From positions 1 through 32,024 of IMG/VR virus record IMGVR_UViG_3300022752_000252: a stretch of 32,024 bases of DNA, one strand, 5' to 3'. Numbering within the stretch: position 1 is the stretch's first letter; the number at the start of each line of letters is the position of its first letter. Of this stretch, positions 1-32,024 are shown in pieces. A model generated the notes under the pieces. The model saw only the letters and a list, made by a program, of their open reading frames with translations. It was not told the origin of the DNA and searched no databases. The position numbers and the translations under genes were made by a program. The DNA comes from a virus.

Positions 1-4
1 TATA

Positions 5-364
5 ATGGAACCTATTCGAAAGCAGGACTGGGATGCACACGGAGGCTGGGCGTTACTTTTTTTGTTGCATCTAAACAACACACACGGTTTTTCTGCTTGC
101 CATGCAATAGTCGACCAAAATGCTGGACAATGGCTTGTATACCAATCCAGCTCCTGTACAATCCAAGACATGATGAAAACGAAAGGGTCACAAGTGAAAA
201 CCAATGTACTGACACAATACTTTAATAATGAGGGGCAGCTTGTCACGGTGTACAAGCCAAGGGCTCCACGTAAGAGCGAGAAGCTGTTCCGTACTGGCTT
301 CAAATTTTCGAAAGTCCAGCAGTCCGGTCAACTATTGGTCGCCATCAAGTTTAAAAACCAGTAA
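5..364 (+). CDS. hypothetical protein
   Basis: An open frame of 119 codons starts four bases from the window edge, so the true start may lie outside. No known domain is recognised. The product is basic at its C-terminus, with Lys/Arg/Phe-rich stretches around residues 85-115. It is followed after 9 bases by the next small ORF, which fits a polycistronic unit. An antisense ORF covers part of the same stretch but lacks a convincing start context. Confidence 0.55.
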   Translation: MEPIRKQDWDAHGGWALLFLLHLNNTHGFSACHAIVDQNAGQWLVYQSSSCTIQDMMKTKGSQVKTNVLTQYFNNEGQLVTVYKPRAPRKSEKLFRTGFKFSKVQQSGQLLVAIKFKNQ

Positions 365-373
365 AATACCACC

Positions 374-508
374 ATGCAAAACGATACTGAAAATCAAGTG
401 CTCGATGACGAAGCTTATACAAAGCTCATGGATGATATTCGAGAGCAAGCAGAATTCGAGAAAATCATTATGGAAATGGCAGAATACTATTGTGGAGCCG
501 ATGAATGA
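374..508 (+). CDS. small acidic hypothetical protein (44 aa)
   Basis: A 44-codon ORF starts with ATG at 374 and ends TGA at 506-508. That stop overlaps the ATG of the next gene at 505 in an ATGA arrangement, typical of translational coupling and common throughout this window. The product is strongly acidic (many Asp/Glu) and has no recognisable domain. Confidence 0.5.
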   Translation: MQNDTENQVLDDEAYTKLMDDIREQAEFEKIIMEMAEYYCGADE

Positions 509-693
509 ACATAGATAAAAATATAAAAATGAAGGTAGGTCGCTTTGCGAAAATCAAAGAGGTCGAGTATGGTCACGCATATAATGCTGGGTTTTTCCAA
601 GTATTAGTTGAGAGAATGTTGTCAGAATTGCCAAAAGAGCGTCAGGTAGAATATCTCGATGAGTTATCTCAATGCTGCGGAGAAGCCCTTTAG
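505..693 (+). CDS. hypothetical protein (62 aa)
   Basis: The start codon overlaps the stop of the upstream 44-aa gene. The product looks helical and has a Cys-Cys pair near its end. It stops at an amber TAG (691-693), after which the same frame stays open for 46 more codons to a second TAG at 832-834. Function unknown. Confidence 0.55.
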   Translation: MNIDKNIKMKVGRFAKIKEVEYGHAYNAGFFQVLVERMLSELPKERQVEYLDELSQCCGEAL

Positions 694-843
694 GATGTAC
701 CAGGATGGTACCAGGAAGGTTTTTTGGATCGATTTGAGAGGCTAAGAGCCATTCCAAGCACCATTCCTGCGACATATCCAGCGACACTTTTTGACACTTT
801 ATTGCACTTTTTGACACCATCAGGTAACTTTTAGGTAAATATT
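694..843 (+). other. intergenic stretch with short direct repeats
   Basis: No independent gene is convincing here. The stretch holds two copies of GTACCAGGA (697-705 and 708-716), two copies of CACTTTTTGACAC (785-797 and 805-817, each containing TTGACA), and two AGGTAA motifs (822-827 and 833-838) just before the ATG at 844. The repeated TTGACA could be a -35 element, but no good -10 box lies at normal spacing. The nearest candidate is TAAATA at 836-841, 19 bases downstream. Confidence 0.4.
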
Positions 844-1041
844 ATGATTTTAAATGAACAACAGCGTGAGGTAGCAGTTTCTGCTCTGGTAGATAACGAT
901 TTTGATACTATTATGAGCGGTGATGCATTAGAATTATTGAATTCATACTTAATGTATGGTCACAAAGGTTATAATGACTACACCAATGATGAATTGGTAT
1001 CGGAATTACGTGAACGTGATATGATGGACATACTTGAGTAA
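844..1041 (+). CDS. hypothetical protein (65 aa)
   Basis: ATG at 844 is preceded by the ribosome-binding-like motif AGGTAA at 833-838. The protein is small, acidic and helical; residues 40-65 resemble a short capping module, with Asp-Glu-Leu and Arg-Glu-Arg patterns. No known family is recognised. A promoter follows directly, so this may be the last gene of its unit. Confidence 0.6.
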   Translation: MILNEQQREVAVSALVDNDFDTIMSGDALELLNSYLMYGHKGYNDYTNDELVSELRERDMMDILE

Positions 1042-1066
1042 ATCACTCGGGTATTCTCTCAGGTAG

Positions 1067-1095
1067 TTGACAGGTAGTTGGTTTTTTGGTATAAT
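1067..1095 (+). promoter_or_regulatory. sigma70-type promoter
   Basis: Perfect consensus TTGACA (1067-1072) and TATAAT (1090-1095) with a 17-base spacer. The predicted transcription start near 1102 leaves a very short leader before the ATG at 1119. The -35 region lies between two AGGTAG copies 11 bp apart (1061 and 1072). Confidence 0.85.
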
Positions 1096-1118
1096 ATTGT
1101 TTTATTTGATTGGAATAC

Positions 1119-1409
1119 ATGATGTTTGGTGGTAAAATTCTGGTAAAAACACGTAAAACCGTTGAGGGTTCTTATAGGCAGGAATCATATTCTGATTCAT
1201 GGCAGGATTCTATTGATATTGCTTATGATGGTGAATTGACACCTACCGTTTGTGAAGCCATTAAAAATGCTTTCTACAAGTCAAATGCACGGCGGAAGCC
1301 AGAATCTGGTTACGGTCAATTGCGTTGGTCAGCTGGTGATTATGTCTCCCATGTTGATGTTGACAAAAAGCAGTTGATTTTGTCTTGTTCCGTCAATATT
1401 TGTGATTGA
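1119..1409 (+). CDS. hypothetical protein (96 aa)
   Basis: First gene after the consensus promoter. The frame could open at TTG 1110, but the ATG codons at 1119 and 1122 sit better relative to the GGA at 1112-1114 and to the predicted transcript start. The product is a mixed alpha/beta small protein with no recognised domain. The next gene begins 6 bases after its stop. Confidence 0.6.
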   Translation: MMFGGKILVKTRKTVEGSYRQESYSDSWQDSIDIAYDGELTPTVCEAIKNAFYKSNARRKPESGYGQLRWSAGDYVSHVDVDKKQLILSCSVNICD

Positions 1410-1415
1410 TATACA

Positions 1416-1640
1416 ATGAATGAATTATTGAAAAAACTATACGATTCAGCGGTAGAATATGTTGAATCACAAGATGATGGTACTCAAAACCAATTCGAAT
1501 TGAATCGTATGTGTGCTGAAGTGTTTGCTGATTCAATTACATATAAGTGTTTAGATATATGTGAGAGAATCGGTGACCAAGGTCTGGACGCACATTATGC
1601 TGCCGATGAAATTTGCAGAGTCTTTGGAATGAGAAAATGA
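1416..1640 (+). CDS. small phage protein, MN..LY family (74 aa)
   Basis: The N-terminus MNELLKKLYD and a C-terminus ending in a short Phe-Gly-Met-Arg segment mirror the gene at 2187-2417 (MNQRIKELYDQ ... HFGVEE). Both match a type of small helical phage protein I recall from many T4-like genomes, with a conserved Cys-Ala-Glu middle segment. Function unknown. The stop overlaps the next ATG at 1637. Confidence 0.6.
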   Translation: MNELLKKLYDSAVEYVESQDDGTQNQFELNRMCAEVFADSITYKCLDICERIGDQGLDAHYAADEICRVFGMRK

Positions 1641-1861
1641 TTGATTTAAGTATTTACCAGATTCCGAATCGGACGGCTCTGTACACCAATATTCCTATTC
1701 ATTTGATGGATGAATTCCTGAAATTGAAAAGTTATATCATCGCACCATTAAAAATTCGGTATCGTGGTCCACGTGCTCACCGTCAGTACAGGAGTGTATG
1801 CACCCGTCAGTCTTCTTGTCTTAAACAGGACGCTACATCATTTTCGGTCTACCTAAAATAG
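1637..1861 (+). CDS. small basic conserved phage protein (74 aa)
   Basis: ATG 1637 overlaps the preceding stop (ATGA), which fixes the start. The C-terminal half carries the motif YRGPR followed by a Ser/Thr-rich basic segment ending in FSVYLK, a pattern I recall from short uncharacterised phage proteins. It has two Cys residues and no membrane segment. Role unknown. Confidence 0.55.
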   Translation: MIDLSIYQIPNRTALYTNIPIHLMDEFLKLKSYIIAPLKIRYRGPRAHRQYRSVCTRQSSCLKQDATSFSVYLK

Positions 1862-1940
1862 TCGACCGGATTGCTGAATCGTGTAGTTATTAACGTGAGT
1901 ATTCACTACGGTATGATCGAGGTAAAAGTCAGGTAAAATT
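1862..1940 (+). other. intergenic region with element shared with 6311-6322
   Basis: It contains GACCGGATTGCT (1864-1875), found again at 6311-6322 upstream of another gene, a TATGAT -10-like box (1912-1917) without a clear -35, and paired AGGTAA motifs at 1920-1925 and 1931-1936 in front of ATG 1941. Confidence 0.4.
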
Positions 1941-2165
1941 ATGAAAGTATCAGAATTAATTGAATGTTTGCAGGAAATGAAACAGGACGCTGAGGTCCAT
2001 TTTTCATACAATTACGGTGATCATTGGCGGACAAAAGTAACGTCTTCGGTTGATGAAGTATTCGATGGTTATATTAAATATTCCGATTATCACCGGATGC
2101 ATAAACTGGTTGATGAATATAGTGATGATATAGATAATGCACGTGAAGTGGTTGTGCTAAATTAA
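1941..2165 (+). CDS. conserved phage protein (74 aa)
   Basis: Begins MKVSELIECLQEM, followed by Asp-Ala-Glu-Val and an aromatic NYGDHWRT segment. I recall this arrangement from small uncharacterised proteins in many tailed phages. The middle has a KYSDYHRM segment and the end is Val-rich. Preceded by the duplicated AGGTAA motif. No enzymatic function can be assigned. Confidence 0.65.
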   Translation: MKVSELIECLQEMKQDAEVHFSYNYGDHWRTKVTSSVDEVFDGYIKYSDYHRMHKLVDEYSDDIDNAREVVVLN

Positions 2166-2186
2166 TTATATTGTGGAGTTAAAAGT

Positions 2187-2417
2187 ATGAACCAACGAAT
2201 TAAAGAACTTTACGATCAATGCTTTGTGGTGTTGGATCATGACACGCCAAACACAGGGTTTGATATTGAAAAGTTCACCCAGTTGATTGTGCGGGAATGT
2301 GCTAACGAAATTCAATTATTTACAAATGAATTATCAGGTGAATATTATGTTGGTTTTAATATAGGCTTGGTATTAGCATCTAAGATTATTAAACAACACT
2401 TTGGAGTTGAAGAATGA
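2187..2417 (+). CDS. small phage protein, MN..LY family (76 aa)
   Basis: Starts MNQRIKELYDQ, has a central IVRECANE segment and ends KQHFGVEE. It is related in layout to the gene at 1416-1640, so the two are probably paralogues. SD-like GTGGAGTT at 2172-2179. The stop overlaps the ATG of the next gene at 2414 (ATGA). Function unknown. Confidence 0.65.
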   Translation: MNQRIKELYDQCFVVLDHDTPNTGFDIEKFTQLIVRECANEIQLFTNELSGEYYVGFNIGLVLASKIIKQHFGVEE

Positions 2418-2608
2418 AAATTGGAATACAAACATTGTATTTTAGCACCATTGCAATTGCAGTTGCTGGTGGCTTGTTTCTTGCGTTTGTGACATCAGAA
2501 TTGGTGAACGACATTAAACGCAAAAATAATATCATTGAATGCCTACGCGTTCAAGGTACAGATTTGAAGTATTGCGAAACACTGGTCGATTCTCTAGGAA
2601 AGAAATAA
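2414..2608 (+). CDS. small membrane protein (64 aa)
   Basis: Coupled to the upstream gene by an ATGA overlap. It has one hydrophobic segment at about residues 8-28, rich in Ala/Val/Gly/Phe, then a charged region and two Cys. Likely an inner-membrane protein of unknown role. The stop overlaps the next ATG by one base (TAATG). Confidence 0.55.
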   Translation: MKIGIQTLYFSTIAIAVAGGLFLAFVTSELVNDIKRKNNIIECLRVQGTDLKYCETLVDSLGKK

Positions 2609-2790
2609 TGGGTTTCACAGTATATGAGCGTGACCTGAAGTGGGAAGCACGAAAAGGGCTTGAAGGTCCTTTCCACTATCCATCCGGTCAAGTACTGTAT
2701 TATGATCCTAAAGAGGGAAAATATTGGGATCCTCGCACGGATTTTTATATTGAACACGATGAAGTGCCAGAACTTACAAGAATGTCGTAA
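2608..2790 (+). CDS. hypothetical protein (60 aa)
   Basis: ATG 2608 overlaps the preceding TAA by one base and follows AGGAA at 2596-2600. The protein is rich in Tyr, Trp, Asp and Pro, with the look of a compact beta fold (YYDPKEGKYWDPRTDFYI). It has no known domain. It is the last gene before the promoter at 2808. Confidence 0.55.
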   Translation: MGFTVYERDLKWEARKGLEGPFHYPSGQVLYYDPKEGKYWDPRTDFYIEHDEVPELTRMS

Positions 2791-2793
2791 AAA

Positions 2794-2835
2794 AACAACA
2801 CATCAGCTTGACAGTTAATGTGATTCTGGTATAAT
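2794..2835 (+). promoter_or_regulatory. sigma70-type promoter with upstream AACAACAC box
   Basis: TTGACA (2808-2813), 16 bases, TATAAT (2830-2835), about 30 bases before ATG 2867. AACAACAC lies at 2794-2801 behind an A-tract. The same box precedes the promoters at 9517 and 10747, suggesting a shared regulatory class. Confidence 0.8.
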
Positions 2836-2866
2836 TCACGCATCAACACAAAGTAGGAGTAATATC

Positions 2867-3073
2867 ATGGGTTTTGAATCCGCAGTTTTGAACCGTGTGG
2901 AAGATGTTCTTGGTGAAACACGTAAGGCTTGCTTCTATAACGGCAGCCTGTTTATTGAATGTGAAGAAAAGCGTGCTCGGTCCGTATTCAATATGCTGAT
3001 TGATGAGTTTGCCGAGCGAATTCGGATATCTGGTCCTGTTCACGGTGAGTATATTGTCGATTTTGTCGAATAA
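2867..3073 (+). CDS. hypothetical protein (68 aa)
   Basis: First gene behind the promoter at 2808, with SD TAGGAG at 2852-2857. The pattern Phe-Ile-Glu-Cys followed by a helix with Arg residues suggests a small ferredoxin-like alpha/beta fold; this is inference only. The next ATG begins directly after the stop. Confidence 0.6.
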   Translation: MGFESAVLNRVEDVLGETRKACFYNGSLFIECEEKRARSVFNMLIDEFAERIRISGPVHGEYIVDFVE

Positions 3074-3328
3074 ATGCGTACTAAACAATTAATTCGTGGA
3101 CTGAACAATAACCAGAAAATTCTTGTGGTGTTGAACGACATCGGCTTTGTGACGACCGTCAAATACGTTTTTGAAATGCCGTACCCGAATCATCAAATTG
3201 TGATCCAAAACGTCCTGGAAGAGATGGCAGACAAAGAATCGAACACAATCAACACTCAGGTCGTCCTTGAAATGGAAGAACAACCGGATGAAATTTTCAG
3301 CGTTCAAATTGAATTGTTGCCAGAGTGA
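3074..3328 (+). CDS. hypothetical protein (84 aa)
   Basis: Starts immediately after the preceding stop. The N-terminus is basic (MRTKQLIRGLNNN) and the remainder alternates beta-like Val/Ile and acidic stretches. No known domain. Likely co-translated with the upstream gene. Confidence 0.55.
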   Translation: MRTKQLIRGLNNNQKILVVLNDIGFVTTVKYVFEMPYPNHQIVIQNVLEEMADKESNTINTQVVLEMEEQPDEIFSVQIELLPE

Positions 3329-3425
3329 TGTTACATCTAAACAACAGAAAGACACACCGGAGTGGTCAAGTATTGCCAAAAAACTTGCCGAATCTACCCA
3401 ATTTGAACTACAATTCATGTATTGA
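3309..3425 (+). CDS. possible very small protein (38 aa)
   Basis: An ORF from TTG 3309 overlaps the end of the upstream gene and gives a soluble peptide containing a WSSIAKKLAES-like helix. Another ORF from ATG 3328 covers the same bases in a different frame. Neither has a good ribosome-binding site, so this entry is tentative. Confidence 0.25.
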   Translation: MNCCQSDVTSKQQKDTPEWSSIAKKLAESTQFELQFMY

Positions 3426-3442
3426 ATCAAAAAAAGGAAATC

Positions 3443-3556
3443 ATGTGTAGAGAATTGGCATGGATTGCTGTGATTGCATCCGTTTTGTGTGGGTTTCCAT
3501 TGTGTGGTCTTGCATTAGCAATTTTATTATTAATAAAGGAAGATTTTTGTGAATAA
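3443..3556 (+). CDS. 37-aa membrane peptide
   Basis: ATG 3443 has a good SD (AAAGGAAA, 3433-3440). Nearly the whole product after residue 6 is one hydrophobic segment with three Cys, so it should sit in the inner membrane. Its stop overlaps the start of the next gene. Function unknown. Confidence 0.45.
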   Translation: MCRELAWIAVIASVLCGFPLCGLALAILLLIKEDFCE

Positions 3557-3809
3557 AATGAGTAAAATTGAACGATTTGTAAATTCCATTTCAGCGTTTT
3601 CTTCTAGTTTAAAAAAACTGTATGCACATCCAGACCATATGACACTTGCATTTAATGAATTAGAAGAAGCCAAGCGTTCATTGTTGCAAGCGCTTTCAGC
3701 AAAAGAATATGCGGCATCGCTTGCAGTATACCATGAGGGTCGTGTGCAAAGGCTGAAGCAATATATTCAGAGCGTTCAAGATGAAGAAAATTGTTTGGAT
3801 TTTGAATGA
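3549..3809 (+). CDS. helical hypothetical protein (86 aa)
   Basis: A GTG start at 3549 is favoured because AAAGGA (3535-3540) lies 8 bases upstream; ATG 3558 is the alternative. The product is Leu/Glu/Lys/Ala-rich and predicted mostly coiled or helical. The stop overlaps the next ATG at 3806. Confidence 0.55.
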   Translation: MNKMSKIERFVNSISAFSSSLKKLYAHPDHMTLAFNELEEAKRSLLQALSAKEYAASLAVYHEGRVQRLKQYIQSVQDEENCLDFE

Positions 3810-3925
3810 ATAAACTATTGAATACTATTTTATATGCAGCTATCGGACCTTTTGTTTTATTGTTTTGGATGATTACACATCCAGTAACTGTTTGGAACGA
3901 AATTCGTAAAAATAGCGGAGTTTAA
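3806..3925 (+). CDS. 39-aa membrane peptide
   Basis: Coupled by ATGA to the upstream gene. It carries one hydrophobic segment (about residues 8-25, Phe/Leu/Trp-rich) and a basic C-terminus. Probably a small inner-membrane protein. Confidence 0.45.
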   Translation: MNKLLNTILYAAIGPFVLLFWMITHPVTVWNEIRKNSGV

Positions 3926-3973
3926 TTTCAAAGTAATTAAATACTTTTACGTTATATAATGAGGATATTAACC

Positions 3974-4267
3974 ATGAAAAAATTAACTATTGTGATTGCT
4001 GCTGTTGTGATGACGGCTTGTGCATCAAATAAACCAGTTGAAACGCCGGTTGTTGACACGACACCGAAGCCATCCAATGTCTTGGTTGGTCCTAAAATTG
4101 CAGGATTCAAAGAAGTTGAATATATGCAACGTGCTGAAGTCATTGAAGCAACAAAGGAATGTATTCGTGCAAGGATGAAACCTGTAATTCAGCAAGTACC
4201 ACAAAAAACAGAATTCGGAACAATTATGTTACCGGCTGTTGTAATATGTGAAACTTATATTAAGTAA
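3974..4267 (+). CDS. small lipoprotein (97 aa)
   Basis: Starts at ATG 3974 with GAGGA 8 bases upstream. A short basic N-terminus and hydrophobic stretch end in the lipobox MTAC (Cys near residue 16), so the mature protein should be lipid-anchored in the envelope. A Pro/Thr-rich linker follows, then a domain with two further Cys. A TATAAT-like box lies at 3955-3960 without a good -35. Possible roles include surface exclusion or lysis assistance, but neither can be shown. Confidence 0.65.
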   Translation: MKKLTIVIAAVVMTACASNKPVETPVVDTTPKPSNVLVGPKIAGFKEVEYMQRAEVIEATKECIRARMKPVIQQVPQKTEFGTIMLPAVVICETYIK

Positions 4268-4280
4268 AAGGTAAATGGAA

Positions 4281-4709
4281 ATGTATTCCGAGATTATGAA
4301 TATGTTTGGACTTTCACAAAGCTCGCTTGAAGTGTTTGTTTTGTGTGCCATCGGCATCGGCATATTAGGATTTGTTTTGTTCCTGTACTGGAAACAAATC
4401 ATTATTGGCGCCATCGGCTTGTCTTGCATTATTGTATTTGCAAATCATAAATCTCCAGAAAAAGTTGTTTCAACACCTGAAGTATCTGTACAGAAAAAAG
4501 AAGAAATAATTAATTCTAAAAAAGAAGAAGTAGTTACAGAACAAGATGACCGCAGTATGTTTATTGAAGATTGTTTAGAATATACTGAATACTCAAGAAA
4601 ACAATGTATTCAAATTTGGAATGAGCGTGAAGTTGAATCTGAAAAATTGAAAATGAAAGCACAAAATCGTGCAAAACTTAAAGAGTATATGACTAAGACA
4701 AAATCATGA
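4281..4709 (+). CDS. membrane protein with charged C-terminal tail (142 aa)
   Basis: ATG codons at 4275 and 4281 are both possible; 4281 gives better spacing to AAGG at 4268-4271. Two hydrophobic segments (about residues 15-35 and 38-53) are followed by a Lys/Glu-rich region and a segment with two Cys (DCLEYTEYSRKQCIQIW). The topology suggests a membrane anchor with a soluble helical domain. The stop overlaps the next ATG. Confidence 0.6.
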   Translation: MYSEIMNMFGLSQSSLEVFVLCAIGIGILGFVLFLYWKQIIIGAIGLSCIIVFANHKSPEKVVSTPEVSVQKKEEIINSKKEEVVTEQDDRSMFIEDCLEYTEYSRKQCIQIWNEREVESEKLKMKAQNRAKLKEYMTKTKS

Positions 4710-4813
4710 GTAATGAATTCATTGAGTGTTGTTTTAAAATGTTTATGATGTTTGGTGGTTTATTTTGTTATGCTGGTATTCTTTTAATGGAGTTATTTGA
4801 AAATGGGAACTAG
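4706..4813 (+). CDS. 35-aa membrane peptide
   Basis: ATG 4706 overlaps the previous stop (ATGA). One hydrophobic segment rich in Met, Phe and Gly spans most of the peptide. It ends inside the start region of the next gene. Function unknown. Confidence 0.4.
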   Translation: MSNEFIECCFKMFMMFGGLFCYAGILLMELFENGN

Positions 4814-5198
4814 AAGTCTGACGTTTGTTTTTGATGAACAAAATAATAAGATTATGTGTTTATATCGTCATTTTGATGGATATCCGACAGGTCACGGTGC
4901 AGATTTATCCAATTTTTTGAATTCATTTGATGCAATTGTCTACGGAATAAGTTTTGAAGAAAAACGAAAAGTTGCAAATGGCATGGGATGTCTCGCAGCA
5001 CAAATGGTTGCACATTTCAAACAATCTGTTGGTGCATTTTATTTAATTGACCCCAACACAATTGATGCTGGACAGGATTATGAATATCATGTATTCGAAA
5101 ATAAAATCAAAGTTTTAGAATTCGAAAACTGTATTTTCGAGGGTACATGGAAAGAATTTTCGGAATTTACTCAAGAAACAACCGTAACAGAGGAATAA
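4803..5198 (+). CDS. conserved phage protein, MGTRSLT family (131 aa)
   Basis: The start at ATG 4803 gives the N-terminus MGTRSLTFVFDE, with GGAG 10 bases upstream. The early motif LYRHFDGYPTGHG is characteristic of an uncharacterised family that I recall from many phages and some bacteria. The remainder is alpha/beta with an acidic tail. No catalytic residues can be named with certainty. Confidence 0.75.
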   Translation: MGTRSLTFVFDEQNNKIMCLYRHFDGYPTGHGADLSNFLNSFDAIVYGISFEEKRKVANGMGCLAAQMVAHFKQSVGAFYLIDPNTIDAGQDYEYHVFENKIKVLEFENCIFEGTWKEFSEFTQETTVTEE

Positions 5199-5199
5199 T

Positions 5200-5403
5200 A
5201 TGACAGATATGAATATTCAAGACGCAAAGTGGGAATATATGATTAGCCTTTTGACTGGAAATCATTATAGTGCTTTTGTAACCGAAGAAATTGCAAGTTC
5301 AATCGTCGAAGAAGTTGGTGCTGTTGTAGGTTCCAAAAAATACATGAAATTGTCCGAAAGGTTATATACACCTACACAATCGGATCTTTTTGATGGTAAA
5401 TAA
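5200..5403 (+). CDS. hypothetical protein (67 aa)
   Basis: Starts one base after the preceding stop. A small, mostly helical acidic protein with no recognised domain; probably co-expressed with its neighbours. Confidence 0.55.
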   Translation: MTDMNIQDAKWEYMISLLTGNHYSAFVTEEIASSIVEEVGAVVGSKKYMKLSERLYTPTQSDLFDGK

Positions 5404-5413
5404 GGAGTATATA

Positions 5414-5656
5414 ATGAAAACTGCTGATATTAAAAAAGGTATGCGTATTCTGATGTCCAACGGATGGGAGGGCACAATGCTTGACAATATGCGTGGAACT
5501 ACACGTTTGGCTGAAATTGAAGGAACTTATACTGAAGCCGGCTCTGTATATTCATATGATATTGAAATGGCTGAAGTTGACGGTGTTTGGTACAAAATCG
5601 AATATACAGATAAAGAGAAAAAAATCAAAGCATTGAATGAGGCATTTTTTGCTTGA
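5414..5656 (+). CDS. conserved phage protein (80 aa)
   Basis: ATG 5414 has a strong SD (AAGGAG, 5402-5407). The product begins MKTADIKKGMRI and has a beta-rich core (GWEGTMLDNMRGTTR, YSYDIE), a pattern I recall from short conserved phage proteins. It resembles a small barrel, but function is unknown. Its stop overlaps the TTG start of the next gene. Confidence 0.65.
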   Translation: MKTADIKKGMRILMSNGWEGTMLDNMRGTTRLAEIEGTYTEAGSVYSYDIEMAEVDGVWYKIEYTDKEKKIKALNEAFFA

Positions 5657-5805
5657 GTAATTGTGTGTGTGGTAGAACAACCAGAAAACCTTTGTGTGAC
5701 AAAAGTTGTTCATTAACCGAAAAAGAATATTTGGAAAGATGTATTAAGTTGGAAAAACTATTTGGAATAAAACCCAAGGAGAAAGAAAATGACAATACAA
5801 AATGA
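5653..5805 (+). CDS. CDGSH-like four-cysteine small protein (50 aa)
   Basis: This ORF opens with TTG at 5653, overlapping the previous stop. Residues 4-19 read CVCGRTTRKPLCDKSC. The spacing C-x-C-x2-T-x3-P-x-C-D-x-S-[C] matches the CDGSH iron-sulfur signature except that the usual Gly is Lys and the final His is Cys. The rest is a helical tail (LTEKEYLERC). A [2Fe-2S] or zinc site is likely by family analogy. Partner and role are unknown. Confidence 0.55.
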   Translation: MSNCVCGRTTRKPLCDKSCSLTEKEYLERCIKLEKLFGIKPKEKENDNTK

Positions 5806-5947
5806 TGTAAAATCTAAGATAAAAGAAGAAAATCTAAAATACGAAAAAGAATGGAAACAAAAACAACAAATACAATTTATTAAAGGATTATTATTTGTTG
5901 TTGCAATCATATTGATTTCAATTTTTGTTCCATTATTATTGCGATGA
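5789..5947 (+). CDS. small tail-anchored membrane protein (52 aa)
   Basis: ATG 5789 follows AAGGAGAAAG at 5775-5784. Residues 1-30 are highly charged (Lys/Glu/Gln) and residues 31-50 form one hydrophobic segment, so the protein is probably anchored by its C-terminus. It overlaps the preceding CDGSH-like ORF and the following gene. Confidence 0.5.
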   Translation: MTIQNDVKSKIKEENLKYEKEWKQKQQIQFIKGLLFVVAIILISIFVPLLLR

Positions 5948-6126
5948 ACAAAGACTCATATGTTGTTATTAAAGTAAATTGGAAACACGGATTCAAACAC
6001 AATTTGTATTGCCGCGGTTTTCAAATTAAATCATATGAAAATGATCTGAAGAATATTTCTTGGGTCAAAAATTTTGAAATTGAAGAAATGACGGAAGAAA
6101 AGTGGACCAAATTGAAAAGTAAATAG
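5944..6126 (+). CDS. hypothetical protein (60 aa)
   Basis: Coupled by ATGA to the upstream membrane peptide. It is a basic small protein with a likely beta-alpha layout. Its C-terminal segment (WVKNFEIEEMTEEKWTKL) resembles the end of short uncharacterised phage proteins. No function assigned. Confidence 0.55.
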   Translation: MNKDSYVVIKVNWKHGFKHNLYCRGFQIKSYENDLKNISWVKNFEIEEMTEEKWTKLKSK

Positions 6127-6136
6127 GAGTTTTAAT

Positions 6137-6301
6137 ATGGACGAATTACGTGGAATGTTTGAAATATGTGTGTGGGCTTTATCAGAAGCACAATACACTC
6201 CGGAAGAAATTGCACACTATCTAAACACAAGTGTTCAAACAGTTGAAACTGTTTTAAAGGATAACGGAGACTATTCCACCGTCCATGAGGTTTACGGTTA
6301 A
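6137..6301 (+). CDS. small HTH-like protein (54 aa)
   Basis: ATG 6137 with SD TAGGAG (6124-6129). Residues 20-42 (YTPEEIAHYLNTSVQTVETV) read like a helix-turn-helix of the sigma-region-4 or LuxR kind, in which an AEY-like helix is followed by a Thr-Val-x-x-Val recognition helix. It may bind DNA, possibly at the promoter just downstream; that is inference. Confidence 0.5.
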   Translation: MDELRGMFEICVWALSEAQYTPEEIAHYLNTSVQTVETVLKDNGDYSTVHEVYG

Positions 6302-6342
6302 AAAATAGTTGACCGGATTGCTAGACTATTTTGCCGAGATGC

Positions 6343-6370
6343 TTGCCATCTTCACTGGTTCGTGTACAAT
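6343..6370 (+). promoter_or_regulatory. sigma70-type promoter
   Basis: TTGCCA (6343-6348), 16 bases, TACAAT (6365-6370), shortly before the AAA+ ATPase gene. The same -35/-10 wording is used at 9517 and 10747. GACCGGATTGCT, shared with 1864-1875, lies just upstream at 6311-6322. Confidence 0.7.
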
Positions 6371-6398
6371 TGTCTCTATTGATTGATAAGGAATGAAC

Positions 6399-7277
6399 AT
6401 GATTGAAGTGAAATTTGTGAACGGTAAGTATGTTGCAAACATCAACGGCAAGACCGTCAAGCGTACCAAGCGTGAGCACATTGACTATGTGATACGTAAA
6501 GCGGAACAGTCCTCCATCGATTTTGCGCCTGTCCGTGAATCACGGTTCAGCATCAATGAGCGTTTTGGTTTTGTTTCTGATATGGTCACAATGTTGGCTT
6601 GTGGTGATCAAGCGTCCGTAGTTGTGACTGGTCCTGGCGGTCTTGGCAAGTCCTATACCGTTGCACAAGCACTCGCTAAATGCGGTTTCAAGGATATGTC
6701 CTTGGTCGATGACCTTCAAGTTGGTACGGTTGTCAACACTAAGAGAACCTTCCGTGTTATCAAAGGATATTCCACACCAAAAGGTTTGTACCGCACACTA
6801 TACGAAAACCGTGATGGTGTTATTGTATTTGATGATTGTGATTCCGTACTGAAGGATCCCGTGTCCTTGAACCTACTCAAAGGTGCCCTTGATTCATATT
6901 CTCGCCGTATCATTTCATGGCGTGCTGACATTCGGGATGAGGATTTGCCCACATCCTTTGAATTCAAGGGTCGTGTTGTGTTTATCTCGAATTTATCCAG
7001 TAATCAAATTGATCAGGCTATTGTGACTCGCTCTATGGCTGTCGACTTGTCAATGACGACAAAACAGAAAATTGAACGTATGCGTTTCCTGTTGGTTCAA
7101 CCAGAATTTATGCCTGATTATTCAATTGTTGAGAAAACCGATGCCATGGATTTGATTGATTCTTTACAAGATAATGTAAAAGAATTGTCGCTCCGCACTT
7201 TGATTCAGGTAACAAAAATTCGCAAGAGTGCAGGTCAAAATTGGAAAAATCTTGCTGAGTACACTATTGCAGGTTGA
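6399..7277 (+). CDS. AAA+ ATPase
   Basis: ATG 6399 is favoured over 6393 because AAGGA (6388-6392) then lies 6 bases away. Walker A is GPGGLGKS (about residues 78-85) and Walker B is VIVFDDCD (about 143-150). A sensor-like Asn-Leu-Ser follows in VVFISNLSS, and a likely arginine finger in VTRSMAV. The N-terminal 70 residues are unfamiliar. The single AAA+ module resembles phage ATPases of the DnaC/MoxR sort rather than a replicative helicase. It may remodel a protein or nucleic-acid complex; the substrate is unknown. It has its own promoter. Confidence 0.8.
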   Translation: MIEVKFVNGKYVANINGKTVKRTKREHIDYVIRKAEQSSIDFAPVRESRFSINERFGFVSDMVTMLACGDQASVVVTGPGGLGKSYTVAQALAKCGFKDMSLVDDLQVGTVVNTKRTFRVIKGYSTPKGLYRTLYENRDGVIVFDDCDSVLKDPVSLNLLKGALDSYSRRIISWRADIRDEDLPTSFEFKGRVVFISNLSSNQIDQAIVTRSMAVDLSMTTKQKIERMRFLLVQPEFMPDYSIVEKTDAMDLIDSLQDNVKELSLRTLIQVTKIRKSAGQNWKNLAEYTIAG

Positions 7278-7301
7278 TTGAGGTAAAGTTCAGGTAAAAA
7301 A

Positions 7302-7466
7302 ATGTGGACACTTGTATTGATTACTCTTGTGAATGGTGGTACATCACCACCTAAAATACAAGAATTCAAATATCAGTCATATGAACAATGTATAATAGCC
7401 AAAAAAAGTCGTGAGATTAACGGATCAATTTTTGGTTATTGTGAAAAAAGGAAGGAAAGTAAATGA
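7302..7466 (+). CDS. small possibly secreted protein (54 aa)
   Basis: ATG 7302 follows paired AGGTAA motifs (7281-7286 and 7292-7297). A hydrophobic N-terminus (about residues 2-10) resembles a short signal, and two Cys (near residues 28 and 47) could form a disulfide. I recall similar short proteins with an N-terminal hydrophobic stretch and paired Cys from many phages. The stop overlaps the next ATG at 7463. Confidence 0.5.
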   Translation: MWTLVLITLVNGGTSPPKIQEFKYQSYEQCIIAKKSREINGSIFGYCEKRKESK

Positions 7467-7747
7467 AAATTGTAATTAATGCTGATTATGGTGGTTTTGG
7501 TCTTTCAGAGAAAGCTCTGGAAGAATATAAGCGAAAAGCAAATATCACCGATCCTGACTTCTATTATTGGGATATTCCCCGTAACTGCCCCATTCTTATT
7601 GAAATGGTTGAGGGTGTGAATATTGATGAAGTAAATTCTCGATATTCTGCTTTGAAAGTTATCGAGATTCCTGATGATGTTGAATGGCAAATCGAGCAGT
7701 ATGACGGTGCCGAATGGGTTGCCGAGAAACATAGAACATGGCCATGA
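7463..7747 (+). CDS. conserved phage protein (94 aa)
   Basis: Starts MKIVINADYGGFGLS with an ATGA overlap to the upstream gene. The N-terminal beta strand with GGFGLS, the central RNCPILIEMVE and the later IPDDVEWQIEQYDG with W-x-E are typical of a widely spread, uncharacterised phage family. Function unknown. Confidence that it is coding is high because of the recognisable motif order. Confidence 0.75.
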   Translation: MKIVINADYGGFGLSEKALEEYKRKANITDPDFYYWDIPRNCPILIEMVEGVNIDEVNSRYSALKVIEIPDDVEWQIEQYDGAEWVAEKHRTWP

Positions 7748-7748
7748 A

Positions 7749-7994
7749 ATGAATAATATGAAGAATGAACACGGTTATTGCCCCAACTGTAACGCTGACC
7801 TAGACGGAGGCTCTGTCTGGGTTCACTTCTTTAAAGAAACTGGCAGCGAAGCAGAGGCCGATAGGATTGCTGAGATGTACGGATCCACCCGAGAAAAAGG
7901 ACAATGGGGTCGTGCTGTTGCATTATATGACCGGGAAAAAGATCGCACCTCCGCGTATCAATGTCCTGATTGTAACCATATTTGGGATCGATAG
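7749..7994 (+). CDS. zinc-ribbon protein (81 aa)
   Basis: ATG 7749 lies one base after the previous stop. Two Cys pairs, CPNC near the N-terminus and CPDC near the C-terminus (about residues 11-14 and 72-75), enclose a helical region and should form a zinc ribbon. It may bind nucleic acid or a protein partner. The C-terminal CPDCNHIWDR is typical of phage zinc ribbons. Confidence 0.65.
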   Translation: MNNMKNEHGYCPNCNADLDGGSVWVHFFKETGSEAEADRIAEMYGSTREKGQWGRAVALYDREKDRTSAYQCPDCNHIWDR

Positions 7995-8040
7995 ATGAAC
8001 TACAGGCGATCCATATGGTGATGAGATCGGTGTACCACCA

Positions 8041-8175
8041 ATGCGTAGTGAAGACTGGAAGCAATTTGACTCGTGGTTGGACACGTTTATGACAGATCGT
8101 GTATGGACATTGAATGAGTTGGTTGTTGAGTATGAAAAGACTAATCCACCAATCAGATGGTATAAAAATACATAA
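8041..8175 (+). CDS. small hypothetical protein (44 aa), start uncertain
   Basis: The frame from ATG 8041 encodes a Trp/Asp-rich peptide ending at TAA 8173-8175. The same frame stays open upstream to about 8002 (giving TTGDPYGDEIGVPP) but lacks a start there. An ATG at 7995 lies one frame off, so a frameshift near 7995-8005 or a non-standard start is possible. Confidence 0.4.
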   Translation: MRSEDWKQFDSWLDTFMTDRVWTLNELVVEYEKTNPPIRWYKNT

Positions 8176-8185
8176 GGAATTAACG

Positions 8186-8515
8186 ATGGGAATGTTCGAC
8201 AATATACACTATAACGGGCATGAGTATCAAACAAAAGATACTCCTACACAATCACTCGACAAATACAAAATAGAAGTTGATCAAGAATCTGGCCACACAT
8301 TTCTTTGGCACGAAGATTATGATGCTGAATTTGTAGAATCAGAGGATCATTTATTTGGTGGCTATATCGAAAAGTCAAATGCTCGATGGGTGAAATGTGA
8401 TGACTTTGATGGTAATATTCGATTTTATCGTACAGAAGATAAAGCCAAAACATGGATCGAATATTCTGCACTATTCATGGACGGGCAACTATTACGCATC
8501 AAAGATGTTTCGTAG
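8186..8515 (+). CDS. conserved phage protein, MGMFDNI family (109 aa)
   Basis: ATG 8186 follows AAGGAA (8174-8179). The N-terminus MGMFDNIHYNGHEYQTKDT is typical of an uncharacterised phage family whose members begin with Met-Gly-Met-Phe-Asp. A short spacer of small residues is followed by a beta-rich domain (YKIEVDQESGHTFLW and a later RFYRTEDK). Function unknown. Confidence 0.7.
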   Translation: MGMFDNIHYNGHEYQTKDTPTQSLDKYKIEVDQESGHTFLWHEDYDAEFVESEDHLFGGYIEKSNARWVKCDDFDGNIRFYRTEDKAKTWIEYSALFMDGQLLRIKDVS

Positions 8516-8542
8516 AAAAAATAAAATCTCATACATATAGGT

Positions 8543-8938
8543 ATGAGCAAGTACTGGTTTGAATATGTTAAAAGTTGTTACGACCTTATTATAGAGTCGG
8601 AGAGCATCACACACAAAATATTAAACCACGAAGTCGAAGCCTATATCGTACACCTGATGGCAAAAAACTTTCACAGAAGCGATATTGGTGAACAGCCTAT
8701 TTCATTAAAAGTGATGCAAGCCATCAATTCAAATAATCGAGATTTTTTAATTGATATTGCTGATGAATGTTTATTGATCAATTCCTATCCACTCAGAAAA
8801 AGTAAATGGCCAACAGATACCTATTATCGAGACATGGGTATCATCTGTTATGGTTTGGTTGATCATTTTATGGAAAAACATTTCAACATAGCAAGTATCG
8901 TACTTTCATCAGTATTTAACAGAGACACAAGATTATGA
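8543..8938 (+). CDS. hypothetical protein (131 aa)
   Basis: The start at 8543 follows a 27-base gap with ATAGGTATG-like spacing. The product is helical, with a conserved-looking VHLMAKNF segment, and lacks transmembrane stretches. No family is recognised with certainty. The stop overlaps the next ATG at 8935. Confidence 0.6.
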   Translation: MSKYWFEYVKSCYDLIIESESITHKILNHEVEAYIVHLMAKNFHRSDIGEQPISLKVMQAINSNNRDFLIDIADECLLINSYPLRKSKWPTDTYYRDMGIICYGLVDHFMEKHFNIASIVLSSVFNRDTRL

Positions 8939-9078
8939 GTAAATATTTAATTGTAGTGACAGGTATCATTTATACGTATGTTGCTATTGAACAATTTTTT
9001 ACAGGTAATCGTGGTCTAGGGCTCGCATACGCTGGTTATGCGTTTTCAACAATTGGTTTATTTAAAATGGCGGTGTAA
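8935..9078 (+). CDS. 47-aa membrane protein
   Basis: ATG 8935 overlaps the previous stop. Two short hydrophobic segments (about residues 4-20 and 28-45) separated by a Gly-Asn-Arg-Gly turn suggest a helical hairpin in the inner membrane. Function unknown; it forms a pair with the next membrane protein. Confidence 0.5.
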   Translation: MSKYLIVVTGIIYTYVAIEQFFTGNRGLGLAYAGYAFSTIGLFKMAV

Positions 9079-9079
9079 A

Positions 9080-9226
9080 ATGGATGAAGAAAACAACATT
9101 TGGTCGTTTGCGGAAATTGCATCAATGTTTGCTGGTGCTTATTTTGTGTTCGATAACAATTATTCCTTTGCATCAATGATGTTTATATTGGCAATTTATT
9201 TTAAAATTAAAAGTTTCGATGACTGA
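9080..9226 (+). CDS. 48-aa membrane protein
   Basis: Starts one base after the previous stop. An acidic N-terminus is followed by two hydrophobic stretches (about residues 11-24 and 28-43). The layout matches the preceding 47-aa protein, so the two may act together or be distant paralogues. Confidence 0.5.
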   Translation: MDEENNIWSFAEIASMFAGAYFVFDNNYSFASMMFILAIYFKIKSFDD

Positions 9227-9245
9227 TTAACAAGGAGAATGTCAC

Positions 9246-9488
9246 ATGAGCAACGAAAATGATAAAATCAAACATTCAAAAAGATTGCACCGTGATGAAT
9301 CTGCTATTGCAAAACAAACTAAAATTGCAAAATACTACGGAATTGATACTAAAGAACCTCACCGTTTCAATAAACATCATCCTACAAATTGCGGTAATTC
9401 CAATTGTGTCCTTTGTGCAAATCCTAGGAAAACATTGAACGAAAAGACCGTCAAGGAAAAATCTTTCGAACAGACCGACAACTGGTAA
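9246..9488 (+). CDS. conserved phage protein with Cys/His metal-binding motif (80 aa)
   Basis: SD AAGGAG (9231-9236) precedes ATG 9246. Residues 43-62 contain HHPTNCGNSNCVLCANPRK, a motif I recall from short proteins in very many T4-like phages. The three Cys and neighbouring His could bind zinc. The N-terminal half is basic with KRLHRDESAIAKQTKIAK. Function unknown; family recognition is firm. Confidence 0.75.
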   Translation: MSNENDKIKHSKRLHRDESAIAKQTKIAKYYGIDTKEPHRFNKHHPTNCGNSNCVLCANPRKTLNEKTVKEKSFEQTDNW

Positions 9489-9505
9489 AAATAAAGTTGT
9501 ATTTC

Positions 9506-9544
9506 AACAACACCACTTGCCACTCCGTTCGGTTCTGATACAAT
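9506..9544 (+). promoter_or_regulatory. sigma70-type promoter with upstream AACAACAC box
   Basis: AACAACAC (9506-9513), then TTGCCA (9517-9522), 16 bases, TACAAT (9539-9544), about 30 bases before ATG 9575. It drives the CobS-like gene. Confidence 0.75.
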
Positions 9545-9574
9545 AAAGTTTCTTTCATTGAATGGAGTTTTGTA

Positions 9575-10723
9575 ATGAATTTTAACAAGAACGCTAAGGC
9601 TTTTATTTTGGCTGCCGAAGAAGCTTTTGGTCCTGGTTCCATATTGACCCGTGATGGTATTGACCATGTGGTCAAGGAATCCGATGTTCCTTATCCCTAT
9701 TGGTTTGTCACAAAGTCAGAATACCGAGCAGATCGTGGTCGGTATAAATTACCTGACATTGGCAGTAAACCTAAAATCAAACAAATTGAACCTGAGTTGG
9801 AAACCGAAGTGGCTTTAACATCACAAGTATTATCATTTAAACAACCAAAACTGGTTGATGAATCTGACGTATCAATTCCCACTAAACATCCGGATTACGT
9901 ACCGTTCGGATTTTTCAAAGATTTGCGTAATATTGTTAAATCAAATATGTTTTATCCTGTATTCATTACAGGCCTATCCGGTAACGGCAAAACATTGATG
10001 GTCGAGCAAGTATGTGCTGAACTTAATCGAGAGTGCATCCGTGTGAATATCTCGATTGAAACTGATGAGAGTGATTTGCTTGGCGGACCAACTCTTGTAA
10101 ATGGTAACGTAGTGAATCGTGATGGTCCTGTTATCACAGCAATGAAGCGAGGTGCAGTTTTGTTGATTGATGAAGTTGACCGTGGTTCCAATAAACTCAT
10201 GTGTCTGCAAGGCATTCTTGAGGGCAAACCTTACTACAATAAAAAGAATGGTGAAATGGTTTATCCTAAAGAAGGATTCAACATCATTGCTACTGCAAAC
10301 ACCAAAGGCCAAGGTAGTGAAGAAGGTCGTTATTTAGCACAAATTCTTGATTCTGCTTTTCTGGAACGATTTCCTATCACCGTTGAACAGGAATTTCCAG
10401 ATAAAAAAGTTGAAAAGAAAATCCTCTCTCCTTTGATTGATGACCAAGAATTCGTAAACAATTTGGTCGAATGGGCTGATGTTGTTCGGCAATCCTTTGA
10501 ACAAGGTGCCGTGGACGAAATTGTTTCGACTCGCCGTTTGGTACACATTGCAAAAGCTTATAAAATCTTTGGTGAACGTATCCGTGCTATTGAATTGTGT
10601 GTGGCACGTTTTGATTCTGAAACCAAAACAGCGTTCTTGGATTTGTATAGCAAAATTGATTCGAAGGTGGAAATTCCATCCACAGATATAGATGCTTCAA
10701 CTTTGCAAGAAACACCTTTCTAA
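9575..10723 (+). CDS. cobS: CobS-like AAA+ ATPase
   Basis: SD TGGAG precedes ATG 9575. Residues 130-150 carry Walker A GLSGNGKT and residues 200-210 Walker B LLIDEVDRG; a sensor Asn-Thr occurs in IIATANTKG and an arginine finger in FLERFPI. The domain order and EGRYLAQILDSAFLERF segment match the MoxR/CobS group. Phage genes of this type are usually labelled cobS after cobaltochelatase subunit S. Real cobalt insertion by the phage is unproven, since no CobT or CobN partner is visible. The N-terminal 90 residues form a separate domain that may read a partner protein. Confidence 0.85.
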   Translation: MNFNKNAKAFILAAEEAFGPGSILTRDGIDHVVKESDVPYPYWFVTKSEYRADRGRYKLPDIGSKPKIKQIEPELETEVALTSQVLSFKQPKLVDESDVSIPTKHPDYVPFGFFKDLRNIVKSNMFYPVFITGLSGNGKTLMVEQVCAELNRECIRVNISIETDESDLLGGPTLVNGNVVNRDGPVITAMKRGAVLLIDEVDRGSNKLMCLQGILEGKPYYNKKNGEMVYPKEGFNIIATANTKGQGSEEGRYLAQILDSAFLERFPITVEQEFPDKKVEKKILSPLIDDQEFVNNLVEWADVVRQSFEQGAVDEIVSTRRLVHIAKAYKIFGERIRAIELCVARFDSETKTAFLDLYSKIDSKVEIPSTDIDASTLQETPF

Positions 10724-10733
10724 GTTGCAAAAA

Positions 10734-10775
10734 AACAACACAACAGTTGCCACCAGACGGCTGTTGTATTACAAT
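10734..10775 (+). promoter_or_regulatory. sigma70-type promoter with upstream AACAACAC box
   Basis: AACAACAC (10734-10741), TTGCCA (10747-10752), 17 bases, TACAAT (10770-10775). The A-tract and box are nearly identical to those at 2788-2801. It serves the gene starting at 10796/10814. Confidence 0.75.
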
Positions 10776-10813
10776 TGAATCTGGTATCTTTTTAAATGAT
10801 TGGAAATTATATT

Positions 10814-11176
10814 ATGATTAAAATGATTCGCACAGGCAAACAAAATCGCCACGAAAAAATCACTCAAGTGATGCTTTCTGGTAAACCAGTAACGCCAGAG
10901 GAAATTGCTGAAGTGTTCAAGGGCACAGACCAAGAAGCGGTACTCTACCGACTCTCAACTAACATATACAACATCCGACTTGATGGTGGTATCGTGAAGG
11001 TACACAAAAACGGTCGAAAAGTAACTGCTTATCAATTGGTAAACTATACAGAATTTGATGCCAATGGTCGTTATATTGGCAATCAAGCAAGTCAGGTAAA
11101 AGCTGATGCGACAAGTCAGGTAAGCGATGAGGTGACAGTTGAGGTAAAAGATTCTACCGAAACGGTTGAAGCATGA
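10814..11176 (+). CDS. winged-helix-like protein (120 aa)
   Basis: Three in-frame ATGs (10796, 10814, 10823) compete; 10814 has the best GGA spacing. Residues 20-85 read as helix, helix, then a beta wing (PVTPEEIAEVFKG, VLYRLSTNIYNIR, GGIVKVHKNGRKVTAY), which suggests a winged helix that binds DNA. The C-terminal 30 residues are a repetitive Val/Glu/Lys tail. A regulatory role is plausible but unproven. The stop overlaps the next ATG at 11173. Confidence 0.6.
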   Translation: MIKMIRTGKQNRHEKITQVMLSGKPVTPEEIAEVFKGTDQEAVLYRLSTNIYNIRLDGGIVKVHKNGRKVTAYQLVNYTEFDANGRYIGNQASQVKADATSQVSDEVTVEVKDSTETVEA

Positions 11177-11403
11177 ACGATAGAGATTCAAAAAATCTCG
11201 ACTTCTTGTTAAATATTGGCAAGGATGTTTTCGATGAGTGGATGCAAATGGTCGAATATGACGATATTATGTATGCTATTGAATTGTTAACCACCAAGAG
11301 AACATCCTTGCTGATTGAAGAACTAGAAAAGAGTGATGAGGTTGAAGATACTGCAATTGCGAAAGCATTAATCAAAAACATCATGGAACAAAAGCGTGGA
11401 TGA
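11173..11403 (+). CDS. hypothetical acidic protein (76 aa)
   Basis: ATG 11173 overlaps the previous stop. Helical, acidic, with EYDDIMYAIELL in the middle. No known domain. Its end overlaps the GTG start of the next gene. Confidence 0.55.
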   Translation: MNDRDSKNLDFLLNIGKDVFDEWMQMVEYDDIMYAIELLTTKRTSLLIEELEKSDEVEDTAIAKALIKNIMEQKRG

Positions 11404-11620
11404 TCCTGTAGTAAAAATTGCAGACACTTTTGATGGTTATCTATTATCAACTATACTCGATAGCAAATTGAGTTTTGCAGAAGTTTCTGCTGTTATTCTA
11501 GCAAGACTAACATTAGCTTCTAAAGAATGTTTGGCTGAGGATCAATTTTCTTATATGCTTTCTGTTGCTCAACAAAAGTTGCAAGAAAAGACACCAGATA
11601 ATGATAGGATTTTTCACTAA
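11396..11620 (+). CDS. hypothetical protein (74 aa)
   Basis: GTG start at 11396 overlaps the previous stop by 8 bases. Predicted helical, with LSFAEVSAVILARL in the centre. The stop overlaps the next ATG at 11620 by one base. Related in style to other small helical phage proteins, but no family is recognised. Confidence 0.5.
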   Translation: MDDPVVKIADTFDGYLLSTILDSKLSFAEVSAVILARLTLASKECLAEDQFSYMLSVAQQKLQEKTPDNDRIFH

Positions 11621-11862
11621 TGAATTCGGCATTTGCTCGTAAGTTTGTATCGGATGAGTTGCGTGAAAGTCTTTTGTGGTGCGGACTCGTAGATAACTAT
11701 CATTGCAAGACAAAAAAAGTCGAAGGTGGTAAAACATACTATGAACTTGAAACCAAGATTGGTAAAGTTTATGTGTATTCACCAAATTCAATAAAGATTA
11801 ATAATGAGAGAGTAAAATCACTCACACAGGCAAAACAACTTTTGGTCAAATATTTGGAGTAA
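11620..11862 (+). CDS. hypothetical protein (80 aa)
   Basis: Starts at the last base of the preceding stop. A helix is followed by a beta-rich core (KVEGGKTYYELETKIGKVYVYSP shortened) and a final helix. It has two Cys and no known domain. Probably co-translated with the phosphoesterase downstream. Confidence 0.55.
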   Translation: MNSAFARKFVSDELRESLLWCGLVDNYHCKTKKVEGGKTYYELETKIGKVYVYSPNSIKINNERVKSLTQAKQLLVKYLE

Positions 11863-11866
11863 TAAA

Positions 11867-12700
11867 ATGAAATTTGCGTTGGCATCCGACATTCACCTTG
11901 AATTTGGAAAAATATCTTTAGAAAATACAGAAAATGCTGATGTGTTAATTCTGTCAGGTGATATTGTTGTTGCTTGTCGATTGCAAGATTTTAGTGATGT
12001 AGATGTTATTGGTGAAAATAAACTATCAAGTAATTTTCATAAATTCTTTCAAGAATGTTGTGAACGTTTTCCCAATGTGATTTATGTTATGGGTAACCAT
12101 GAACACTACGATGGTGATTTTGCACATACACTTTCACACCTCCGTGAGAAATTAGGTTATCTGAAAAATCTCCATATTCTCGAAAAAGAATTCATCGAAT
12201 TAAATGGTATAGTGTTTTTTGGCGGTACTCTTTGGACAGATATGAACAAAGAAGATCCTCATACATTGTACAGCATTTCTAACTACATGAACGATTTTCG
12301 TGTAATTAAAAATAGTTATCGTGTGCATAACATGTATGTAGGAGCTCCTAGATTGAATCCTGAGGATGTTGTAGTTGAACATAAATCAATGTTACAGCAT
12401 CTTTCTGATGCAATTGAAAGCAGACCAAACGATACTTTTGTTGTTGTAGGACATCACTCACCCAGCAAATTGTCAACAAAGCCAAAGTATAAAAAACACG
12501 TAGTTGTAAACGGCGCATACAGTTCTGATTTATCTGAGTTCATTTTGAATAGACCACAGATCAAATACTGGACGCACGGACACACTCACCACGAATTTGA
12601 TTATATGGTTGGTGATACTCGAATTATTTGTAATCCTAGGGGATATATTAATTATGAACCTGAAGCAAGCGACTTTAAACTCAAATATTTTGAAGTCTAA
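11867..12700 (+). CDS. calcineurin-like metallophosphoesterase
   Basis: The full set of two-metal phosphoesterase motifs is present in order: D-x-H (SDIHLEFG, residues 8-15), GD (LSGDIV), GNHE (YVMGNHEHYDG, about 74-84), GHH (VVVGHHSPS) and GHTHH (THGHTHHEFD, about 239-248). The active site should hold two divalent metals and hydrolyse a phosphate ester or phosphodiester. Its length (277 aa) fits single-domain members. The substrate in the phage is unknown; nucleic-acid or nucleotide turnover are options. The start follows a short gap with GGAGTAATAAA. Confidence 0.85.
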   Translation: MKFALASDIHLEFGKISLENTENADVLILSGDIVVACRLQDFSDVDVIGENKLSSNFHKFFQECCERFPNVIYVMGNHEHYDGDFAHTLSHLREKLGYLKNLHILEKEFIELNGIVFFGGTLWTDMNKEDPHTLYSISNYMNDFRVIKNSYRVHNMYVGAPRLNPEDVVVEHKSMLQHLSDAIESRPNDTFVVVGHHSPSKLSTKPKYKKHVVVNGAYSSDLSEFILNRPQIKYWTHGHTHHEFDYMVGDTRIICNPRGYINYEPEASDFKLKYFEV

Positions 12701-12716
12701 ACACGAAAAAATAAAA

Positions 12717-12899
12717 ATGAGAATCGGTCAACTTAATTTGATCCTGATGTCCGTATTGGGATCAGAAAAATTGATCGAAAAGTGGTGGAATTCACCTAAC
12801 AAAGAATTTAACTTGAATACGCCAAGGGAAATATTTGCCAAAGAACCGAAACGTGTGATAGAATATATACTATCTCATAGTCGAGGAGATTATTCATGA
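12717..12899 (+). CDS. ParS/MbcA-like C-terminal domain protein (60 aa)
   Basis: Residues 14-55 contain LGSEKLIEKWWNSPNKEF and TPREIF followed by a Val-Ile-x-x-Ile helix. This matches the layout of the toxin-binding C-terminal domain of Xre/MbcA/ParS antitoxins (DUF2384): GS-x-x-A, W, xPN, xxPxELL. No RES or similar toxin lies next to it, so it would be an orphan. ATG 12717 has a weak ribosome-binding site; ATG 12654, inside the phosphoesterase gene, is an alternative start. Confidence 0.5.
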   Translation: MRIGQLNLILMSVLGSEKLIEKWWNSPNKEFNLNTPREIFAKEPKRVIEYILSHSRGDYS

Positions 12900-13051
12900 A
12901 AACATTGGAACAAGCGCAAACAGAAGCAATCTTAAAAATTGCCAAAGAAAGAGATGAGTACCTAAAGCTTTTGGAAGAAATATCCGAAGAAAATCGAAGA
13001 CTTAAAGAAATCGTTAAAGAATTGAAAATACAATTGTCATTTGGAGATTAA
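12896..13051 (+). CDS. coiled-coil small protein (51 aa)
   Basis: ATG 12896 overlaps the previous stop and has SD GAGGAG (12883-12888). The peptide is a continuous heptad-like helix rich in Leu, Glu, Lys and Ile, so a coiled coil is expected. Function unknown. Confidence 0.55.
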   Translation: MKTLEQAQTEAILKIAKERDEYLKLLEEISEENRRLKEIVKELKIQLSFGD

Positions 13052-13053
13052 AA

Positions 13054-13362
13054 TTGGAAAAGAAATTGTACTTGGTTGAAACTATATCAATGTTTCGTAT
13101 GCGTTATGTTGTTGAAGCTCGTGAGGAAACACACGCCGAAGATGAAGTTGTTTGTTCTATTGGAACCGATTCATTCCGTGAATTTTCGCAACATCATGTT
13201 GATGAAGTCATCACATCGACACGTAAAATTTCAAAAGAAAAATACTTAAAATTATTTGACAAAGACAATGATTACCTGAAATCGTGGTCCGATGAACAAA
13301 AATTTAAATGGATAAACACTATTGAGTATGAAGATGAAAAAGATATTAGTAACGGGGAGTAG
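13054..13362 (+). CDS. conserved phage protein, TTG start (102 aa)
   Basis: The only start consistent with the full family-like N-terminus is TTG 13054, 6 bases after GGAGA (13043-13047). The sequence alternates beta (YLVETISMFRMRYVVEA) and acidic helix, then HVDEVITSTRKISKEKYLKL. This pattern is familiar from T4-like aquatic phages. Function unknown. It overlaps the epimerase gene by about 35 bases. Confidence 0.6.
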   Translation: MEKKLYLVETISMFRMRYVVEAREETHAEDEVVCSIGTDSFREFSQHHVDEVITSTRKISKEKYLKLFDKDNDYLKSWSDEQKFKWINTIEYEDEKDISNGE

Positions 13363-14161
13363 TGGTTATATCGGTCGTCATTTGTGTTCAATGATGGCTG
13401 ACCATTATCATGTAACTGGTTTAGATCGAATCTTTAAACCAACCAACATAAAAGATTTTATCACTCAAGATATTCTTGAAAATAAAATTGTTGAAGGACA
13501 TTTTGATGTTGTGGTTCATCTGGCTGCACTCGTCAAAGTAAATGATAGTGTAAACTATCCAATGTCTTATTACAAAACAAATGTATCAGGTACACTCAAT
13601 GTACTTGAGAAAATTACATGTGATCATTTTATCTATGCATCAACTGGTGCTGCGGAAATGCCAACAAGTCCTTATGCACTCTCAAAGAAACATACAGAAC
13701 CGCTTGTTAAATCTTATTGTTCATTAATCAACAGGCAGTCCACAATCTTCCGTTTTTACAATGTTATTGGTGCACCAATTTATCCACCAACAAACATGGA
13801 CGGATTGATGTACAATTTGATTCGAGCCAAAGAAATTGGTGAATTTAATTTGTATGGCACAGACTATCCGACACCAGATGGTTCAGCAATTCGTGATTAT
13901 GTTCACGTGACAGAAATTTGCCAAGGTATTATCAATGCAATTGAAGATCCAAATCCGAATTCAATTTTAGAAAACTTGGCTACTGGTGTAGGTCATTCTG
14001 TCAAAGAAATTATTCAAATTTTCAAAGAAGTCAATGGATGTGACTTTAAGGTAAATGAATTGCCAAGGCGTCAAGGTGACATTCCGGTAAGCGTACTCAA
14101 AGATGTGTCGCCTTATATGCAAAAAAAGGTCAGCATTGAAGACATGTTAAAGGTGTTTTAA
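13328..14161 (+). CDS. NAD-dependent nucleotide-sugar epimerase/dehydratase
   Basis: An extended short-chain dehydrogenase. The nucleotide-binding motif GSSGYIG (residues 9-15) opens the Rossmann fold, VVHLAAL follows near residue 58, and the active-site Tyr-x-x-x-Lys is SPYALSKKHTE (around residues 115-125). The C-terminal part contains RDYVHVTEIC, typical of UDP-glucose 4-epimerase relatives. At about 277 residues it is slightly short for the family. It may alter sugar precursors used on host envelope or phage particle. Start choice among TTG 13322, ATG 13328 and 13334 is uncertain. Confidence 0.85.
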   Translation: MKMKKILVTGSSGYIGRHLCSMMADHYHVTGLDRIFKPTNIKDFITQDILENKIVEGHFDVVVHLAALVKVNDSVNYPMSYYKTNVSGTLNVLEKITCDHFIYASTGAAEMPTSPYALSKKHTEPLVKSYCSLINRQSTIFRFYNVIGAPIYPPTNMDGLMYNLIRAKEIGEFNLYGTDYPTPDGSAIRDYVHVTEICQGIINAIEDPNPNSILENLATGVGHSVKEIIQIFKEVNGCDFKVNELPRRQGDIPVSVLKDVSPYMQKKVSIEDMLKVF

Positions 14162-14163
14162 AA

Positions 14164-14841
14164 ATGAAAGTATACAAATCAAAAGGTCGTAACCATTGGG
14201 TGAGTCCTTACACCATTCTCAAAACTGTGTGTTTTTGGGAAAAGGACGAGGATGTTTTTTACAACCTTGAAGACCTACCCAACCACAAGTACACCAAATG
14301 GGTCAATCGTCTGAACCCCATCTGTGTTGCGCTACAAAAGTTCTTGGATACAGTACATCCCCGAATCAATTATGTGAAGATTGATCATTACGATACATGG
14401 AATATGGATCATACGCTAGCAGACATTATTCTGCCGATGTTGAAACAACTGAAAGTGAATCAACAAGGTGCACCTTGCGTGAAAGATGAAGATGTGCCTG
14501 AGGGTTTAGGTTTGCGTAGCACAGAAGCAGAACCTAAAGAAAATGAATGGGACACAGACTCGAATCATTTTAAACGCTGGGAGTGGGTTCTTGATGAAAT
14601 GATCTTTGCATTTGAATCTGAAGTAGATGATTCATGGGAAGATGCTTTTCGTAGTGGTAAAATTGACTGGAAAACAGAACCGTGTGCATGGGACGAAGTG
14701 GGTAAACCTACGTTGTATAAATCAATTGAAGGTCCTAATCACACCTATAAATGTGACTATGATGGTTTACGAAAAGTCAAAGAACGTATAAAAAACGGAT
14801 TCAGGCTATTTGGAACATACTATCAAGGTCTGTGGGATTAA
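14164..14841 (+). CDS. conserved phage protein of unknown function (225 aa)
   Basis: Begins MKVYKSKGRNHWVSPYTIL. It contains LNPICVALQKFLD, HPRINYVKIDHYDTWNMDHT, IILPMLKQLK and later ENEWDTDSNHFKRWEWVLDEM. This order is characteristic of a highly conserved but uncharacterised family that I recall from many tailed phages. It is acidic, with no membrane segment. It follows the epimerase by 2 bases, so the two are co-expressed. Confidence 0.8.
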   Translation: MKVYKSKGRNHWVSPYTILKTVCFWEKDEDVFYNLEDLPNHKYTKWVNRLNPICVALQKFLDTVHPRINYVKIDHYDTWNMDHTLADIILPMLKQLKVNQQGAPCVKDEDVPEGLGLRSTEAEPKENEWDTDSNHFKRWEWVLDEMIFAFESEVDDSWEDAFRSGKIDWKTEPCAWDEVGKPTLYKSIEGPNHTYKCDYDGLRKVKERIKNGFRLFGTYYQGLWD

Positions 14842-14847
14842 TTTATC

Positions 14848-15108
14848 ATGATGTGTTATTTTCATTATTTTGGTGCCAAAGCAAGGTTGCGAGAAATCAA
14901 AAAAACTGTTAGAATGTTAGCATCTGATGATTTTTCAGAGAATGATGTACCGCCGATGATTTTGGCTCAAAAAGATTTTGATGAAAATGCAGTTGAATAC
15001 TTTCGTGATGAGTGTGTGAGGATGAATTACAAACTGTTAATTTCAATACTGATTGCAGTTGTTGGTATTACATTATTTTATTTTTTTGGAGGTTCATTTA
15101 ATGTCTAA
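14848..15108 (+). CDS. small protein with C-terminal membrane segment (86 aa)
   Basis: A charged helical N-terminal domain is followed by one hydrophobic segment (about residues 62-80) near the end, a tail-anchored topology. ATG 14848 and 14851 are both possible. It overlaps the next gene by 8 bases. Function unknown. Confidence 0.55.
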   Translation: MMCYFHYFGAKARLREIKKTVRMLASDDFSENDVPPMILAQKDFDENAVEYFRDECVRMNYKLLISILIAVVGITLFYFFGGSFNV

Positions 15109-15346
15109 TATTTTTTCATGGTTAAAGAAGAATATTTTAGAAATACTCATCTTTTGTGTTTTTATTTTTATTGCTTATGAAGTGTATCTTGGAAACTTTC
15201 ATAAAAGTCCTGTCGAGCGCAGAGATTTTAAAGATGGAATCCAGAACCACCTCGTTTGGTCAATTAAGAATGAATGTTACTTTGTTCATCCACAAGTAGA
15301 TGACACGGTATATTTGGTTCGTGTTCAAGATTGTGATCGTAAATAA
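15101..15346 (+). CDS. single-pass membrane protein (81 aa)
   Basis: ATG 15101 follows GGAGG (15088-15092), which decides the start although the frame opens earlier. One hydrophobic segment at about residues 11-27 (ILIFCVFIFIAYEV) is followed by a soluble domain with two Cys. Likely inserted in the inner membrane with the soluble part in the periplasm. Role unknown. Confidence 0.6.
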   Translation: MSNIFSWLKKNILEILIFCVFIFIAYEVYLGNFHKSPVERRDFKDGIQNHLVWSIKNECYFVHPQVDDTVYLVRVQDCDRK

Positions 15347-15358
15347 AAGGAGTAAATT

Positions 15359-15646
15359 ATGTTATTTGTTGAAGTGAATTCTATTGAAAAAGGTTGTCCA
15401 GTTATTGTGAACTTGGAACACGTAACTGAAATTGCACCGTTGGCTACTGGTGGTTGTGTCTTGTTTACACAAGATGCTGCTGGTGTTAACGCTAGAACAT
15501 CAATTCGTGTAACTGATAATTTTGATATGTTCAAACAATTTGCAATGCAAACTGTATCGTCTGATGATATTGCAAAACGTTTTCCAAAAGCAAAAGCTGC
15601 CAGTCAAAGCAACCAAGATTCTGAATTGAAAATTCCCAAACTCTAA
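15359..15646 (+). CDS. FlbD-like small protein (95 aa)
   Basis: SD AAAGGAG (15346-15352) precedes ATG 15359. The opening pattern MLFVEVNSIEKGCPVIVNLEHVTEI has the beta-hairpin look of FlbD-like small proteins: Val-x-x-Ile, Asn-x-x-x-Ile-x-x-Ile. A Lys/Ala-rich tail follows. The name is structural guesswork. A fragment at 20175-20276 begins in a similar way. Confidence 0.55.
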   Translation: MLFVEVNSIEKGCPVIVNLEHVTEIAPLATGGCVLFTQDAAGVNARTSIRVTDNFDMFKQFAMQTVSSDDIAKRFPKAKAASQSNQDSELKIPKL

Positions 15647-15655
15647 GGTGTAAAA

Positions 15656-15952
15656 ATGAAGTTTACTTTTATTTGTGAAGATGATCCAATGCCATTTTCT
15701 GAAGGTGTCGTCACTAAACGCACAGTAGAATTTAATGGTATAACCATAAATAGTGTCCTTGAAGAATTTGAAATGTTCATGAGAGGATGTGGTTTTTATG
15801 TTAACGGACATATCGACATTGTGAATGACGAATTTTATGAATCTGATGATTTAATTGAAGATTCAGGTGATTCTTTTCAAGAAATGTATAAAAAAGCTAC
15901 GTCCAGTGAAATAGACTTTGAGGATTACAAGATAGATTTGAACAATAAATAA
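15656..15952 (+). CDS. conserved acidic phage protein (98 aa)
   Basis: It contains FEMFMRGCGFYVNGHIDIV, a motif I recall from small uncharacterised proteins of T4-like aquatic phages. The C-terminal third is highly acidic. Function unknown. It ends in AATAAATAA, which also matches the late-promoter motif NATAAATA. Confidence 0.65.
   Translation: MKFTFICEDDPMPFSEGVVTKRTVEFNGITINSVLEEFEMFMRGCGFYVNGHIDIVNDEFYESDDLIEDSGDSFQEMYKKATSSEIDFEDYKIDLNNK
15944..15951 (+). promoter_or_regulatory. candidate late promoter (NATAAATA)
   Basis: AATAAATA lies 35 bases before ATG 15987. It fits the degenerate T4-like late motif but coincides with a stop codon context (AAC AAT AAA TAA), so chance is possible. 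Confidence 0.35.
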
Positions 15953-15953
15953 T

Positions 15954-15976
15954 AAGGTAACTTAATTTTTTACCTT
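15954..15976 (+). promoter_or_regulatory. hairpin just before the ATP-grasp gene
   Basis: AAGGTAA (15954-15960) and TTACCTT (15970-15976) form a 7-bp stem with a 9-base loop. The SD AGGA (15977-15980) follows directly. It could stabilise the transcript 5' end or tune initiation; no terminator T-run follows. Confidence 0.45.
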
Positions 15977-15986
15977 AGGATTTTAA

Positions 15987-17306
15987 ATGTTTATTTTAGT
16001 TATCGACCCAGATTTTTTATCTTTAGACTGGTGTTTAAGGTGCACCGCATATGGCCATACAGTTAAGGTATATTCAAAAGGATCTAGGTCGTCACACATA
16101 GGATCAGGATTGGTCGACAAGGTCAGTAACTGGAAACCTTACATGAAGGTTGCTGACCTTATAATGGTTGCGGACAATCTGGAATTCATGGATGAAATTG
16201 ATGAATATATCAAAAAAGGATATCCAATTTTTGGTCCAGGAAAACGTGCCGCAAAATTAGAAATTGACCGTATGTATGGTCAAAAACTTATTTCTGACAT
16301 TAGTGATGCAGCAATACCTTCAGTTGAATTTAAAAATTATGATGATGCCATTCGATACGTCAAAGAAAATCCAGGTCGTTATTGCAGCAAACCATCAACA
16401 GAAGAAGCTGATAAAACATTAACTTTTGTTTCGAAAGACGAAGCTGACTTGATAGGATTCTTAACAAAAAGAAAAGAACAAGGTAAGAAAGCTGACAAAT
16501 TCATTTTACAAGAATTTAAAAAAGGCACAGAATTTGCTGTCACTGGAATATTTGGACCAGGAGGTTGGTCCAAAATATGGTTTGAAGGGTTTGAGCACAA
16601 AAAACTTATGGACGGAGAATTAGGTCCAGCAACAGGCGAAACTGGAACTGTTGTTTACGCAACAGAAGAATCAAAATTAGCTGACATATTACTCAAACCA
16701 TTAGAAAAAGTATTACACGAAATTCAATACTGTGGTTTTTTAGATGTTAACTGTATGGTCGATGAAAAAAATGGTACTCCCTATTTTCTCGAATTCACGG
16801 CTCGTGCGGGTTACCCAATGTGGAGCATCATCACTTCATTGATAACAAATGAAGATCCGGCGCAATGGTTTTTAGATGTAGTTCAAGGTAAAGACACACT
16901 TGAAGCTCAAGTTGGCAAAGTATCCACAGGTGTTGTAATTTTCAACTCTGACTTTCCCTGGAATAAAAAAGAAGAAGAATCATATTTGGATTTTCCAATT
17001 TTCATAGATGATATTAATGTGAGTGACTTACACCCAGCCGAAGTTAAATTGACCAAAACAATGAAGATGGTTAACGGAGAATTAGATGAAAATTGTTTTG
17101 AGTGGGGTACAGCAGGATCATTCTTAGTTGTTTGTACAGGCGTAGGTGATACAGTAAAAGAATCAAAAGAAAAAGCTTATAAAATCGTAAAGAAAGTTAA
17201 AGTTGGTAACGATTCGGGTTATAGATTGGATATTGGAGATAAGTGTGAAAAATTCTTGAAAGAATTACACAAATTCGGATATGCTAAGAAGTTAAAATTC
17301 GAATAA
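15987..17306 (+). CDS. ATP-grasp ligase, PurD-like
   Basis: The 439-aa length matches phosphoribosylamine-glycine ligase (PurD). The middle follows the PurD plan: FGPGKRAAKLEIDR (about residues 84-97) before the ATP-grasp domain, KFILQEFKKGTEFAVTG (about 170-185), and metal/ATP residues in YFLEFTARAGYP (about 268-279). The N-terminus lacks the usual GxGGREHA motif and begins FILVIDPDFLSLDW, so substrate choice may differ. If it is PurD it would boost purine synthesis during infection. AGGA at 15977 sets the start. Confidence 0.75.
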   Translation: MFILVIDPDFLSLDWCLRCTAYGHTVKVYSKGSRSSHIGSGLVDKVSNWKPYMKVADLIMVADNLEFMDEIDEYIKKGYPIFGPGKRAAKLEIDRMYGQKLISDISDAAIPSVEFKNYDDAIRYVKENPGRYCSKPSTEEADKTLTFVSKDEADLIGFLTKRKEQGKKADKFILQEFKKGTEFAVTGIFGPGGWSKIWFEGFEHKKLMDGELGPATGETGTVVYATEESKLADILLKPLEKVLHEIQYCGFLDVNCMVDEKNGTPYFLEFTARAGYPMWSIITSLITNEDPAQWFLDVVQGKDTLEAQVGKVSTGVVIFNSDFPWNKKEEESYLDFPIFIDDINVSDLHPAEVKLTKTMKMVNGELDENCFEWGTAGSFLVVCTGVGDTVKESKEKAYKIVKKVKVGNDSGYRLDIGDKCEKFLKELHKFGYAKKLKFE

Positions 17307-17382
17307 GATATCATATATGATCTATATGATCGACTAAACACACATAAAAATTAAATAATAATAATTAAAAATTAGGAATTTT
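17307..17382 (+). other. short AT-rich spacer before the homing endonuclease
   Basis: It contains the perfect palindrome ATCATATATGAT and a second overlapping copy of TATATGATC, then an A/T-rich stretch. It may mark the left edge of the inserted endonuclease gene. Confidence 0.35.
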
Positions 17383-18288
17383 ATGTTTACCTGCCCATTA
17401 TGTCAAAAATCCTACAAAAAAACAAGAAACCTCAATACACATATACGAAAAAACCATAACTTGGATGGAAAAAATGTTATATTTGAATCTTATCCTGAGT
17501 TATTTAAAAATTGTAAACATTGTAACGTAAAAATAAAATCTTATATAACAGATTCTCAGTCCAAATCATATTGCAATACTAGGTGTTTCAATGATTCTAA
17601 AATAGGCGTAAAACAATCTGAAGAAACAATCAGGAAAAGGATAAAAAATACAGATCAATCGAAAAAAGAAATGACCAGAAATAAAACGATGATGGAAAAA
17701 TACGGATCTTTGATGTACACTCCAGATCCCGAGAATACAAGAAAAAAATTATCGAAAGCGGGTAAAGGTAGAAAACACACAAAAGAACATCATGAAAAAG
17801 TTACACAGTCTAAAATTAAAAACGGCACACTTAAACACACACAAGAAACTAAAAACAAAATTAGTACAATCCTTCAAAAAAAATTTTCATCTCCCGATTT
17901 TGATAAATCGAAATTTCTTGTACGTAATATAAACAACTATAAACAAGGGTACTATAAAGGATTTTATTGTAGGTCCTCATACGAAAAAAAGTTTGTTGAT
18001 TTTTGTGAACAATTTAACATAAAACTAGAATCTGCTGAAAATAATGAGTTTGCGGTAAGATACCAGTCGGAAAATTTAAAATATAAAACATATTTTCCAG
18101 ATTTTTATCTACCGGACTTCGATTTGGTGATTGAAGTTAAACCAGATTCGATGTATAATTACGGAGACAATCAAATCAAATTCTTTGAAGCAAAGAAAAA
18201 ATATAGATTTGAAGTTATTACTGAAGAAAATCATTTGTTAGAAACTGAAAAATGGAATTTATTGTATGAACATATTTGCATTGTCTGA
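17383..18288 (+). CDS. homing endonuclease with Zn finger, NUMOD3 repeats and TnsA/gp4-like nuclease domain
   Basis: Domains in order: a C2H2 finger (residues 4-25, C-x2-C and H-x4-H), a second Cys cluster (about 47-69), NUMOD3-like DNA-binding repeats (SEETIRKRI, GRKHTKEHHEKVTQSK, LKHTQETKNKIS; about 88-165), and a C-terminal PD-(D/E)XK nuclease (about 195-300). The nuclease shows RSSYE, YFPDFYLPDFDLVIEVKP and a late ITEE. Free-standing homing endonucleases cut intronless alleles and spread by repair. The coding sequence is strongly A-rich compared with its neighbours, which fits recent entry. Confidence 0.8.
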   Translation: MFTCPLCQKSYKKTRNLNTHIRKNHNLDGKNVIFESYPELFKNCKHCNVKIKSYITDSQSKSYCNTRCFNDSKIGVKQSEETIRKRIKNTDQSKKEMTRNKTMMEKYGSLMYTPDPENTRKKLSKAGKGRKHTKEHHEKVTQSKIKNGTLKHTQETKNKISTILQKKFSSPDFDKSKFLVRNINNYKQGYYKGFYCRSSYEKKFVDFCEQFNIKLESAENNEFAVRYQSENLKYKTYFPDFYLPDFDLVIEVKPDSMYNYGDNQIKFFEAKKKYRFEVITEENHLLETEKWNLLYEHICIV

Positions 18289-18823
18289 AAATGTTAAAGA
18301 AATTGCAATGTGGCAAATGGACAAACATTGCGTAAAAATGCCACTCGAAAGTGCGATGATGTTGTCATCTGCACACCGTTATCTAGACGGCAAAGAAATA
18401 ATCATTAAATCCAAAACAGGTCGTAATGTAAAAAAATATGTTTTACCAGACGAACGTGAAAGTATATTGTATGGAGTGTCACACATTCATCACCCCTCAA
18501 CCGTTTGGACCAGGACAAATTCTGAAAATTATAAATGGCATTTTAATTTATTTTTGGCTATGTTGGAAGAATATCAATATCGATATGGCAAAATTCACGC
18601 TTGCACCAAATTAATTGATCACCTCAAAGAATGTCCTAAAAATATATCTAATGGTAAATTTTTTATGCCGACTCCGGCAATGCCTGATGAGTGTAAAGTT
18701 CCTGGTGATAGTATAAATAGTTATAGAAACTACTACAACATGAACAAAAAACATTTGGCAAATTGGTCTGGCAAAATTAATTCGCGGCACTCACCACACT
18801 GGTTCACTACGGAGACTATTTAA
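18266..18823 (+). CDS. conserved phage protein (185 aa)
   Basis: It starts inside the end of the endonuclease gene. MNIFALSENVKEIA, then DKHCVKMPLESAMMLSSAH, HHPSTVWTRTNSENYKWHF and EYQYRYGKIHACTKL form the order I recall for a widespread phage family sometimes labelled pyrimidine-dimer glycosylase-like. The label is weak. His, Cys and Trp are well placed for an enzyme active site but none can be assigned. The stop overlaps the next ATG by one base. Confidence 0.7.
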   Translation: MNIFALSENVKEIAMWQMDKHCVKMPLESAMMLSSAHRYLDGKEIIIKSKTGRNVKKYVLPDERESILYGVSHIHHPSTVWTRTNSENYKWHFNLFLAMLEEYQYRYGKIHACTKLIDHLKECPKNISNGKFFMPTPAMPDECKVPGDSINSYRNYYNMNKKHLANWSGKINSRHSPHWFTTETI

Positions 18824-19104
18824 TGCCCACATATCAATTTAAAAATGTTGTCACAAAACAAATTGAAGAACACCGTATGTCATTTACGGAACTAGACAAC
18901 TTCAAATTAAATAATCCACAACTCGAAAGATATTTTTCGGTTGAATCTTTACCCGGTTTTGGTGACTCAATGCGTATGTCAACACCAGGAATTGGTCAAC
19001 CTGATAGTACTTTTGAGAAGTATGTAATTGGTAGAATAAAAGAAACTGTACCAGGAAATACTTTACATAAATCACACAAAACACGTACACCAAGAGAATT
19101 CTAA
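18823..19104 (+). CDS. conserved small phage protein (93 aa)
   Basis: The N-terminus MPTYQFKNVVTKQIEEHRMS resembles FmdB-like proteins but lacks the zinc-binding Cys pairs. The middle holds LNNPQLERYFS and the end TPREF, a pattern shared with uncharacterised T4-like phage proteins. It overlaps the preceding gene by one base. Function unknown. Confidence 0.65.
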   Translation: MPTYQFKNVVTKQIEEHRMSFTELDNFKLNNPQLERYFSVESLPGFGDSMRMSTPGIGQPDSTFEKYVIGRIKETVPGNTLHKSHKTRTPREF

Positions 19105-19108
19105 AATT

Positions 19109-19285
19109 ATGACAACTGTGCGACAAATTCCAGTTTTATTTTTACCAAAGAGAGGTGCGAATGATCAGAAAGCCTCCATAAACGACAATACTTCCGAGAA
19201 GAATAACAACAACGGAAAAGGAAGTATTCATGTCAAAGAAAAGAATGATGACAAAAGCACAGCGTATCTATTACGAGCAAGCTAA
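19109..19285 (+). CDS. possible small protein (58 aa)
   Basis: An open frame from ATG 19109 with a poor ribosome-binding site overlaps the better-supported ORF at 19230 by 56 bases. It is Asn/Lys-rich and disordered-looking. It may be spurious. Confidence 0.25.
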   Translation: MTTVRQIPVLFLPKRGANDQKASINDNTSEKNNNNGKGSIHVKEKNDDKSTAYLLRAS

Positions 19286-19382
19286 AAAAGAAAGATTAGA
19301 AAAAGAATTAATTGAATATGCAAAGTATTTGAGAGACTTGGAAAAGTATAAAGACAATTGTTACAGAGGTAAAGATTACTAA
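19230..19382 (+). CDS. highly charged small protein (50 aa)
   Basis: ATG 19230 has SD AAGGAAG (19217-19223). The product is Lys/Glu/Tyr-rich, predicted as one long helix. Function unknown. It is followed by about 100 bases without a gene, including an AT-only weak stem and the doubled ATTGTAAT. Confidence 0.5.
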   Translation: MSKKRMMTKAQRIYYEQAKKERLEKELIEYAKYLRDLEKYKDNCYRGKDY

Positions 19383-19480
19383 ATAGAATTGGAAACTAAA
19401 AGTTTTTTTATCAGTGAATTTATTGTAATTTCATTGTAATAGACACAAAAATCCCTTTATTTTTAAAACAAGGAATAGAA

Positions 19481-19645
19481 ATGGCACAAATCACGTTAAA
19501 TCCAATTGGTGTTGAAATGTATCAAAACGTACAAACCAATTACACAACAACAGCAAATTACAATATTATGTCACCTGGTCCTGTCACAATTGACACCGGT
19601 TATACAGTTACAATATCTACAGGTTCTACCTGGACTATTGTTTAA
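19481..19645 (+). CDS. small beta-rich virion-type protein (54 aa)
   Basis: SD AAGGAA precedes ATG 19481. The C-terminal half (VTIDTGYTVTIST, STWTIV) is a beta pattern I recall from tips of phage appendages and short fibre-associated proteins in aquatic phages. It is first in the tail-fibre region, so a structural role is likely. Confidence 0.5.
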   Translation: MAQITLNPIGVEMYQNVQTNYTTTANYNIMSPGPVTIDTGYTVTISTGSTWTIV

Positions 19646-19680
19646 ATTCTTAAAAAAATAATAATAAATTGGAGTAAAAA

Positions 19681-20079
19681 ATGGCAGGCACATTAATTAT
19701 CGATACACTAAAATCCGGTACTTCAACACCATCAGTTTTTCAGAATAGCAGCGGTACCGAGATCGGGCAACTTTGTCGGGCTTGGGTGAATTTTAATGGA
19801 ACAAACGGTTCCATTTATGCATCTTTTAATGTATCAAGTGTTACAAGAGTTACAACTGGTCAATACACTGTAAACATTACTAATGCATTAGCCAATGCAA
19901 ATTATGCAACGGTTGCTACAAATTCCGCCAATGTTAACGCAAACGTATTTACATATACAAACACGCAAAGCAGACCATCTTCAACACAAAACACAACTAC
20001 TGCGATATATGTTCTAACAAAAGGCACAAACGATTCAAATTACGATGCAAATTTTACAAGCGTTGCTGCGTATGCTTAA
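19681..20079 (+). CDS. tail-fibre-type module protein (132 aa)
   Basis: A GGAG site precedes ATG 19681. It contains AWVNFNGTNGSIYASFNVSSVTR and TGQYTVNITNALANANY (shortened here), a module known from phage tail-fibre ends. The gene at 20261 has the same module, so the two are paralogues. The protein is Ser/Thr/Asn-rich with no charged core, as usual for receptor-facing domains. Confidence 0.65.
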   Translation: MAGTLIIDTLKSGTSTPSVFQNSSGTEIGQLCRAWVNFNGTNGSIYASFNVSSVTRVTTGQYTVNITNALANANYATVATNSANVNANVFTYTNTQSRPSSTQNTTTAIYVLTKGTNDSNYDANFTSVAAYA

Positions 20080-20089
20080 AGGATAAATC

Positions 20090-20140
20090 ATGTCACAAGT
20101 AATCATTTTCACCGGTGAAAATAACATTGGTTCAGTTTAA
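20090..20140 (+). pseudogene. remnant of a tail-fibre chaperone-like gene
   Basis: ATG 20090 opens MSQVIIFTGENNIGSV, then stops. The first residues match the start of the chaperone-like genes at 20664 and 20810 ([MS]-x-Q-x-I-I). The rest belongs to the 46-bp repeat, so this is a truncated copy. Confidence 0.5.
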
Positions 20141-20159
20141 GTTTTTTATCTTCCGCTAA
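20114..20159 (+). repeat. 46-bp direct repeat, copy 1
   Basis: Copy 1 matches 20724-20769 with one mismatch (41 bases identical, then G/A, then CTAA). It includes the end of a broken chaperone ORF and TCTTCCGCTAA, which resembles the 3' end of the 20261 gene (GTCTTCCGCTAA). Confidence 0.85.
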
Positions 20160-20174
20160 TCACAACTAATTTTC

Positions 20175-20276
20175 ATGACTCGAATCATCAACATTAACGA
20201 AATCAACAAAGGATGTTCAGTAACATCTTTATGTGGCATTCAATACACAAGGAGTAAATCATGCCAGGACAATTAA
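20175..20276 (+). pseudogene. gene fragment resembling the 15359 gene start
   Basis: A 33-codon ORF gives RIININEINKGCSVTS, similar in pattern to VNSIEKGCPVIV at the start of the gene at 15359. It runs into the next gene's start, so it is probably a leftover 5' fragment. Confidence 0.3.
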
Positions 20277-20638
20277 CAGTATCAACTATTTCTGATGGTA
20301 CGAATAGTACATCAGCAACTAACGCTATTCAAGGCTCTGCAAAGGCTTGGGTTAACTTCAACGGCGCGGACGGAAGTAGACGTGCCAGTCATAACGTGAG
20401 CAGCGTCACTCGGAACGGGACTGGCGATTACACGGTGAATTTTACGAATGCTATGCCGGATGCAAATTACAGCGTTGCAGGTATTGGGATGACTGACTCA
20501 GTGTCCTACACTGCGATTTGTCAGATTAAAGGTAGTTCTGCGTTAGCGACTGACTCAGTTCGCCTTGATTATTACGAGTACAACAATGCAGGGGTTAAAC
20601 GTGATCCTGGGTATTGTCTTATCGCCGTCTTCCGCTAA
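20261..20638 (+). CDS. tail-fibre-type module protein (125 aa)
   Basis: SD AAGGAG precedes ATG 20261. It shares AWVNFNG, NVSSVTR, TG-x-YTVN-x-TNA and ANY with the 19681 gene. From about 20360 on it is visibly richer in G and C than its neighbours, suggesting recent acquisition. It ends YCLIAVFR. Likely a tail-fibre end or adhesin module. Confidence 0.65.
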   Translation: MPGQLTVSTISDGTNSTSATNAIQGSAKAWVNFNGADGSRRASHNVSSVTRNGTGDYTVNFTNAMPDANYSVAGIGMTDSVSYTAICQIKGSSALATDSVRLDYYEYNNAGVKRDPGYCLIAVFR

Positions 20639-20663
20639 CCCAAAATAACCCAAGGAAATACTT

Positions 20664-20750
20664 ATGACCCAAGCCATCATTTTCACCAACACCAACGGCG
20701 GCGTGTCCGTCTGTGTTTTTGGTGGTGAAAATAACATTGGTTCAGTTTAA
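20664..20750 (+). pseudogene. truncated tail-fibre chaperone-like ORF (28 aa)
   Basis: MTQAIIFTNTNGGVSVC aligns with the start of the intact gene at 20810 (MSKQIIVWTNELGGVSVC), then enters the 46-bp repeat and stops. The G+C-rich codons of the first part match the 20261 gene rather than the 20810 gene. Confidence 0.55.
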
Positions 20751-20769
20751 GTTTTTTATCTTCCACTAA
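20724..20769 (+). repeat. 46-bp direct repeat, copy 2
   Basis: Second copy of the repeat at 20114-20159, with one mismatch at 20765. It again joins a chaperone fragment to a fibre-gene end. Confidence 0.85.
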
Positions 20770-20773
20770 CCCT

Positions 20774-20781
20774 AATAAATA
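20774..20781 (+). promoter_or_regulatory. candidate late promoter (NATAAATA)
   Basis: AATAAATA lies 28 bases before ATG 20810 in an intergenic A/T-rich stretch and fits the late-promoter motif of T4-like phages. Confidence 0.45.
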
Positions 20782-20809
20782 TATTTTTTTCAACTAGGAG
20801 AATTTTAAA

Positions 20810-21220
20810 ATGTCAAAACAAATAATCGTATGGACAAATGAACTTGGTGGTGTATCTGTTTGCATACCCACAGGTGAACTTTCCGTAGAACAAACAGCAG
20901 CAAAAGATGCCCCAGCACAAGCAGTCATTATCGAAAGAGAATCTTTACCAGAAGATACAGATTTCTTTGATGCATTTGTTTTAAATGGTAAAACAGTTAC
21001 TGTTGACTTGGAAAAAGCAAAAGAAGTTACACGTAAACGCCTCCGCGCTGAACGTACTCCTTTGCTCGAAGCACAAGACGTAGCTTTCCAACGTGCTCTA
21101 GAGACTGGTGCAGATACAACAGCAATCGTTGCAGAAAAACAAAGATTGCGTGATATCACTAATTTGCCTAATTCATGTACAGATTTGGAACAATTGCGTA
21201 ATCTTAAAGCAGGAGCGTAA
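20810..21220 (+). CDS. tail-fibre assembly chaperone-like protein (136 aa)
   Basis: SD TAGGAG precedes ATG 20810. The N-terminus is a beta unit (MSKQIIVWTNELGGVSVCIP), and the C-terminal half is helical with KRLRAERTPLLEAQDVAFQRALE and LRDITNLP. This is typical of small chaperone or assembly proteins encoded next to phage tail fibres. Two broken copies lie upstream. Its probable job is folding or attaching the neighbouring fibre module. Confidence 0.7.
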   Translation: MSKQIIVWTNELGGVSVCIPTGELSVEQTAAKDAPAQAVIIERESLPEDTDFFDAFVLNGKTVTVDLEKAKEVTRKRLRAERTPLLEAQDVAFQRALETGADTTAIVAEKQRLRDITNLPNSCTDLEQLRNLKAGA

Positions 21221-21222
21221 TC

Positions 21223-21741
21223 ATGCCAGCAATTATTAGTGGTACCACCGGAGGTATCGGTCTTATTGGTTCCGGAACAGCTGTAAGTTCAACTAGCGGT
21301 ACAAGCATCGACTTCACGGGGATACCTGCGGGGGTGAAGCGTATTACTGTGATGTTTAATGGGGTGAGTACGAATGGTAGCTCAAAAATACAGATTCAAT
21401 TAGGCGTTAGTGGGACTCCAGAAACTTCTGGATATACAACTATTACAGGTTATATTTCTACTTCAAATAACATCACTAGATCAGGAACAAATACATCAGG
21501 ATTTTCATTAAATTTCGGTGGAAATGATCCTGCTGCAACATTTCATGGAAGCGTTATATTTACTTTACTTGGTTCAAATACTTGGACTGGAATAGGTTCT
21601 GCGTATGACACAGCAAGTCCAGGAATTCAAACATTAGCTGGAAGTAAGGCTCTTGCTGGCGCATTAAATATGGTACGCATCACAACAGTCAACGGAACTG
21701 ACACGTTCGATGCTGGCACAATTAACATCTTGTACGAATGA
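21223..21741 (+). CDS. tail-fibre/appendage protein (172 aa)
   Basis: Begins MPAIISGTTGGIGLIGSGTA and includes GTSIDFTGIPAGVKRITVMF and STNGSSKIQIQLG. I recall these segments from C-terminal parts of phage tail fibres and from stand-alone appendage proteins. It is almost devoid of charged residues and probably beta-rich. The start follows the chaperone-like gene by 2 bases. The stop overlaps the next ATG. Confidence 0.7.
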   Translation: MPAIISGTTGGIGLIGSGTAVSSTSGTSIDFTGIPAGVKRITVMFNGVSTNGSSKIQIQLGVSGTPETSGYTTITGYISTSNNITRSGTNTSGFSLNFGGNDPAATFHGSVIFTLLGSNTWTGIGSAYDTASPGIQTLAGSKALAGALNMVRITTVNGTDTFDAGTINILYE

Positions 21742-22025
21742 GCCTACTACTCCTTCTCCTATACCCCATCGCTGTTCAATATGAGCGCGGTGGGATATGG
21801 AACATCCTTCTTCCTATCACATTTATCACTTTGTTGATTGATGTGGTAGCAAATTATACAGAACTTGCATTATTGACACTTGACTTTCCGCAATCGGGAG
21901 AGTATACTTTCTCTGATCGCTTGGTTAGAATTCAATATGCAGAAGGATGGACTGGTTTTATTGGTCGTAATGTAGCTGCATATTGCAACTATTGGGCACC
22001 AAACCACAATCACATTCCGTTTTAA
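21738..22025 (+). CDS. small membrane protein (95 aa)
   Basis: ATGA overlap with the fibre gene. Two hydrophobic stretches (about residues 2-14 and 21-40) precede a soluble domain with Tyr/Trp and two closely spaced motifs (GEYTFSDRLVRIQY, WAPNHNHIPF). Topology suggests a membrane anchor with an external domain. It may act in lysis or superinfection; unproven. Confidence 0.55.
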   Translation: MSLLLLLLYPIAVQYERGGIWNILLPITFITLLIDVVANYTELALLTLDFPQSGEYTFSDRLVRIQYAEGWTGFIGRNVAAYCNYWAPNHNHIPF

Positions 22026-22041
22026 ATTATGAATCTATATA

Positions 22042-22695
22042 ATGTTTAATTATTGCCCACCTGAAGAATTACAAGACCTAAGATCAACAACATTTCCTGA
22101 CGGTAAACGGTACTATCAACTTCTTGATGGTACCAGATTACCTTCTGTTACTACAATCTTAGGTGCAATGAAGAAAGAAGCCATCATGGCATGGCGCAAA
22201 CGTGTTGGTGAGGAAGTCGCCAATGCAATCTCCAAGAAGGCTACAGGTCGTGGTACTAATGTACACACACTTTGCGAGAGATATTTGAATAATGATGAAT
22301 TGGGTGATATTATGCCCGATGCAAAAGAAATGTTCTTTTCGATCAAACCTTTATTGAACAGAATCAATAATATCTGGTATCAAGAACAAGCACTTTATTC
22401 AAAGAAATTAGGTGCTGCAGGTCGTTGTGATTGTATTGCAGAATTTGATGGTAAACTTTCTATCATTGACTTCAAGACATCCAAAAAAATCAAGTCTAAA
22501 GACGACATCCAAGATTATTTTTGGCAATGTTGTGCGTATAGTCTGATGCTTGAGGAAATGATTGGACGGTCTGTGGACCAACTGGTGATCATTATGGCAG
22601 TTGAGGATGAAAGTCCTTTACTATTCATTGAGAAGACAGAAGATCATATTGAAGGACTCGTAAAAGCCATCGAGTTCTATAAAAACAATAAATAA
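22042..22695 (+). CDS. RecB-like PD-(D/E)XK exonuclease
   Basis: Motifs in order: LPSVTTIL (residues 33-40), GRGTNVHTLCE (His in a RecB-type helix, about 69-79), GRCDCIAEFDGKLSIIDFKTSK (the Asp and Asp-x-Lys of the catalytic core; about 127-148), and a QCCAYSLM helix (Gln in the QxxxY position). This is the single-domain RecB/Cas4-like nuclease of phages. It probably degrades or processes DNA in recombination or host-DNA breakdown. Confidence 0.8.
   Translation: MFNYCPPEELQDLRSTTFPDGKRYYQLLDGTRLPSVTTILGAMKKEAIMAWRKRVGEEVANAISKKATGRGTNVHTLCERYLNNDELGDIMPDAKEMFFSIKPLLNRINNIWYQEQALYSKKLGAAGRCDCIAEFDGKLSIIDFKTSKKIKSKDDIQDYFWQCCAYSLMLEEMIGRSVDQLVIIMAVEDESPLLFIEKTEDHIEGLVKAIEFYKNNK
22687..22694 (+). 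promoter_or_regulatory. candidate late promoter (NATAAATA)
   Basis: AATAAATA, overlapping the stop of the nuclease gene, lies just before a sigma70-type promoter and 62 bases before the holin candidate. As at 15944 the match overlaps a stop codon and may be chance. Confidence 0.35.
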
Positions 22696-22699
22696 AATA

Positions 22700-22728
22700 T
22701 TGACATTGAATTTTTTTCGTGTTAATAT
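22700..22728 (+). promoter_or_regulatory. sigma70-type promoter
   Basis: TTGACA (22700-22705), 17 bases, TAATAT (22723-22728). It precedes the holin candidate and the tmRNA gene, which has no other clear promoter. Confidence 0.7.
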
Positions 22729-22756
22729 CTTTCTTTAATTTTAAAAAGAGGTAAAA

Positions 22757-22999
22757 ATGGCAACTCAAAACGAAGTTAAAACTGCACTAACAGCAGCAAC
22801 CGCAGATGCGTTAATCAACGAAACTGTTGGTAAAAAATTCTATGAGTCTAAGACATTTTGGACAAACATTATTGCAGCGACAGCCTTAATCGCTCAAATT
22901 AAATTCGGTTTTATTTTTGATGCTGAAGTTCAAGCTCTTATGCTTACAGGCATCAATTTAGTACTACGTAAGATTACAAAAGATCCAGTTACCTGGTAA
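22757..22999 (+). CDS. holin candidate (80 aa)
   Basis: AGAGGTAA precedes ATG 22757. After an N-terminal polar part, residues 26-80 (FYESKTFWTNIIAATALIAQ, then FGFIFDAEVQALML, INLVLRKITKDPVTW) follow the pattern of small phage proteins thought to be holins. One or two hydrophobic segments are present. The cell-wall hydrolase lies about 320 bases downstream, with the tmRNA gene between, which supports a lysis role. Confidence 0.6.
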   Translation: MATQNEVKTALTAATADALINETVGKKFYESKTFWTNIIAATALIAQIKFGFIFDAEVQALMLTGINLVLRKITKDPVTW

Positions 23000-23065
23000 T
23001 TATTGCTGTACGAAGCCGAGAGAAAAGTGTTCTGGACGGGGGTGCGAATCCCCCCACCTCCACCA

Positions 23066-23129
23066 GAAGCATATTGTTGCAGACCCTAACGAAGGCACTC
23101 GATTAAATCGAGAACAGTATGCTTCTGAT
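23066..23129 (+). other. tmRNA intervening segment
   Basis: The 64 bases between CCA and the mature 5' G fold into an outer stem (GAAGCATA 23066-23073 with TATGCTTC 23118-23125) and an inner hairpin (CTCGAT 23098-23103 with ATCGAG 23107-23112). It should be cut out by RNase P and 3' processing nucleases, leaving two pieces. Confidence 0.75.
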
Positions 23130-23215
23130 GGGGGTGCATAGTTTCGACAGGGCAAAGAGTATCAACGTGGACAGCACGGTAGGCGATGACCGTAAATCAA
23201 GCAAAAAAAGTAAAA

Positions 23216-23248
23216 GCAAACGATGAACGCTTTTTGATGGCAGCGTAA
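23216..23248 (+). other. tmRNA tag ORF (ANDERFLMAA)
   Basis: From resume codon GCA (23216) to TAA (23246-23248) it reads ANDERFLMAA. With the alanine carried by the tmRNA the tag would be AANDERFLMAA. The Ala-Ala end is the usual ClpXP signal; Leu-Met before it replaces the common Ala-Leu. Confidence 0.85.
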
Positions 23249-23319
23249 GCACCCATCTGAGTTTTGCTAGTTGAACTCGAAACAGAATCAACTAGCCCCC
23301 TAAAAAAAAAGGAGAACCA

Positions 23320-23823
23320 ATGTTTAAATCAACACTTAAATCATTGATAATCGTCGCATTATCATTTTCAATTCTTTTTATTTTACAAAAAGAATATGCC
23401 GTAAAACAAACGGTAGATCAAATTAAAGAGTCCTACACAAAACAAATAAATTGTTTGGCTAAGAATATCTACTATGAAGCTGCTACAGAACCTTATGAGG
23501 GCAAATTGGCAGTTGCACAAGTCACAATCAATAGAACAAATCATCCTGCATATCCAGGAGATGTATGTGATGTGGTATATCAAAAGACAGGAGAAACATG
23601 CCAGTTTACATGGACATGCGAAAACGTATCAAAAATCAAAGACAAGTATATATGGGAAGAATGTTTAATTATTGCAAAGAAAGCAATTGTTGAACCGAAA
23701 GTACATGATGAGATTGCGGAAAAAGGAGTTCTTTTTTACCATGCTGTATATGTAAATCCGGAATGGAAAAATATGAGAATGGTAAAGAAGATCGGTAACC
23801 ACATATTCTATAGAAAAGTATGA
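23320..23823 (+). CDS. SleB-type cell-wall hydrolase with N-terminal membrane segment (endolysin)
   Basis: SD GGAGAA precedes ATG 23320. Residues 7-22 are a hydrophobic segment behind a basic start, so it is probably a secreted or signal-anchor (SAR-type) endolysin. The hydrolase part begins at about residue 43 with CLAKNIYYEAATEPYEGKLA (catalytic Glu in YYEA), followed by VAQVTINR and QFTWTC, the SleB/CwlJ (Hydrolase_2) pattern. It cuts peptidoglycan glycan strands by family analogy. No Rz/Rz1 pair was recognised. The stop overlaps the next ATG. Confidence 0.8.
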   Translation: MFKSTLKSLIIVALSFSILFILQKEYAVKQTVDQIKESYTKQINCLAKNIYYEAATEPYEGKLAVAQVTINRTNHPAYPGDVCDVVYQKTGETCQFTWTCENVSKIKDKYIWEECLIIAKKAIVEPKVHDEIAEKGVLFYHAVYVNPEWKNMRMVKKIGNHIFYRKV

Positions 23824-24002
23824 TACAATACAAACTCAGAGAAATAGATGGTGATGTTTTTGTGATAAGAGAAGAAACTTCACAGTATATTGTAGAAGGG
23901 TTACCTCCTACGACATCACATTTTCTTATTCTGAAAAAGAATGAAGTTCCTGATTTAATTAATTTTTTAAGTGAATATGCCAACAAAAACCGAGATAACT
24001 GA
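23820..24002 (+). CDS. hypothetical protein (60 aa)
   Basis: ATG 23820 overlaps the endolysin stop. The product is a beta-hairpin type (YKLREIDGDVFVIREE, YIVEG) and a helix. It overlaps the start of gp33 by 26 bases. Likely a small co-translated protein of unknown function. Confidence 0.6.
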   Translation: MIQYKLREIDGDVFVIREETSQYIVEGLPPTTSHFLILKKNEVPDLINFLSEYANKNRDN

Positions 24003-24198
24003 ATTTAGTGAAATGATTGAAGTACTTGCTGATCAATTGCACCTATCAAAAATGGATGCAATTGTTCATCATTGTGAAACTGTAGGTATGGAAATCGATC
24101 TTGCATCAACTCTTGTTTCACCTGCACTCAAAGCTGCTATTCGTGAAGAAGCTCAAGAATTAAATCTACTCAAGAAAAATTCTAAATTGCCAATATGA
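23977..24198 (+). CDS. 33: late-promoter transcription accessory protein gp33
   Basis: ATG 23977 gives MPTKTEITEFSEMIEVLA. The order ITEFSEMIE, ADQLHLSKMDAIVHHCE, EIDLASTLVSPALKAAIREEAQELNLLK (shortened here) and a C-terminal KLPI is characteristic of gp33 in T4-like phages outside the T-even group. gp33 links RNA polymerase to the gp45 clamp at late promoters. Its position before gp59 and gp32 matches T4 gene order. Confidence 0.88.
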   Translation: MPTKTEITEFSEMIEVLADQLHLSKMDAIVHHCETVGMEIDLASTLVSPALKAAIREEAQELNLLKKNSKLPI

Positions 24199-24812
24199 GT
24201 TTTGCTTTTGAAGAAGCCTCTGGTTTCTCGGCATTTGCTTTGTTCAATGGTGTGAAATTACACTTCACATCAAATTATGATTTCTTTAAGTATGGTGGTA
24301 AAACACACATCACTAAAGAAAACTTCATGCAGAACAAATCAAAGTATACTTTTTACAGACTCTCTAGGAAATATTCTCTAGATGATCTTAAAAATTTCTA
24401 CGTTTCCAATTTTGTCGAAAAAGATGTCAACTGGGTCGGCGAAATTGCAAATGCAGAAGGTGAAGATGTCTTTAAAGAATGGCAAAAAAGAACACAAAGA
24501 TTGACATATCAATTTGAACAAGATATCATTCAACTCATGGATGAAGGAAACAATCCAGAAGAATTGCTCAGAGTTAAAAGTGGACAACATCCATTGTTAC
24601 TTATACACTCGATGCAGAGAAAAATTTGTATCGAAACACTTGTCATTATGAACGATATATTGAATTTCTTTCCGATGTGGTCCAAAAAAATTGAAGACAC
24701 TATTATTTGGCCATCATATCAAAAGAAATGTGAAAAATATTTACCATTTTTAAATTACGATAAAGTGAAGTTTAAAAATATATTGAAGGAAAGTTTAAAA
24801 GAATATGCCTAA
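24195..24812 (+). CDS. 59: gp59-type helicase loader
   Basis: ATG 24195 overlaps the gp33 stop. Length (205 aa) and layout match T4 gp59 (217 aa): an N-terminal FNGVKLHFTSNYDFFKYGGK, a SKYTFYRLSRKY segment, and a helical C-terminal part. gp59 loads the gp41 helicase on forked DNA covered by gp32. The neighbours gp33 and gp32 support the assignment. Confidence 0.85.
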   Translation: MSFAFEEASGFSAFALFNGVKLHFTSNYDFFKYGGKTHITKENFMQNKSKYTFYRLSRKYSLDDLKNFYVSNFVEKDVNWVGEIANAEGEDVFKEWQKRTQRLTYQFEQDIIQLMDEGNNPEELLRVKSGQHPLLLIHSMQRKICIETLVIMNDILNFFPMWSKKIEDTIIWPSYQKKCEKYLPFLNYDKVKFKNILKESLKEYA

Positions 24813-25296
24813 ATCAAATTTATCAATTATTTACTTGGACATGGATGGTGTAATCTGTGATTTCAATAAGAGATACCAAGAACTCTATGGCATGGAACCA
24901 AAACGTGCCGAGAAGAAGAAAGAATTCGATAAGTATTTTGATCATTTTATTGAGTCACAACAATTTGCAACACTTGATCCAATGCCAGGAATGATGTTGT
25001 TGATTGATTTTCTACGCAAGGCACCAGTACCGACACACATTCTTTCTTCAACTGCAAATGAAGAATCTTATGATGCCATCTCCAAACAAAAAATGGTTTG
25101 GTTACAGACACACGGCATTACATTTAATCCTATCTTTGTTCCTGGAAAAGAACACAAGAAGAAATATTCCAAACCCGATGCATTAATTATTGATGATACC
25201 GAAAGTGTTATTGATGATTGGTTAGGAGCAGGTGGTATGGCCATCTGGCACAAAGATGTATCATCAACTCTTGGTATTTTAAAGATGTATGTTTGA
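24805..25296 (+). CDS. HAD-family 5'(3')-deoxyribonucleotidase-like phosphatase
   Basis: Motif I is YLDMDGVICDFN (residues 10-21; nucleophile Asp12, second Asp14). Motif II is probably ILSSTA (Ser/Thr near residue 80), a Lys is found in GKEHKKKY, and motif IV is ALIIDDTESVI (about 127-137). Length (163 aa) fits phage nucleotidases that adjust dNTP pools. It overlaps the gp59 gene by 8 bases and sits between gp59 and gp32. Confidence 0.82.
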   Translation: MPKSNLSIIYLDMDGVICDFNKRYQELYGMEPKRAEKKKEFDKYFDHFIESQQFATLDPMPGMMLLIDFLRKAPVPTHILSSTANEESYDAISKQKMVWLQTHGITFNPIFVPGKEHKKKYSKPDALIIDDTESVIDDWLGAGGMAIWHKDVSSTLGILKMYV

Positions 25297-25321
25297 CAAC
25301 ATCTAAATATTACTTTATAAT
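25293..25321 (+). promoter_or_regulatory. strong sigma70-type promoter for gp32
   Basis: TTGACA (25293-25298), 17 bases, TATAAT (25316-25321), about 65 bases before ATG 25386. It starts within the last codons of the HAD gene and gives the ssDNA-binding protein its own transcript. Confidence 0.85.
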
Positions 25322-25385
25322 GCACTCTGTGAAAACAATTCACTCATACTCCGTTTATATTCCGTTTATACTAGAAAGGTAAATT

Positions 25386-26270
25386 ATGGTAGATTTTTCT
25401 AAACTCAAAAAGCAGTCTGGTAATCTAGACAAGCTATCTAAAGCCATCGAGGCACTCAATTCTTCTTCAGAATCCGTTTCAGACAAAGATATGTTCTGGA
25501 AGTGCGAGACAGATAAATCAGGTAATGGCTTGGCTGTTATTCGTTTTCTTCCTGCACCACCACAAGACGGCGAAGATGGTCTTCCTTGGGTCAAAGTGTT
25601 CTCTCATGGATTTCAAGGTCCAGGTGGATGGCTCATTGACAATTGTTTGACCACTAAGAATCAGCAATGTCCTGTATGTGAACACAATTCACAATTGTGG
25701 AATTCTGGTATCGAAGCAAATAAAGAAGTTGTACGTAAACAAAAGCGTAAGCTCAATTACATTACAAACATTTACATTGTTTCTGATCCAAAGCATCCAG
25801 AAAACGAGGGCAAAGTTATGCTCTTTAAATTTGGCAAGAAAATTTTCGACAAGATTACTGAGGCAATGAATCCTCAATTTGAAGATGAACAAGCAATCAA
25901 TCCATTTGATTTGTGGAAAGGTGCTAATTTCAAGTTGAAGATTCGTAAAGTTGAAGGCTATCAAAACTACGACAAGTCCGAATTTGAATCACAGTCTGCA
26001 TTGTCTAATGATGATGACGAACTTGAAAAGATTTGGAAGTCTGAACAGTCATTGACAGCAATGATTTCAGATAAAGAATTCAAATCATATGATGACTTGA
26101 AGGCTCGTTTGGATAAAGTTCTAGGCTTGAATGGTGAAGTTGCTCCTGTTAAAACAACAGTTGAACAGATGAAAGCTGCACCGAAGAAGCCAGTCGTTGA
26201 AGATGTTGATATTTCTTCCGATGAGGACGATGACTTAGCATATTTCTCGAAACTCGCCGAAGCTGAGTAA
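25386..26270 (+). CDS. 32: ssDNA-binding protein gp32
   Basis: MVDFSKLKKQSG opens with a basic LAST-like segment. The core contains WKCETDKSGNGLAVIRFLP, then a zinc-binding set (His in FSHGFQG and Cys in DNCL and CPVC, about residues 78-98), and KRKLNYITNIYIV. The C-terminal 30 residues are acidic (DVDISSDEDDDLAYF), the usual protein-interaction tail. Length (294 aa) is close to T4 gp32 (301). It coats ssDNA in replication and repair and interacts with gp59 by family knowledge. Confidence 0.92.
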   Translation: MVDFSKLKKQSGNLDKLSKAIEALNSSSESVSDKDMFWKCETDKSGNGLAVIRFLPAPPQDGEDGLPWVKVFSHGFQGPGGWLIDNCLTTKNQQCPVCEHNSQLWNSGIEANKEVVRKQKRKLNYITNIYIVSDPKHPENEGKVMLFKFGKKIFDKITEAMNPQFEDEQAINPFDLWKGANFKLKIRKVEGYQNYDKSEFESQSALSNDDDELEKIWKSEQSLTAMISDKEFKSYDDLKARLDKVLGLNGEVAPVKTTVEQMKAAPKKPVVEDVDISSDEDDDLAYFSKLAEAE

Positions 26271-26288
26271 ATTAACTCACACCAATAC

Positions 26289-26315
26289 AACCCACCCTAG
26301 CGGTGGGTTTTTTTT
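26289..26315 (+). terminator. intrinsic terminator after gp32
   Basis: AACCCACC (26289-26296), loop CTAGC, GGTGGGTT (26302-26309), then T-run to 26315. It ends plus-strand transcription and overlaps the stop codon of the convergent minus-strand gene at 26314. Confidence 0.92.
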
Positions 26316-27675
26316 ATACCACCCGTGTTGAATTTAGAATCATTCTCTGGAATGTTTCTTCTTGATTTCTGACAGGTGGTATTGGATTTTTGTTTGGTGG
26401 ACTTTTTGGTACCGTATTATTAATTACGTTATTGATTAGTCCACCGACAGCATCACTAAGTCCTTCAAACATTTTCATTTGAGAATTTTCTCCAGTCACT
26501 TGACTCAGTTTTTGTCCAATATTTGGTGCAGATTCTGGAATTGCAGGAGCTGCGGTCGGTGTAGTGGTCTGTTCTGCTGTTACATTATCAGCTCCACCTA
26601 CGTTAGATTGTGGTGCAGGTTTTGCTGGCGTTACCGGACTTGCTGACGGTGTTTCCTTTTTCTTATATATTGGTTGACCCTCATCATCAAAACCAATTAT
26701 TCCTTTTTCTCTGTCCGCTTTTGTCGTGGCAGTTTTCTCGTCCCATCCTATTTTTTTCAAGTATTCTTTTTGTAGGTCAGAATCTTTGAATGGATTGAAA
26801 ATGGATTTTTCATCACCTGTTCGTTCAGATAATATTCTATTTTTTCTTGACTGAACTACATCTTTACTGGCTTCCATAATTGCTTCAGGTAAACCACCAT
26901 CGGTTGCTCCAGCGTTGATGATTGCTTTAGTTGTTTCTTCTGGTTTTTCATCGTTTGCCAGAAGGTACAATAATAATGCTGAAGCTGCGGTAAATCCAAG
27001 TATAGCAGCACCCAAAGGATTCTTAAAGAATGTTCCTATTCTTTCTAAAAGACCTAACGCATTTTTTCCAGCACCAAATGCATTTAGTATATCACCTATA
27101 ATACCCAAGATGTCAACACCAGTGTCTTTTTCAACCTTCTCAACTTTTGTTGATTTTACTGTTTTATCTGTTGTTAATTTTTTAATTGCTTCTAAAAGTT
27201 CTTTGTGTTTCTTTTCATCTTCTTGAAGTTTTTCTTCTTTGAAGTTGTTTGACAATTCTCTTGTTCTAACATCACTTTCTTGAGTTTTCTTCATGAAAGT
27301 ATAAATCTTTTTTAAAATATCATTTAAAGAATCTGTCTGTTCAAGTTTTCCTATTTTTGTAGCTGAAGCCACAGGTCTTGCACGACCACCAAAATATTCA
27401 ATATCTTCTTGACTTCTACCCAACAAATTACCTAACATTGTAGGTGCAAGTTTTGAACCACCAGTCATAAACCTTGCAATGTTTAACGGATCGAATTTTT
27501 CTTTGATTCCAACAGCTCTTGCTTTGAGTCTTTTTGATACATTAAATTTTTCACCAAGAGCACCACGAATTGATTTACCCACACTCTGACCTGACATCAT
27601 ATTTTGTGTCATCATTTCAGAGAGAGATGGCATGTTTCTTATTCCTCTCGCTTCTTGGTAGGACATCTTAGCCAT
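26314..27675 (-). CDS. virion structural protein, possible tape-measure/hub component (453 aa)
   Basis: The last gene of the minus-strand virion block. The N-terminal 100 residues are basic (SIRGALGEKF, KRLKARAVG), residues 120-190 are Lys/Glu-rich and probably coiled, and residues 205-245 are hydrophobic (NPLGAAILGFTAASALLLYLL). A Pro/Ala/Thr-rich disordered segment follows. This resembles internal virion proteins that traverse a membrane. A tape-measure or hub role comparable to T4 gp29 is possible but not shown. The ATG directly follows the TAA of the upstream gene. Confidence 0.65.
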   Translation of the reverse strand: MAKMSYQEARGIRNMPSLSEMMTQNMMSGQSVGKSIRGALGEKFNVSKRLKARAVGIKEKFDPLNIARFMTGGSKLAPTMLGNLLGRSQEDIEYFGGRARPVASATKIGKLEQTDSLNDILKKIYTFMKKTQESDVRTRELSNNFKEEKLQEDEKKHKELLEAIKKLTTDKTVKSTKVEKVEKDTGVDILGIIGDILNAFGAGKNALGLLERIGTFFKNPLGAAILGFTAASALLLYLLANDEKPEETTKAIINAGATDGGLPEAIMEASKDVVQSRKNRILSERTGDEKSIFNPFKDSDLQKEYLKKIGWDEKTATTKADREKGIIGFDDEGQPIYKKKETPSASPVTPAKPAPQSNVGGADNVTAEQTTTPTAAPAIPESAPNIGQKLSQVTGENSQMKMFEGLSDAVGGLINNVINNTVPKSPPNKNPIPPVRNQEETFQRMILNSTRVV

Positions 27676-29223
27676 TTATTGTTGTTGCTTTCTTAAATAT
27701 GGATTTCTATCATCAACTTCAGGTCGTACTACTGGTTGTTTTTGTTCTGGTTGAGATACGTTATGTGTTGTATTTGTTTGATTTATTGGAGGTTTACTCT
27801 TATTTAACTGTTCTTTAAGGTTTTGGTTTTCTTGAGAAATATTATCAATTCGCGAACCTGTTGATCCCGTCTGATTCTGCATCTCTAAAGCTAAACGTTC
27901 TTCTTCTAAAAACCTTTTTTTAACGTTTTGTTGAACTGCTTCGGTGCTCGATCCAAATTTAGTAGCTCTAATTTTGTATACATTAGATATTATTATTTTT
28001 GGATCAGAATTAATTCCACCAGCATCATCAATTGCTTGTTTGAATATGCCTAGAGCTCCGCTATATCCTGTTGTGCCATCTTTTTTCTTGAATTTACCAC
28101 CAGGACCATGTTGAACAACCGTACTAAAGAAAACGTCTTTAATAGCAGGCGATTGTTGTTCAACATCATAATCTGTTAACTTAAATAAATTTTTTGATGC
28201 AGGCTTAAATTGAGAATCTTCAATGAAATCATGTTGTAATTTTTCAAAGGAAGAACCTTTTTCAGCAGATATTTTTTTCCATTCATCAACAAAAGGTCCT
28301 TTATTTGAACCTGTATCGGCTGGGCCCGCAGATTTTAATCTAGAAACGATATCAGTTTCACCTTTAGATTCTGCAAATTTTAAAAATGCATCCATAGTTC
28401 CAACTTTAGCTGCTATTTGATATGTACCATAACTGGTTCCACCAGTTGAATCCCACCCAACCACAGCTCCTGAATTTTTTCTTCCTCCTGTTTCAAATTT
28501 TGAACTTAATTTTCCTAATTCAGGTGGTTTTACCGGTTCAGCTTTAGCTGGAGGTTTAGCTTCAGGTGGTTTTACCGGTTCAGCTTTAGCTGGAGGTTTA
28601 GCTTCAGGTGGTTTTACCGGTTCAGCTTTAGCTGGAGGTTTAGCTTCAGGTGGTTTAGCTGCTGGAGGTTTAGCTTCAGGTGGTTTTACCGGTTCAGCTT
28701 TAGCTGGAGGTTTAGCTTCAGGTGGTTTAGCTGCTGGAGGTTTAGCTGCTGGAGGTTTTACCGGTTCAGCTTTAGCTGGAGGTTTAGCTTCAGGTGGTTT
28801 AGCTTCAGGTGGTTTAGCTGCTGGAGGTTTAGCTTCAGGTGGTTTAGCTGCTGGAGGCTTTGTTGCTGGAGGTTTAGCTGCTGGAGGCTTTGCTTCGGGT
28901 GGTTTAGCTGCTGGAGGTTTAGCTTCTTTTGATGGTTTTTTAACAGGTACTTCTTTTTTGACCGGCTTTTTACGTAAAGTTAAGGCTTTAATTAACTCTC
29001 CGTGTCTTTTATCCTCTAGATTTTTTTGTTGTTTTTCTTGATTTTTTTCAAGTTCATCTTGTACTCTTTTATCTTGGTCAATCTGAACCATTAGTTTGTA
29101 AATTGCACCAAGAATCTCTTTCGATGAAGATTTTGTTCCGACCACGGATGAATCAACGGCTCCCATTTTTAACATGGAAGCCGTATTGTTCTTTGTTTTA
29201 TCCGATAGTTCTGCCTTAGCCAT
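27676..29223 (-). CDS. baseplate hub protein with lysozyme-like domain and Pro-rich repeat (515 aa)
   Basis: Residues 1-95 are helical and charged. Residues 100-234 are tandem KPP(A/E)A and KAEPVKPP repeats, probably a stiff extended linker. From about residue 235 a lysozyme-like domain follows: SSKFETGGRKNSGAVVGW and GGTSYGTYQIA, then a later VVQHGPGG. It has the putative catalytic Glu in FETGG and a Gly-Thr-Tyr-Gln-Ile segment familiar from tail-associated muramidases. The tail is Gln/Asn-rich. Encoded after gp26 and gp51, it probably acts in peptidoglycan penetration, similar in role to T4 gp5. Confidence 0.72.
   Translation of the reverse strand: MAKAELSDKTKNNTASMLKMGAVDSSVVGTKSSSKEILGAIYKLMVQIDQDKRVQDELEKNQEKQQKNLEDKRHGELIKALTLRKKPVKKEVPVKKPSKEAKPPAAKPPEAKPPAAKPPATKPPAAKPPEAKPPAAKPPEAKPPEAKPPAKAEPVKPPAAKPPAAKPPEAKPPAKAEPVKPPEAKPPAAKPPEAKPPAKAEPVKPPEAKPPAKAEPVKPPEAKPPAKAEPVKPPELGKLSSKFETGGRKNSGAVVGWDSTGGTSYGTYQIAAKVGTMDAFLKFAESKGETDIVSRLKSAGPADTGSNKGPFVDEWKKISAEKGSSFEKLQHDFIEDSQFKPASKNLFKLTDYDVEQQSPAIKDVFFSTVVQHGPGGKFKKKDGTTGYSGALGIFKQAIDDAGGINSDPKIIISNVYKIRATKFGSSTEAVQQNVKKRFLEEERLALEMQNQTGSTGSRIDNISQENQNLKEQLNKSKPPINQTNTTHNVSQPEQKQPVVRPEVDDRNPYLRKQQQ
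28520..28925 (-). repeat. tandem coding repeats (KPPEA / KAEPVKPP)
   Basis: At least three consecutive near-identical 42-bp units (14 aa: KPPAKAEPVKPPEA) lie between about 28520 and 28650, followed by interspersed 15-bp units coding KPPAA or KPPEA. KAEPVKPP occurs five times in all. Near-identity at DNA level suggests recent slippage or recombination. Confidence 0.85.
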
Positions 29224-29226
29224 TTA

Positions 29227-29406
29227 TTATTTTCTTTGGCGCTCTCTAATTTTTTGGTTTTCTTCTTCGATATACTGAATTAACATAGAGATATAGATGT
29301 CACGCTCCCATGGAATCATTTGTTCAAGTTCTGTTAAACTGTATTTGTGATGCTGCATCAACGAGAAATTTGTCTTATAATAATTTTTTAGATTATCGTG
29401 ACGCAG
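29227..29406 (-). CDS. 51: gp51-like baseplate hub assembly protein
   Basis: The conserved part MQHHKYSLTELEQMIPWERD starts at ATG 29358 and ends at TAA 29229-29227 (43 aa). The frame is open upstream to CTG 29406, giving LKNYYKTNFSL before it, which also looks conserved. A non-ATG start near 29406 or at TTG 29361 is therefore likely. It lies between gp26 and the hub lysozyme gene. Small proteins of this sort are labelled gp51 (hub assembly) in T4-like phages. Confidence 0.6.
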   Translation of the reverse strand: MRHDNLKNYYKTNFSLMQHHKYSLTELEQMIPWERDIYISMLIQYIEEENQKIRERQRK

Positions 29407-29408
29407 CG

Positions 29409-30134
29409 TTAACCGAAAAAATTTTCAAGGCCCTCCACATCTATTCTATGTTGAAACCCACACTTACTACATGTCATTTCAACAGTCTCTTTTAATTTAG
29501 GAAGATTGTTGAAAAATTCTTCTATCTTTGCAAATTGTTCTTGATTCAAAGATTCTACAAACTCTAACATCTCTCCAGGTTGAGATTCGTGGTCGTAATA
29601 GAATTGATCACCATCGTAAATGTATTCGATACTTTCTGCCAAAAGATTAAATGTTAAATCAGTAACATCTTCATATTTCGATGAATCTTTAATCACACCA
29701 AATTGTGGGTACTTCATCTTGACTGAAATTTTATCTGTCAATTGAATTTCAGGACTTACTTCTTTTTCTTGAGTAGGTTTGATGTTCATAAGATTGACAT
29801 TTGCATCCATGATGTTACCACACGTACCGGTTTCGACATCATTATTGCAACGGTATCTTGTTTCAACAACTTCACCAACAGACTTTGCCCTCAAATTGAT
29901 AAAGTAGTATTCAATATCAATAATTGGTAATTTATCAAGATCAACGTTTTGTGTTAGTGTACAATTGTTTAAAATGTCACGTACGTTTTGTTGTATGGTT
30001 GATGATTCATTCGACTCAATTGCCATCAACAAGTTTCTCTGTTCTTTGACAAGAAATGGTCTAAACTTAATTTGTTTTTTAGAAATAGGCAATTCAATTT
30101 CGTATGTTGGTATATCCAGTTTTGGCAAAGCCAT
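29409..30134 (-). CDS. 26: baseplate hub subunit gp26-like (241 aa)
   Basis: The start at 30134 (MALPKLDIP) has AGGAG 8 bases upstream; the GTG further up is less likely. The N-terminal YEIELPISKKQIKFRPFLVKEQ and C-terminal Cys-x2-Cys (CSKCGFQH) with GLENFFG are typical of gp26 in aquatic T4-like phages. Two further Cys (YRCNND, TGTCGN) may complete a metal site. It should lie in the central baseplate hub. Confidence 0.8.
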   Translation of the reverse strand: MALPKLDIPTYEIELPISKKQIKFRPFLVKEQRNLLMAIESNESSTIQQNVRDILNNCTLTQNVDLDKLPIIDIEYYFINLRAKSVGEVVETRYRCNNDVETGTCGNIMDANVNLMNIKPTQEKEVSPEIQLTDKISVKMKYPQFGVIKDSSKYEDVTDLTFNLLAESIEYIYDGDQFYYDHESQPGEMLEFVESLNQEQFAKIEEFFNNLPKLKETVEMTCSKCGFQHRIDVEGLENFFG

Positions 30135-30150
30135 AATTATCACTCCTTAA

Positions 30151-30846
30151 TTATATTTTAAAATTTTTAAATTGTTCAGATAAAGTATCTATTCCCGTGG
30201 AAGCAGCACCAATAGCACTATCTGTAATTGCACCAACAACTCCTGTTGCATTACCACCAAGGCCACCATATTTGTCTGCAAGACCACCAACAACAGAATC
30301 CAAAACTTCCATGCCAAGTGCTTGCAGCGAGTTGTTTTTCCAATATGTATATGCAAAAGTAACAACAAGTTTATGGTATCCGTCACCCGACCAATCTAAA
30401 TCCAATTGATTTATCGAAATTGGATATGCATCATACAAGTTGACCGAATACGAAATTTGATTTGTCACATCATATTGATTGATTGTAACAATTGTTGCAT
30501 AATCACTTTTATATCTAAAGTTGTTATTGTATGTTGGATTTATAAAATTTAACCACGCATCAAAGAACACCTTTTGATCCATGTTATCATCGACCATGAA
30601 AGTTAAATCGATATCATTGTAAGTTGTTTGATATGGAAACTTTTCTGTTGGACCGTATGTTTTTTGGTCAACTGTCGCAAGTGTTCTTCCTGGAAGTTGA
30701 GCATTCTCACAACGATATGTAAGATTTCTAGAAGTCTTGATATAAGCCAGCAAAGTTACCGGAATGGCAATGTTTACATCAAATCTATTAGGTCGAGCAA
30801 TATCGCCCGTAAAGCTTGATTTGAAATCGTTGATTGAACCTGCCAT
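30151..30846 (-). CDS. tail-tube / baseplate tube-initiator-like protein (231 aa)
   Basis: The N-terminus contains FKSSFTGDIARPNRFDVNI, then LTYRCENAQLPGRTLAT and DIDLTFMVDDNM. This is the tail-tube fold pattern shared by gp19, gp48 and gp54 of T4-like phages. The C-terminal 50 residues are a Gly/Ala-rich helical extension. Because it sits in the baseplate block, a tube initiator (gp54-like) is a little more likely than the main tube protein. The ATG closely follows the upstream stop. Confidence 0.7.
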   Translation of the reverse strand: MAGSINDFKSSFTGDIARPNRFDVNIAIPVTLLAYIKTSRNLTYRCENAQLPGRTLATVDQKTYGPTEKFPYQTTYNDIDLTFMVDDNMDQKVFFDAWLNFINPTYNNNFRYKSDYATIVTINQYDVTNQISYSVNLYDAYPISINQLDLDWSGDGYHKLVVTFAYTYWKNNSLQALGMEVLDSVVGGLADKYGGLGGNATGVVGAITDSAIGAASTGIDTLSEQFKNFKI

Positions 30847-31515
30847 TTATGAATTCCTTATTTCTTCTACCGAATCTTTCCAAACTTCTTTTGCTGTTGC
30901 TTTTTTAAATTGTTGAATTGGTAAATAGGTCGCTATATCCCACTCATTTGGTTGAACGGCAAGTATTCTCGATTTAATGTGTGTGTTCAAATATCTTTTC
31001 AAACATGGCCTGAACTCACGGAATCTCCTGGTTGCATTAAGAATGTCATATGTTACACGGATACGCTTAATTTCATCCTGTTCGTTATAGATTGCTCCAT
31101 ATCCTATCAGTTTATTTAAAAACGAAACTCTATATTGTATTGGTAAATAATGTAAGTTCAATCCCAAAAACCCATCCGGATATCTCTCCAACATCAAAAC
31201 CAAAGGAAAAGTATCATAATATGGTAAATCATCTTTGGTCTTAGGATTGTAGTAGAAAAAATACAGTCCACCCATCAAAAAACGATTCGTATATCTGAAG
31301 TCCTCTCTTTTAATTTGAGAGGGAATCCTTTGTGGATTTCTCAATTCAGAAATTCTTGCCGTTAACCATTTTAATGATTCACGACTCATTGTCTGCAATT
31401 CTCTTGCAGTTTTCTGCTCGGATAATGATGTTAATTTTGATACCATTTTGTATTTAGTCAGAGTCCTAAATGTTCCTCTGTTATAATTTTGAATTCCCAA
31501 CCACGATCTAAACAA
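30847..31515 (-). CDS. conserved T4-like structural or DNA-packaging protein (222 aa)
   Basis: It overlaps the end of the gp4 gene. The motif order GGLYFFYYNPKTKDDLPYYD, FPLVLMLERYPDGFLGLNLH and YLPIQYRVSFLNKLI is one I recall from T4-like phage morphogenesis proteins. By position next to gp4, DNA end protector gp2 or wedge protein gp53 are both candidates. The sequence does not decide, so no symbol is given. It is a basic protein (RRFREFRPCLKRYL), which fits DNA contact. Confidence 0.6.
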   Translation of the reverse strand: MFRSWLGIQNYNRGTFRTLTKYKMVSKLTSLSEQKTARELQTMSRESLKWLTARISELRNPQRIPSQIKREDFRYTNRFLMGGLYFFYYNPKTKDDLPYYDTFPLVLMLERYPDGFLGLNLHYLPIQYRVSFLNKLIGYGAIYNEQDEIKRIRVTYDILNATRRFREFRPCLKRYLNTHIKSRILAVQPNEWDIATYLPIQQFKKATAKEVWKDSVEEIRNS

Positions 31516-31898
31516 TATTCGTTAGCAGCTTTCCATTTGGCTTGATTGACGGCATATGTGTAAACTTCATTTATATACTGTTTGGTTATTTTTGATTTTT
31601 TCTGAGGTTCTTCTGTCTGATATTTCGGTTTAACTTCTATAAGATAACTTTTTACAACACCATCTTTATTTTTTATTTGAGCAAAAAAATCAACAAAATA
31701 TCTTCTATAAGTTCCTTTGAGTGGGTCTTTATATGGAATTACAATTTCTTCACTTGACCATGAAATTACATCAGATGAGGTATCTAACCAAACACAAACT
31801 CTTGTTTCCCAAGATGATCTTACCCAAATATTTGTGTGATCTCCTCTATATTTTTGTGGATTTTTAGGTTTCCACTTATAAGGTTCAGGTTTTGCCAT
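31458..31898 (-). CDS. 4: gp4-type head completion nuclease (146 aa)
   Basis: Length is near T4 gp4 (150 aa). RSSWETRV (residues 27-34), an acidic strand WSSEEIVIPY, the catalytic-type YFVDF and LIEVKPK (about 67-95) and a final KIITEEHL follow the TnsA-like PD-(D/E)XK nuclease pattern. Head completion proteins of this group act when the filled head is joined to the tail. It is the first gene of the minus-strand virion block. The homing endonuclease at 17383 carries a similar nuclease domain. Confidence 0.8.
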   Translation of the reverse strand: MAKPEPYKWKPKNPQKYRGDHTNIWVRSSWETRVCVWLDTSSDVISWSSEEIVIPYKDPLKGTYRRYFVDFFAQIKNKDGVVKSYLIEVKPKYQTEEPQKKSKITKQYINEVYTYAVNQAKWKAANEYCLDRGWEFKIITEEHLGL

Positions 31899-31917
31899 TA
31901 AATATTCCAGAATATGC

Positions 31918-31925
31918 CATAAATA
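31918..31925 (+). promoter_or_regulatory. candidate late promoter (NATAAATA)
   Basis: CATAAATA in the divergent intergenic region, 27 bases before ATG 31953. The surrounding TATATATA run may also serve the minus-strand gp4 gene. Confidence 0.5.
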
Positions 31926-31952
31926 TATATATAATCTTCTCTAGAAAGTAAT

Positions 31953-32024
31953 ATGGCAATCATTTCAATTCCAACATCTGTAGGTGGACTGACCGTACCT
32001 GGTGCTGCACTTAAGGGTCCCTTG
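31953..32024 (+). CDS. start of a virion structural protein (partial)
   Basis: ATG 31953 opens MAIISIPTSVGGLTVPGAAL and runs off the window after 24 codons. This N-terminus resembles uncharacterised virion proteins encoded next to the baseplate block of T4-like aquatic phages. Only the beginning is visible, so the product cannot be named. Confidence 0.5.
   Translation, partial: MAIISIPTSVGGLTVPGAALKGPL

Follow-up and report, generated by a model that had tools for sequence, protein, structure and literature searches.

Two-piece tmRNAs encoded by circularly permuted genes have been published for the Methylophilales phage Melnitz (MZ577097) and the Pelagibacter phage Mosig (MT647606). The same report assigns 53 of the 133 distinct tmRNA structures of phages to the two-piece form and places the ssrA of Melnitz with the alphaproteobacteria; in its accessible part, the spacer between the two pieces is not described as coding (PMC9004378). 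Given the tmRNAs of Mosig and Melnitz, a phage-encoded permuted tmRNA is not new in itself, and the rarity implied by the initial annotation of the locus studied here finds no support. A 2025 tmRNA survey also describes a permuted tmRNA whose spacer harbors a tRNA-Ala gene, in the nominally archaeal genome GCA-2688965 sp002688965.2 (PMC11915505). What is new here is a phage-borne clade of beta type, together with its synteny, the evidence for selection on its RNA, and a spacer slot that holds nested genes in relatives.

The locus lies on a 32-kb linear IMG/VR virus contig, and the whole stretch that was analyzed (32,024 nucleotides) is called the window below. Its permuted two-piece tmRNA gene runs on the plus strand from 23004 to about 23300. 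It is highly likely that the product of this gene, a two-piece tmRNA of circularly permuted order, belongs to a beta-type clade borne by phages and rescues ribosomes together with the SmpB of the host; the RNA is structurally intact and very probably functional. The order of its parts, an acceptor piece with T-arm and CCA, then a spacer and then the coding piece, is that of permuted tmRNAs, and removal of the spacer is predicted. The parts are as follows.

23004–23065, plus strand: acceptor (tRNA-like 3′) piece; 5′ end approximate (start of the RF04321 match), 3′ end at the encoded ACCA
23038–23054, plus strand: T-arm GGGGG-TGCGAAT-CCCCC with a G at loop position 55, read from the sequence
23055–23065, plus strand: acceptor 3′ strand CACCTCC (23055–23061), then A and CCA, from sequence and covariation
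23066–23129, plus strand: intervening segment (spacer), 64 nt, non-coding; a long hairpin extending the acceptor stem, with the conserved TGAT end
23130–23136, plus strand: acceptor 5′ strand GGGGGTG, pair 3 being G.U (sequence, Rfam)
23137–23148, plus strand: D-loop CATAG followed by TTTCGAC, with A at position 18
23216–23248, plus strand: tag reading frame GCA...TAA, encoding ANDERFLMAA and the stop (ARAGORN)
23259–23296, plus strand: probable 3′ pseudoknot, GAGTT/AACTC with GCTAGTTG/CAACTAGC, from the sequence; the second helix recurs in relatives
23130–23303, plus strand: coding (mRNA-like) piece; 3′ end approximate (end of the beta_tmRNA match)

In an Rfam search of the window, the gene scored 133.2 bits with RF04321 (cut-off 47, E 3.5e-26) and 110.4 bits with the beta model RF01850 (cut-off 84), while the alpha model gave 68.2 bits, above its cut-off of 50, and the cyanobacterial model 40.4 bits, below its cut-off of 70. 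The best-fitting lineage model is beta, 42 bits ahead of alpha. ARAGORN called the gene tmRNA*, with the tag ANDERFLMAA, which ends in an AA of the ClpXP type. All seven acceptor pairs form, the sole G-U being pair 3; this G3.U70 is the alanyl-tRNA identity pair, and alanine acceptance is predicted. In the RF04321 alignment, TGCTG (23004–23008) is paired with CAGCA (23172–23176). For the acceptor-spacer region the folding energy is −51.3 kcal/mol, compared with a mean of −28.3 in shuffled sequences (z −6.2), and the whole gene is likewise far more stable than its shuffles (z −5.7).

Most of the initial annotation, according to which a T4-like phage here encodes a circularly permuted tmRNA made of two pieces, stands. 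Its coordinates were exact, with the acceptor piece reaching to 23065 and the coding piece starting at 23130; the 64-base spacer, the pairing of GGGGGTG with CACCTCC through one G-U and the clear tag frame were all found as described, and the architecture is supported by ARAGORN and RF04321. The carrier is borne out by the T4-type gene families around the tmRNA. The covariance-model search and the folding that it had suggested agree with it, with scores above cut-off for RF04321, beta and alpha and below it for the cyanobacterial model, and the permuted lineages that it listed (alpha, cyanobacterial, and betaproteobacterial) are correct. The T-arm was called intact, which is right for the stem but not for the loop, since this reads TGCGAAT, with G at position 55, instead of the usual TTCGA; the D-loop has the matching change, A rather than G at position 18. 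The U55 and G18 of the sampled cellular beta permuted sequences are absent, and the window tmRNA is filed here as beta-like rather than as a member of the cellular beta lineage.

The T4 core families in the window comprise gp59, gp32, a DNA end protector, the tail tube, and the baseplate hub. For gp32 and the exonuclease, cyanophages, pelagimyophages, and other Kyanoviridae are among the best cultured matches, at about 43–57% identity. The slot of the tmRNA is framed by the following features.

22042–22695, plus strand: PD-(D/E)XK exonuclease, upstream bound of the slot (phrog_298, 3.4e-71); the same neighbor in Mosig and Melnitz
22700–22728, plus strand: sigma-70-like promoter, TTGACA-17-TAATAT with TG before the −10 element (10 of 12; local chance level not exceeded)
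22757–22999, plus strand: 80-aa ORF with a hydrophobic stretch, its stop 4 nt before the tmRNA; no family match
23320–23823, plus strand: endolysin, Cell Wall Hydrolase (Hydrolase_2; Pfam PF07486, 1.4e-23; phrog_938)
24195–24812, plus strand: T4 gp59 helicase loader, downstream side of the slot (phrog_269, 3.6e-55; Pfam T4_Gp59)
25386–26270, plus strand: T4 gp32 single-strand DNA-binding protein (phrog_224, 2.1e-109; Pfam gp32)

Dozens of contigs have the tmRNA between the PD-(D/E)XK exonuclease and the endolysin, gp59, and gp32. When relatives were picked by gp32 alone, with the interval fully spanned, 31 of 38 contigs carried a tmRNA (25 found by ARAGORN and 6 more by Rfam); the other seven had none at the Rfam cut-off, so the tmRNA is not essential to the group. 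The ssrA genes of Mosig and of Melnitz lie in the same PD-(D/E)XK-gp59/gp32 interval, and the slot is therefore probably older than the split of these phage groups. Elsewhere in the window, an ATP-grasp protein resembling GARS (purD) is encoded at 15987–17306 (plus strand), upstream of the slot as in contigs L002 and L010, and a 515-aa protein with a long proline-rich KPPAAKPPE repeat at 27676–29223 (minus strand).

The place of the window tmRNA directly before the endolysin would suit an RNA that retags or destroys particular proteins, serving host amino-acid recycling or lysis timing rather than general ribosome rescue, and such a role has been proposed for Melnitz (PMC9004378). This is an unlikely account of the gene, as the sequence gives no choice of target and the gene adjoining the tmRNA varies among relatives while the wider slot is kept. 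Ribosome rescue is the preferred reading.

Strong selection at the RNA level is shown by the comparison of relatives. The finder script behind the counts covers GTTTCGAC types and demanded GGG and seven standard acceptor pairs, so that the evidence lies in the diversity of these pairs and not in the pairing itself: across 142 distinct phage sequences, pairs 4, 5, and 6 each take three or four forms with complementarity kept, and pair 3 is G.U in all 142. Positions 55 and 18, which are in contact at the elbow of canonical tRNA, were left unconstrained by the finder. They are U/G in 94 and G/A in 48 of the phage sequences, and U/G in 9 and G/A in 26 of 35 cellular ones. One or the other combination is thus present in 177 of 177 sequences, with no exception, many of these being related, so that 177 is not a number of independent events. 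The window has the form G55/A18. The change occurs with two or more kinds of T-loop (TGCGAAT and GGCAGTA types) and, because the two positions touch in the canonical elbow, it looks like a compensated tertiary contact. The helix of the 3′ pseudoknot has 67 distinct strand sequences in 97 relatives.

The tags are conserved as well. Among 137 phage sequences, 122 end in LAA and 115 start with AND; the window tag ends in MAA rather than LAA, as do 4 of the 137. This conservation bears on the proposal that the phage RNA is a decoy or inhibitor of host trans-translation, binding SmpB or stalled ribosomes and blunting tagging. The tag-less tmRNA of mycobacteriophage DS6A does inhibit endogenous tmRNA in E. 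coli (PMC11915505), and some phage tags are unusual. An inhibitor would have no need of a tag, however, and a tag frame with a degradation-type C-terminus is kept in nearly all of the phage sequences, which makes a decoy quite improbable here. As a separate observation, unusually long tag peptides are predicted in L085, L087, and L130 (26 aa), L063 and L095 (28 aa), and L059 (32 aa).

The 17-base motif GTTTCGACAGGGCAAAG is present in at least 120 IMG/VR stretches, and 114 of the 120 listed have the complete permuted architecture. Judged by its sequence, the window tmRNA is a member of this phage-borne beta-type clade, found in over 100 IMG/VR contigs. The genomes of 84,980 prokaryote species contain the motif 39 times, and one occurrence alone is a tmRNA. 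It lies on a 12.6-kb contig of the MAG UBP17_UBA6191 (L140/L172), the only cellular-genome contig with a phage-type tmRNA, which probably derives from a phage and was binned with this MAG. A blastn search of 50,697 phage records gave no relative of the tmRNA beyond a 30-nt match in cyanophage S-CAM1. Around position 108832 of the latter (HQ634177; L231 1430–1700) there is a tmRNA-like, probably permuted sequence that is unannotated in the GenBank record. Of 250 Burkholderiales genomes, 13 score above the permuted-model cut-off, 10 of them strongly, including one alpha-type sequence. One Burkholderiales genome (G253, L186) has a permuted tmRNA with a very short spacer and an odd tag, and a second, weaker match there may be a one-piece tmRNA. 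That the window gene is a host gene captured without function, a contaminant from the host, or the remnant of an integration site, as might be thought because tmRNA genes are common integration sites with fragments in prophages (general knowledge, also mentioned in PMC9004378), is already contradicted by the T4-like flanks with no integrase among the genes scanned, the same slot in dozens of contigs, the covariation in the acceptor stem and the single tmRNA occurrence of the motif in the species genomes, and its probability is negligible.

In an IQ-TREE analysis of 103 sequences and 129 columns, a short alignment in which the deeper order is unsure, the 66 thinned phage rows group on a single branch (91/94), with two Burkholderiales sequences as neighbors (87/85). 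FastTree nests the bacterial beta two-piece tmRNAs among the phages. A descent of the bacterial beta two-piece tmRNAs from phages, which the FastTree nesting would suggest, is on these 129 columns no more than one possible direction, as IQ-TREE puts most phages in a branch beside them. The initial annotation had also spoken of a donor lineage. As the simple reading, recent capture from a bacterium was rejected on the near-zero cellular matches and the fixed synteny: the locus is conserved in phages and the motif is almost absent from cellular genomes.

The most surprising result is the nested-gene slot of the relatives. Phage spacers measure 23–415 nt (median 86) and cellular beta and alpha spacers 5–58 nt (35 sequences). 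Of 130 distinct phage spacers, 120 are closed by an outer helix of 6 bp or longer, versus 4% of shuffles, and 101 of the 130 have the TGAT end. The spacer of the window is a non-coding member of the slot; coding was ruled out here, as it has no ORF with a ribosome-binding site. Many longer phage spacers are protein genes. The criteria for coding were pN/pS, length, and Pfam; an ORF ending at the conserved TGA was rejected as proof, as non-coding spacers likewise retain the TGAT end. Two pattern scans for a ribosome-binding site and ATG immediately after a CCA found 87 viral stretches. Together with earlier sets, a matching coding piece lies downstream in 48 of 59 distinct loci, and in 45 of these 48 complete loci, which form 24 families, the ORF takes up 80% or more of the spacer. 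The better-diverged families have a pN/pS of 0.10–0.55, near-identical families being uninformative. The value is 0.16 in a family of seven members of 122 aa (L090), acetyltransferase-like by eye only and without a Pfam match. One nested gene encodes a thioredoxin (Pfam 4e-21, L324), another matches the CxxCxxCC family (1.3e-6, L023), and some are membrane peptides of 22–25 aa. Nested-gene loci include L095/L119, L043/L055/L057/L127/L129, L318, L347, and Melnitz (L314), and some of the contigs are 250–364 kb long (L025, L318, L322, L323, L342).

The nested protein gene starts a few bases past the acceptor CCA, its stop is often a TGA directly before the acceptor 5′ strand, and its Shine-Dalgarno belongs to the outer helix, where it lies within the 5′ arm of the stem closing the spacer. 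This placement suggests that translation and tmRNA maturation should compete. One nested gene occurs with different T-arms, so that spacers seem to be exchanged as cassettes. Likewise, the spacer of L293 (5900–6290) is almost identical to that of the window, with paired changes in the inner hairpin, and the D-loop region there is strongly altered; spacers thus seem to move between tmRNA backbones. While the nested genes themselves are well supported, we infer beyond them, with about even confidence for and against, an exchangeable gene slot in which one transcript would yield either a protein or a ribosome-rescue RNA, folding and cutting on the one hand and translation on the other being mutually exclusive. 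The nested genes would be a new arrangement, in which the segment removed from a structural RNA contains a protein gene whose ribosome-binding site lies in the processing stem of that RNA. No report of protein genes nested in tmRNA spacers was found in the open-access literature searched.

Other insertions were also seen. In contigs L016 (2626–4020) and L046 (1834–3010), the full tmRNA is preceded, at a distance of about 1.2–1.4 kb, by a partial copy of the acceptor piece. The insert that separates the two carries an HNH-endonuclease-like gene (HHIIPKHMGG), which gives the impression of a tmRNA invaded by a homing element. The spacer of L072 contains a tRNA-Arg (ccg) according to ARAGORN, and T-arm-like sequences occur in the spacers of L017, L022, L048, L062, L065, L099, and L271.

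Of 125 loci, 60 have a sigma-70-like promoter of at least 11 of 12 in the 300 nt upstream, versus 6.8% of control stretches. Many of those in relatives end 5–8 nt before the acceptor piece, so that the transcription start may set the 5′ end of the RNA. The window match lies 271 nt upstream of the tmRNA, ahead of the 80-aa ORF, and promoter-like matches around the window tmRNA are no commoner than in shuffles. Neither the window nor any of 19 phage records of 100–364 kb gave an SmpB match, while ten of 14 control genomes did, and the RNA presumably works with host SmpB.

A single transcript would be made by the host RNA polymerase, in the window probably by read-through from the promoter that precedes the 80-aa ORF. 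Stacking of the spacer on the acceptor stem would give one long hairpin and, by analogy with the biology of permuted tmRNAs, host tRNA-maturation enzymes would cut at about 23065/23066 and 23129/23130, leaving two pieces held together by the acceptor and P2 helices. The CCA-ending piece would be charged by the host alanyl-tRNA synthetase via G3.U70. With host SmpB, the RNA could then enter ribosomes stalled on broken mRNAs, add ANDERFLMAA, and free the ribosome, the tagged protein being taken by host proteases such as ClpXP. The most likely benefit would be that ribosomes are kept in circulation during infection while host mRNA is degraded.

In uncultured T4-like phages the clade has stayed at a single locus; it is found on contigs of up to 364 kb and is almost absent from bacterial genomes. 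Two questions become testable: whether phages carry out the rescue of stalled ribosomes on their own behalf, and by what route permuted tmRNAs arose and spread.

Among the described systems, Melnitz and Mosig share with the window a two-piece tmRNA in a T4-like phage, at the same interval and with a similar 3′ pseudoknot motif. The tmRNA of Mosig matches the alpha model (67.6 bits), whereas that of the window fits beta, by 42 bits; in Melnitz, an ORF runs through the spacer without an annotated CDS. The cellular beta tmRNAs (RF01850) agree with the phage clade in piece order, tag type, and acceptor anatomy and, for most phage members, in the U55-type elbow, but their spacers are shorter and the phages stand on their own branch in IQ-TREE. 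The alpha tmRNAs (RF01849) have the G55/A18 elbow of the window, but their T-loop is GGCRGTA rather than TGCGAAT and the alpha score is only 68 bits. Finally, GCA-2688965 sp002688965.2 resembles the phage relatives in that the spacer of its permuted tmRNA encloses another gene, there a tRNA and in the phage relatives a protein gene, of 24 families.
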